Source: a bacterium (GTDB taxonomy: Bacteria > Patescibacteriota > Saccharimonadia > Saccharimonadales > Saccharimonadaceae). From it: DNA of 48,110 nucleotides. The notes under the pieces were generated by a model, which was not told the origin of the DNA, did not search any database, and saw only the letters and a list, made by a program, of their open reading frames with translations. The stretch covers positions 1-48,110 of the forward strand of contig JAUIFG010000007.1 in the NCBI GenBank assembly GCA_030429445.1. Reading direction: 5' to 3'. Shown here piece by piece: positions 1 through 48,110 of this stretch (the stretch's first letter is position 1; the number at the start of each line of letters is the position of its first letter). Both the position numbers and the translations under genes were made by a program.

Positions 1-1139
1 CTGCCGGAAACGTACCTACCATCCAAGCACAAGGTGCCGATACCAACGTAGACCTTAACCTGCGCACAAAAGGCACCGGCACAATACAATCCTGGCAAGA
101 ATCCGGTAATGCTGGCTGGGACATCAATGGAGCAGACACTGACGTAGGCTTTAACTTCGAACTACAAGGTGCGGGTACTTTGCAAGAGAATGGTGTTGAT
201 GTTGTGACGACTACCGGCACGCAGACGTTGACGAACAAGACGCTGACCAATGCTAGAGTCAATCAGCTCCTCGATACCAACGGCAGTACGGCATTGGGCG
301 TTAGTGCCATTTCAAGTGCGGTTAATCATTTCTACCTCACTAACCAATCAACGGGTAATTATCCGACCTTTGGAGTGGACGGTAGTGATGCAAGTATAGG
401 ATTCACTCTTGCCCCTAAAGGTAGCGGTCCCGTCAGAATATACACAACTGCTGGCAACACTCCGACTGTAGACGTAGCTGGTCCTGACGCTAATATGGAT
501 CTCAATCTTGTTTCTAAAGGAGCAGGAACCATTCAGGCGAATGGTGTTCCTGTTGCAACCACTTATGTGCAAGATCCGCTATGGGTACCATCCGATCGAG
601 TTGAACCATTACCCGCCATTCTATGCGATGAATACGACATCATCGATGTAGATGGTGGCCTCACGATGACATTGTTCACAGTGTCGCGGGACTTCACCGT
701 CAGTAACATTCTAACAATGAGCAACCCCACCGGTTCAGTGCAGTCGGGTGCTACCTCATGTAAGGTCGGCATCTATATTGTTAATAGCCTTGCGGGATGG
801 CCTCCCGATATTGAGTGCATTGCACGTTCAGCTACCAAAGCTGATCGCTGGAGTGGACATGTCTTGGATGTGGCGCCAATAGTGGATGATGGGGCGGCAT
901 CTCCTTCATCAATATCGTCGGTAGACTTGGTGGCGGGACAAATGTACGCAGTAGTCTTTCATTCAAAGGATCACACAGGTGAGACTCGGATAAGAGGCAA
1001 ACTAGCCACTCTTCCTTCTGGCTATGAGCCGTACAGGGGCTTTACTGGTGGTGGTGAGCATTCTGATTTGCCCCCCGATATGGATATTGACGGTGCTTGG
1101 GAGTTGACCTGGTTTGTTCCTTGGTTTGCATTGACGTAA
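1..1139 (+). CDS. Phage tail-fibre-like / surface fibre protein, 5' end missing
   Basis: The frame is open from base 3 to a TAA at 1137-1139, so about 378 C-terminal residues are visible and the true start lies outside the window. The TTG at 180 is internal to the open frame and is not a convincing start. The N-terminal part is built of about 30-residue repeats (see the repeat feature). These are broken by a stretch with GTQTLTNKTLTN, a motif style I associate with phage tail fibres and other trimeric fibres. The last 250 residues are rich in Gly, Asp, Thr and aromatic residues and look like a beta-sandwich tip, with a segment reading DLVAGQMYAVVFH. No membrane segment or sorting motif is visible. 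It is followed by the ordinary housekeeping gene ppa. It may be a prophage remnant, a domesticated tail device, or an adhesin. Family assignment is by style only. Confidence 0.6.
   Translation, partial: AGNVPTIQAQGADTNVDLNLRTKGTGTIQSWQESGNAGWDINGADTDVGFNFELQGAGTLQENGVDVVTTTGTQTLTNKTLTNARVNQLLDTNGSTALGVSAISSAVNHFYLTNQSTGNYPTFGVDGSDASIGFTLAPKGSGPVRIYTTAGNTPTVDVAGPDANMDLNLVSKGAGTIQANGVPVATTYVQDPLWVPSDRVEPLPAILCDEYDIIDVDGGLTMTLFTVSRDFTVSNILTMSNPTGSVQSGATSCKVGIYIVNSLAGWPPDIECIARSATKADRWSGHVLDVAPIVDDGAASPSSISSVDLVAGQMYAVVFHSKDHTGETRIRGKLATLPSGYEPYRGFTGGGEHSDLPPDMDIDGAWELTWFVPWFALT
3..545 (+). repeat. Four degenerate ~30-residue protein repeats in the fibre gene
   Basis: Four units share the pattern [A/S/T]GNxPT...GxDxNxDLNL..KGxGTIQ. 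They lie at about 3-89, 102-194, 351-446 and 450-545. Units 1 and 4 are the closest pair. Units 2 and 3 have drifted (FNFELQGAGTLQ and FTLAPKGSGPV). Regular Gly- and Asn-rich repeats of this size suit a beta-solenoid or fibre shaft. The repeats were aligned by eye, and more units may lie upstream of the window. Confidence 0.75.
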
Positions 1140-1191
1140 AACAACTTCGGTTGGGATTTATTGAATAGTGATAACTCTCCGTGAGGTATGT

Positions 1192-1223
1192 GACCTAATG
1201 ATGCTACTTGGTGTCACTAGGTC
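1192..1223 (+). other. Imperfect hairpin in the fibre gene-ppa gap
   Basis: GACCTAATGA (1192-1201) pairs with TCACTAGGTC (1214-1223) with one mismatch, around a 12-nt loop. No T tract follows, so it is at best a weak terminator of the fibre gene. The rest of the 1140-1301 gap shows only a Shine-Dalgarno before ppa. Confidence 0.4.
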
Positions 1224-1301
1224 TGTAAGTGGTATATGCCTAGATAAAGCACTGTTTTTGTATTAGGATAGAGAGAGCTAGAGAATAACCAAGGAGAAAA
1301 G

Positions 1302-1832
1302 ATGGCAGACTTTAATAAAATACTTACCCCTGGCGATGTAGATAACGACATTGTTAATGTCGTGGTAGAGATACCAGCTGGTAGTAGTCATAAAATCGAA
1401 TGGAATCGTGATTTGGCAGTTATGCAACTTGATCGTGTCGAACCAGCAGTCTTTGCAAAGCCAACCAACTATGGATTTATCCCGCAGACGCTTGACGAAG
1501 ATGGTGATGAACTGGATGCGTTGATTATCACAGACGAGCCATTGCCAACTGGTGTATTTTTGGAAGCAAAAGTAATTGGCGTAATGAATTTTGTAGATGG
1601 CGATGAAGTTGATGACAAGGTGGTTGTTGTGCCTGTTGATGATCGAAACACGGGCAACGCGATCAATACTCTTGATGACATACCGGCGCAACTCATCAAG
1701 CAAATCGATTTCCACTTTAGTCACTACAAGGATCTGAAAAAAGCTGGAACGACAATTGTGAAGGGGTGGGGGAATGTTGACGACGCAAAGGCGATTATCC
1801 ACGAATCTATTGAGCGTTGGAACAAAAAATAA
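1302..1832 (+). CDS. ppa: Inorganic pyrophosphatase (family I, soluble)
   Basis: Family I pyrophosphatases hydrolyse PPi to two phosphates in the cytoplasm, pulling DNA, RNA and aminoacyl-tRNA synthesis forward. The 176-residue length is normal for the bacterial enzyme. The diagnostic acidic metal-binding segment DEDGDELDALIITDEP is present at about residues 65-80. The upstream KIEWN segment and FAKPTNYGFIPQT also match the family. The ATG at 1302 follows AAGGAG at 1291-1296 (5-nt spacing). The next gene begins on the base after its stop, so the two are one transcription unit. Nothing looks degenerate. Confidence 0.96.
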   Translation: MADFNKILTPGDVDNDIVNVVVEIPAGSSHKIEWNRDLAVMQLDRVEPAVFAKPTNYGFIPQTLDEDGDELDALIITDEPLPTGVFLEAKVIGVMNFVDGDEVDDKVVVVPVDDRNTGNAINTLDDIPAQLIKQIDFHFSHYKDLKKAGTTIVKGWGNVDDAKAIIHESIERWNKK

Positions 1833-2279
1833 ATGACAAGTGTCGTTGCGACTACCAAGACACTGATTGTCAATGAAAAAAATCAGTTGCTACTATTAAA
1901 GATCGGTCTGCATACACAACAGCCGGACAGGTCGCATACCTGGGATTTGCCAGGTGGGTTTATTGATGAAGGCGAGTCCGAGGTAGAGGGTGCCGTACGT
2001 GAGATTAAAGAAGAGACGGGTATAGATGTGAATCCGGATGAGGTCAATTTGCTATATGGAACGACTGGATACTATAAGGAGCATGATAAATCCGTAACTC
2101 ATTTGTGTTATGGAATAGTTTTTGACAAAACACCGCAGATAACTATTAGTTGGGAGCATGCTAGCTATGAATGGGTTGATTTTGCGACTGTGTTACAAAA
2201 TTGCGAATTACTACCGCGTTATCGGAAGTTTATTGAATATGCTCAAGAACACAAACTGCTGATAAAACAAGATCGATAG
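1833..2279 (+). CDS. Nudix hydrolase
   Basis: Nudix enzymes hydrolyse nucleoside diphosphates linked to another moiety. The 148-residue protein carries a complete Nudix box at residues 42-64 (Gx5Ex7REIxEExGI, seen as GFIDEGE...REIKEETGID), preceded by WDLPGG. The remainder is a short alpha/beta fold with no added domain. It starts directly after the ppa stop codon, which suggests translational coupling. A pyrophosphate-releasing hydrolase beside pyrophosphatase is functionally sensible. The substrate cannot be read from sequence; candidates are damaged dNTPs, ADP-ribose or dinucleotides. It ends 7 nt from the convergent rel gene, with no obvious terminator between them. Confidence 0.93.
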   Translation: MTSVVATTKTLIVNEKNQLLLLKIGLHTQQPDRSHTWDLPGGFIDEGESEVEGAVREIKEETGIDVNPDEVNLLYGTTGYYKEHDKSVTHLCYGIVFDKTPQITISWEHASYEWVDFATVLQNCELLPRYRKFIEYAQEHKLLIKQDR

Positions 2280-2286
2280 TTCAATT

Positions 2287-3837
2287 TTATTTTTGATTTT
2301 TTGATTTATTTTTGCGCATTGCTTTGTCACGAATAATAGCAGCAGCGCCGCTAACCGCTTGCAATACTCCTAGTTTGCGCAGTTGCATTCGTAGTTTTGT
2401 TCGAGCATGGGTTGTTGTTACTAATTCTTGCCAGTCTTTCTTTGGTTGAGATAGTTTACGTGTCGTTACCTCGACCACGTCACCATTATGGAGAGGTTTG
2501 TCAAAAGCGTGAATGTTACCGTTTACGCGAAAACTGTACGAATGTTTGCCCACATCACTATGCACTAGGTACGCAAAATCAAGAGGCAGTGCACCTTCGG
2601 GTAGATTATAGATATCGCCTTTTGGTGAAAAGACAAATATTCTATCGCCGAACAAATCAACGTTGAGTTGGTTCTGGCTTATTTCTTCTCCTTCGCGTAA
2701 TTTGCTCGCGACTTCTTGCATTTGAGTGATCCACTGTAATTCCGCAGGCAGGTGAACTGCAGATTTTTTGCGAGTGTAGTTTTTTGAATTTTTCTGTTCA
2801 TGATAATGAAAACTAGCAGCGAGTCCACTTTCTGCATATTCATGCATTTCTCGTGTTCGTATTTGGAATTCAACGATTTGCTCGTTTGGTGTTATAACGG
2901 TCGTGTGCAAACTTTGGTAGCCGTTTGGTTTTGGTACAGCTATGTAATCTTTGATGCGGGCGATCATCGGTTGATACATGCTGTGCAAAATACCCAACAC
3001 TCGATAGCACGTTTCGTTATCTGGGACGATAATCCGTAACGCCATCAAGTCGTAGATGTCGTCAATGTTTCCGTTTACTTTTTTGAGTTTTTTATACAAA
3101 CTGTAGATACTTTTAACTCGACCATTGATCTCGCAGTCGATTTTTTCTTTTTTTAGTTCTTTTTCTACTTCAACACGAACTGCTCCGAGTTTGCGCGTAC
3201 TTTTGCCAAGTCGTTTTTTCATGAGGGTTTTAAGGCGTTTGAACTCGACGGGATCTATATAGCTAAACGCAAGCTCTTCGATTTGCATACGTACACGGCC
3301 CATACCGAGGCGATCAGCCATCGGGGCAAAGACGCTCAGGCTTTCGCGAGCAATCTTTTTTTGTTTATCTTGAGGCAGGTGTTGAAGTGTTTCGAGATTG
3401 TGCAAGCGATCGGCGAGTTTGATAATGATAACGCGGACATCGTGGCTGACGGCGATGAGTAATTTTGAGAGATTATCTTTTGTTTGGGGCAGATAACTGT
3501 CGAGGTCGCGCATTCCTGCCCTGGCTTTACTGACCTTCGTAACCCCGTCAACGAGGAATGAGACATCGCGGCCAAATAAGTTTTCAATTTCGTCCAGTGT
3601 GACTTCTGTGTCTTCAACGGTATCGTGCAGTACGCCCGCTAGCACGCTATCAATATCCATGCCCCAGCTGACAAGAGTGTATGCAACAGAGAGAGGATGA
3701 GAGATATAGGGCTCACCACTCATTCGTTTTTGGCCCTTATGTTTCTCGGTTGAAAAATCAATAGCATGATCCAACTCGGCCAGTTGGTCTTCATCGTATA
3801 TTGCAGCTGCGAGAGCCATGACTTCATTTTTTCGCAT
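2287..3837 (-). CDS. rel: Bifunctional (p)ppGpp synthetase/hydrolase, short RelA/SpoT homolog
   Basis: This protein makes and degrades the stringent alarmone (p)ppGpp. An HD hydrolase domain comes first, with HKGQKR, YISHP and HDTVEDT at about residues 33-77 and KLADRLHNLETL further on. The synthetase domain follows (RVKSIYSLYKK, YDLMALRIIV, NGYQSLHTT, VEFQIRTREMHEYAE). It carries the basic RIKD signature near residue 293, typical of bifunctional enzymes, rather than the acidic EFDD of RelA-only enzymes. A TGS domain lies near 395-455. At 516 residues it lacks the helical, zinc-finger and ACT regulatory modules of full-length ~740-residue Rel; only about 60 basic residues follow TGS. Both active sites look intact. 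It converges on ppa-nudix and is divergent from gap. Confidence 0.93.
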   Translation of the reverse strand: MRKNEVMALAAAIYDEDQLAELDHAIDFSTEKHKGQKRMSGEPYISHPLSVAYTLVSWGMDIDSVLAGVLHDTVEDTEVTLDEIENLFGRDVSFLVDGVTKVSKARAGMRDLDSYLPQTKDNLSKLLIAVSHDVRVIIIKLADRLHNLETLQHLPQDKQKKIARESLSVFAPMADRLGMGRVRMQIEELAFSYIDPVEFKRLKTLMKKRLGKSTRKLGAVRVEVEKELKKEKIDCEINGRVKSIYSLYKKLKKVNGNIDDIYDLMALRIIVPDNETCYRVLGILHSMYQPMIARIKDYIAVPKPNGYQSLHTTVITPNEQIVEFQIRTREMHEYAESGLAASFHYHEQKNSKNYTRKKSAVHLPAELQWITQMQEVASKLREGEEISQNQLNVDLFGDRIFVFSPKGDIYNLPEGALPLDFAYLVHSDVGKHSYSFRVNGNIHAFDKPLHNGDVVEVTTRKLSQPKKDWQELVTTTHARTKLRMQLRKLGVLQAVSGAAAIIRDKAMRKNKSKNQK

Positions 3838-3887
3838 GTTTCTATTATAAGACAGTTATAGTAAAGATAAAATCAGCGTAGTTTCAT

Positions 3888-3917
3888 TTGCAAGACAAAG
3901 CTACTCTGATATACAAT
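3888..3917 (+). promoter_or_regulatory. Probable sigma-70 promoter of gap
   Basis: TTGCAA (3888-3893) and TACAAT (3912-3917) are separated by 18 bp, about 35 bp before the gap ATG. This leaves room for a leader with a Shine-Dalgarno. The rel promoter must lie in the same 115-bp divergent gap. Confidence 0.5.
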
Positions 3918-3952
3918 AAGTATTGAAAGAACTAAAGCTTATAGGTGGGAAA

Positions 3953-4981
3953 ATGACAGTAGCAAAACTTGGTATCAACGGTTTCGGACGTATCGGTCGT
4001 AATGCATTCAAGATCGCATTTGGACGAAAAGATCTAGAAATTGTTGCAATCAATGATCTAACGGATACAAAAACGTTGGCGTATCTACTAAAGCACGACA
4101 GCAACTACGGCACATATCAGCATGAGGTGGGTTATGACGACGAACATATCATTGTTGATGACAAAAAAGTCAAAGTTCTTGCCGAAAAAGACCCCGCTGC
4201 GTTACCTTGGGGCGAGCTGGGCGTCGATGTTGTTGTTGAGTCAACGGGTCGTTTCACTACCAAAGAAGACGCTGAAAAGCATATCACAGGTGGTGGCGCG
4301 AGACGTGTTGTTATTAGTGGTCCAACAAAGTCTGATGGTGTCGACACTATTGTATTGGGTGCGAATGATGACAGGGTTGATGGTTCGACTGACGTTGTCA
4401 GTAATGCCAGCTGTACGACGAATAGTTTGGGTGCGGTCATGGCTATCCTGGACAGTGAATTTGGTGTTGAAAAGTCACTACTAACAACTGTTCACAGCTA
4501 TACAGCTAGTCAAGCGTTGCAGGATGCGCCCAAAAAGGATCTCCGTGAAGGTCGCAATGCTGCCGAGAATATGGTTCCAACATCAACGGGCGCAGCAATT
4601 GCCGTTACAAAGACACTGCCACAGCTAGAGGGTAAATTCGACGGGTTGTCTATTCGCGTACCGACTCCTGTTGTGTCAATTAGCGATGTGACAGCACTCC
4701 TGTCAAAAGATGTCTCGGTAGAAGATGTCAACAATGCCTTTAAACGTGCCGCTAAAGAACCGTACTACCAGGGTATTTTAGGTGTCAGTGAAGAGCCGCT
4801 CGTCAGTCGTGACTATATTGGCAACAGTCATTCAGGTGTTGTTGATTTATTGCTCACGAAAGTTGTCGGGGGTAATTTGATAAAAGTTGCTGTCTGGTAT
4901 GACAATGAATGGGGCTATAGTAATCGTCTAGTAGAGCTGGTTGCTGATATCGGTAAATCCGTCAATAAATCAGAATCCTAA
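3953..4981 (+). CDS. gap: Glyceraldehyde-3-phosphate dehydrogenase, NAD-type
   Basis: GAPDH oxidises glyceraldehyde-3-phosphate to 1,3-bisphosphoglycerate. The NAD-binding fold begins with INGFGRIGRNAFK. The acidic INDLTD at residues 34-38 favours NAD over NADP. The catalytic Cys154 sits in NASCTTNSLG. The C-terminal WYDNEWGYSNRLVE is the standard family block. I chose ATG 3953 (342 residues) over an upstream TTG at 3923: it aligns with the family N terminus and follows AGGTGG at 3943-3948. It heads a block of sugar-phosphate genes but is separated from rpiB by 61 bp that contain another promoter. Confidence 0.96.
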   Translation: MTVAKLGINGFGRIGRNAFKIAFGRKDLEIVAINDLTDTKTLAYLLKHDSNYGTYQHEVGYDDEHIIVDDKKVKVLAEKDPAALPWGELGVDVVVESTGRFTTKEDAEKHITGGGARRVVISGPTKSDGVDTIVLGANDDRVDGSTDVVSNASCTTNSLGAVMAILDSEFGVEKSLLTTVHSYTASQALQDAPKKDLREGRNAAENMVPTSTGAAIAVTKTLPQLEGKFDGLSIRVPTPVVSISDVTALLSKDVSVEDVNNAFKRAAKEPYYQGILGVSEEPLVSRDYIGNSHSGVVDLLLTKVVGGNLIKVAVWYDNEWGYSNRLVELVADIGKSVNKSES

Positions 4982-5030
4982 AATGTACTGTTCATGGCAT
5001 GAGAGGCTTTTGTTTTTGAGTGAAAACGCT

Positions 5031-5036
5031 TATACT
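5031..5036 (+). promoter_or_regulatory. -10 box of rpiB, leaderless arrangement
   Basis: TATACT ends 6 nt before the rpiB ATG at 5043, so transcription would begin at or next to the start codon. No Shine-Dalgarno is present. The -35 region is poor (T-rich TTTTGT near 5008). Confidence 0.55.
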
Positions 5037-5042
5037 TAGAGT

Positions 5043-5498
5043 ATGAAAGTATATCTGGGTTCTGATCACGTTGGGTTCGATTTGAAGGAAGACGTGTTCG
5101 CTTATCTAGTGAAACGGGGTATCGAGGTTGAGGACGTTGGTCCAAAAGAACTTGATCCGAGGGATGATTTTCCTCAGTTTGCGCACTCTGCCGTATTGAA
5201 ATTGATCGGCGACGAAGATAATGATGCGCGAGCGATTTTGATTTGTGGCGGAGGTCAAGGAATGGCTATGGCGGCGAATCGATTTCGCGGTATTCGTGCG
5301 AGCGTGATTTGGGATAGTGAAGAGGCACGTATGACCCGCAATGATAATGATAGCAATGTCCTGTGTCTGCCGGCGCGAGTATTGCAGCGAGAAGACGAAC
5401 AGATTTGGCGGGATATCATTGATACATGGTTGAATACAGATTTTGCAGGCGCTGTTCGGTACAAACGTCGTAATGCTGAATTGGATGAATTAATATAA
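5043..5498 (+). CDS. rpiB: Ribose-5-phosphate isomerase B (RpiB/LacAB family)
   Basis: RpiB interconverts ribose-5-phosphate and ribulose-5-phosphate. The 151-residue protein begins MKVYLGSDHVGFDLKE, the RpiB N-terminal signature (usually SDHAGF). It retains the cysteine-containing loop ICGGGQGMAMAANRF and the block NDSNVLCLPARVL. The usual His of the HND motif is replaced here by RND, and the C-terminal segment is slightly divergent, so allose- or galactose-phosphate isomerase activity cannot be excluded. The pentose-phosphate neighbours favour RpiB. Its stop overlaps the rpe ATG by one base (TAATG), implying coupled translation. Confidence 0.9.
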   Translation: MKVYLGSDHVGFDLKEDVFAYLVKRGIEVEDVGPKELDPRDDFPQFAHSAVLKLIGDEDNDARAILICGGGQGMAMAANRFRGIRASVIWDSEEARMTRNDNDSNVLCLPARVLQREDEQIWRDIIDTWLNTDFAGAVRYKRRNAELDELI

Positions 5499-6142
5499 TG
5501 AGTTTAGTTGTTCCTACCGTTCTTGCAGCAACTCCCGAGGAGTACAAGGCCGATCTAGAGCGTGTCCATACATTCGTAAATCGAATTCACGTTGATTGGA
5601 GCGATGGCTCCTTTGCGCCATCTCAGACAATTCCGGTGGGTCAAATATGGTGGCCGCAAGAATGGCAGGCGGATATCCATGTGATGGTTGCCAATCCATT
5701 GCAACAACTTGACATACTGATATCAATGCGACCGCACTTGATTATTTTTCACGCAGAAGTACAAGTGGATTTGTTGCCTGCATTACAAAAAGTTAAAGCC
5801 AGTGGCATCAAGGCTGGGGTGGCATTAATGCGCTCAACTGTACCATCAGATGTTGTCAAGCTCATCGAAGTTGCCGATCATGTCATGGTGTTTAGTGGTG
5901 ATCTGGGTAAATATGGTGGAACGGCTAGCATGATGCAACTTGAAAAGATTCGTCTCATTAAAAATATAAACAATGCCGTAGAGATTGGTTGGGATGGCGG
6001 CGTAACCCTTGAAAATGCGTTTAGTCTATCGCAAGGAGGTGTCGACGTATTGTATACAGGAAAGGCTGTTCAGCAAGCATCTGATCCAAAAGCTGCATAT
6101 GATGCCCTTGTGAACGAAACGAACAAACAAGGAGCGATGTGA
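5498..6142 (+). CDS. rpe: Ribulose-phosphate 3-epimerase family protein (divergent)
   Basis: A TIM-barrel epimerase that would interconvert ribulose-5-phosphate and xylulose-5-phosphate. All four metal or acid/base residues of RPE can be placed: H31 and D33 in RIHVDWSDG, H61 in DIHVMVANP, and D166 in GWDGGVT. The phosphate-binding end (VLYTGKAV) is also plausible. The protein (214 residues) departs from typical RPE in the phosphate loop region, with FSGDLGKYGG instead of the NPGFGGQ type. It overlaps rpiB by one base and the transketolase N-subunit by one base, so it belongs to the pentose phosphate operon. A related sugar-phosphate epimerase (allulose-type) is the main alternative. Confidence 0.82.
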   Translation: MSLVVPTVLAATPEEYKADLERVHTFVNRIHVDWSDGSFAPSQTIPVGQIWWPQEWQADIHVMVANPLQQLDILISMRPHLIIFHAEVQVDLLPALQKVKASGIKAGVALMRSTVPSDVVKLIEVADHVMVFSGDLGKYGGTASMMQLEKIRLIKNINNAVEIGWDGGVTLENAFSLSQGGVDVLYTGKAVQQASDPKAAYDALVNETNKQGAM

Positions 6143-7005
6143 TGGTAAAACATCAATCCACAATTATTGAGTTGGAGCACAAAGCGTATAGTCTGCGTGA
6201 AGATTTGATTCGCATGCTTGAGCACGCCGGTAGTGGACATAGTGCTGGTCCGCTGGGCTTGGCCGAATTAGTCGCAACTTTATATTTTGATGTGATGAAA
6301 TACGATTCAAAAAATCCCGCATGGGATGAGCGAGATTATTTTTTTCTAAGTAATGGTCATTGTGTGCCAATTCAATATGTTGCGATGGCACATGCTGGGT
6401 TTTTTGATCGCGATGAACTCAAAACTCTAAGAAAACTCGGGAGTCGCTTGCAGGGTCATCCGGAACGAACAAAACTACCGGGCCTAGAGAACACAAGCGG
6501 ACCTTTGGGCAGCGGGCTGTCACAGGCTGCAGGCGTAGCATACGCGATACAGTACTTGGACAAAAATTTCAAACGATTCGTATATGTCATTACTGGTGAT
6601 GGTGAGCTGGACGAGGGTAATATCTGGGAGGCGGCAATGTTTGCTGGTAAATACAAGCTGTCGCAATTGATTGTATTTATTGATCGCAATAATATACAAA
6701 TTGATGGCTCAACAGATGAAGTAATGCCGTTAGAAGATTTGCACGGCAAATGGGAATCATTTGGCTGGCATGTTCAAGAGATTGATGGGCATAATGTCGA
6801 GAGTATTCGCGATGCTGCCAGCATGGCACGTGCCATTACCCATAAACCAAGTGTGATAATTGCACACACTATTCCGGGTAAAGGCGTTGATTTCATGGAG
6901 TATGATTATCGTTGGCACGGTAAACCACCGAATAGTGATGAAGCTCGTGATGCGTTACACAAGCTACGGACACTTGACGGTAAAATCACAGGAGAGCACG
7001 AATGA
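6142..7005 (+). CDS. tkt: Transketolase, N-terminal (TPP-binding) subunit
   Basis: Split transketolase moves two-carbon units between ketose and aldose phosphates. This half carries the thiamine-pyrophosphate site: GSGHSAGPLG at residues 31-39, GDGELDEGN at 152-160, and the Asn pair at 183-184 that closes the GDG-x(~27)-NN motif. At 287 residues it is the normal size for the N-terminal half. I chose ATG 6142, which overlaps the rpe stop by one base and sits 7 nt from AGGAG at 6130-6134; the GTG at 6139 is too close to that site. The C-terminal half follows with a 4-nt ATGA overlap. Confidence 0.95.
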   Translation: MVKHQSTIIELEHKAYSLREDLIRMLEHAGSGHSAGPLGLAELVATLYFDVMKYDSKNPAWDERDYFFLSNGHCVPIQYVAMAHAGFFDRDELKTLRKLGSRLQGHPERTKLPGLENTSGPLGSGLSQAAGVAYAIQYLDKNFKRFVYVITGDGELDEGNIWEAAMFAGKYKLSQLIVFIDRNNIQIDGSTDEVMPLEDLHGKWESFGWHVQEIDGHNVESIRDAASMARAITHKPSVIIAHTIPGKGVDFMEYDYRWHGKPPNSDEARDALHKLRTLDGKITGEHE

Positions 7006-7994
7006 GTCCTTATCCCCTCGCCGACAATATATTGACTGATGATGTTGAAAAAGAGCCAACGCGAGCTGGATTTGGCCGTGGTCTCAAGTTGGCTAGTGAG
7101 GCGGATGAAAATATCGTTGCTTTGTGCGCCGATTTGACCGATAGCACCCAGATGAGCAAATTTAAAGAAGCTTTTCCGGGACGATTTGTTGAGATTGGCG
7201 TTGCCGAGCAAAATCTCGTGACAGTTGCCAGTGGCATGGCGCGCGCGGGCAAGATTCCGTTCACTAGTAGTTACGCCGCATTTAGCCCTGGACGTAATTG
7301 GGAGCAAATTCGTACAACGATTTGCTTGAATGATCAGCCCGTCAAGATAATTGGTAGTCATGCTGGCGTGAGTGTTGGTCCAGATGGCGCAACCCATCAA
7401 ATGCTCGAAGATATTGCGTTGATGCGCGTATTGCCGAACATGGTTGTTGTTGCTCCAGGTGATAGTGTCGAAGCCGAAAAGGCAACGCAGGCGATAGCTC
7501 GAAATGGTAAACCATCATATTTACGACTTGCGCGTGAAAAAACACCTATTTTTAGTACGAATGAATCGCCATTTGAAATAGGCAAGGCATATGTATTGCG
7601 TGAGGGTAAAGACATCAGTCTTTTCGGCACGGGTACGATGACGTATCAATTACTTATTGCTGCAAAAGAACTTGAAAAGCATGGTGTGAATGCCGAGGTC
7701 ATTCATGTGCCAACAATCAAGCCTCTCGACGACGAGACAATTTTGACTAGCGTTCGCAAGACTGGTCAGGCAGTAACTGCCGAAGAGGCTCAAGTTGCGG
7801 GAGGATTAGGGGGTGTTATCGCAGAACTTTTGAGTGAAAAATTGCCAACGCCATTAAAGCGTATTGGAATATTGGATCGATTTGGTGAATCAGGTTCACC
7901 AGATGAACTATTGGAATATTTCGGGCTGACAGGTAGCAAAATAGCAAAGCAAATACAAAGTTTTGTCGATCAAGCGGCACAGAATCACGAGTAA
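7002..7994 (+). CDS. tkt: Transketolase, C-terminal subunit
   Basis: This supplies the pyrimidine-binding and C-terminal domains of transketolase. The key glutamate that activates TPP is E69 in EIGVAEQNLV. SYAAFSPGRNWEQIRTT and SHAGVSVGPDGATHQ are standard family blocks, followed by the transketolase C-terminal domain (about residues 195-325). At 330 residues its length is normal. Its ATG overlaps the TGA of the N-subunit by four bases, with a GGAGAG ribosome site inside that gene, so equimolar synthesis is expected. It is followed 15 nt later by fba with its own strong Shine-Dalgarno. Confidence 0.95.
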   Translation: MSPYPLADNILTDDVEKEPTRAGFGRGLKLASEADENIVALCADLTDSTQMSKFKEAFPGRFVEIGVAEQNLVTVASGMARAGKIPFTSSYAAFSPGRNWEQIRTTICLNDQPVKIIGSHAGVSVGPDGATHQMLEDIALMRVLPNMVVVAPGDSVEAEKATQAIARNGKPSYLRLAREKTPIFSTNESPFEIGKAYVLREGKDISLFGTGTMTYQLLIAAKELEKHGVNAEVIHVPTIKPLDDETILTSVRKTGQAVTAEEAQVAGGLGGVIAELLSEKLPTPLKRIGILDRFGESGSPDELLEYFGLTGSKIAKQIQSFVDQAAQNHE

Positions 7995-8009
7995 TCTAGG
8001 GAGGGATTT

Positions 8010-8921
8010 ATGAGTTTAACCATACCGTACATCAGGGCAAATACAATGCGAGCAAGACACTTGTATCAACGAGCTCGACGGCAAAACTTTGCAGTAGGTG
8101 CTTTTAATATTGATAATCAAGAAACCCTCATTGCTGTTTCTCGCGCTGCGCAAAAATTGAGGGCTCCCGTGCTTGTCGAAGTAAGTAGCGGTGAAGTCAA
8201 AGCCATTGGTTTAGAGAATATCCGCGATATGGTTGATAACTACAAGGATGAGTACGGAATCGAGATGTATATCAATTTGGATCACAGTCCAACGGTTGAT
8301 GATTGCAAACGTGCGATTGATGCTGGGTTTGAGTTTATCCATATTGATATCAGCCAGGATAATCACGATGCTAGTCTAGAAGAGATTATTGCTAAAACAA
8401 AAGAAGTCGTCGACTATGCAAAATTTACTGGTGCGCTGGTCGAGAGTGAGCCTCATTATTTTGGTGGATCATCAAATCTTCACACTGAAAAAATTGACTA
8501 TGAAAAAATTAAACAGACATTCAGTACTCCCGAGAGTGCAAAATATTTTGCTGATACAACGGGAATTGATACATTTGCTGCTGCTGTGGGTAATCTCCAC
8601 GGTAAATACCCAGTACCAAAGGAACTAGATTTGGAACTTTTGCAAAAAATTCGAGACGAGCTAGACTGTCATATTAGTTTGCATGGTGGTTCGGGTACAC
8701 CACTTCATTATTTTGAAGATGCGGCAAAAATTGGTGTCAGTAAAATCAATATTAATAGTGATATGCGTATCGCATTTCGTACGACACTCGAAAAAGTTCT
8801 CAAGGAGAATCCTGACGAATTTGCAGTCGTCAAATTAATGCCTGAAGTCTACGGTGCCGTACAAAAAGTTGTTGAAGCAAAAATCAAAGCCTTTGGTAGC
8901 GAGGGTAAAGCGATTGTCTAG
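8010..8921 (+). CDS. fba: Fructose-bisphosphate aldolase, class II
   Basis: A zinc-dependent aldolase that joins dihydroxyacetone phosphate to glyceraldehyde-3-phosphate (or other aldehydes). The catalytic Asp and a zinc His are D91-H92 in INLDHSPTVDDC. Further zinc-ligand candidates are the glutamates of VESEPHYFGG (145-152), H197 in VGNLHGKYP and H225 in SLHGGSGTP. ININSDMRIAF is the phosphate-binding block. The 303-residue length is typical. AGGGAGG at 7998-8004 precedes the ATG. It lies directly after transketolase, so it can act on erythrose-4-phosphate as well as triose phosphate; the true preference is unknown. Confidence 0.94.
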   Translation: MSLTIPYIRANTMRARHLYQRARRQNFAVGAFNIDNQETLIAVSRAAQKLRAPVLVEVSSGEVKAIGLENIRDMVDNYKDEYGIEMYINLDHSPTVDDCKRAIDAGFEFIHIDISQDNHDASLEEIIAKTKEVVDYAKFTGALVESEPHYFGGSSNLHTEKIDYEKIKQTFSTPESAKYFADTTGIDTFAAAVGNLHGKYPVPKELDLELLQKIRDELDCHISLHGGSGTPLHYFEDAAKIGVSKININSDMRIAFRTTLEKVLKENPDEFAVVKLMPEVYGAVQKVVEAKIKAFGSEGKAIV

Positions 8922-8933
8922 GTGGTATTACGT

Positions 8934-9917
8934 ATGAGTGGGAAAAATATAAAAATTATTTCTGTTGGTGCCGCTGTCCAGGACGTATTCCTGAGTCATA
9001 GTGAAGAGTTTTTGCCGGTTAGTGATACCTCGACCAAAGAGCAGTTCATGAAGCTAGAACTTGGTGCAAAGGCCGATGTGAATAATATCACCTTTGCAAC
9101 GGGTGGAGGTGCGACAAACGCGGCTGTGACATTCACTAGACAAGGGTTGCATGCGGTTTTTATGGGTACGGTTGGACACGATCCTGCTGGACAGGCAGTT
9201 TTGGACGATCTTGACCAGGAGGGTGTTGATACTTCACATATTAGTTACAGTGACAAATACAATACCGGTTACTCGGTTTTGTTACTGGCTCCAACGGGAG
9301 AGAGAACAATCTTGACCTACCGAGGTGCTTCGACGCACTATCATGCAAAGAACTTTGATATCGGTACTATCGATGCTGATTGGTTGTATGTTTCATCGAT
9401 GGCGGGCTGTTTCGATGTTCTGGACAAGTTATTCAGTGATGCAAAGCGCAAGGGTATGAAAATCATGTTCAATCCAGGCAAGCGTGAACTGGCTCATCCG
9501 AATAAACTACGCGCATTGCTAGAAGATGTTGATATCTTGTCGGTGAACAAAGAAGAAATGGCACAGTTAGTTGAAGGCGAGTCGTCTGAGGAGTTGGTTG
9601 TCCATGCGTTGAACTACGTAAAGGTTGCGATTGTTAGTGATGGCCCTAAAGGAGTATGTGCAAGCGATGGCAAGACAATTGTCAAGGCGGGTATGTATCA
9701 GGATGTAAAGGTGATTGATCGTACTGGTGCGGGCGATGCGTTTGGTTCGGGATTTTTGTCTCAGTGGGCAACGGGCGCATCGCTTGTTGATAGCATTGTA
9801 TTTGCAAGTGCTAATTCGACGTCGGTTGTGCAATACATAGGTGCAAAGAAGGGCATTTTGCATCACGGCGTCAAGCTACATCAAATGCCCCTCCAGGAAC
9901 AGCAATTAAAAGCATAA
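8934..9917 (+). CDS. PfkB/ribokinase-family sugar kinase
   Basis: An ATP-dependent kinase of the ribokinase fold. It has the N-terminal substrate glycine motif (FATGGGATNAAVTF) and the second PfkB signature DRTGAGDAFGSGF, with catalytic base D268. At 327 residues it is typical of the family. I prefer ATG 8934 to the GTG at 8922: GGTGG at 8921-8925 then has normal spacing and the protein starts just before the first beta strand. It sits 12 nt after fba in a block lacking any classical 6-phosphofructokinase, so fructose-6-phosphate or another sugar phosphate is an attractive substrate. Ribokinase- or adenosine-kinase-type activity is equally possible from sequence alone. Confidence 0.88.
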   Translation: MSGKNIKIISVGAAVQDVFLSHSEEFLPVSDTSTKEQFMKLELGAKADVNNITFATGGGATNAAVTFTRQGLHAVFMGTVGHDPAGQAVLDDLDQEGVDTSHISYSDKYNTGYSVLLLAPTGERTILTYRGASTHYHAKNFDIGTIDADWLYVSSMAGCFDVLDKLFSDAKRKGMKIMFNPGKRELAHPNKLRALLEDVDILSVNKEEMAQLVEGESSEELVVHALNYVKVAIVSDGPKGVCASDGKTIVKAGMYQDVKVIDRTGAGDAFGSGFLSQWATGASLVDSIVFASANSTSVVQYIGAKKGILHHGVKLHQMPLQEQQLKA

Positions 9918-9923
9918 GGATGA

Positions 9924-9929
9924 TATAAT
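9924..9929 (+). promoter_or_regulatory. -10 box before the second PfkB gene
   Basis: TATAAT ends 9 nt before the ATG at 9939. The nearest AAGGA (9916-9920) is 18 nt from the ATG, too far to serve as a Shine-Dalgarno, so a very short or absent leader is likely. Confidence 0.45.
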
Positions 9930-9938
9930 TTATACAGT

Positions 9939-11444
9939 ATGGCACGTGCATTAAAACAGCTTTTGGGTAATGATCATCCGTTGTTTTCGGGTAATCTTGT
10001 TGCACTTGAACGAGCAACAGGCGACGCTGGCGTTGATGCAAAACTTTTGGGTGATATTGTCGAGCGTGGGCATGAAGTTTTTCGGCGCATGGGGCTTGAT
10101 CCAGCAAACACAACAGGTAAAGAGGCTTATTATGCACTGAATAGTTTTGCAAAAAACGAGGCATCGCAACGACAGCTTGTGGGATGTGATTTTGTCATTA
10201 TGGCGTTTGATGATGAACTGGTTTCTTTTAATTTGCAAGATATCATAGAAAATGCACACCATCAGCTGGCCTATGAGGATCGAACATTTGGTCATGCGCA
10301 ACGACATTTACGTGCCGAAATTATTCGTCGTTACGCAGAGCATGATAGGACTCGCGATGAGGTCGTTCACAAGCTTGTTGATGAAATGGGGCTAAAGCAA
10401 CCTAATGACGAGGAATATCCTAGTATTCATGAACCAATTCCTGTCGAGGGTCCAACCGTCCTTGCGATTGGTGACATTTTTACGGATGCGTTTATTCAAT
10501 TGAGTGAGGATTCGGCGCGAATTGATACGGATGATGATGGATCAAAAAGATTAAGTCTGCCATTTGGATCGAAACCATCATATGATCGTGTTGATATCGT
10601 GACATCCGTCGGTCCATCGCCGAACGCTGCAATATCGTGCGCACGATTGGGAGTTGACTCTAGTTTGATGTCATGGCTAGGCGATGATCAGCCGGGTAGA
10701 GAATCGTTGGAACATTTGCGATTCGAAGGCGTTAATACGGCGATGATGGTGTCTCAGCCGAATACTAAATCAAGCTACTGGTATGTACTGCGATACGGAT
10801 CAGATAGGACAATGCTCGTCAAAAGTGAAGCGTACAAATATGAATTTGTTGCACCAGAGAAAAAGCCTGACTGGGTCTATCTGTCTTATACAGGCAAGGA
10901 TTCTTGGCCACTCCACGAACAGCTCCTTGACTACTTGAATGATCACGACGATGTGCAACTAGCTTTCCAGCCTGGTACTTTTCATTTCAAGTGGGGCTTG
11001 GAAAAGTTGGCACCAATCTATAAACGGAGCAATATTGTCATTATGAATCGCGAAGAAGCGATGGATGTCACGGGCAAATCACATGATTCCGTCCGCGATT
11101 TAGCTGACGGGCTCCACGACTTGGGTCCTCAGATTGTTGTGATTACTGATGGTCCCCATGGATCATATGCTTCATACGGTCGCCGACTAGTCACTATTCC
11201 CAATTACCCTGATCCTGCACCTCCACTTGATCGTACCGGAGCAGGCGATGCGTTTGCATCGGCAATCGTTGCTGCACTTGCATTGGGCGAATCAATGGAT
11301 ACTGCGTTGACCTGGGCGCCAATCAACAGCATGAATGTCGTTCAGCATATCGGCGCACAAGCAGGGCTTCTTTCGCGCGAAAAGATCAAAGAATATTTGG
11401 ATAAAGCACCGGATGATTACAAGGTTACGGAGGTATCAGAGTGA
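9939..11444 (+). CDS. PfkB-family kinase with an extra N-terminal helical domain
   Basis: This 501-residue protein is about 170 residues longer than a normal PfkB kinase. The kinase part starts near residue 168 (GPTVLAIGDIFTDAFI), contains VGPSPNAAISCARLG, and ends with the intact signature LDRTGAGDAFASAI (catalytic base D437). Residues 1-165 form a charged, mostly helical domain I do not recognise (MARALKQLLGNDHPLF..., FRRMGLDPANTTGKEAYYAL..., YAEHDRTRDEVVHKLVDEMG). It could be regulatory, oligomerising or nucleic-acid-linked; no motif settles it. The kinase half differs clearly from the upstream PfkB protein, so the pair is not a recent duplication. It overlaps the next gene by four bases. 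The substrate is unknown. Confidence 0.82.
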   Translation: MARALKQLLGNDHPLFSGNLVALERATGDAGVDAKLLGDIVERGHEVFRRMGLDPANTTGKEAYYALNSFAKNEASQRQLVGCDFVIMAFDDELVSFNLQDIIENAHHQLAYEDRTFGHAQRHLRAEIIRRYAEHDRTRDEVVHKLVDEMGLKQPNDEEYPSIHEPIPVEGPTVLAIGDIFTDAFIQLSEDSARIDTDDDGSKRLSLPFGSKPSYDRVDIVTSVGPSPNAAISCARLGVDSSLMSWLGDDQPGRESLEHLRFEGVNTAMMVSQPNTKSSYWYVLRYGSDRTMLVKSEAYKYEFVAPEKKPDWVYLSYTGKDSWPLHEQLLDYLNDHDDVQLAFQPGTFHFKWGLEKLAPIYKRSNIVIMNREEAMDVTGKSHDSVRDLADGLHDLGPQIVVITDGPHGSYASYGRRLVTIPNYPDPAPPLDRTGAGDAFASAIVAALALGESMDTALTWAPINSMNVVQHIGAQAGLLSREKIKEYLDKAPDDYKVTEVSE

Positions 11445-12049
11445 GATATCAAATATGCGTTTCGGGTGCGGCGAGTGGTGATACGGTAACGGCCTCACAC
11501 CAATTGGCCTATGATTTGGGTAAGGAAATTGCAAAAGCAAATAAATCACTCACTTCCGGAGCGACAACTGGCTTGCCGCATTATGCGGCCATGGGCTTTG
11601 CAAGCGTAAAAAATACCACTGGCGTTTCGGTTGGTTTTAGTCCTGCCAGTTCATTTCGCGAACACGTTGCAGTGTACAAATTGCCAACCAAGGAATTTGA
11701 CTACATTAATTTTACCGGCATGGAGTATGTTGGTCGTGATGTGTATTTGGTACGTAGTTCCGATGCGGTTGTAACGGTTGGTGGGCGAATGGGAAGTTTG
11801 CATGAGTTTGCAACAGCTCTCGAAAGTCGCAAAGTTTGCGGAGTCCTGCTTGGTAGTGGTGGAACGGCAGATTATATTCCAACGCTACTCGAACGTGTCG
11901 AGGCACCTGGTGCCAAAGATGTTATTTATGATACAAATCCAGCGCGCTTGATAAAAAAAGTCATCAAGGCACTCGATGAAAAGTATGAGGATTTTGAACA
12001 TGATGGCACTGATGAGCATTTGGACGGTCATTATAATCGCGCAGGATGA
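11441..12049 (+). CDS. LOG/TIGR00725-like Rossmann protein
   Basis: A 202-residue alpha/beta protein resembling the lysine-decarboxylase-like (LOG, DprA/Smf-like Rossmann) superfamily. Evidence is the N-terminal strand YQICVSGAASGD, a glycine-rich SGATTGLPHYAAMGF, and the block AVVTVGGRMGSLHEFATAL, which replaces the canonical PGGxGTxxE with GGRMGSLHE. Family members include cytokinin-activating phosphoribohydrolases and nucleotide-binding proteins of unknown role. The start is GTG at 11441, overlapping the kinase stop (GTGA) and preceded by GGAGGT. Co-translation with a sugar kinase hints at nucleotide or sugar-phosphate chemistry, but the reaction is unknown. Confidence 0.75.
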   Translation: MRYQICVSGAASGDTVTASHQLAYDLGKEIAKANKSLTSGATTGLPHYAAMGFASVKNTTGVSVGFSPASSFREHVAVYKLPTKEFDYINFTGMEYVGRDVYLVRSSDAVVTVGGRMGSLHEFATALESRKVCGVLLGSGGTADYIPTLLERVEAPGAKDVIYDTNPARLIKKVIKALDEKYEDFEHDGTDEHLDGHYNRAG

Positions 12050-12055
12050 ATATAT

Positions 12056-12877
12056 ATGAATAATCAATCAGGCAGCATTCACGCAATAATCATAGGGCTT
12101 CTGACTGTAGCATTGCTAGGGTCGATTGGGTTTATCTTTTGGCAGAATTTTGTAGCCACAGACCAGGAACAGAGTAGCGTGAAAATCGATTCTACGTTAA
12201 AGAATAGCGACAGTAAAACAAACGATGAGGCAGATGAGACCGTGAAGATAACGTATTGTGCGAAGTTCGAAAAAGTTTGTTTTGACTATCCGGAGGGGTG
12301 GAGTTTGAAACAAATGAACAAAAAAGATCCAACAAGTACGTTTGCTGATGGCTTTACGGTGACGAGCCCTGACAAGCTGGTCGTATTACTGTTTCTGTCA
12401 GGACTCGGTGCAACAAGTCTTTGCTGTGGTCAGACGCCGGAAGGTCCCGTGAGCGTAGTGGATGTCAATCCAGCACCGAAAATTGGTGCAATGGATAAAC
12501 AAAATCTCGGAGATCATACAGATAGTGCCTATGTTAGCGAGGTAATTACCTCAAAGGTAGAGGCAGAATATGCAAAAAATAGCCTCGATATTATCTCGAC
12601 AAAAATACTTGGTTACTACCCTGAAGTAGTGTTGCATAACTCTACGCAGCTATCTATGAAGAATACTTTTCAGAGTACAGGGGGCATTATTGGTCTAATG
12701 GACCGCATGCCCGGTAAGTATATTGGAGAGTTTGAAGAAGCAAGTGTTGTGTTTGGGAGTTCGACATATTATGCCGACTTAGAACCTTACGTAACAGCTG
12801 AAGAGGCGAAAGCGCAATTCAAGACTGAGAGTTTCCAGCAAGCAAAGGAAATTTTGCTCAGCGCTCGTTATAAATAA
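12056..12877 (+). CDS. Membrane-anchored extracytoplasmic protein of unknown function
   Basis: The 273-residue product has one N-terminal membrane segment (about residues 9-30, HAIIIGLLTVALLGSIGFIF). A Ser/Asp/Lys-rich linker follows, then a soluble domain of about 200 residues that should lie outside the membrane. The domain opens with ITYCAKFEKVCFDYPEGWSL and includes a CC pair (SLCCGQTPEGP), so disulfides are possible. The YPEGWS start resembles PsbP/lipoprotein-like domains, but that is only an impression. AGGATG before ATG 12056 is the likely ribosome site. It follows the LOG-like gene by 6 nt and is the last gene before the uvrB promoter. Confidence 0.75.
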   Translation: MNNQSGSIHAIIIGLLTVALLGSIGFIFWQNFVATDQEQSSVKIDSTLKNSDSKTNDEADETVKITYCAKFEKVCFDYPEGWSLKQMNKKDPTSTFADGFTVTSPDKLVVLLFLSGLGATSLCCGQTPEGPVSVVDVNPAPKIGAMDKQNLGDHTDSAYVSEVITSKVEAEYAKNSLDIISTKILGYYPEVVLHNSTQLSMKNTFQSTGGIIGLMDRMPGKYIGEFEEASVVFGSSTYYADLEPYVTAEEAKAQFKTESFQQAKEILLSARYK

Positions 12878-12889
12878 GAATGACTAGTC

Positions 12890-12895
12890 TATAAT
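12890..12895 (+). promoter_or_regulatory. -10 box of uvrB, leaderless arrangement
   Basis: TATAAT lies 7 nt before ATG 12903. The alternative ATG at 12894 falls inside this box and is therefore unlikely to be the start. There is no Shine-Dalgarno. Confidence 0.55.
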
Positions 12896-12902
12896 GATAT
12901 GG

Positions 12903-14876
12903 ATGAGTCAAAAATTCCAACTTGAAACAAACTATCAACCGACGGGCGACCAGCCAGCGGCGATTGCTCAATTAGTCGAAGGTCTGGAATCTGGCGAACG
13001 CGAACAAACATTGCTGGGCGTAACTGGTAGCGGCAAAACATTTACGATGGCAAATATCATCGCTAATCGTCAAGTGCCGACTTTGGTGTTGGCGCATAAT
13101 AAAACACTTGCTGCACAGCTTTATAGCGAATTTAAGGCATATTTTCCGGACAATGAAGTTCACTATTTTGTGAGTTACTTTGACTACTATCAGCCAGAGG
13201 CTTATATAGCATCTAGCGACACATACATCGAAAAAGACTCACAAATAAATGAAGAGATTGATCGATTACGACATGCAGCGACAAGCGCACTACTAACGAG
13301 GCGCGACACTATTATCGTTGCGAGTGTCAGCTGTATCTATGGTATTGGTAACCCTGATGATTACGCAGATATGTCGATTCATTTGCAAACAGGTGAACGT
13401 CGTTTGCAGGATAAGTTCGTTCGGCAATTGACAGACATTCAATATAAACGCAATGATATTGATTTTGCGCGCGGGACCTTTCGTGTCAAGGGCGATGTAG
13501 TTGATGTATATCCAGCAGGTAGCGATGTCGCCTATCGTATTGAATTCTTTGGTGACGAGCTAGAGCGTATTACGCGCATTGATCCTTTGACTGGTGAGAT
13601 TTTGGGCGAACCTCAAGAATTGCAAATTTTTCCATCCAGCCATTACGCGACACCAAAGGAAAAATTAGTACAGGCAATCGAGGGCATCAAAAAGGAATTT
13701 GATGAACGTTTGAAATGGCTTGAGGCTCACGACAAACATTTGGAGGCACAACGCCTTGCTCAGCGCACGAAATACGATATTGAAATGCTGGAACAGACCG
13801 GATTTGTAAAAGGCATCGAAAACTACAGCCGATACTTGACCAATCGAGAGCCGGGTGACCAGCCCGCAACATTGCTGGATTATTTTCCTGATGACTGGTT
13901 ATTGCTGGTTGATGAAAGTCATCAATCCTTGCCTCAAGTAAGAGGTATGTACAATGGCGATCGTGCACGCAAGGAAGTCTTGGTGGAGCATGGTTTTCGC
14001 ATGCCCAGTGCACTTGATAATCGTCCTTTACGGTTCGATGAATTTGAAAAGCACATCAATCAAGCTATATACGTATCAGCGACTCCGGGTGAGTACGAAT
14101 TGGCTCATAGTCCAGCGCCAGCTCAGCAGATTATTCGCCCTACGGGTCTGCTCGATCCGCAGATCACCGTACGACCGACCAAAGGTCAGATAGATGACTT
14201 GATAGCCGAAATTCGTGAACGAACGGCAAAAAAACAACGTGTTTTGGTGACAACACTTACGAAACGCATGGCCGAAGATTTGAGCACGTATTTGCAGGAA
14301 CTGGACGTCAAAACCGCCTATATTCATAGCGACGTTGATACATTAGAGCGCGGGGACATTTTGAAAGATTTACGTAGTGGCGTATATGACGTGCTAATAG
14401 GCATCAATTTGCTACGAGAAGGCTTGGATTTGCCGGAGGTAAGCATGGTTGCGATTATTGATGCAGACAAAGAGGGCTTTTTGCGGAGTGAGAGTGCGCT
14501 TATCCAAACAATTGGTCGAGCAGCTCGTCATGTTGAAGGGCTGGTATTACTATATGGAGACAAGGTGACGCGTTCAATGCAGGCGGCTATTGATGAGACA
14601 AATCGTCGACGTGCGATTCAGGAATCGTACAACACAAAGCACAACATAACGCCAACTTCAATTGATAAGGCAATTGGTGAAGGATTGCGAGCGATTATTC
14701 CCGATAAGGATAAAGATAAAAAACCACGACTAGATTTGAAGAAGATTCCAAAAGATGAGTATAGTAGTTTGATCAAAGATTTAACTGGTCAAATGGATCT
14801 CGCGAGTGCAAACTTGGAATTTGAACGAGCCGCGGAACTCCGGGATACGATTGCTGACATTAAAAGTAGGATGTAA
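12903..14876 (+). CDS. uvrB: UvrABC system protein B
   Basis: UvrB is the damage-verifying helicase-like subunit of nucleotide excision repair; it loads from UvrA and recruits UvrC. All expected parts are present in 657 residues. They are Walker A ([13 protein letters not shown]), the beta-hairpin region ([40 protein letters not shown]), the [18 protein letters not shown] helicase block, motif VI-like QTIGRAARH, and a C-terminal UVR motif ([19 protein letters not shown]) for UvrC contact. I chose ATG 12903 because the upstream in-frame ATG lies within the -10 box. No uvrA or uvrC is in the window. Confidence 0.97.
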
Positions 14877-14912
14877 TAAGGTTCTAGTATGAGGATTTTA
14901 ACTGTGGTAAAC

Positions 14913-14918
14913 TATAAC
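14913..14918 (+). promoter_or_regulatory. -10 box of the HtrA-like gene, leaderless arrangement
   Basis: TATAAC ends 7 nt before ATG 14926, with no Shine-Dalgarno in between. The uvrB stop is 50 nt upstream, so the gene probably has its own promoter. Confidence 0.5.
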
Positions 14919-14925
14919 CATAAGC

Positions 14926-17409
14926 ATGGAAGATTCGTCAACGAACCCTTACATTCCACAAGAGTCACAGGATATTAGACAAAAGGTGTATCAGCGCCAG
15001 TCACCCCTGGGGCGAATTGTGAAGTGGCTCTTGATAACTACGATCACCGTAGCTCTTTTGGTTGGGGGCGGCTTATTTTTCGTTATTCCCTTAACGACTG
15101 CCGTTGATGATGAGGCTCGACAAAAGTTTGCTGATATTTTACAGCCACCCGAACAAACACTCAAACGCGTTAATGTAAAGTCTGATGTCGGGTTTTCGAT
15201 TAATTACGACAACAAATTATACAGTAGTTATGCCGAGGTAGGTGACAGCACGGCGGGGACGGATGAGAGCGTAGCAGTTCTATCTGGCCAGACATATGAA
15301 AATAATGATTTGCGTACTGAGCGAGCCTATAACTATGTTCGCATTCGACCAATCGAGAGTGTTGAATCATCGCGTGCGCTTGTCACGCTTCCTCCTGAAT
15401 TGGAGTTGTTTGCTACGACTAGTGAGCAAGAGCTTGACGAAGCTTCGAAAATTGCCGAGAACAAAGATCTGTCGAGACTTAGTCTGTTTGTAAAACTAGA
15501 TGGTGACAAGCGTGCGGCCGAAAAAACAGCCGATGATGATACGGTTGTGACAATCGAGGCAACGAAGCCTTCGAGTAAGACAATCAATAATATTGACTAT
15601 CAATATGTTCGCTATACGACAACCAACGAGAACTATCGGATAACAAATGTAAAACAAGACGATTGCTACTATACGATTCAGTCCGATCAACCGTATGCCA
15701 TTTGTGTTAGTAATATTCGTCCGACCAACGTGAGTGCTGCAAGTTTGGTTGAACAGCTCTTTGATTCAATAACTTTTGAGGCGGCGGCAACTGTTGATCA
15801 GGAGGTGACTAACGATAAAGAAGTGTCCTATGCGTATCCGTTGGCGCGACTTGCACAAGCAACGTCTGGCGTTGATGAAACTGATGCCAGTAGTGAAACA
15901 AGTCTAGTAACGATTACTCCGGAATATTACAGTGATGGGGCGACATTAGGTTCTATCGCTAAATCACAACCTAGCGTCGTTCGTGTCGGTACGTTATATT
16001 GTGCTGATTTAGACCTCAAGTTTGAAAGCGGCGAAACAGCAACGAAGCTAACGGATGCTTGCGTGGGTAATGTCGCGAGTGGAGTATTTGTCTCTCGTGA
16101 TGGATATGTAGCGACAACGGGGCATGCTATTCGGACACAGAAAAAAGCTGCGATTAACGGCTATATAAACTTTGCACCTAACCGCGAACTGATCCTCGAT
16201 CGCTTACAGAGGGTGTTGGATTATCTATTAGAAGCAAAGATTATTTTAGAGTCAGATGCAGAATACCTCATGACGGGCGCTTCGACCGGTGATCAGGAAG
16301 CACTTGCAAAGATACAAAATATCGGATCAATAATCAAAGATAGTTACATCAGCCCAGTCAAAGAAGAGTATACGTATGCTATACAACCCTATGACAAGCC
16401 TATTGTCGTAAATAGGAACGATGCTCTTAAGCCAGCATTCGCGTATTCAGATAGTGTGTTAAAGGCCGAATATGTTGGTTCTGAGTATGATGTCGAAAGG
16501 GGCCTTCAATACGTATTTGGCAGTGAGACATCAAAATCTGATGTTGGTTTGCTCAAGGCTGAAGGTAGTTTCCCGGGCGTACCAATTGCACAGCAGGAGA
16601 CGACTCGGACCGACGACGTTCTGAGCACCATTGGCTTTACGGCGTACACAGACAGTAGCCTTGTGGTTGATGGCATACGAGATTTGCCGGTTGTTACGGT
16701 GAGTACCGTTGATCAGGCATATGAAAAAGACGGCAAGCAATTATTGCAAACGGATGCACCGGTATTGCCCGGAAATGACGGCGCTCCTGTACTCAATAGT
16801 AGCGGCGAATTAATTGGTTTTGCAGTTTATGGGTTGCTTTATTGTCCAGATCAGCAATGTTTTGCGAACGGTACTGTCCGTTCGGTATCGGAGTTAATCG
16901 AGTTTCTCAAGGAAGAGAATGTAACACTTAATACTGGTGGCTCGTTGGCGACGCAGTGGCGTGATGGCGTTGACCAGTTTCTCTCTGCCAACTATGTAGC
17001 GAGTACTAGTTCGTTTGGTTCGGCGGATGGATCTTACAGGTTTAATCGATGGGCGGCACCTTCAAAGGATTTATCAACGAGTCTACAGGGTAATGAAAAA
17101 GATACATCACTCATGAATCAACTGCAGGCTGTGATGATTGTTTCGCTTGTATCACTTGCGGTTGCAACTGTCCTACTGTCGATCCTCCATTGGCTATACA
17201 AGCGTCGCGTTAGTATGTTGCAAGTGGGTCACTATGGCAAGGATAGTGCTTCAGCAGCATCAGTTTCGATGCCACAGGCTACGCAAAATCAACCCGTTGC
17301 TCCTGTTCCTCCCGCCTCAAATCAGAACCCTCCTGGAGCCGTACAGCCTGACCAGCCCAATGTGGCGCCTCCGCCACCGCCATCAAATGAAGATCCATTT
17401 TATAAATAG
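14926..17409 (+). CDS. Membrane-anchored trypsin/HtrA-like protein with altered nucleophile site
   Basis: The 827-residue product has a cytoplasmic N terminus, a membrane segment at about 32-56, and a long extracytoplasmic region. A second membrane segment follows at about 737-757, then a Pro/Gln-rich tail (APPPPPSNEDPF). The central part resembles HtrA-type serine proteases. VASGVFVSRDGYVATTGHAI gives the His (H400), and TSKSDVGLLKAEG gives the Asp (D539). The nucleophile loop reads VLPGNDGAPVLNSSGELIGF, so the usual GNSGGP serine is an aspartate (D618; codon GAC at 16777-16779). On family knowledge this would be catalytically dead unless another serine substitutes. Cysteines near the loop (CPDQQC) suggest a disulfide. 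It is convergent with the GtrA-like gene, 18 nt away. Confidence 0.8.
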   Translation: MEDSSTNPYIPQESQDIRQKVYQRQSPLGRIVKWLLITTITVALLVGGGLFFVIPLTTAVDDEARQKFADILQPPEQTLKRVNVKSDVGFSINYDNKLYSSYAEVGDSTAGTDESVAVLSGQTYENNDLRTERAYNYVRIRPIESVESSRALVTLPPELELFATTSEQELDEASKIAENKDLSRLSLFVKLDGDKRAAEKTADDDTVVTIEATKPSSKTINNIDYQYVRYTTTNENYRITNVKQDDCYYTIQSDQPYAICVSNIRPTNVSAASLVEQLFDSITFEAAATVDQEVTNDKEVSYAYPLARLAQATSGVDETDASSETSLVTITPEYYSDGATLGSIAKSQPSVVRVGTLYCADLDLKFESGETATKLTDACVGNVASGVFVSRDGYVATTGHAIRTQKKAAINGYINFAPNRELILDRLQRVLDYLLEAKIILESDAEYLMTGASTGDQEALAKIQNIGSIIKDSYISPVKEEYTYAIQPYDKPIVVNRNDALKPAFAYSDSVLKAEYVGSEYDVERGLQYVFGSETSKSDVGLLKAEGSFPGVPIAQQETTRTDDVLSTIGFTAYTDSSLVVDGIRDLPVVTVSTVDQAYEKDGKQLLQTDAPVLPGNDGAPVLNSSGELIGFAVYGLLYCPDQQCFANGTVRSVSELIEFLKEENVTLNTGGSLATQWRDGVDQFLSANYVASTSSFGSADGSYRFNRWAAPSKDLSTSLQGNEKDTSLMNQLQAVMIVSLVSLAVATVLLSILHWLYKRRVSMLQVGHYGKDSASAASVSMPQATQNQPVAPVPPASNQNPPGAVQPDQPNVAPPPPPSNEDPFYK

Positions 17410-17427
17410 TAAATGTATTCTTTGTAG

Positions 17428-17889
17428 TTATTTTTTTCGTTTGGCTTTTTGACGTTCTTTTGTAGGTGCAAACACCCAGAACTTCAAACCGACAAATGTC
17501 CAAGAGATAGAAATACCTGCCGATATAAATTGTCCAATATAAGGACTGATGCCAAGTATTTCATCGAGTTGGATGGTGATATTGAAAGTCAGGAGCGCTG
17601 TAATGCTCATAAACACGATAAAACGCCAAATGTTTGTTGTCTTTTTGCGTTGACCGCGTGATTTGCTAAAAACCCACCAGTCGCTGACGATAAAGAATAG
17701 TGTATAAGCCGCGATTGTAGATACGAATAGCGCGGGCATCGTCTGAGCATAAAACACCTTGTCGAGGAGTGCGAATAAGAAGTAAGTCCCCCAGAATGGA
17801 ATATTACCTGCGATTTGTAGCTTGATGAATTCCAAAAAGCCCTGCAGTAGGACCTGTCGTCTTTGAGGCGATGTGTAAAGCGTTACCAT
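17428..17889 (-). CDS. GtrA-like four-helix membrane protein
   Basis: A 153-residue integral membrane protein with about four hydrophobic segments. It has the opening FIKLQIAGNIPFWGTYFLFALLD, a central SDWWVF segment, and the closing WTFVGLKFWVF that recall the GtrA/DPMS-associated family. Those proteins are thought to help move lipid-linked sugars across the membrane. The C terminus is strongly basic (TKERQKAKRKK). No glycosyltransferase partner is adjacent, so the cell-envelope role is inference. It has its own promoter, back to back with that of the ABC transporter. Confidence 0.75.
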   Translation of the reverse strand: MVTLYTSPQRRQVLLQGFLEFIKLQIAGNIPFWGTYFLFALLDKVFYAQTMPALFVSTIAAYTLFFIVSDWWVFSKSRGQRKKTTNIWRFIVFMSITALLTFNITIQLDEILGISPYIGQFISAGISISWTFVGLKFWVFAPTKERQKAKRKK

Positions 17890-17895
17890 AATTTT

Positions 17896-17938
17896 ATTAT
17901 AGCAAGTTTTGGTAATTCAAGAGTACATACGCTATACT
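17896..17938 (+). promoter_or_regulatory. Back-to-back promoters of the GtrA-like gene and ABC transporter
   Basis: On the minus strand TATAAT (ATTATA at 17896-17901) lies 6 nt before the GtrA-like ATG. On the plus strand TTGGTA (17909-17914) and TATACT (17933-17938), 18 bp apart, lie 9 nt before ATG 17948. The two promoters share a 45-bp space, so they may interfere or be co-regulated. Confidence 0.55.
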
Positions 17939-17947
17939 ATAACAAGT

Positions 17948-18706
17948 ATGAAAAATATGGTTGAAGTGCGCAATTTAAAGAAGCGCTATGGTGATAAGTG
18001 GGCTGTAAATGGGGTTAGTTTCGATGTCAAAAAAGGTGAGATATTTGGAATATTAGGTCCAAACGGTGCCGGAAAAACAACGACGCTTGAGATGATGGAG
18101 ACCTTACGCCCAATCGATGGCGGTACGGCGACTATTGACGGTATTGATGTCGCGAAAGACCCACGCAAAATAAAGTACCTCATCGGCGTTCAGCCTCAAA
18201 GCCCATCATTCCAGGATAAAACACGACTAACTGAAGTTGTTAGGATGTTTGCAGCCGCGTATGGCGAGAAGGTAGATCCAATGCAGTTTTTGCGAGATGT
18301 TGACCTGGAAGACAAAGCAAAGAGCTACGTTGAGAATCTCTCCGGTGGACAAAAGCAACGATTGAGTATTACGACCGCACTCGTGCATGGTCCAAAAGTA
18401 TTTTTCCTCGACGAGCCAACAACAGGCCTCGACCCTCAAGCTCGACGACACCTATGGGAGTTAATTGAAAAGGTGCGGGATCAGGGTATTAGTGTCGTGA
18501 TGACGACTCACTACATGGATGAAGCCGAGATGCTTTGTGACCGTATTGCGGTAATGGATAATGGCAAGATTATCGCAATTGATACGCCAAAAAACCTCAT
18601 CAAGAGCTTGCTAAAGCGCGGTTTCAAAAAGGAGCAGCAGGTAGAACAAGCGAACCTTGAAGACGTGTTTATCGATTTAACAGGGAAGGGATTGCGCGAT
18701 GTATAA
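17948..18706 (+). CDS. ABC transporter ATP-binding protein
   Basis: The nucleotide-binding subunit of an ABC-2-type exporter. Walker A GPNGAGKTTT, a Q-loop (GVQPQS), the signature LSGGQKQR, Walker B VFFLDEPTTGLD and the switch His in TTHYMDEAE are all intact, so it should be active. I chose ATG 17948 (252 residues); an in-frame ATG at 17957 is also possible. An upstream start at 17909 would lie inside the promoter. The C terminus (EDVFIDLTGKGLRDV) is typical of DrrA/CcmA-like exporters of drugs or lipids. It overlaps the permease by 8 nt. The cargo is unknown. Confidence 0.94.
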   Translation: MKNMVEVRNLKKRYGDKWAVNGVSFDVKKGEIFGILGPNGAGKTTTLEMMETLRPIDGGTATIDGIDVAKDPRKIKYLIGVQPQSPSFQDKTRLTEVVRMFAAAYGEKVDPMQFLRDVDLEDKAKSYVENLSGGQKQRLSITTALVHGPKVFFLDEPTTGLDPQARRHLWELIEKVRDQGISVVMTTHYMDEAEMLCDRIAVMDNGKIIAIDTPKNLIKSLLKRGFKKEQQVEQANLEDVFIDLTGKGLRDV

Positions 18707-19817
18707 TTTCAAAAAATCTCTCTTTACCATAATGACCTTTGTGCGCATTGACACGAAGCGATATTTTCGTGATCGATTGGCAATATTCTTTACCGTTATT
18801 TTTCCACTAATATTTTTGTTTGTTTTTGGTAGTCTCAATTCCGGTGATAATAATATTTCTTTCAGAGTTGCCTTAGTAAATCAGAGCACCAGTTCATTCT
18901 CAAAGGAATTTGAAAAGAATACAAAGAATAGTGATGTATTCAATGTTAATGATGATGTAAGTACACTTGCTCAGGCAAAAGAACTCATGAGCAAATCGCA
19001 AATTGATGCGACGATTGTGTTGCCTGTTGATTTTGGATCCGTAAAAGAGGGTCAAGCAAAGCCAAGTGGAGAGGCGAAATTGCTATTCACTCAAAATAAT
19101 GAGCAATCGGGCGCAGCGTTAGCGTCTGTACTAGATGCGCAATTTGAAGTGATCAATAATGAGCTCGTTCCTACCAAGCCGCCATTTACCGTTGTGACAG
19201 AACAATTAAAAGAAAAAAGTCTTTCCTCATTTGATTACACGTTTGCGGGTTTGTTGGGTTTTGCGATTATTGGTATGGGTATTTTTGGGCCAGTCAATGT
19301 GTTTCCCGAATTAAAAAAGATGGGAATTTTACGACGTCTCAGTACGACACCGATCACAGTGTGGCAGTATTTTCTTTCAACTATGATTGGCCAACTGATT
19401 GTAGGTGCATTTGCGCTTTCGACGATGTTTTTGGTTGCTATATTTGTATTCGGTCTGACCATTATAGGTAACTGGTTCGAATTAGTAGCACTTCTTGCGT
19501 TAGGCACGATTACGATACTCGGAATTGGCCTAGCTCTTGGTGGCTGGGCGAAGAATGAGCGTCAAGCTGCACCACTGAGTAACATTATTGTTTTTCCAAT
19601 GATGTTCTTGTCAGGAACATTCTTTCCTCGTTTTCTCATGCCAGAATGGCTACAGAATATCTCTGCATTTTTACCACTGACTCCAATTATTGATGGTATT
19701 CGTCTTATTGCAACAGAAGGACGTCACTTGTGGGAGATTGGACCACAACTTGGCTTGATTGTGGTTTGGCTTGTCGTTATATATATTGTCGCTTTTCGTG
19801 TCTTTCGTTGGGAATAA
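18699..19817 (+). CDS. ABC-2 type permease
   Basis: The 372-residue membrane partner of the upstream ATPase. A first membrane helix (about residues 28-46) is followed by a large external domain of some 150 residues, then five helices from about 185 to 368. This is the usual ABC-2 exporter layout with one external loop. The motif FPELKKMGILRRLSTTPI after helix 2 is the conserved cytoplasmic coupling helix. The start overlaps the ATPase gene by 8 nt and is preceded by AGGGAAGGG. Efflux of a drug, lipid or peptide is likely, but the cargo cannot be read. Confidence 0.92.
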   Translation: MYNFKKSLFTIMTFVRIDTKRYFRDRLAIFFTVIFPLIFLFVFGSLNSGDNNISFRVALVNQSTSSFSKEFEKNTKNSDVFNVNDDVSTLAQAKELMSKSQIDATIVLPVDFGSVKEGQAKPSGEAKLLFTQNNEQSGAALASVLDAQFEVINNELVPTKPPFTVVTEQLKEKSLSSFDYTFAGLLGFAIIGMGIFGPVNVFPELKKMGILRRLSTTPITVWQYFLSTMIGQLIVGAFALSTMFLVAIFVFGLTIIGNWFELVALLALGTITILGIGLALGGWAKNERQAAPLSNIIVFPMMFLSGTFFPRFLMPEWLQNISAFLPLTPIIDGIRLIATEGRHLWEIGPQLGLIVVWLVVIYIVAFRVFRWE

Positions 19818-19836
19818 GGTATTTAGTGAAGTTAAA

Positions 19837-19866
19837 TTGGAATGGTCGGTTTATTTCTAGTATAAT
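19837..19866 (+). promoter_or_regulatory. Promoter of the gat operon, leaderless arrangement
   Basis: TTGGAA (19837-19842), 18-bp spacer, TATAAT (19861-19866), then only 6 nt to the gatC ATG. No Shine-Dalgarno is present. It should drive gatC, gatA, the HEPN gene and gatB. Confidence 0.65.
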
Positions 19867-19872
19867 AATCAC

Positions 19873-20166
19873 ATGACCACCACAATCTCTCGTAAAGACG
19901 TGATTCACTTAGCGTCACTATCGAATCTGCAATTATCAGATTCCGAGATCACTTCATTGCAGGGTGACTTGGGCAATATATTAAAATATATTAATCAGTT
20001 GAGCGAGCTCGATACAGAAGGTGTCGAGCCTACGTATCAGGTTACCGACTTGGAAAATGTTGGGCGTAATGATGTTGTTGTTGAACCGCAGGCAGACAGA
20101 GATGCATTATTATCATTAGCTCCTGTGAGAAAAGATGAACAAATAGAAGTTCCAAAGGTTCTATAA
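19873..20166 (+). CDS. gatC: Asp/Glu-tRNA amidotransferase subunit C
   Basis: GatC is the small belt-like subunit that holds GatA and GatB together in the amidotransferase converting Glu-tRNAGln or Asp-tRNAAsn to the amide form. The 97 residues match the family: IHLASLSNLQLSDSEI at the N terminus, LGNILKYINQLSELDTEGVEPTYQV in the middle, and a charged tail. It starts 6 nt after a -10 box and is followed one base later by gatA. Confidence 0.94.
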   Translation: MTTTISRKDVIHLASLSNLQLSDSEITSLQGDLGNILKYINQLSELDTEGVEPTYQVTDLENVGRNDVVVEPQADRDALLSLAPVRKDEQIEVPKVL

Positions 20167-20167
20167 G

Positions 20168-21538
20168 ATGACGAGTATTAGCGATTACATGGGCACCTCT
20201 GCAGTAGTGAACGTCAAACGGGCGATTGAGGCAGCAAAGCAACATGATGAATTCCATGCTTTACTGGCGTTAACCGAAGAACGAGCCTTGGAGCGTGCGA
20301 CAAAAATCGACGAAACAGAGGTCAAGGGGCGCCTGGCGGGCGTACCTTTTATCGCCAAGGATAATTTCTTGGCATTTGGTGCACCAACAACTGCTGCGAG
20401 TCATTTTTTGGAAAAATTTAATGCGCCATTGCAAGCAACGGCGATCGAAAAGCTAGAGGTTGAAGGTGCTATATGTATAGGCAAGGCAAATCTCGATGCT
20501 TTTGCGCATGGGGGGAGTACTGAAAATTCTACATTTGGGCCGACTCTAAATGCCGTAGACAAAGAGCGTGTTGCTGGTGGTTCATCTGGCGGTTCGGCCG
20601 TTGTAACTGCACTTGGTATCGTACCGTTTGCACTTGGTACGGATACGGGGGGGTCTATTCGTCAACCTGCAAGCTTTAATGGCGTCTACGGCATCAAGCC
20701 AACGTATGGAGCTGTTAGTCGATATGGCGTGGTGGCGATGGCGAGCAGTACGGATACGATTGGCTGTTTTGCAACAAATGCCAGCGATGCGGAGTTGGTC
20801 ATGGATGTTATGGCTGGTCGTGATTCGCATGATGCGACAACATTGCCTGACTTTTTTGAGATTGCAGATGTAAAGCCAGGCCAAAAAATCGGCGTTATAA
20901 AAGAGTTTATGACCGACGATGTTGATGCTGACGTTAAAAAGTCAGTCAATAATTATATTGATAAATTAAAATCTACTGGTCATACAGTCGAAGAAGTTAG
21001 TGTACCCCTTCTCAAATATGCGCTTGCAATGTACTACATTATTGTTCCAGCCGAAATAAGTAGTAACTTGGCTCGATATGATGGCGTTCGTTATGGCAAG
21101 CGTGCAGAGGCGGGTAGCCTGTCGGATTTGTATGGCAAATCACGTGATGATGGATTCGTTGATGAAAATAAGCGTCGAATTATGATAGGTAGTTATGTTC
21201 TATCAAGTGGATTTTTCGATGCGTATTATATGCAAGCACAAAAAGCTCGAACCCTACTCATTAATGCATTTAATGAATTGCTGGAAAGTTACGATGTTTT
21301 GATTGGCCCCGTTACTCCAACTCCCGCGTTCAAACTAGGTGAGAAAGCGTCTGATCCGATAAAGATGTATTTAAGTGACATGATGACGGTTGCGGCGAGT
21401 TTAACGGGGATGCCTGCGATAAGTGTTCCATCCGGCAATACTAATAGCGGGTTACCAGTCGGCGTACAGTTGATAGGACAAAGGCGTAGCGATGCACAAT
21501 TGCTTGCCCTTGCGAAAAGCTTAGAGGAGTCGGTGTAA
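20168..21538 (+). CDS. gatA: Asp/Glu-tRNA amidotransferase subunit A
   Basis: GatA is the amidase that releases ammonia from glutamine. The Ser-cis-Ser-Lys triad is visible as the Lys in PFIAKDNFL, the serine-rich GGSSGGSAVV and GTDTGGSIRQPAS, the amidase signature. The remainder follows the family (PTYGAVSRYGVVAMASSTDTIG, YMQAQKARTLL, GMPAISVPSG, GLPVGVQLIG). The length of 456 residues is slightly short compared with ~480 but has no missing block. Its stop overlaps the next start by one base (TAATG). Confidence 0.96.
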   Translation: MTSISDYMGTSAVVNVKRAIEAAKQHDEFHALLALTEERALERATKIDETEVKGRLAGVPFIAKDNFLAFGAPTTAASHFLEKFNAPLQATAIEKLEVEGAICIGKANLDAFAHGGSTENSTFGPTLNAVDKERVAGGSSGGSAVVTALGIVPFALGTDTGGSIRQPASFNGVYGIKPTYGAVSRYGVVAMASSTDTIGCFATNASDAELVMDVMAGRDSHDATTLPDFFEIADVKPGQKIGVIKEFMTDDVDADVKKSVNNYIDKLKSTGHTVEEVSVPLLKYALAMYYIIVPAEISSNLARYDGVRYGKRAEAGSLSDLYGKSRDDGFVDENKRRIMIGSYVLSSGFFDAYYMQAQKARTLLINAFNELLESYDVLIGPVTPTPAFKLGEKASDPIKMYLSDMMTVAASLTGMPAISVPSGNTNSGLPVGVQLIGQRRSDAQLLALAKSLEESV

Positions 21539-21954
21539 TGGATAGCGAGATTATCTTTCTTTTCGCTGCAATTATTATTGCCGGTGCAATGCTATTCGCA
21601 TTTATTTCTTTTGGTAAACATGGGCGCAAGCTGAATGTTGAAAAATATCGTATGCGCTGGCTGGCTGTTGAGCAGTCCCTCGTAAGGGGTAATGAATCTA
21701 GTTATCATTTGGCGGTACTCAATGCGGACAAGCTTGTGGATCAAGCGATGCGTGATTCAGGATACGGGGGTAAAACTATGGGTGATCGCTTGAAATTAGC
21801 AAAGAATATTTTTTCAAATCGTGATTCAATTTGGCAAGCTCATAAATTACGCAATCGAATCGCACACGAACCAGACGTCAAGATTAAGTTTGATGAGGCG
21901 AGGCGTGCATTGGCTGGCTTTAAGCGTGCGTTAAAAGATCTGGGGGCAATATGA
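21538..21954 (+). CDS. Membrane-anchored HEPN-like protein inside the gat operon
   Basis: A 138-residue protein with one N-terminal membrane segment (about residues 5-25) and a basic stop-transfer stretch (GKHGRK). A cytoplasmic helical domain of about 105 residues follows. Near its end is LRNRIAHEPD: R105-N-R-I-A-H110 fits the RNxxxH motif (Rx4-6H) that marks HEPN domains, many of which are RNases. The flanking helices (RWLAVEQSL..., YHLAVLNADKLVDQAMRD..., ARRALAGFKRALKDLG) also suit a HEPN four-helix bundle. It overlaps gatA by 1 nt and gatB by 4 nt, so it is translated with the amidotransferase. RNase activity and any tRNA link are inference; non-catalytic HEPN domains also exist. Confidence 0.72.
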   Translation: MDSEIIFLFAAIIIAGAMLFAFISFGKHGRKLNVEKYRMRWLAVEQSLVRGNESSYHLAVLNADKLVDQAMRDSGYGGKTMGDRLKLAKNIFSNRDSIWQAHKLRNRIAHEPDVKIKFDEARRALAGFKRALKDLGAI

Positions 21955-23381
21955 ATTCTGAATATGAAATGACCATTGGTATAGAGTGCCATGTCCAGCT
22001 TGCAACGGTGACAAAATTATTCAGTCCAGCAGATAACGATGCTCGTGGTAAGGGTCCAAACAGCGTTATCGATCCGATTGACTTTGGTCTTCCTGGTATG
22101 TTGCCAATTTTAAACAATCGTGCCGTCGAACTTGCAGTTATTGCGGGCAGGGCAATGAACGCAAAGATTGCAAATGTTAGCAGATTTGATCGCAAGCATT
22201 ATTTTTACCCCGATTTGCCCAATGGCTACCAGATTACACAGATGTATCATCCGACAATTCTTGCTGGTCTTGTTGAAGCACCGATGGACGATGGTGGTTT
22301 TGTCAAGGTGCGCATACATCATGCACATCTAGAGACGGATGCTGGTAAATTGACGCACTACGGCGACTATAGTCTTGTTGATTTGAATCGAGCAGGTACA
22401 CCACTTATTGAAATTGTTACCGAACCTGATATGCATTCTCCGCAAGAAGCAAAAGCTTTCGCTGCAGAGCTACATAAACTAATGGTATATGCCGGTGTGA
22501 CATTCGGTGATTTGTATCATGGAAACATGCGTTTTGACGTCAATCTTTCGGTTGCTCCTGTTGGTTCGACCGAATTGGGTAAGCGTGCCGAGGTAAAGAA
22601 TCTTAATTCGTTTCGTAGCGTTGAACGTGCGGCTGAGTATGAGTTCAAACGACAAGTTGCATTATTGGAAAAAGGCGAGCGTGTAGTACAAGAAACACGT
22701 GGCTGGGATGATGCCTCGGGTCGGACTAGTAGTCAGCGAAGTAAAGAAGACGCGCAAGACTATCGATATATGCCCGATCCAGATATTCCGCCGATTGTTT
22801 TAACGAATGAGCAAATTGAAAAAATGCAAGAAAACATGCCGCAGTTGCCACCTTTTTATCGCGATAAATGGTCAAATCTCGGACTGGATAAGTCGGTTAT
22901 TGACTCATTGCTGGCCCATCAGAGTTACGCGGTGCTAATATCGACAATTCAAGATAATGCTGGTGATGAAATTGCAAAACGTGTTGCACATTGGTTTGCA
23001 AGTGGGGTTTCGACTGATGAAGAAACTGCCGAAGTGGCAAGCAACTTTGTGCCCGAAGGTTATGTTGAACTGGCAAAAATGGTCGGGGCAAACGAATTAT
23101 CGAGTACTGCAGCAAAAGAAGTGTTCAATGAACTTTTAGTAAGTGACAAATCTCCACGTGATATCGCCGAAGAAAAGAATTTATTGCAAGTGAGTGACGA
23201 GAGTGCAATCTCGGCAATTGTCGACGAAGTTTTGACCGATCCGGCCAGCGCAAAGGCCGTTGAGGATTTCAAGGCGGGGAACGAAAAGGTCATTGGTTTT
23301 TTGGTTGGACAGATCATGAAGAAATCTCAGGGCAAAGCAAATCCAGCTCTAGCGCAAAAACTCATACGCGAAAAGTTATGA
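21951..23381 (+). CDS. gatB: Asp/Glu-tRNA amidotransferase subunit B
   Basis: GatB holds the mischarged tRNA, activates its carboxylate with ATP, and receives ammonia from GatA. Family blocks are intact: TIGIECHVQL, KHYFYPDLPNGYQITQ, HHAHLETDAGK, LVDLNRAGTPLIEIVTEPD, KNLNSFRSVERA and YRYMPDPDIPPI. The C-terminal YqeY-like tail domain (about 330-476) ends IMKKSQGKANPALAQKLI. The 476-residue length is normal. The ATG overlaps the HEPN gene by four bases. It ends in TGA, evidence that TGA is a stop in this genome. Confidence 0.96.
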   Translation: MNSEYEMTIGIECHVQLATVTKLFSPADNDARGKGPNSVIDPIDFGLPGMLPILNNRAVELAVIAGRAMNAKIANVSRFDRKHYFYPDLPNGYQITQMYHPTILAGLVEAPMDDGGFVKVRIHHAHLETDAGKLTHYGDYSLVDLNRAGTPLIEIVTEPDMHSPQEAKAFAAELHKLMVYAGVTFGDLYHGNMRFDVNLSVAPVGSTELGKRAEVKNLNSFRSVERAAEYEFKRQVALLEKGERVVQETRGWDDASGRTSSQRSKEDAQDYRYMPDPDIPPIVLTNEQIEKMQENMPQLPPFYRDKWSNLGLDKSVIDSLLAHQSYAVLISTIQDNAGDEIAKRVAHWFASGVSTDEETAEVASNFVPEGYVELAKMVGANELSSTAAKEVFNELLVSDKSPRDIAEEKNLLQVSDESAISAIVDEVLTDPASAKAVEDFKAGNEKVIGFLVGQIMKKSQGKANPALAQKLIREKL

Positions 23382-23410
23382 TACACTGAAATGAATCCAA
23401 GGGGGAAGTA

Positions 23411-24289
23411 ATGAGAAAACCAACGAAAGCTATTATCGCAGCGGCGGGACTAGGCACGCGGTTTCTACCTCAGACAAAAGCAATGCCAAAGGAAATGTTA
23501 CCGATAATTGATCGGCCAGTTATACAACTAATAGTCGAGGAAGCAGTTGCTGCTGGCGTGACGGATATTGTCATAGTAACGGGCAGTACCAAGCGCGCCA
23601 TAGAAGATCATTTTGATCGGAGCGACCAGTTAGAGAGAGAGCTTCGAGAAAAAGGCAAAGATGAAAAGGCTGATGAAATTGAAGCGATAGCAAATCTTGC
23701 CAATTTTGTTTATGTTCGCCAGAAGGGTTCACCAAAAGGTAATGCTCGACCCGTATTGAACGCACGTCATATCATCAATGATGATGAGCCTTTCTTTGTG
23801 TTCTTTGCTGACGATTTTTTTCGCAGTAAGGTTCCTCGTGCCGTTCAGATGCTCGAAGCGTATGAAAAGACTGGAAAATCCGTCATTACTCTCATTGAAG
23901 TAGAGTCCAAAGATGCCGACAAGTATGGGATGGTAGCAGTTGGTGATCAAATTGATGAGCATACGCATCGTATAACAAAACTCGTTGAAAAACCTGGTCA
24001 GAAAAATACGCCAAGTAACTTTGCATCAGTTGGTGGCTACTTGTTAACTCCCGATATTATGCCAATTATCGAGCAGGAAAAAGTTGATAAAAATGGTGAG
24101 ATCACTCTCGCAGATAGTATCAATGAGCTTGCACAACAAGACGAAGTATACGGACGGTTTGTCGAAGGCGTATGGCACGATACGGGCGACCAGTTTAAAT
24201 ATATTCGTGCGATTGTCGATGTTGCACTCGAGAGTAATGAGTACGGCGATCAATTGGCTAGTTACCTACACACTCGGCTCGACAAATAA
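23411..24289 (+). CDS. galU: UTP-glucose-1-phosphate uridylyltransferase
   Basis: GalU makes UDP-glucose from glucose-1-phosphate and UTP for surface polysaccharides. The nucleotide-binding opening AIIAAAGLGTRFLPQTKAMPKEMLPIIDRPVIQ is classical. Further family segments are EDHFDRSDQLE, FVYVRQKGSPKGNA, FFVFFADDFF and LVEKPGQKNTPSNFASVGGYLLTPDI. The sugar-phosphate site is GVWHDTGDQFKYIRA. At 292 residues it is typical. A strong AAGGGGGAAG precedes the ATG, and a weak TATGAT overlaps the end of gatB. Confidence 0.94.
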   Translation: MRKPTKAIIAAAGLGTRFLPQTKAMPKEMLPIIDRPVIQLIVEEAVAAGVTDIVIVTGSTKRAIEDHFDRSDQLERELREKGKDEKADEIEAIANLANFVYVRQKGSPKGNARPVLNARHIINDDEPFFVFFADDFFRSKVPRAVQMLEAYEKTGKSVITLIEVESKDADKYGMVAVGDQIDEHTHRITKLVEKPGQKNTPSNFASVGGYLLTPDIMPIIEQEKVDKNGEITLADSINELAQQDEVYGRFVEGVWHDTGDQFKYIRAIVDVALESNEYGDQLASYLHTRLDK

Positions 24290-24307
24290 TCGATACGCTT
24301 ATATACT
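24279..24307 (+). promoter_or_regulatory. Promoter of the small envelope-gene trio, leaderless arrangement
   Basis: TCGACA (24279-24284), 17-bp spacer, TATACT (24302-24307), then 6 nt to ATG 24314. It overlaps the last codons of galU. This is one of the best-formed promoters in the window. Confidence 0.65.
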
Positions 24308-24313
24308 GTACCT

Positions 24314-24565
24314 ATGGACTGGGCATATGTATTAGTTATTATTCTGTCAGTGTTTTTAGCATTGTTCTTATTGCTAAGTATTATTTTGGCGATCTTGTTG
24401 ATTCGCGTTACATTACAAATCAAATCTGTTACTGATTCGGCACAACGAACAGCTGGAGTTATCGAGGATATTATCAGGAGCACAAAAAAATTTAGCGGTC
24501 CTGCGTTTTTTATGAAAGCAGTTATGAAACAAGCAAAAAAGTTCAATAAAAGAAAGGATACATGA
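24314..24565 (+). CDS. Small single-pass membrane protein, unknown
   Basis: 83 residues. A long N-terminal hydrophobic helix (about residues 3-30) is followed by an amphipathic segment (QIKSVTDSAQRTAGVIEDIIRS) and a basic tail ending KKFNKRKDT. The layout resembles small bacterial proteins related to DUF948, in which a membrane helix precedes a coiled segment. It is followed one base after its stop by the YtxH-like gene. Its own promoter sits 6 nt upstream. Confidence 0.7.
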   Translation: MDWAYVLVIILSVFLALFLLLSIILAILLIRVTLQIKSVTDSAQRTAGVIEDIIRSTKKFSGPAFFMKAVMKQAKKFNKRKDT

Positions 24566-24566
24566 T

Positions 24567-24773
24567 ATGGGCAAAAAACTTGCAGTAGGGGCATTAGTAG
24601 GTGCTGTCGCCGGACTTGTAGCTGGAGTGTTGACTGCTCCAAAGAGCGGCAAAGAGACGAGACAGAATATCAAGAAAAAAGCCGAAGAGCTAAAAACTAA
24701 GGCTGATAAGGCGTCAGATAAAATTGAAGGCCTAAAGAAAAAAATTGATAAATCCGATGACAAAGAAAAATAA
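24567..24773 (+). CDS. YtxH-like small protein
   Basis: 68 residues. A glycine/alanine-rich membrane helix (AVGALVGAVAGLVAGVLTAPKSGKETR) is followed by a Lys/Glu-rich coiled segment. The LTAPKSGKETR junction is characteristic of YtxH/general-stress-type proteins (DUF883/YtxH relatives), which associate with the membrane under stress in Firmicutes. It lies between two other small membrane proteins and overlaps the next by 17 nt. The role here is unknown. Confidence 0.8.
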   Translation: MGKKLAVGALVGAVAGLVAGVLTAPKSGKETRQNIKKKAEELKTKADKASDKIEGLKKKIDKSDDKEK

Positions 24774-25035
24774 ATCTACAAGTGAATCCTTTGCTCACGA
24801 CCAGCGTATTAGCGCTCGCCGAACACTACTAGAAGAATTGTTTAACGATATATATGACGATCGAACCAAAATTTATCGTATGAATTTTTTGCGTGGTATT
24901 TTTTTTGGTGTCGGTAGTGTCATGGGGGCAACAATTGTTGTTGCACTTTTGGTATGGACGCTGAGTCTCTTTACTGATTTGCCGGGTATTGGTCAGGCTG
25001 CCCAAGAAGCGCAGACTCAGCTAAAGTCGAAATAA
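24757..25035 (+). CDS. Small membrane protein, DUF5665-like
   Basis: About 92 residues from ATG 24757; a TTG at 24745 would add four residues. The N-terminal half is charged (RISARRTLLEELFNDIYDDRTKIYRMN). It is followed by a glycine-containing membrane helix, NFLRGIFFGVGSVMGATIVVALLVW. This arrangement recalls DUF5665 proteins, from memory. It overlaps the YtxH-like gene by 17 nt, and the three small genes look like one envelope-associated unit with unknown function. Confidence 0.7.
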   Translation: MTKKNKSTSESFAHDQRISARRTLLEELFNDIYDDRTKIYRMNFLRGIFFGVGSVMGATIVVALLVWTLSLFTDLPGIGQAAQEAQTQLKSK

Positions 25036-25072
25036 TCAATGTTTGATAGCGCGAACTCAATGCGCGCGTAAC

Positions 25073-25081
25073 TGTTATAAT
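25073..25081 (+). promoter_or_regulatory. Extended -10 promoter of dnaE
   Basis: TGTTATAAT (TGn plus a consensus -10 box) ends 12 nt before ATG 25094. No good -35 is visible, as expected for an extended -10 promoter. Confidence 0.5.
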
Positions 25082-25093
25082 AAGATAATAGTT

Positions 25094-28000
25094 ATGGGAG
25101 ATAAAAAAATAAACAAAAAAGGGGTGGCTTTGGATGTCTCGGATTACGTGCATCTACACAACCATACCCATCACTCGTTACTAGATGGGATGACAAAGAT
25201 CCCCAATTTGATAGCGCGAACAAAAGAATTGGGGATGCATTCTGTTGCGATTACAGACCACGGAACGATGAGCGGGGTTATTGATTTTTACAAAGCAGCA
25301 AAAGAAGGAGGGGTGAAGCCTGTCATTGGTATGGAGGCTTACGTTGCTGCGAGGTCTCATGTTGATCGTGATCCGCAAAAAGACAAGGCGAGGTACCACT
25401 TGATTATCCTTGCCATGAACAATCAGGGTTACAAAAATCTTATGAAATTAAGTACGATAGCAAATCTAGACGGTTTTTATTACAAGCCTCGTATCGACCA
25501 TGCTTTGTTAGAAAAATACAATGAAGGGCTTATTGTACTCAGTGGTTGTGCGGGCGGTGAGCTGGGCGAACAGTTACAGGTCGATAATTATGAAGAAGCA
25601 AAAAAAATTGCTCAGTGGTACAAAACTGTTTTTGGAGATAGGTACTACTTGGAACTGCAGGATCATGGCCATCCGGACGCGCCAGCGAAATGGGACACAC
25701 AAGTTAAGATAAATGGCTATTTGGAAAAAATTTCCAGAGAGCTTGATATTCCGGCGGCAGTAACGAGTGATGCTCACTATCTTAGGCATGAAGAGCAAGA
25801 CGCGCATGAAATATTACTTTGCGTTGGTACGGGTAGTTACCTGACGGATGAAAAACGAATGAGTCTCAAAGAGTTTGAATTACATGTTACCGATCCGCGC
25901 GATATCATTAATCGTTGGGGCAAAACCAATCCAGACGCTGTTACAAATACAAAAAAAATCGCCGATCGTTGTGATGTAACTATCCAACTGGGCGGGATAT
26001 TAATTCCAAAGTTTCCAACGCCGAAGGGAAAGACAGAAAAGGAATACCTAGATCAGTTGGTGTATCAAGGGATAGCCATTCGCTATCAAGATAAGTCGAG
26101 TGATCAGGCAAAAAAGATGAGCAATGCTGAAATTCGAAAAGCAATGTCAGATGTACAGCGAGAGCGAATGGATATGGAGTTTGGCGTGCTGGATAAAATG
26201 GGCTATAACGGTTATTTTCTCATTGTCCAAGATTTTATAAATTGGGGGAAAGACCAAGGAATTATTTTTGGTCCCGGACGTGGTAGTGCTGCTGGTTCCA
26301 TCATCGCCTATGCTTTGAATATTACCGATCTCGATCCGCTGAAATATGACCTACTTTTTGAACGATTTCTCAATCCAGATCGTATCAGCATGCCCGACAT
26401 CGATATTGATATTCAGGATACGCGACGTGATGAAGTGATACAGTATTGTGCCGAGAAATATGGTGATAGTCGCGTGGCGAATATTGTAACGTTCGGAACA
26501 ATGGCAGCACGAGCGGCAGTGCGTGATGTCGCACGTGTGCTACAAGTGCCATATGCTGAAGCTGATCGGTTTAGTAAGATGATTCCACCACCTCAACAGG
26601 GGCGTCATATTCCTTTGAGTAAATCAATCCAAACAGATCCGGATTTAAAGACAGAGTACGATAACAATCAAGTGGCAAAAGAAGTGTTTGACTTTGCGAT
26701 CCAGCTAGAAGGGACTATTCGTAGTCATGGTGTGCATGCCGCTGGTGTTGTGATTGCACCAGACGATATTGTTAACTTTACGCCACTGGAAATGGCACAA
26801 AAAGGTGTCGTTTCAACACAGTATTCGATGGGGCCAATTGAAGAGCTTGGACTATTAAAAATGGACTTTTTGGGTTTGAGCAATCTCACGATAATTAATA
26901 ATGCCCTTCGTATTATTCGTAAAGTTTATGGCAAGGAAATCGACATATCAAGACTACCCCTTGATGATCAAAAAACATTTGAACTTTTACAACGCGGTGA
27001 TACGACTGGAGTTTTCCAGCTTGAGTCATCTGGCATGAAGCGTTATCTTCGGGAACTCAAACCAACGGTTTTTGATGACATTATTGCGATGTGTGCACTG
27101 TATCGGCCAGGCCCCCTAGGCGCTGGACTGACTGATTCGTTTGTTCGTCGTAAAAACGGCCAAGAAGCAGTCACTTATGAGCATGAGTTGACAAAGAATG
27201 CGCTCCAGGCAACGCATGGTGTCATCGTGTATCAAGAACAGGTGATGCAAATGAGCAAAGAGATGTCGGGCTTTACTGGTGGCGAAGCGGATACATTGCG
27301 TAAAGGTATTGGTAAGAAGATCCCTGCAGTGCTGAAAAAGATGGGGCAACAGTTTATTGACGGTGCTGTTGAAAATGGCGTGCCTAAAGAAGTTGTAGAA
27401 AAAATATGGAACGATATTCTCGGTTTTGCCGATTATGCATTCAATAAATCTCACTCGGCGTGCTATGCTATGATTGCTTATTGGACGGCGTATCTGAAGG
27501 CTCATTATCCCGATGCATTCATGGCTGCACTTTTAACAAGTGATGCGAACGATATCGATAGGTTGGCGATAGAGATTTCCGAAGCGCAGCACATGGGAAT
27601 TAAAGTGTTGCCTCCGGACGTGAATGAGAGTTTCGTTGAGTTCGCTGTTGTCCCTGGCAAGAATCAGATTCGGTTTGGCATGGCTGCAGTCAAGGGTGTC
27701 GGCGTGGGGGCCGTCGAGGAAATATTGCGTGCACGTAAAGAAGCGCGGTTTGAAAATATCGAGGATTTTGCTAGGCGTGTAAGTGTATCAAAGTTTAACA
27801 AAAAAGGCTGGGAGTCATTGATTAAAAGCGGTGGCTTTGATCAAATGGCTGATCGTTCTGACTTGTTATTTAATTTAGAATCCATCCAGTCATTTGCAAG
27901 TAAATTGCAAAAAGAGGCAACAAGTGGGCAGACAGATTTGTTCGGTTTGATGGGTGATTCTTCACAATCAGTGCAGCCATCAATACGCATAGAGCAGGCA

Positions 28001-28780
28001 CCAACAAGACATGCTGAAAAAGAGCGATTGATGTGGGAGCGTGAGCTGATGGGCCTATACATTAGCGCACATCCACTAGATCAATTTAGCGAATACTTTG
28101 CTGAACAGACAACGCCACTTGGTACGCTCCAGCCTGATCATGATGGCAGCAAAGTGACAGTCGGTGGCCTGATCAGTCGGATTCGCACGATTATAACAAA
28201 GAGTGGTAGCAAGATGGCGTTTGTTGCAATTGAAGATAAGACTGGAGAGAGTGAAGTTATCGTTTTTCCAAAAGTGTATCAGCAAATTGGTGAAGATTTG
28301 AAGCAGGACGTTGCAATAAAAATTGAAGGAAGTGTTAATGCTCGTGATCGAGATGGAGCGCTGGGTAGTGAGGTCAAGGTCATGGCGGATACTATCTCTA
28401 TTGTGACGGATAAAGAACTACGTGATTACGAGCCAACTGGGCAGCCCCTTTCGGCACCGACGCCAGGCAAGGTTCGAACAACCCGTCGTCCTAGTAACAG
28501 CTCAACCCCTCAAAATTCGACAAAGCCAGTCGAGATGGTCACGCCTGTAGCGATTGAGTCAAAAAAGTTGTATGTGCAAATCAAGGATCCAGACGATCAC
28601 AAAGCTTTACAGGCACTCAAAGAAACATGCAGTTTACATCCGGGTGGAGACAGCATTGTCCTTGTATTAGGTACCGATAAGAAGTCTGCTATCAAATTAC
28701 CATTTTCCGTTGAGAGCAGCGACCGACTTATTGGTGAACTCGTCAAGTTACTTGGCGAAGATGCGGTTGTAGTAAAATAG
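25094..28780 (+). CDS. dnaE: DNA polymerase III subunit alpha
   Basis: The replicative C-family polymerase. An N-terminal PHP domain (VHLHNHTHHSLLDGM, AITDHGTMSGVIDFY, SDAHYLRHEEQDAHEI) keeps histidines that bind metal in active PHP domains. The palm motif reads PDIDIDI at residues 434-440, with catalytic D435 and D437; the usual last Phe is Ile. HGVHAAGVVI, LLKMDFLGLSNL and ALYRPGPLG are family blocks. An OB domain (KVTVGGLISRIRTI...FVAIEDKTGESEVIVF) lies near 1020-1090, and a DnaE-type tail ends the protein. I chose ATG 25094 (1228 residues) because upstream sequence holds the promoter. Confidence 0.96.
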   Translation: MGDKKINKKGVALDVSDYVHLHNHTHHSLLDGMTKIPNLIARTKELGMHSVAITDHGTMSGVIDFYKAAKEGGVKPVIGMEAYVAARSHVDRDPQKDKARYHLIILAMNNQGYKNLMKLSTIANLDGFYYKPRIDHALLEKYNEGLIVLSGCAGGELGEQLQVDNYEEAKKIAQWYKTVFGDRYYLELQDHGHPDAPAKWDTQVKINGYLEKISRELDIPAAVTSDAHYLRHEEQDAHEILLCVGTGSYLTDEKRMSLKEFELHVTDPRDIINRWGKTNPDAVTNTKKIADRCDVTIQLGGILIPKFPTPKGKTEKEYLDQLVYQGIAIRYQDKSSDQAKKMSNAEIRKAMSDVQRERMDMEFGVLDKMGYNGYFLIVQDFINWGKDQGIIFGPGRGSAAGSIIAYALNITDLDPLKYDLLFERFLNPDRISMPDIDIDIQDTRRDEVIQYCAEKYGDSRVANIVTFGTMAARAAVRDVARVLQVPYAEADRFSKMIPPPQQGRHIPLSKSIQTDPDLKTEYDNNQVAKEVFDFAIQLEGTIRSHGVHAAGVVIAPDDIVNFTPLEMAQKGVVSTQYSMGPIEELGLLKMDFLGLSNLTIINNALRIIRKVYGKEIDISRLPLDDQKTFELLQRGDTTGVFQLESSGMKRYLRELKPTVFDDIIAMCALYRPGPLGAGLTDSFVRRKNGQEAVTYEHELTKNALQATHGVIVYQEQVMQMSKEMSGFTGGEADTLRKGIGKKIPAVLKKMGQQFIDGAVENGVPKEVVEKIWNDILGFADYAFNKSHSACYAMIAYWTAYLKAHYPDAFMAALLTSDANDIDRLAIEISEAQHMGIKVLPPDVNESFVEFAVVPGKNQIRFGMAAVKGVGVGAVEEILRARKEARFENIEDFARRVSVSKFNKKGWESLIKSGGFDQMADRSDLLFNLESIQSFASKLQKEATSGQTDLFGLMGDSSQSVQPSIRIEQAPTRHAEKERLMWERELMGLYISAHPLDQFSEYFAEQTTPLGTLQPDHDGSKVTVGGLISRIRTIITKSGSKMAFVAIEDKTGESEVIVFPKVYQQIGEDLKQDVAIKIEGSVNARDRDGALGSEVKVMADTISIVTDKELRDYEPTGQPLSAPTPGKVRTTRRPSNSSTPQNSTKPVEMVTPVAIESKKLYVQIKDPDDHKALQALKETCSLHPGGDSIVLVLGTDKKSAIKLPFSVESSDRLIGELVKLLGEDAVVVK

Positions 28781-28786
28781 TTATAC

Positions 28787-29686
28787 ATGGAACGACCACA
28801 AAAAAGTATAGAACAACCAGTTGATAAATTTGATCACGAATTGACGCAATTGCAGGTGGATGCGATTGCTTTGGCTGACGAGCTATTAAAGTGCAAGCCC
28901 GATGGCTCTCCTCTTTCATTTATAGATATCGTATTGACTGGTGACCAGCAAGAAATGTTGGCAGATATCAAAGCAGGACCTCTGGCTAGCTTACTAGCTG
29001 GCCAGAGTGAACAATTGGCAATAGAGTCAGATGGAAGCTACTATCCGATTCTGGATGTACGCAAGGAGGCTGCTGAGTTTACAGGAGTGTCACTCCGTGT
29101 ATGGGGATGGGATCATGACAAAATTCGCTATACCTCCGATCGAGATCAAGGTTCACCCTATGAATATAAGGAATATCCTGATCAAAAAGACAAGGCGCGT
29201 CAATTAGAAATTAGGATGGGGTATAGAGTTGGTGATGAGGTGGTAAATGAAGAACTCAGTTTGTATGCGAGTGAAAACCAGCATAACCATATGTATGTAT
29301 CGAGCCAAATTAGCATGATGGCGTATGCGGAAACTGGATATGAAGGGCACGGTGGAAAGCATGACGATGATCTAAGTGATGAAGCGGTTGAATGGTTTTT
29401 AGATTTTGTTGCTCGTAATGTCGGTGATCAGCCAAAAAGCTTTTATCAGCTGACAGATGAAAAGGTCCAAAAGGTTCGAGAGTTAGCCGAAGCGCACGGT
29501 GTACTTGGTGTCATCGATGAACTGATCGATGTAACATGGGACGCTCAAGCCCTGTACCTTATGCGGTTACGCCGCGACGATCTAGGCGGCAAGTCTATAT
29601 TGTGGTGTCTCGAGAAACCAGAAACGGCTGAAAAGGCGGCGGAGGCTACACGAACGCTTATCGCTGAATGGAAAAATCAAGAATAG
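28787..29686 (+). CDS. Unknown soluble protein, 299 residues
   Basis: I do not recognise this family. The protein is acidic, without membrane segments or signal peptide. It begins with a helical Asp/Glu/Gln-rich stretch, followed by a central region with many Tyr, Asp and Trp (VSLRVWGWDHDKIRYTSD, SPYEYKEYPDQKDKA). A helical C-terminal part follows (YQLTDEKVQKVRELAEAHGVLGVIDELID, TAEKAAEATRTLIAEW). TAAAAT lies 8 nt before the ATG within the end of dnaE, so it may have its own promoter. It overlaps the next unknown gene by 19 nt, suggesting a functional pair. Confidence 0.7.
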   Translation: MERPQKSIEQPVDKFDHELTQLQVDAIALADELLKCKPDGSPLSFIDIVLTGDQQEMLADIKAGPLASLLAGQSEQLAIESDGSYYPILDVRKEAAEFTGVSLRVWGWDHDKIRYTSDRDQGSPYEYKEYPDQKDKARQLEIRMGYRVGDEVVNEELSLYASENQHNHMYVSSQISMMAYAETGYEGHGGKHDDDLSDEAVEWFLDFVARNVGDQPKSFYQLTDEKVQKVRELAEAHGVLGVIDELIDVTWDAQALYLMRLRRDDLGGKSILWCLEKPETAEKAAEATRTLIAEWKNQE

Positions 29687-30147
29687 CAGTGAACAAATTT
29701 GAAAAAACCACATCAAGCGTAGAAGATTCAGAGATTGCCAATCTGTATTCGGAACTTCAGGCAAATGGGAAATTTGTAATTGATCACGAGGAGGGTCGAA
29801 ATTACATAGCGCATGTAGGGTCATACCAAGAACCACAGCATACCGCAATCGGAGTGTCTTTATCGCGTAAAGAGGCGATAAAGTTAGCAGATGCTAACTA
29901 TGAAGAGCGGACTGCTTACGAAGATAGCGGTTATAGACTTCTTTGTAGTGAGCAAATCGACAATGCATGGGTTAACATATATGTCTATGCAGATCCAGAT
30001 GGTACATTGTGGCAACGAGCAGTTGTTAAGCGCGGTGGTTACGGTGATTTTATCATTGATGATGATCAAAGTGGCCCAGATTTACTCGTAAGTGAACGGT
30101 TGTACACAAAGGTACGTAAGTATATTAACGGCTTGAACTGGAAGTAA
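29668..30147 (+). CDS. Unknown soluble protein, ~159 residues
   Basis: No family recognised. The product is acidic and probably cytoplasmic (FVIDHEEGRNYIAHVGSY, GVSLSRKEAIKLADANYEERTAYEDSG, WVNIYVYADPDGTLWQRAVVKRGGYGDFIIDDDQSGPD). It looks like a small alpha/beta domain. The start is uncertain: ATG 29668 overlaps the upstream gene by 19 nt, while GTG 29689 would give 152 residues and almost no overlap; neither has a good ribosome site. Its last 23 nt overlap the 3' end of the convergent methyltransferase gene. Confidence 0.65.
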   Translation: MEKSRIAVNKFEKTTSSVEDSEIANLYSELQANGKFVIDHEEGRNYIAHVGSYQEPQHTAIGVSLSRKEAIKLADANYEERTAYEDSGYRLLCSEQIDNAWVNIYVYADPDGTLWQRAVVKRGGYGDFIIDDDQSGPDLLVSERLYTKVRKYINGLNWK

Positions 30148-30622
30148 TCCCATAGAGTGCGATACCGGTCGCTACGCTGACATTGAATGACTCTTTTTCA
30201 CCTTTCATCGGGATTTCAATTAGTTGATCGCATCGTTGTAGCAATTCCGATGTGAGGCCTTCGACTTCTTCACCGATAAGTAGGGCGATTTTTTGAGGAG
30301 GTTGATAGCTGGCAATTGGAATGGACTTCTCGTCCTGTTCGAGACCAACAATTATATAGCCGTCTGCTTTGAGCGCTTCAAGATTTAGTTTTTCTTGATA
30401 TTCAAACGGCACCATATTTTCTGCACCGAGCGCAGTTTTATGAATTTGCGAGGTCAACTTGTTGGCTATGTGCGGAAGTCGACTGTCGTTTGTCGTATGG
30501 GGATATGGCGAATAGCCACTGATTATAATTTTTTGCACGCCAAAGCCTTCGCAGGTACGAAAAATAGACCCAATATTATGGGTTGAACGAATATTGTGCG
30601 CAACGACGATTATATCTGGCAT
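30125..30622 (-). CDS. SPOUT (TrmH/SpoU-family) RNA methyltransferase
   Basis: A 165-residue single-domain knotted methyltransferase that would transfer a methyl group from S-adenosylmethionine to rRNA or tRNA ribose. The three SPOUT motifs are present: HNIRSTHNIGSIFRTCEGFG (with the catalytic Arg), LLIGEEVEGLTSELLQRCD, and IPMKGEKESFNVSVATGIALYGI. There is no N-terminal substrate-binding L30e-like domain, so it resembles the compact TrmL/TrmH type. Its own -10 box sits 6 nt before the start, and it is divergent from pilB. The exact target nucleotide is unknown. Confidence 0.9.
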   Translation of the reverse strand: MPDIIVVAHNIRSTHNIGSIFRTCEGFGVQKIIISGYSPYPHTTNDSRLPHIANKLTSQIHKTALGAENMVPFEYQEKLNLEALKADGYIIVGLEQDEKSIPIASYQPPQKIALLIGEEVEGLTSELLQRCDQLIEIPMKGEKESFNVSVATGIALYGITSSSSR

Positions 30623-30628
30623 ATAACC

Positions 30629-30634
30629 ATTCTA
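30629..30634 (-). promoter_or_regulatory. -10 box of the SPOUT methyltransferase, leaderless arrangement
   Basis: On the minus strand TAGAAT ends 6 nt before the ATG (start codon at 30620-30622), with no Shine-Dalgarno. The pilB promoter (TATAGT, 30662-30667) faces the other way 28 bp further on. Confidence 0.5.
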
Positions 30635-30678
30635 GCACTGTTATTTACATAAGCTTTTTGCTATAGTAAACACTGAAT

Positions 30679-32310
30679 ATGGACGAGAAGAAAATCCAGA
30701 GTCAGCGACGTGAACATGAAGAGAAGTCGACAGAATCTAGAGCGGCTGTATTAGGCTTGCCATATCTGGATGCTCGTGAGTTTGAAGAAAAATTAGATCT
30801 TGTCCGCGAAGGTATGATGTTAGTCGAAGACATGCATAAATACCGGATGGTGCCTTTGCAGATGGGTTCCGAGTATGAACCATATCGGTTCGGTGTTACT
30901 AGCCAGACTCCACAGTCGATTATCGAAAAGAAAAGACAGGAATATCAGGATAAAGGTCGCGAGGCTCAGATATTTCTCCTGAGCAATACCGGCTATCTGA
31001 CGCTAATGAATCGTTATGATCCGCCAAAGAAAGTTATTTACGAGGATATCACTATTGCTAAGTCTGGTGATAGCTCAACGATTGCTGAAGTAAGCAAAAC
31101 GTTAAATTCAGTGGGCTCAGATCAGGTACTGGACTATTTAATTGATCAGGCAGACAAGCTTGGTGCTAGCGATATTCATGTTGAAAATCAACGAACGTAC
31201 ATACGCATTCGTATGCGTATCGATGGTGCTTTGCACCCCGTTGCTGAAATTACCAAGGACAAATACCGTATTTTGATGGGCGCAATTGGTTCGCGTGCGA
31301 ATATTTCATCAGCTGCAAAAACATCGCAGTCCGGTCATATACAAAAAGACATTACCCGCAATGGTAGCACCCATCTGTTGAATATTCGTATCGAGACCGT
31401 TCCGAGTATGTACGGACAGGACGCTGTACTCCGTCTATTCAATTTTGATGAATCAATGCTTAATCTGGATCTGCTCGGTATTCCAAAGCGTGAAATGGCA
31501 GAGCTCCATGAGATTACACGACATCCGCGCGGCATGATGCTGATGGTTGGTCCTACAGGGAGTGGTAAATCAACGACACTCTATAGTGTTCTCAATGCGC
31601 TTAACTCAACTCAGCGCAAGATTTTAACACTTGAAGATCCGATAGAGTATGGCATCAGTGGCATCACTCAGATTCCAATTGATTCTACGCATGGTCAGAC
31701 ATTCGCCGATGGGTTGCGTTCTATTTTGCGTCTTGACCCTGATGTTGTGATGGTTGGTGAGATTCGTGATGTTGATACGGCAAAGACCGCCATACAAGCT
31801 TCGATTACCGGACATTTGGTGCTCTCATCGTTTCACGCTAATTCAACGGCAGCAGCATTTAGCCGTATGATCGGTATGATCGGTATCAATCCAATATTCA
31901 GTAGTGCGATACGCCTGCTAATCGCTCAACGTCTAGTGCGTCGTCTGTATGATGGTTCAAAAGAAGCCTATGAGCCAGATGAAGCTACAAAGAGATGGGT
32001 GCGTCGAACACTCTACGGCGTTGCGCCGGATAGAATGGAAGGAATTGATTTGAATAACTTCAAACTTTACAAACCCAAAGTTCACCCTGATGCACCGTTT
32101 GGCTTCAAGGGGCGAATTGTGATTATGGAGCAAATGGTGGTAAATCAGCACATCCAGGCGTTTCTAAGGGGTGATGTTGCTGACGCCAACCCTGAAAATA
32201 TCGAAAAAACAGCAAAGGAATCAGCTGGTTTGATTACCCTTATCCAAGCAGGTACCTTAGCGGCTTTGCGCGGCGAGACAACGCTTGAAGAAGTCAATAG
32301 AGCTATTTAA
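30679..32310 (+). CDS. pilB: PilB/GspE-family secretion ATPase
   Basis: The hexameric ATPase that drives type IV pilus or type II secretion assembly. Walker A is GPTGSGKSTT at residues 291-300. An Asp box (LTLEDPIEYGI), Walker B region (LDPDVVMVGEIRD, near 353-365) and His box (GHLVLSSFHANST) are all intact. The N-terminal 130 residues are a shortened, divergent version of the usual N domain. The C-terminal part contains no cysteines, so the tetracysteine zinc site common in GspE/PilB is absent. At 543 residues it is near family size. No pilC, pilT or pilin gene is adjacent, so the rest of the machine must lie elsewhere. Confidence 0.9.
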   Translation: MDEKKIQSQRREHEEKSTESRAAVLGLPYLDAREFEEKLDLVREGMMLVEDMHKYRMVPLQMGSEYEPYRFGVTSQTPQSIIEKKRQEYQDKGREAQIFLLSNTGYLTLMNRYDPPKKVIYEDITIAKSGDSSTIAEVSKTLNSVGSDQVLDYLIDQADKLGASDIHVENQRTYIRIRMRIDGALHPVAEITKDKYRILMGAIGSRANISSAAKTSQSGHIQKDITRNGSTHLLNIRIETVPSMYGQDAVLRLFNFDESMLNLDLLGIPKREMAELHEITRHPRGMMLMVGPTGSGKSTTLYSVLNALNSTQRKILTLEDPIEYGISGITQIPIDSTHGQTFADGLRSILRLDPDVVMVGEIRDVDTAKTAIQASITGHLVLSSFHANSTAAAFSRMIGMIGINPIFSSAIRLLIAQRLVRRLYDGSKEAYEPDEATKRWVRRTLYGVAPDRMEGIDLNNFKLYKPKVHPDAPFGFKGRIVIMEQMVVNQHIQAFLRGDVADANPENIEKTAKESAGLITLIQAGTLAALRGETTLEEVNRAI

Positions 32311-32364
32311 GAAGCACTCTTTTTCAAAATAATCATTCTAACCCTTTTAAATGTGTTAAAAATA

Positions 32365-32373
32365 TGCTAAAGT
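32365..32373 (+). promoter_or_regulatory. Possible extended -10 promoter of rplS
   Basis: TGCTAAAGT followed by AAACA, with TTTTAA about 17 bp upstream (32345-32350). The pilB promoter has a similar core (GCTATAGTAAACA), so the two may share a variant. The remaining 32311-32416 gap is A/T-rich and shows nothing else except a GAGAG ribosome site before ATG 32417. Confidence 0.35.
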
Positions 32374-32416
32374 AAACAATTGAATTGCATTAATAAATGA
32401 CAGAACGAGAGATAAA

Positions 32417-32941
32417 ATGAGTTTTGCACTAATCCAAAAAGTAAATGATGAACAAAAAAAGGCCGCTGTAGTTGACGTACGAAGTGGTGATACTGTTCGT
32501 GTTCATCAGAAAATTAAAGAAGGCGCCAAAGAGCGTATCCAGATATTTGAAGGCGTTGTTATCCGAACTGACAATAAAAAACAGCATACGAGCCGTATTA
32601 CGGTTCGCAAGGTCGCAAGTGGTGTTGGTGTTGAAAAGAGCTTCTTGCTTCATAGCCCACTTGTTGAAAAAGTTGAAGTTGTTCGTCGATCAAAGGTTCG
32701 CCGTAACTTCTTGTCATACCTCAGGAATCGTAGTGGTAAGAGCGCTCGTCTAAGTGCCGTAAACTTTGATCGAGAGTCTGTGAATGAAGTCCATGATCCA
32801 GAGGCTGAAGCTGAAGAAGCGCGCATGAAAGAAGAAGCAAAGAAAGCCGCTGAAGAAAAAGTAGCTGAAAAAGCCGCTGCAGACGAAGAACTTGCAAAGA
32901 AGCAAGCTGAAGTCGAAGCTCGACACAGCGAAGAAAAGTAG
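32417..32941 (+). CDS. rplS: Ribosomal protein L19 with long C-terminal extension
   Basis: L19 lies at the interface of the 50S and 30S subunits. The first ~112 residues are a standard L19 (VRSGDTVRVHQKIKEGAKERIQIFEGVVIR, KVASGVGVEKSFLLHSPLVEKVEVVRRSKVRR, FLSYLRNRSGKSARL). About 60 further residues form a Glu/Lys/Ala-rich helix (PEAEAEEARMKEEAKKAAEEK...). The family is normally about 115 residues, so this is a real extension; it is in frame with no sign of frameshift and the terminator lies right behind it. The tail is low-complexity and probably surface-exposed. Confidence 0.95.
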   Translation: MSFALIQKVNDEQKKAAVVDVRSGDTVRVHQKIKEGAKERIQIFEGVVIRTDNKKQHTSRITVRKVASGVGVEKSFLLHSPLVEKVEVVRRSKVRRNFLSYLRNRSGKSARLSAVNFDRESVNEVHDPEAEAEEARMKEEAKKAAEEKVAEKAAADEELAKKQAEVEARHSEEK

Positions 32942-32960
32942 ATTTAGAGTAGAAGTAAAA

Positions 32961-32984
32961 AACGCTCCGAAGGGGCGTTTTTTT
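32961..32984 (+). terminator. Rho-independent terminator after rplS
   Basis: AACGCTCC (32961-32968), loop GAA, GGGGCGTT (32972-32979) and a T run to 32984. The 8-bp stem contains one G-T pair. This is the clearest intrinsic terminator in the window. Confidence 0.9.
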
Positions 32985-33017
32985 CAATTCAAAAAGTTAC
33001 CTGATAGATCGGTTGTG

Positions 33018-33056
33018 TTGCAGTAAGGCGCAGCAATTGTTTACGCCTTACTGCAA
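33018..33056. repeat. Perfect 13-bp inverted repeat
   Basis: TTGCAGTAAGGCG (33018-33030) is repeated inverted as CGCCTTACTGCAA (33044-33056) around a 13-nt loop. No T tract follows on either strand. It lies between the rplS terminator and the 3' end of the minus-strand membrane gene. It could be a second terminator, a protein-binding site or a small structured RNA. Confidence 0.7.
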
Positions 33057-33068
33057 TTCCCGCAGCAT

Positions 33069-33413
33069 TTATCGTACAAAACCGCGGCTCACAGTAATGA
33101 CAACCGTGCATGTAGCATCAAAGATTGCTCTAAGCGCTGTAAAGGCAAGGGTGAGCGGTCCAAGTACGACAGCGAGCCAAACCAGTGGAATAACGCGATT
33201 GTCGTTACTATTGATACCAAACTCTTCTAGCAGGGTTGCTTCACCCTTGTCGCGTACGAATGCAAGAATAAACGTACATCCCACACCGATGGACCACCAG
33301 ATCCACCAGTTGTTTTGGTAATCCTCGTCTGCCTGAATCTTTAAGATGGTAATGACCGAGAAAGTCAGAACCATTAAAGTAACAAAACGCCTTACTATGC
33401 GTACGTTATTCAT
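33069..33413 (-). CDS. Small membrane protein, unknown
   Basis: 114 residues with three hydrophobic segments (about 8-24, 36-51 and 74-96) and short charged loops (RDKGEATLLEEFGINSNDNR). No family recognised. It is the only minus-strand gene between rplS and the rnhB fusion, two genes whose relatives are often neighbours, so it looks inserted. The ribosome site before ATG 33413 is weak (GGGA). Its 3' end is next to the inverted repeat at 33018-33056. Confidence 0.65.
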   Translation of the reverse strand: MNNVRIVRRFVTLMVLTFSVITILKIQADEDYQNNWWIWWSIGVGCTFILAFVRDKGEATLLEEFGINSNDNRVIPLVWLAVVLGPLTLAFTALRAIFDATCTVVITVSRGFVR

Positions 33414-33519
33414 GAGTTGTTCCCATCTATCAGGTGCATGATTAACGGTATTTCCGCAAATCTATAAACATATAAACAGATTATCGACATGCGTGCAATG
33501 GTATACAATAACTCATAGT

Positions 33520-34482
33520 ATGATTCTGGGAATTGATGAAGTTGGTCGTGGGCCATGGGCAGGCCCCTTGGTTGTGGGCGCGGTCGTGTTAGGGGGTGCA
33601 ACAATTGATGGACTGACGGATAGTAAAAAAATAACTAAAAAGCGGCGCACTGAACTAGATGGTATCATTCGTGAGCGAGTGGCTGGTTATGGGTTGGGTT
33701 GGGTGTCTGCACTTGAGATCGATGAGATAGGACTGGGTGAAGCTTTACGGCTGGCAACGAGGCGTGCAGTTGAAAAGATCAAAGTCCCATACCATGAGAT
33801 TATCATTGATGGTACTATCAATTTGCTTGCCGGCACAAGCAAGGGCGGGTATGTGACAACAATGAAAAAAGCAGATTTATTGGTACCGAGCGTGAGTGCT
33901 GCATCAATTATCGCCAAGGTTGCCCGTGACAATTATATGGCCAATCAAGATAAGGTCTATGATGGTTATAAATTTACCTCACATGTCGGCTATGGCACAG
34001 TCATGCATCGAGAGGCAATTGAGAAACATGGGATTACGCCTCTCCATCGTTTATCATTTGCTCCACTTGCTAGGTATCGTAGTCTCGCTCAACTTGATGC
34101 AAAAACCATTGATCCTCCTCATGAAAGTGCTAATCCGGTTAGTACAACGACCGTAGGTAGTATGGCAGAGGAAAAAGTAGCGAATTATTTGCAAGGCAAT
34201 GGTCATGAAATTATTGGACGGAACTGGAAGACTAAGTATTGCGAGATTGATATTATTTCGTCCAAGGGGCGGACGGTGTATTTTACTGAAGTAAAGTATC
34301 GGAAAAAGTCTGATCGTGGCGATGGACTGGTTGCCATTACGCCGAAAAAACAAAAACAAATGACGTTTGCCGCAAAAGTATACATTCAGGCAAAAAGAAT
34401 GCATGATTTGGATGTACAGCTGGCTGTTGCATCGGTATCGGGAGATACAATGGTGGTTGAAGAGTGGCTTGCTCTGGCGTAA
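33520..34482 (+). CDS. rnhB: RNase HII fused to a YraN/UPF0102 nuclease-like domain
   Basis: Residues 1-186 are RNase HII, which cuts RNA in RNA-DNA hybrids and single ribonucleotides. D6-E7 lie in GIDEVGRGPWAGP, D98 in IIIDGT, then VPSVSAASIIAKVARD and the C-terminal TSHVGYGTVMHREAIEKHGITPLHRLSF. After a ~25-residue linker, residues 212-319 match YraN: GSMAEEKVANYL, RNWKTKYCEIDII and TVYFTEVKYRKK. Candidate PD-(D/E)XK residues there are E242, D244, E257 and K259. The genes are commonly adjacent but separate. The frame is continuous without a stop. I chose ATG 33520 because it begins directly at the RNase HII N terminus; TACAAT lies 10 nt upstream. Confidence 0.92.
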   Translation: MILGIDEVGRGPWAGPLVVGAVVLGGATIDGLTDSKKITKKRRTELDGIIRERVAGYGLGWVSALEIDEIGLGEALRLATRRAVEKIKVPYHEIIIDGTINLLAGTSKGGYVTTMKKADLLVPSVSAASIIAKVARDNYMANQDKVYDGYKFTSHVGYGTVMHREAIEKHGITPLHRLSFAPLARYRSLAQLDAKTIDPPHESANPVSTTTVGSMAEEKVANYLQGNGHEIIGRNWKTKYCEIDIISSKGRTVYFTEVKYRKKSDRGDGLVAITPKKQKQMTFAAKVYIQAKRMHDLDVQLAVASVSGDTMVVEEWLALA

Positions 34483-34494
34483 TGACGGGATGTA

Positions 34495-36099
34495 TTAAAT
34501 CAACTCATCCTTTTTTGTGTTGAGGAATTGTGTCCATTGACGCACGAGACGAAGGATAGTTTTTAGGGGTAGTTCGATGAGTATGTCGAGTACTGTCGCA
34601 ACGATGTTCACCTTGCTATATCGATACGAAATCTGCTGGCCAACATAAATAAAGGGCATATAAAGTACGTCGCGCAGCAGAGATAACGTTCCTTGATTGG
34701 CATGGGTTGCCTCGTGTTCTTGTATCTGTCGCGAAAGGCGGAATGACAAGAAGCTTGCGGTCGAGAGGAATATAAAGAAGATAACACCCTGAACGATATT
34801 GAAATCAAGAAGGTATAAAATATAAGATAAAGTACCAAACATTATCATAAACATCACGGCATAAGCAAATGTAAACCCTGATGATCGAGATTCGCGAGGC
34901 ATTTTCATTTCATATTTCTCGTGCTCACCGACAAACAACATCGCATCTATTTGGCCAACAACCGCATTCGTATTGCGCGAGTCGGGTGTAGACAATGCAA
35001 ATCGTGAAAGAGCAATAAATACGGCGGGGAAAAAGAGGTTCAGTAGTAAAGGTACCCATATGATTGCATCGTACACGAGATAATCATAAGGGACTTCAAT
35101 TAGAACGCCAATGATTGTTTTCGTGATAAGGAGGAACACAACACTTTTGATAATCCCTCGATCAAGCCGTCGATTGAGAGAGTCGTACTCTTGGTTTATG
35201 TGCTGACGAAGTCCGTGTTCGAGCGTATTTTGAGATTTGAGAGATCGCTCGGCCATTGGTGCGTCATCTCTGAAAAAACCAGTGTATATGAATCGTAGAG
35301 TGGCACCGTTCTTGCCTATGATGCGTGCCGTGTAGGCAACGGTTTTTGTCTCGAACAAGCGGTCGAGCATTAAGTTAAATGATGCAAACTCATGAATATC
35401 GGTAATGTCTTTACGATAGCTATCAAGTAACGCAACGCGGATTGTTGCGTTGTCTGATTTGAGAAGAGATCGGTGGATTGCGATGTAGAGCACGGCCGTG
35501 TATTCATCGGAGTCAATCTTTTCGTTTTCACGGATCATCTTTTTGATGTCGAGTTTGTCGTGGATGTAATTGTGGGCAAAATGAGCGAACATGAGTTGGC
35601 GGATATGATTTCGCAATGTCTGTTCGCATCTGACGGCGAGTGTATCAAGAGTCCAATTCTGAAAGGCAAAGCGTTTCGATGCCTTGTGCTCCTTGTCGGC
35701 ATATTTCCAGTAAGCATTGTAGTAGCGGTCGATGTGGTGGGCAATGTCGTTTATGTCGCTCACCGGTGTGTAATCGTTTTGCAAGTATTCGGATTGCGTT
35801 AATTCTGTAACGAGTTCGTTCGCAAGGTTTTTTGTATCGGTCTTTGTATGAAAAGAAAGAACACGTTTCAGGTAGCGCCTAATCGCTCGTTGTTGTAATA
35901 GATCATCCTCGGCATATTCAGAAGCATTGCGCAGCTGTTCATAGGCAGAAGATACCTTACTGCCAACGGTAGGTACATGAATTTTTTCCTTTTTGCGCTT
36001 ACCTGCAACCGATGCTTCATAGTTTTCAATGGTATGCAAAGAATCAACGAGGAGGTTACCTAAATGACTGAGTTGAGATTTGCTGGTCACTCCACCCAT
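34495..36099 (-). CDS. Large multi-pass membrane protein, unknown
   Basis: 534 residues. The first ~315 are cytoplasmic, helical and rich in His, Tyr, Arg and Asp. They are followed by hydrophobic segments at about 317-335, 344-366, 409-430, 436-454 and possibly 475-491, and a basic tail. No catalytic motif stands out, although EHEATH near 461-466 is histidine-rich. It begins 8 nt after the stop of the M1 aminopeptidase on the same strand, so the two probably form an operon. I know no named family for it. The AAGG before the ATG is a weak ribosome site. Confidence 0.72.
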   Translation of the reverse strand: MGGVTSKSQLSHLGNLLVDSLHTIENYEASVAGKRKKEKIHVPTVGSKVSSAYEQLRNASEYAEDDLLQQRAIRRYLKRVLSFHTKTDTKNLANELVTELTQSEYLQNDYTPVSDINDIAHHIDRYYNAYWKYADKEHKASKRFAFQNWTLDTLAVRCEQTLRNHIRQLMFAHFAHNYIHDKLDIKKMIRENEKIDSDEYTAVLYIAIHRSLLKSDNATIRVALLDSYRKDITDIHEFASFNLMLDRLFETKTVAYTARIIGKNGATLRFIYTGFFRDDAPMAERSLKSQNTLEHGLRQHINQEYDSLNRRLDRGIIKSVVFLLITKTIIGVLIEVPYDYLVYDAIIWVPLLLNLFFPAVFIALSRFALSTPDSRNTNAVVGQIDAMLFVGEHEKYEMKMPRESRSSGFTFAYAVMFMIMFGTLSYILYLLDFNIVQGVIFFIFLSTASFLSFRLSRQIQEHEATHANQGTLSLLRDVLYMPFIYVGQQISYRYSKVNIVATVLDILIELPLKTILRLVRQWTQFLNTKKDELI

Positions 36100-36107
36100 T
36101 ATAGACC

Positions 36108-38627
36108 TTATATAGTACTCAGCAATGCTTTTTGGACGACTTCCTTGTCTCGTTCAATGAGTTCTACACGACCTTCGATCTCACTTACGCCCATGCTTAC
36201 TGCCCTGGAAAGTGCTGGATCATGTTTCTTTGGTTCAAAGAATTCTTTGTATTCCTGAAGTTGTTGACGAGTTACGAGGCCACCAGCACTGTAGCGAGGG
36301 ATGTCGTCATAGCTCTTGTCGCCACGAAAGGTTGCTTCTATCCAGTCCCAGTTTTTTCGCACCCATTTCCAGGTTAGTTCGCGGCTTTCGCGACCACGAA
36401 TGAGGTAAGCGACCCAGCGGAAGACGTCTTGCTTTCGAACAATATCAGGATCTTTGATGCAATCTAGCAGTTTGATGATGTTTTCAGGCTTACGCGTGCT
36501 TGTTATGCCGGAACAAATATCGTGCGTAAGGTCAGCAGATGAAGTCTCTTTGTAGGTATTCAGGAGTTTATTGATAATTTGATCGTCACCATACTTCACT
36601 ACGGAGCCAATAACGAGAGGGCGCAATTCGGGATTCATTTTTTCGAGGAGGGTATTTTTGTATAGTTTCTCAGCCCTTTTAATTGCCTCTGGATCTTCTC
36701 CGTAAAGTGTCATTGATATGATTGTAGAGCGGAGTTTTGTATCCTCTTCGGACTCATTATCCTTTGCTGTCCAACCGAGGCGTTCGTATTCTTCGCGAGC
36801 TATCTCTGCCGTGAGTTGTCTTAGTTTTTGTTCTGCCTCTTTGTTGTCTTCGACAAATTTTCGGAGTTCGGCTAATGTAATTGCGACATTCGTCCATACC
36901 GATTCGAGAGGCTCATTATGAAAAGCTTTTACGACGGGTATGAGTTTTTCACTAGAGATAATGCCACCTCTGGCTAATAATGTCGCTTCGTTGAGTCGTT
37001 GCAAACGACCAAGTGCATCAAGGGAATTATCCTCGATTTGATCAATGAGGGCTTGGCGCGAGGCATCATCATAACTGGTAATAAAATGTGTACTATCGGT
37101 GCAGTTGAGATGAATCGGTTTGTTGGACGTGAATGTTATTTTTTGCTCATCAAATAACGAGGGCACATCATCATTTTTTGCATCGAGGGGAATCGGCCAT
37201 ATTTGATCAGATGTTTTATGTGGTCCAACAAAAAATTGTTTTTGCTCAAGTGTGATCTTGTCATGGTTACGAGTGACGGTTACGACGGGATAGCCGGGCT
37301 GTGAGAGCCAGACATTCATCATATCTGTAATTTTTTTGCCACTTGCTTTGCTGAGTGCATCCCACAAGTCATCACCAACAGTGTTCTTGTAGGCATGATC
37401 GGCAAAATATTGCTTGAGGCCTTTTTGAAAAGCTTTTTCTCCTACATAATATTGCACCATGCGCATTAGGCGCGCCCCTTTTGCATAGACGATTGATGGA
37501 TCAAATATCGTATTTAGTTCATCTGGATGCGTGACGTTCATCTTGACTGGCTGGACGCCATCAATACAATCGCGACGGAGAGCTTGGATTGTTTCATCGA
37601 GTGTAAAGTCGAGCCATATATTCCAATCAGGATGCAAATGATCGAGCACAACAAATGACATGAGGGTCGCAAAACTTTCATTGAGCCATAGATCATCCCA
37701 CCATGCCATTGTGACGAGATTGCCAAACCATTGGTGAGATAACTCATGTGCAATGACGGATGCAGCGTACCTGCGGCTCGGAATACTGGTTGTCTTTGGA
37801 TGGACCAATAGAGCGACCTCGCGGAACGTAATTAAGCCCCAATTTTCCATTGCGCCCGATGAAAAGTCGGGTAGTGCCACAAAGTCTGCCTTTGGGAGCG
37901 GATAGGGCGTGCCGAAATACTCATCAAAAAAATCAATCGTCTCGATTGCGCTATTGAGTGGGAATTCGAGACTCGCGGCATCTTGCGCAGGCGTCGCCCA
38001 GACACTAACTTCGACGCCACTAGCTGTCTTTTTTGTTGTATGCTGCATTTCTCCGACAACAAAGGCAACCAAGTATGTACTCATACGGGGTGTTGTTTCA
38101 AAGGTTGTGATTTGTCGTTCAGCGTCAACTTTTTGTGCACGCACGGGCATATTACCGAGTACTGTCACGTCCATCTCTGTATTAAGGTGTACATCGAAAG
38201 TTGCTTTGGCGGCAGGCTCATCGATACAAGGAAAGACTTCGCGAGCATGGTGAGATTCGAACTGTGTTGCAAGGAGTTCTTTTTTTACGCCATCATGTTC
38301 AAAATAGCACGGATATAGACCGTGCATGTGATCTGTAATTTTACCCCTGAAAGAGACTTCAACGACATGCTGGTCGGCAGATAAATTGTCAGTAGTGATT
38401 GTCATCTCATCATTAGCGCCTTGGGTAAAACGGGCAGGTTTGCTGTCAACGGCGACGGCGAGAATCTCAATATCTTTCGCGTGCAGTTTAATGGGTGTGT
38501 TCTTGTCAATAGATTTCCCCGTAATGGTAACTGAGCCATCAAATTGTCTTTTTTCGCGCTCGAGATTTAGCGAAATTTCATAATGAGAAGGTTCAAAAAA
38601 TTCTATAAGTCGAGAAACGTTTGTCAT
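36108..38627 (-). CDS. pepN: M1-family zinc aminopeptidase
   Basis: Aminopeptidases of family M1 remove N-terminal residues from peptides. The exopeptidase motif GAMENWG is at 258-264. The zinc motif HELSHQWFGN gives H294, E295 and H298, with E317 in WLNESFA as third ligand. The N-terminal beta domain (1-190) and the C-terminal helical ERAP1-like domain (from about 480) are both present. The 839-residue length is normal. There is no signal peptide, so it acts in the cytoplasm, probably recycling imported or proteolysed peptides. TATACT lies 8 nt before the start on the minus strand, overlapping the promoter of the divergent nuclease gene. Confidence 0.95.
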   Translation of the reverse strand: MTNVSRLIEFFEPSHYEISLNLEREKRQFDGSVTITGKSIDKNTPIKLHAKDIEILAVAVDSKPARFTQGANDEMTITTDNLSADQHVVEVSFRGKITDHMHGLYPCYFEHDGVKKELLATQFESHHAREVFPCIDEPAAKATFDVHLNTEMDVTVLGNMPVRAQKVDAERQITTFETTPRMSTYLVAFVVGEMQHTTKKTASGVEVSVWATPAQDAASLEFPLNSAIETIDFFDEYFGTPYPLPKADFVALPDFSSGAMENWGLITFREVALLVHPKTTSIPSRRYAASVIAHELSHQWFGNLVTMAWWDDLWLNESFATLMSFVVLDHLHPDWNIWLDFTLDETIQALRRDCIDGVQPVKMNVTHPDELNTIFDPSIVYAKGARLMRMVQYYVGEKAFQKGLKQYFADHAYKNTVGDDLWDALSKASGKKITDMMNVWLSQPGYPVVTVTRNHDKITLEQKQFFVGPHKTSDQIWPIPLDAKNDDVPSLFDEQKITFTSNKPIHLNCTDSTHFITSYDDASRQALIDQIEDNSLDALGRLQRLNEATLLARGGIISSEKLIPVVKAFHNEPLESVWTNVAITLAELRKFVEDNKEAEQKLRQLTAEIAREEYERLGWTAKDNESEEDTKLRSTIISMTLYGEDPEAIKRAEKLYKNTLLEKMNPELRPLVIGSVVKYGDDQIINKLLNTYKETSSADLTHDICSGITSTRKPENIIKLLDCIKDPDIVRKQDVFRWVAYLIRGRESRELTWKWVRKNWDWIEATFRGDKSYDDIPRYSAGGLVTRQQLQEYKEFFEPKKHDPALSRAVSMGVSEIEGRVELIERDKEVVQKALLSTI

Positions 38628-38635
38628 AGTACATT

Positions 38636-38645
38636 AGTATACAAT
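38636..38645. promoter_or_regulatory. Overlapping divergent -10 boxes (pepN / secreted nuclease)
   Basis: AGTATACAAT contains TATACT on the minus strand (38636-38641, 8 nt before the pepN start) and TACAAT on the plus strand (38640-38645, 20 nt before the nuclease ATG). The two boxes share bases, so RNA polymerase cannot occupy both at once. Confidence 0.5.
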
Positions 38646-38665
38646 AATTCCAGGATGAATTCTAA

Positions 38666-39364
38666 ATGACCACATATACAGAGAAGAAACGGAGATTTTT
38701 GGCCGCTGTTATAGTCGCATTGATCACTGTTGGAATCATATCTACAAATGGTGATATGTGGCAAGTTGATGTTCCTGCTCAAACCTTGGGGACTGCTACT
38801 GACAGTCTTGCTCTCAAGACATTGAACGAACTAAAAATCAAAGGAAGAGCGCCAAAAACGAATTACGACAGATCTCAATTTGGTAACGGGTGGGGTAGTA
38901 GGGACGGATGTGATACGAGAAACATCGTACTGAACCGTGACCTAGAGAAGGTTGTTGTTGGCGATGGATGCAGGGTTATATCGGGAATTTTGGCAGATCC
39001 CTATACGGGTAGGGCTATACAATTTCAGCGCGGAGCTGGAACGAGTTCTGACATACAGATTGACCATGTGGTGGCGCTTAGTGACGCATGGCAAAAAGGA
39101 GCACAGTATCTAACGGCGGAACGGCGTGAAACACTCGCAAATGATCCACTCGAGTTATTGGCTGTTGATGGCTCGGCTAATCAACAAAAGAGTGGTAGTG
39201 ATGCTGCAACATGGCTCCCTTCGAATAAGGCATTTCGATGTCAGTATGTTGCACGTCAAATTTCGGTAAAAGCGAAATATAATTTGTGGGTGACGCAGGC
39301 GGAGTATGACGCAATCAAAACTGTATTGTCTCGTTGCCCTGGTCAGGTATTGCCTTCGGCTTGA
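38666..39364 (+). CDS. Secreted or membrane-tethered HNH (DUF1524-type) nuclease
   Basis: 232 residues with an N-terminal hydrophobic segment (about 11-27) after basic residues, usable as a signal peptide or anchor. The mature part carries IDHVVALSDAWQKGA (D133-H134) and downstream ND, NQQKS and WLPSNKAFRCQYV. These form the DUF1524/HNH pattern found in small exported actinobacterial nucleases. Four cysteines (82, 102, 192, 224) could form disulfides, consistent with export. AGGATG precedes ATG 38666. It would degrade DNA or RNA outside the cell. Its last 22 nt overlap the convergent CNNM gene. Activity is inferred from motif conservation only. Confidence 0.85.
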   Translation: MTTYTEKKRRFLAAVIVALITVGIISTNGDMWQVDVPAQTLGTATDSLALKTLNELKIKGRAPKTNYDRSQFGNGWGSRDGCDTRNIVLNRDLEKVVVGDGCRVISGILADPYTGRAIQFQRGAGTSSDIQIDHVVALSDAWQKGAQYLTAERRETLANDPLELLAVDGSANQQKSGSDAATWLPSNKAFRCQYVARQISVKAKYNLWVTQAEYDAIKTVLSRCPGQVLPSA

Positions 39365-40335
39365 GCTTGACGCTTATCCATCTCGTCTTCGATTTCTTGT
39401 CCAACAATTTCTTCGATTATATCTTCGATGGTGACGATGCCGATTATTTTGTCGTCTTTGACAATAGGGATTAGTTGCGTATGAGTAGAGAGGAATTTGC
39501 GCAACATTGTGTCGAGGGCGGTCTTACTGCCTACGAGTTGAACTGGATGGAGAGTCTGGTCGCTCACTCGGATATCATTTTCATCAAAATCAACATCAAC
39601 AAGCTCTTTGACGAGGAGTACTCCGTAACAACGGGATAAGTTTCGATTGAAAATTGGAATACGACTTCGCCCCACTTCCTTTATCTCGGCGATTTTACTT
39701 GATGTCAGTTTTGTGTCGGGTGTCAGCCAGTAGACGTCATCAATAGGCATGAGTATATTAATAACCTTTTTTTCACTGAGTTGGAGGGCACCTCGAATAA
39801 TCTCAACTTCATCTTCATCAAGTTCACTTTCGTTATGTCCCATATGCTCGCTAATGATGACGCCCAATTCTTGGCGCGTATGGAGATGCGATTTCTGGCC
39901 TTTAAATAAGTTGTCGAGAAGAAGCTGTAGTGGTTTTGAAAAAGGGTAGGTTATGAATATCATGGCGTGTAATACCCATTTGAGTCGTGCCATGTATTTG
40001 AGGGCATTATGGCTAAAGTATGCCTGCGGTAGTATTTCGCCAAATGTCACAATGAGAAGAGTCGTGATGATACCCGCCGCCAAGCCGAACAAGACACTTT
40101 CGAGAACGAGTGATGTTGCTGAAACGGCGGCAACATTTGTGAGGAGGATTGCTGCAAGAGTCAAATGAGTCTTTTTGCGAAAAGGGAGAACTTTTTGTGC
40201 ATATACGTTGCCCAGCTTTGCTTTGCGTTGAAGATCTTGGAGGCTCAGTGATATCAACGCAACATTAAGACCTGAGCATAGTGCTGATAACGCAAGCAAC
40301 ATTAGTACAATGGGAATCAGTAAAAAGATACTCAC
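39343..40335 (-). CDS. CNNM/DUF21 membrane protein with CBS pair (HlyC/CorC-like)
   Basis: 330 residues. The DUF21 transmembrane domain (about 1-150; ALCSGLNVALISLSL, TFGEILPQAYFSH) is followed by a CBS pair (about 190-315; MPIDDVYWLTPDTKL, RIPIFNRNLSRCYGVLLVKELVD, LIPIVKDDKIIGIVTIEDIIEEIVG). Relatives regulate or carry Mg2+ or Co2+. The protein ends right after the second CBS, so the CorC_HlyC C-terminal domain found in ~430-residue members is missing. The start is GTG at 40335, with TATAAT 11 nt upstream on the minus strand. The 3' end overlaps the nuclease gene by 22 nt. Confidence 0.9.
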   Translation of the reverse strand: MSIFLLIPIVLMLLALSALCSGLNVALISLSLQDLQRKAKLGNVYAQKVLPFRKKTHLTLAAILLTNVAAVSATSLVLESVLFGLAAGIITTLLIVTFGEILPQAYFSHNALKYMARLKWVLHAMIFITYPFSKPLQLLLDNLFKGQKSHLHTRQELGVIISEHMGHNESELDEDEVEIIRGALQLSEKKVINILMPIDDVYWLTPDTKLTSSKIAEIKEVGRSRIPIFNRNLSRCYGVLLVKELVDVDFDENDIRVSDQTLHPVQLVGSKTALDTMLRKFLSTHTQLIPIVKDDKIIGIVTIEDIIEEIVGQEIEDEMDKRQAQAEGNT

Positions 40336-40364
40336 AATATGGCTAAATTATACCATGACTATTA

Positions 40365-40796
40365 TCAATATTCACCACGTATTCTTTTTTCATTCGTTCT
40401 AATTTTGTCGCGATGTCGACGGAGTTCTGCCGATTCCTTTACCTTTCTAAATAGACTCTTTCGTCCTCGTTTGTACCGGATTTTTTCATCAAGATTTTGA
40501 ATGTGTTCGAGTTCTTCACCCGTCATTTTCCGAGAGGACTGTTGGTAGGTATATGCAGCCTGTGCAGTTGCAGCGGCGGCATGAGCAGATGATGCGGAAG
40601 CGGTGACTGATTCACGTGGCGCCTCGGAATCTTTAATCAATGCATCGTGAGCTTCCTTGATACGAGCAAATGCTTCGGCGGCTTCTGGTGAGTCGCTGTG
40701 GTCGGGGTGCAGTTCTTTGGCGGCCTCACGAAAAGCTTTTTTAATCTCAGTTTTGCTGGCGTTTTGGCTAACACCCAGTATCTCGCTATGTTTCAC
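40365..40796 (-). CDS. Small J-domain protein
   Basis: 143 residues. Residues 1-60 are a J domain with the HPD motif in KELHPDHSDSPEAAEAFARI, preceded by EILGVSQNASKTEIKKAFREAA. J domains stimulate DnaK ATPase. The rest is an alanine-rich linker and a strongly basic helical tail (KIRYKRGRKSLFRKVKESAELRRHRDKIRTNEKRIRG). The Gly/Phe, zinc-finger and C-terminal substrate domains of true DnaJ are absent, so it is an accessory cochaperone, perhaps targeted to nucleic acid or ribosomes by the tail. It overlaps the HIT gene by 11 nt. Confidence 0.88.
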   Translation of the reverse strand: MKHSEILGVSQNASKTEIKKAFREAAKELHPDHSDSPEAAEAFARIKEAHDALIKDSEAPRESVTASASSAHAAAATAQAAYTYQQSSRKMTGEELEHIQNLDEKIRYKRGRKSLFRKVKESAELRRHRDKIRTNEKRIRGEY

Positions 40797-41322
40797 TACC
40801 TGAACCCGTTTCCATGTGTTTCCATATCTCTGCCCAGGGCATTCCTTTTTTTCGAAGGAACATCATTTCAAATTCATGTTTGTTACGCATAATGTCTTCG
40901 TCGAGTTCCGCTATTTCTTGCGGATTAGATGGTACGTAAAAATCATCAAATGATTGTGGCGCGGGTATAACAATACCATTTTTTTCATCATTTTTTGTTC
41001 GTGGCCACACATGGAAGTGAACGTGGTCCATCTTGATGCCGTTTTCTTTTTGGAGTGGTTGAGATTTCTGGGTGACCACCGACCCATAACCGTGGTCAAT
41101 TACATTTGCAATAGACTCAGCTTCGTAGACGATTCTGCCTAGTAGTTGTGTGCCCATTTTCTGGGCATTCGTGTGGTGATATTCGGGAGCCACTAGTAAA
41201 TGGTCGCGACGGAATCGTGGATTTGAAAAAAATGAAATAAAACCCTTGCCTCGGTTAACAATCCGTTTTTCTAGGCTTTCATCGGGTTGGCAAAATGTGC
41301 AGTCCATTTTCTTTTCGTACAC
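40786..41322 (-). CDS. HIT-family nucleotide hydrolase/transferase
   Basis: 178 residues. The histidine triad is HVHFHVW, in the order expected for HIT proteins that hydrolyse or transfer nucleoside monophosphates. The N terminus has CTFCQPDE, similar to the zinc-binding CxxC of some HIT proteins. RDHLLVAPEYHHTNAQKM is another family block. The start is probably GTG at 41322, because GAGGAG lies 6 nt before it; ATG 41307 is an alternative. It is followed by the J-domain gene with an 11-nt overlap. The substrate is unknown. Confidence 0.87.
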   Translation of the reverse strand: MYEKKMDCTFCQPDESLEKRIVNRGKGFISFFSNPRFRRDHLLVAPEYHHTNAQKMGTQLLGRIVYEAESIANVIDHGYGSVVTQKSQPLQKENGIKMDHVHFHVWPRTKNDEKNGIVIPAPQSFDDFYVPSNPQEIAELDEDIMRNKHEFEMMFLRKKGMPWAEIWKHMETGSGSET

Positions 41323-41434
41323 AGGTCTCTCCTCTAGGGCTTATTGCATTTATGCTACTCGTATGATATTATCATTGTAGTACATTCCGGCCGGCAGGTC
41401 GGAGTTTTTAGTAAGAAAGGAAAAAAAGAAAGTT

Positions 41435-42562
41435 ATGGAAGATCTAAACATCAAGCAATTGACGCTGGCATTGCGTACGATTGCCGAAGAAAAAAATTTA
41501 CCAGAAGAAACAGTCCTTAGCGTTATCGAGCAAGCAATCGCTGCCGCATGGCGACGTGATAATGGCGAACGCGACCAAGAGGTTCGTGCGGAATTGAACA
41601 TCAACAAGGGAACCGCCGAGGTATTTGTTGCCCGTGAAGTCGTAGAGAGCGTTGGTAGTGACAGTGTCGAGATCAGCCTAGAAGATGCAAAAAAGGAAAA
41701 GAAAGATGCAAAGATCGGTGACATTATCGAGGAATCGCATGTCGTGACTTCCTTTGGTCGAGTTGCTGCTCAGACGGCAAAACAAGTTGTTTTACAGCGA
41801 TTGCGTGAAGCAGAACGCGAAGTCGTATTAGCTGAGTATGAGGATAAGATCGGCACGGTTGTGACTGGTACTGTCCAGCGTGTTGAGCCACGTGTTATTC
41901 GTGTGGAACTTGGTAAGGCAACGGGTATCATACCTCAGTCAGAGCAAATCCAGGGCGAATTTTACAGCATCGGTAGTCGAATCAAGGTGTTTATCAAAGA
42001 CATCGAGCGTGACAATCGTGGTCCTCAGCTCATTTTGAGTCGTGGTAATGAAGCTTTTGTTGAGTATTTATTCCGTCAAGAAGTCCCAGAGATGGAGACG
42101 GGAGCTGTTGAGATCAAAACGATTGCTCGTGAGGCGGGACGTCGAACTAAATTGGCAGTCGCAAGTAGTGTACCTGGTGTTGATCCAGTCGGTACATTTG
42201 TCGGCGGCCATGGTACTCGTGTTCAAGCGGTGATGAACGAAATTGGTGATCAGGAAAAAATAGATATTGTTACTTTTGATGAAGATACTGAACAGTTTAT
42301 TCGAAATTCTTTGAGTCCAGCTGAAGTTGCAAAGGTTGAAATTGATGAAAAGAACAAGAGTGCTAAGGTTTTTGTTGCTGAAGATCAACAGTCCATTGCA
42401 ATTGGTCGTGGTGGTCAAAATGTTCGTTTAGCATCCCGTCTAACAGGGTATGAATTGGATATTGAAACAGCCGAACCTGCGAAAAAAGCTGAACCGGCAA
42501 AGCCAAAAAAGAACATCGAAGACAGTCTATTGAGTGCCATTGAGCAATCTGGCGACGAATAG
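41435..42562 (+). CDS. nusA: Transcription termination/antitermination factor NusA
   Basis: NusA binds RNA polymerase and nascent RNA to control pausing and termination. The 375-residue protein has the N-terminal polymerase-binding domain (1-125), an S1 domain (TGTVQRVEPRVIRVELGKATGIIP), and two KH domains (KIDIVTFDEDTEQFIRNSLSPAEV and IAIGRGGQNVRLASRLTGYELDI). It then ends in an acidic tail; the C-terminal acidic repeats of E. coli NusA are absent, as in many bacteria. AAGGA lies about 13 nt before the ATG, so the ribosome site is not optimal. It stands alone: the usual rimP and infB partners are not beside it. Confidence 0.95.
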   Translation: MEDLNIKQLTLALRTIAEEKNLPEETVLSVIEQAIAAAWRRDNGERDQEVRAELNINKGTAEVFVAREVVESVGSDSVEISLEDAKKEKKDAKIGDIIEESHVVTSFGRVAAQTAKQVVLQRLREAEREVVLAEYEDKIGTVVTGTVQRVEPRVIRVELGKATGIIPQSEQIQGEFYSIGSRIKVFIKDIERDNRGPQLILSRGNEAFVEYLFRQEVPEMETGAVEIKTIAREAGRRTKLAVASSVPGVDPVGTFVGGHGTRVQAVMNEIGDQEKIDIVTFDEDTEQFIRNSLSPAEVAKVEIDEKNKSAKVFVAEDQQSIAIGRGGQNVRLASRLTGYELDIETAEPAKKAEPAKPKKNIEDSLLSAIEQSGDE

Positions 42563-42583
42563 AAGATCCACATCAGAGCGTAA

Positions 42584-42623
42584 TTAGCACTCGCTTGACT
42601 AGAGTGCTAATTCTGGCTATACT
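42584..42623 (+). promoter_or_regulatory. CIRCE operator overlapping the clpC promoter
   Basis: TTAGCACTC (42584-42592), nine bases, GAGTGCTAA (42602-42610) is a perfect CIRCE element, the binding site of the heat-shock repressor HrcA. Overlapping it is a near-consensus promoter, TTGACT (42595-42600), 17-bp spacer, TATACT (42618-42623). HrcA bound here would cover the -35 box. The leader before ATG 42682 is about 50 nt and includes GGAGGA (42670-42675). Confidence 0.96.
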
Positions 42624-42681
42624 GGAGTGCAACGTAAGACAATATACAAAAAGCTTGCGTTCAATCATTGGAGGACAGATA

Positions 42682-45171
42682 ATGAGTGGTATGCCCGAAG
42701 AGTTCCAGGATTTTGTTACACACCTAACGGACAATGCTCGTACGAGCCTGCAACATGCCGAGGCAATTGCGCGTGGCTACGGTAGTGCATATATAGGTAC
42801 TGAACATCTCCTTCTTGGCGTACTGGCTCAAGGTTCGTCTGTTGCCGCGAAAGTATTGGCAGATTCTGGTGTCACACTCGATAGGGCAGAACTTGCGCTA
42901 AATCTTACACCACGGAATCTCATTGTGAGCACAGGTTCAAGGGGTCTGTCGGAAACGGCAAAGCTAACACTCAAGATGAGCTGGGATATAGCACAGGAGT
43001 TCCATCAGGATTACCTAGGAACCGAACATATTCTCTACAGTATTCTCAGCCAAAAAAATGCACGAGCTACAGTGCTTCTGCGTGATATGAGTATCGATAT
43101 ACCAACACTTACTAGCGAATTAGAGGAATTTTTTGATCGCCAATCTAGTAATTATCATGAATCTTTAGAAAATTCGAATTCCAAGACATTGCGAAAGAAA
43201 CGAAGTGGTGTATTGGAGGTTTATGGTACAGATCTGACCAGCAAGGCAAAAGAGGGCAAACTAGACCCTGTTATCGGGCGAGACAAGCAACAAGAACGGC
43301 TCGTTACTATTTTGAGTCGTAGGACAAAAAATAACCCCGTTTTGATTGGTGAGCCTGGTGTTGGCAAGACTGCAGTCGTTGAAGGTTTGGCTCAGCGAAT
43401 CGCTCACGAGGACGTGCCGGATCATTTACTAGATCGTCGCGTTGTGCAGTTGGACATCGCTGCAATGATAGCTGGTACGAAATATCGTGGCGAATTTGAA
43501 GAACGCCTAAAGAAAGTGATTGACGAGCTGAAGAAGCAAAAGAATGTTATTCTGTTTGTTGACGAATTACATCTCATTGCAGGTGCTGGTGCGGCAGAGG
43601 GTGCATTGGACGCAGCAAATATGCTCAAGCCAGCGCTTGCTCGCGGCGAACTACATATGATTGGCGCAACAACACTTGAGGAATATCGCAAGCATATCGA
43701 AAAAGATAGTGCCCTGGAGCGACGATTCCAATCTATTATTGTCAAAGAGCCATCAATCAAAGATACAATTGCAATCCTAAAAGGCCTCAAGCCATATTAT
43801 GAGAATCATCACGGGGTTACTATTAATGATGAAGTTATCGAAGGCGCCGTCTACATGGCGGATAGATATGTTAGTGAACGATTCATGCCAGACAAGGCAA
43901 TTGATGTGATCGACGAAGCGGCGGCATTGGTTCATGTTAAGCACAGCCACAGACCTAGCAGGGTGCGTGATTACACAAAACAGCTCAAGAATTTGAATGA
44001 AAAGATGGACGAAGCGGTGACTGCCGAGGATTATGAACGGGCCGCATTGTACAAGACTCGCATTAGTCAGCTGAATGAAAAGTTAGCAGAGTTGAAACAG
44101 CGCGACAAAGAAAAATCACCAGTTATTTTGAAGGACGATGATTTGGCGCGAGCCGTCGCAACGATGACGGGAATTCCGGCTGAGCGATTGCAAAAATCGG
44201 AAATTAAATTGTTGCGCAAATTAGAAAAACACTTAGGCAAGTATATTATTGGTCAAAACGAAGCAGTTGAAACAGTAGCTAAAGCAATCCGTCGTAGTCG
44301 TAGTGGTGTTGCTAGTCATCAGCGACCAATTGGTTCATTCGTGTTCATGGGTCCAACTGGTGTTGGTAAGACAGAGCTTGCTCGCGTGTTGGCTCGCGAA
44401 GTATTTGGTAGTGATGACTCACTCATAAAAATCGACATGAGTGAGTTCGGCGAGAAACATAATACAAGTCGTTTGGTTGGTGCCCCGGCTGGATATGTTG
44501 GGTATGAAGACGGAGGCAAGTTGACTGATAAGATTCGTCGACAACCGTATAGTGTTGTATTGTTTGACGAGATTGAAAAGGCTCATCCCGACGTATTCCA
44601 CATGCTTTTGCAACTACTCGAAGATGGAAAACTGACCGATTCAAAGGGTCGTGAAGTAGATTTTACGAATACTATCGTTATCCTAACGAGCAATTTAGGT
44701 GCCGAGAAAATGATGAAGGAATCGTCACTAGGATTTCATTCTTCATCCGCAAAGGATGCGAAAAAGCTCGATGAATTGCACGAAGAAAATGCAAATGCGG
44801 CACGTGATGCACTCGGTAAGCATATGCGTCCAGAGCTCATAAATAGGTTTGATGATATTGTTGTCTTCCGCGCATTAACGCCGAGAGAGGTTGGCAAGAT
44901 TTTTGATAATTTGGTAGATGAATTGCAAGAACGACTCGTACAAAAAGGTCTTCGTCTCGTGATCAAGCCAACGGCAAAGCGTCATCTTATAAAAGAGGGC
45001 TATCATGAGAAATTTGGTGCACGCCCGCTTCGTCGAGTTATTCAGAATGAATTGGAACATCGGCTTGCTGAGGGTATACTGAGTGGAGAATATGAACGTG
45101 GCAGTCTGTTGACTGTTACAGCAAGAGGGGGCGACCTTGCGATCACAATCAATGCAGAACAACCGGCCTAA
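42682..45171 (+). CDS. clpC: ClpC-type AAA+ protease ATPase
   Basis: ClpC unfolds proteins and feeds them to ClpP. In 829 residues it has two N-terminal Clp repeats (about 1-145; [30 protein letters not shown]), AAA domain 1 (Walker A GEPGVGKT at 223-230, Walker B ILFVDELH), and a middle UVR-type segment ([15 protein letters not shown]). AAA domain 2 follows (GPTGVGKTE at 557-565, [11 protein letters not shown]). A tripeptide LGF within ESSLGFHS occupies the ClpP-binding loop position. I chose ATG 42682, which follows GGAGGA; an upstream TTG-type start would lie inside the CIRCE element. It is the first gene of an operon with the metalloprotease-like gene and radA. Confidence 0.96.
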
Positions 45172-46144
45172 AAAACGCTACGTCGGCACTATAGTATCAA
45201 GCATTTTTGTTATCGCTGTTAGTTTGTATATAGGGCTCAATTTTCAATACATTTTTGATTGGGTGAATTATCAAACGTATGATCCGCCTGCCGCCGTGGC
45301 ATCTATTGCTGAAGAATCACGTTTTACCAACGATGGCTTGTTCGCTTTTTATTCAGCACAACCAGCTATTGATGGGACGAGGGTATTTAATGTAAAGTGC
45401 GATCGTAAAGAGGAAAATACAGCAATCTTGGGTTGTTATGCGGCCAACAAGATATACATCTTTGATGTGACTGATGAGCGCCTCGATGGAATACAAGAAG
45501 TAACGGCCGTGCACGAAATGCTGCACTTTGTTTATCAAAGGACATCGGGGGCTGATCTTGAAAAGATCAACGCATTATTGGACATCGAGGCAAAGAAACT
45601 AGAAAAGGATAAAGAATTTGCAGATCGAATGGAATTTTATGCACGTACCGAGCCCGGAGAAAGATACAACGAACTTCATTCAATCATAGGGACAGAAGTA
45701 AGCAAAATAAGCGATGAGCTCGAAGAGTATTACGAAAAGTATTTTGATCGCCAGCATATAGTTGAGCTACACAAAGATTACAAGAAAGAGTTTGAGAAAT
45801 TAGAAGTACGTGCCGAACAGCTAAAAAAACAAATCGACTCAGTTTCTAGCAAGATTGACAAGGCAAAGGACGCGTATGCGCGCGACATCAAGAGTCTCGA
45901 TCGCGATATAGCCAACTTTAATGCACGTGCTGATAATAACGATTTTACATCCCAGTCGCAATTTGATGCGGAGCGAGCATCGCTTATTAGTCGAGTGGAC
46001 CAACTCAAGCACACCCGAGCATCAATTAACGCGATGGTTGACACGTACAACAAACTTATCAAAGAGCATAATGATATCGTGATAGAGTCACGTGAACTCT
46101 ATCAAAGTATTGATAGCTCGCTCGCACCGGCACCAAGTGTATAA
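45152..46144 (+). CDS. Membrane-anchored HExxH (putative metallopeptidase) protein with coiled coil
   Basis: 330 residues from ATG 45152, which overlaps the clpC end by 20 nt; an in-frame TTG at 45137 is less likely. A basic N terminus precedes a membrane helix (about 11-30), so most of the protein is probably extracytoplasmic. Residues 118-130 read TAVHEMLHFVYQR, a zincin-type HExxH (H121, E122, H125). E174 or H176 in YNELHSIIGTE could be the third ligand. Cys83 and Cys95 may pair. From about 185 to 320 the chain is a long coiled coil (EEYYEKYFDRQHIVELHKDYKKEFEKL...). I know no named family. Enzymatic activity is inference. Confidence 0.72.
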   Translation: MQNNRPKKRYVGTIVSSIFVIAVSLYIGLNFQYIFDWVNYQTYDPPAAVASIAEESRFTNDGLFAFYSAQPAIDGTRVFNVKCDRKEENTAILGCYAANKIYIFDVTDERLDGIQEVTAVHEMLHFVYQRTSGADLEKINALLDIEAKKLEKDKEFADRMEFYARTEPGERYNELHSIIGTEVSKISDELEEYYEKYFDRQHIVELHKDYKKEFEKLEVRAEQLKKQIDSVSSKIDKAKDAYARDIKSLDRDIANFNARADNNDFTSQSQFDAERASLISRVDQLKHTRASINAMVDTYNKLIKEHNDIVIESRELYQSIDSSLAPAPSV

Positions 46145-46156
46145 TAAGTATCAAGT

Positions 46157-47503
46157 ATGGTGAAGTCTAAAACTCTTTTTGCATGTCAGCAGTGTGGCAC
46201 GACGTATCCGAAATGGACAGGTAAGTGTGATAATTGTGGCGAATGGAACAGCCTGGTTGAGCAGGCTCTGGCGAGTTCGGGTAAATCTGCAGTTGCACGA
46301 AGTAGCGGTAGTATCCTAAAACCACAAACGATGCATGCAATTGAATCGAGTGATGCATCGGCACGTTTGGTGACTGGAATTGATGATCTTGATAGTGTAC
46401 TGGGGGGCGGGGTTTTACTCGGTGGTGTTGTACTACTGGCAGGTCAGCCCGGCATCGGAAAGAGTACGCTCTTGCTGCAGGTTGTTACGCATATGGCTTC
46501 CAAAACACCGATTCTCTATGTGAGCGGTGAAGAGTCTGCGGGGCAAATCAAGCAACGTGCTGTGCGCTTGGGGGGCGAGGGAGAGCATTTGCACTTTGTA
46601 GCGAGCACGAGCGCCGATGATATCGCAGCCACGATTCGTTCTGATGCATACAAGTTGGTTGTTGTTGACTCAGTTCAGACGCTGACACTCGGTGAAATTA
46701 CCTCAGCACCGGGTAGTGTTAGTCAGATAACGAATAGTAGCAATGTTATTATTCAAGCCGCCAAGGCCTCTAATACGGCAGTTATTTTGGTTGGACATGT
46801 CACCAAAGAGGGTTCGATTGCTGGTCCGAAGGTGCTTGAGCATCTCGTTGATGTTGTGTTGCAGTTTGAAGGAGATAGGTATGGTGGATTCAAAGTAGTC
46901 CGAGCAGTCAAGAACCGTTATGGATCAACCAGCGAGGCTGTTATATTCGAGATGGACGAAAAGGGCCTGTCGGTCGTCGAGAACCCATCAGCGGCCTTGC
47001 TGGCAGAACGACAAGACGCCGATGGTTCGGTAGTGCTAGCTACGCTTGAAGGCAACAGGCCTCTTTTAGTAGAAATTCAAGCACTTGTCAATCCAACCAA
47101 TTTCGGGTATCCTAAACGTACAGCCAGTGGGTTTGATCTCAACCGTCTCAACTTGCTCATCGCCGTACTTGAGCGACGGACAAAACTGAATTTATCGGAT
47201 AAAGATATTTATATCAATGTGGTTGGCGGACTAAAGCTTGTTGATCCTGCGGCTGATCTCGCTGTTTGCATGGCGATTGCGAGTGCAGCCGCTGGACGAC
47301 GGTTGGATGACGGAGTTGTCGTATTCGGCGAGGTGGGTCTAGGTGGAGAAGTTAGATCTGCCAGTAGTGTTCAAAAACGGATTGATGAAGCAAAGAAACT
47401 TGGATTTACGCGTGCCATCGCACCAACTACAGGCAAAAAGCAGGCATTCATAACGGGAGTCAAAGACCTCCGTCAAGCACTTATTAATTACCTGCAAAAG
47501 TAA
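46157..47503 (+). CDS. radA: DNA repair protein RadA
   Basis: RadA (Sms) is a RecA-like helicase that extends strand exchange in recombination and natural transformation. The N-terminal zinc finger has C10, C13, C24 and C27 (FACQQCGTTYPKWTGKCDNCG). Walker A is GQPGIGKS at 96-103. The RadA-specific KNRxG motif is KNRYG at 252-256. The C-terminal Lon-like domain (about 280-448) includes KLNLSDKDIYINVVGGLKL and AAGRRLDDGVVVFGEVGLGGEVR. At 448 residues it is full length. It follows the metalloprotease-like gene by 12 nt, so HrcA-controlled transcription may extend into it. Confidence 0.96.
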   Translation: MVKSKTLFACQQCGTTYPKWTGKCDNCGEWNSLVEQALASSGKSAVARSSGSILKPQTMHAIESSDASARLVTGIDDLDSVLGGGVLLGGVVLLAGQPGIGKSTLLLQVVTHMASKTPILYVSGEESAGQIKQRAVRLGGEGEHLHFVASTSADDIAATIRSDAYKLVVVDSVQTLTLGEITSAPGSVSQITNSSNVIIQAAKASNTAVILVGHVTKEGSIAGPKVLEHLVDVVLQFEGDRYGGFKVVRAVKNRYGSTSEAVIFEMDEKGLSVVENPSAALLAERQDADGSVVLATLEGNRPLLVEIQALVNPTNFGYPKRTASGFDLNRLNLLIAVLERRTKLNLSDKDIYINVVGGLKLVDPAADLAVCMAIASAAAGRRLDDGVVVFGEVGLGGEVRSASSVQKRIDEAKKLGFTRAIAPTTGKKQAFITGVKDLRQALINYLQK

Positions 47504-47520
47504 CATAATAAAGGAAAAAA

Positions 47521-48110
47521 ATGGAAACAGAACAACTAATTATTGTGGCAGTACTTCTTGTGCTGCTCGCCGAGGTGACGTATTTGGTCGCTCGGTTACC
47601 AAGAAGCACGACTAGTAAAAAGAACTATATTTTTATTGATACATCAGTGTTGATAGATGGAAGAATCATACCGATTGCCCAGTCAGGGTTTATTGGTGGC
47701 ACGCTTGCCATTCCTAGGAGCGTCATTGGTGAATTACAATTCATGGCTGATAATGCCGATGCAGACAAGCGCACAAAAGCTCGTCACGGGCTTGATATTG
47801 CTAAAGAGCTACAAGGCATCGAAGGTCTTGATGTTGAGTTATTTCAAGATGGCAGCAAGGCCGAAGAGGGTGTTGATGAACGTCTGTTAAAACTCGCAAA
47901 GCAGTACGGTGGCTCGGTTTGTACTATCGACTATAACCTCAACAAAGTTGCAGCGGTCGAAAACATCAGAGTGTGTAATGTTAATGACCTCGCGAAAAAC
48001 TTACGTATAGCGTATTTACCGGGCGAGAAGATTACTCTTGAACTTGTGCAAAAGGGTCAAGACTCTCACCAGGCGGTTGGCTATGTGGAAGATGGAACGA
48101 TGGTGGTCGT
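47521..48110 (+). CDS. PIN-TRAM (YacL-like) protein, cut by the right edge
   Basis: The frame is open from ATG 47521, preceded by AAAGGA, to the end of the window, giving 196 residues. A membrane helix (about 6-25) leads into a PIN nuclease domain: D40 in FIDTSVLIDGRI, with D46, E71, D119 and D137 (TIDYNLNK) as metal-site candidates. A TRAM-like RNA-binding segment begins near 170 (ITLELVQKGQDSHQAVGYVEDGTMVVV). This order matches B. subtilis YacL, except that YacL usually has several membrane helices and this has one. It lies 17 nt after radA. Substrate and role are unknown. Confidence 0.9.
   Translation, partial: METEQLIIVAVLLVLLAEVTYLVARLPRSTTSKKNYIFIDTSVLIDGRIIPIAQSGFIGGTLAIPRSVIGELQFMADNADADKRTKARHGLDIAKELQGIEGLDVELFQDGSKAEEGVDERLLKLAKQYGGSVCTIDYNLNKVAAVENIRVCNVNDLAKNLRIAYLPGEKITLELVQKGQDSHQAVGYVEDGTMVV

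Follow-up and report, generated by a model that had tools for sequence, protein, structure and literature searches.

Probable HrcA/CIRCE control of a clpC-ORF2-radA operon in a Saccharibacteria-type genome

In Firmicutes, clpC lies in the operon ctsR-mcsA-mcsB-clpC-radA. The Clp genes of this phylum are controlled by CtsR (PMC3472708), and in bifidobacteria clpC and clpP are controlled by ClgR, with HrcA sites listed at groEL, groES and hrcA only (PMC9004370). Repression by HrcA at the CIRCE operator, and its relief when GroEL is occupied, are described as established in other systems (Mogk 1997, cited in PMC7737663). A one-repressor HrcA network in a reduced genome has already been described for the mycoplasmas (M. 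pneumoniae, Spiroplasma; PMC7737663, PMC5138195); the targets in M. pneumoniae are dnaK, dnaJ, clpB, groESL and lon, and tig and lon have a CIRCE between them (PMC7737663). Saccharibacteria depend on a host and few of their regulators are known; methods for their genetic manipulation are available (PMC10633639). Most chaperones of TM7x were higher in the initial host encounter, and the part of that transcriptome report drawn on here names no regulator (PMC10768705). In the literature searched, which left most subscription journals outside its scope, we found no paper on a CIRCE upstream of clpC, none on HrcA in Patescibacteria or the candidate phyla radiation, and no account of HrcA control of clpC or clpP as a class-wide feature of Saccharibacteria. 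The original prediction for the DNA studied here had taken clpC under CtsR in Firmicutes as its reference, a comparison that is misplaced because the genome is taken to be Saccharibacteria-type.

In this study, we describe the operator, the promoter and the gene order at clpC, the hrcA gene, the other CIRCE sites and their conservation, starting from a window of 48,110 nucleotides (the whole stretch of DNA analysed), which is contig C12 of an assembly of 825,529 bases (13 contigs, 97.5% complete). The sequence TTAGCACTC-GCTTGACTA-GAGTGCTAA at 42584-42610 matches the CIRCE pattern with 0 mismatches, as had been claimed, and the chance expectation for the window was 0.00 (100 dinucleotide shuffles). 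It ends 71 bp before the clpC ATG. The claimed overlap with a near-consensus promoter was borne out as well: TTGACT-17-TATACT is the top promoter-like match of the region (10/12), to which we can add that TTGACT lies entirely within the N9 spacer. Promoter-like matches as such were no commoner in the region than in shuffles, and for that reason the weight of this promoter call comes from its conservation. Our best explanation is that the palindrome serves as a working HrcA operator over the promoter of the clpC-ORF2-radA operon (Table 1), and from the sequence evidence we give this explanation as a whole a probability of about 0.88.

Table 1. Features at the clpC locus (positions in the window)
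Feature	Position	Strand	Remarks
nusA	41435..42562	+	Next gene upstream; 21 bp from its end to CIRCE, with no terminator found there
CIRCE operator TTAGCACTC-N9-GAGTGCTAA	42584..42610	.	0 mismatches
-35 hexamer TTGACT	42595..42600	+	Within CIRCE N9 spacer
-10 hexamer TATACT	42618..42623	+	17 bp from -35
clpC 5' leader (inferred start site)	42630..42681	+	CTTGCG block, predicted hairpin, Shine-Dalgarno GGAGGA
clpC	42682..45171	+	Clp_N, two AAA+ domains, UVR motif, D2-small domain
ORF2	45155..46144	+	Membrane helix at the N terminus, HExxH (HEMLH), long coiled coil at the C terminus; overlaps clpC end
radA/sms	46157..47503	+	12 bp after ORF2

The genome carries seven CIRCE sites at up to 2 mismatches, against 0 for the reversed-pattern control (2 when 3 mismatches were allowed), and all seven lie directly before chaperone or Clp genes: dnaJ, dnaK (two sites), hrcA-grpE, groES-groEL, clpP, which stands immediately behind the trigger-factor gene, and clpC. 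The further copies that the original prediction had proposed to look for at groES-groEL, dnaK and hrcA are present, together with those at dnaJ and clpP. All six promoters share one layout: the -35 (TTGACT, TTGACG, TTGAAT, TTGCAC or TTGCAA) is within the CIRCE spacer or borders it, and after another 16-17 bp comes a -10 resembling TATAAT; a repressor bound at CIRCE would cover the -35. The proposed search for ctsR found none in the genome (no PF05848 match, in a search whose control recovered CtsR in Lactococcus), and no CtsR box precedes clpC or clpP with up to 3 mismatches allowed, on which grounds CtsR control of clpC was rejected. Neither this genome nor 30 relatives (31 genomes) encode a ClpX above the curated family cut-off; the weak matches resemble other AAA+ proteins. 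Since no CtsR and no such ClpX were found, refolding (GroEL, DnaK) and disposal (ClpCP) are probably both under a single transcriptional switch, HrcA, and the best reading of the site distribution is that it would directly repress almost the entire network of chaperones and ClpCP. The broader suggestion that one repressor runs the whole protein-quality response stands for dnaK, dnaJ, hrcA-grpE, groESL, clpP and clpC; it fails for trigger factor and for a membrane-anchored Clp-like AAA+ protein, which have no CIRCE of their own. This second double-AAA+ Clp-like protein (L039, G000:C6:72000-79000) has N-terminal membrane helices in an 859-codon frame, and similar matches occur in most relatives.

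A 9-bp perfect inverted repeat directly after nusA might be thought mainly a terminator of that gene or an RNA hairpin. However, no T run follows the repeat and the terminator scan did not list it, so the terminator reading was rejected; it is also the exact CIRCE letters that are conserved and not merely a stem, identical letters stand before dnaK, dnaJ, hrcA, groES and clpP, and the inferred clpC start lies downstream of the repeat. We regard a role mainly as terminator or hairpin as extremely improbable.

The palindrome that we take to be an HrcA operator is kept in close and distant relatives, as the original prediction required of a genuine site. With 0-2 mismatches it precedes clpC in 53 of 54 genomes of the class (29/29 genomes with upstream DNA, including this one, 4/4 and 20/21), and at the lone exception (L219, G040) clpC lacks its first ~40 residues, with the start missing, and the upstream DNA is unrelated. 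Judged by ClpC, the closest named contigs include Candidatus Saccharibacteria (61-64% identity), which is why we take the genome to be Saccharibacteria-type; the named Candidatus Saccharibacteria clpC loci also carry CIRCE. Of 55 related clpC promoters, 54 have a -35 of the TTGAC/TTGCA type that begins within the N9 spacer, at an offset of 0, 1, 2 or 4, and a -10 that follows 16-18 bp on. Because the offset shifts while the spacing to the -10 is preserved, the promoter is displaced as one piece inside the operator, and both are maintained together. It is conceivable that CIRCE is real and bound by HrcA and that the clpC message is nevertheless mostly read-through from the nusA operon, HrcA adding a modest heat boost: with nusA only 21 bp from CIRCE and no terminator found between, read-through could supply ClpC without a clpC promoter, and nusA is a conserved neighbour in most relatives. 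The retention of the near-consensus -35/-10 as a unit in all of these promoters except one argues against this, as do the varying distance between nusA and CIRCE and the loci (e.g., L040, L183) with no nusA match in the upstream DNA examined, and we consider read-through as the main source unlikely. At clpP, CIRCE (up to 3 mismatches) was found in 24/30 relatives; G010 and G020, two of the six without it, have clpP downstream of a CIRCE-bearing clpC in the same orientation, 20 bp and about 1 kb away. Some relatives gave no full-length ClpC match. Neither a full-length ClpC nor a ClpP match was obtained in G012, G018 and G019 (91-99% complete), an apparent joint loss of the ClpCP protease.

With regard to the repressor, hrcA, whose presence the original prediction had left to be checked, occurs once in the genome (PF01628, 65.5 bits against a cut-off of 22.2) and leads hrcA-grpE, itself behind a CIRCE. 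The protein falls just below the cut-off of the stricter NCBIfam equivalog TIGR00331 (185.9 against 197.2), and from its likeliest start, MTERQ, it is about 235 aa long, some 100 aa less than HrcA of Thermotoga (338 aa). It aligns to TIGR00331 in two stretches, positions 1-124 and 187-337 of 338, and because these leave a gap in the model and overlap in the protein, some 60-90 positions of the family model are absent; the missing part is probably the inserted dimerisation domain. Given the short length and the score below the TIGR00331 cut-off, dimerisation and stress sensing may therefore differ. HrcA reading frames across the phylum are mostly of 226-300 codons, so that a short HrcA is common there. 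The shortened, sub-threshold HrcA of this lineage, and the 4 of 73 phylum genomes with strict CIRCE that show no HrcA match, might suggest that a regulator other than HrcA uses the palindrome. We find this very unlikely in view of the winged-helix DNA-binding domain (residues 13-90), which matches Thermotoga HrcA (1STZ, E 4.8e-17), the position of hrcA behind its own CIRCE, and the co-occurrence of CIRCE and HrcA among 192 phylum genomes (HrcA in 69/73 with strict CIRCE against 93/119 without; Fisher p 0.002, relatedness ignored). The presence of hrcA and the persistence of the palindrome support the originally predicted direct control of clpC by HrcA.

The gene behind the operator encodes a ClpC by its Clp_N, two AAA+ domains and UVR motif (Pfam), and by a short D1-D2 distance unlike that of ClpB (334 between the Walker A motifs against 402 in a ClpB). 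The usual gene order in the class is nusA-CIRCE-clpC-ORF2-radA, and it seems best to read clpC as the head of a conserved operon comprising clpC, an HExxH membrane protein gene and radA. ORF2 is tied to clpC across the class. Its HExxH is invariant in 33/33 relatives, NExHS is also invariant and the TE residues are nearly so. It has no fitting family in Pfam or NCBIfam, the predicted full-length structure (pLDDT 85.8) gave structural matches to the coiled coil only, and the domain predicted alone gave a poor model (pLDDT 59.3). We would guess that ORF2 is a putative membrane-anchored metalloprotease, protease activity being suggested by the HExxH.

The clpC leader has features of its own. Across the family, clpC leaders carry GATAAT and a CTTGCG block whose spacing to GGAGG hardly varies; here CTTGCG lies at 42654-42659, upstream of GGAGGA and the ATG, and its exact pattern occurs once in the genome, before clpC. 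A leader hairpin with differing arms is stabler than when its upstream arm is shuffled (mean z -1.95, 17 related sequences), and the window gave no Rfam family match. It is possible that this hairpin is a second layer of control. Unlike dnaK, groES and clpC, which have a leader with a ribosome-binding site, hrcA (L006:18088-18831), dnaJ (L006:5011-6108) and clpP (L007:4067-4666) are apparently leaderless, with only 6-7 bases from the -10 hexamer to the ATG.

In other classes of the phylum, CIRCE (up to 2 mismatches) lies near 8 of 24 ClpC- or ClpE-like genes, whose Walker A spacing, where measurable, is 324-340, against 402 in ClpB. Among 73 clpC loci from outside Patescibacteria (Firmicutes, Cyanobacteria, Chloroflexi and other groups), each with 300 bp or more of upstream DNA, none had a CIRCE with up to 3 mismatches. 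At one locus of another Patescibacteria class (L154), CIRCE precedes a gene whose product starts like a primary sigma factor.

Known HrcA biology suggests how the locus may operate. Under normal conditions an HrcA dimer bound at CIRCE would cover the spacer -35 and keep RNA polymerase off the clpC promoter; misfolded protein occupying GroEL would cost HrcA its activity, and clpC would then be transcribed together with clpP, groESL, dnaK, dnaJ and hrcA-grpE. Binding, repression, GroEL control and heat induction are here presumed by analogy. If this is correct, one repressor probably presides over most of the protein repair and disposal of a tiny-genome bacterium, and ClpCP control has a third solution, next to CtsR and ClgR. 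One repressor, seven operators and one promoter design make a testable wiring diagram, and the HrcA-controlled promoters are candidates for heat-inducible parts and for reporting stress in cultivated Saccharibacteria. More tentatively, and at somewhat less than even odds, a shortened HrcA may be, Saccharibacteria-wide and repeatedly in other Patescibacteria, the single switch for refolding and Clp proteolysis in place of CtsR or ClgR, one that would also control a new family of HExxH proteins, anchored in the membrane and transcribed together with clpC, the conserved leader hairpin acting as a second layer.

Compared with the class I HrcA/CIRCE regulon of the Bacillus subtilis type, the operator letters and spacing, the targets hrcA-grpE, dnaK, dnaJ and groESL, and the position of hrcA behind its own site are the same; the inclusion of clpC and clpP, the lack of CtsR, and a -35 that lies within the spacer or borders it at every promoter are different. 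The Firmicutes CtsR regulon likewise has clpC and clpP repressed and clpC near radA, whereas here CIRCE stands in place of CtsR, McsA and McsB, and clpC is separated from radA by the gene for an HExxH membrane protein. Bifidobacterial ClgR is also one regulator for clpC and clpP, but it is an activator with another motif. The mycoplasma regulon shares the reduced genome and HrcA over chaperones and ATP-dependent proteolysis, and its tig-CIRCE-lon arrangement resembles tig-CIRCE-clpP here; it differs in its targets, lon and clpB there and clpC and clpP here. By this analogy, the present case would follow the principle of the M. pneumoniae HrcA regulon, disposal here falling to ClpC and ClpP. 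The parts are already known, HrcA control of lon, clpB and chaperones being documented in mycoplasmas, and the clpC/clpP case is an extension of the known HrcA regulon and not a new kind of system.
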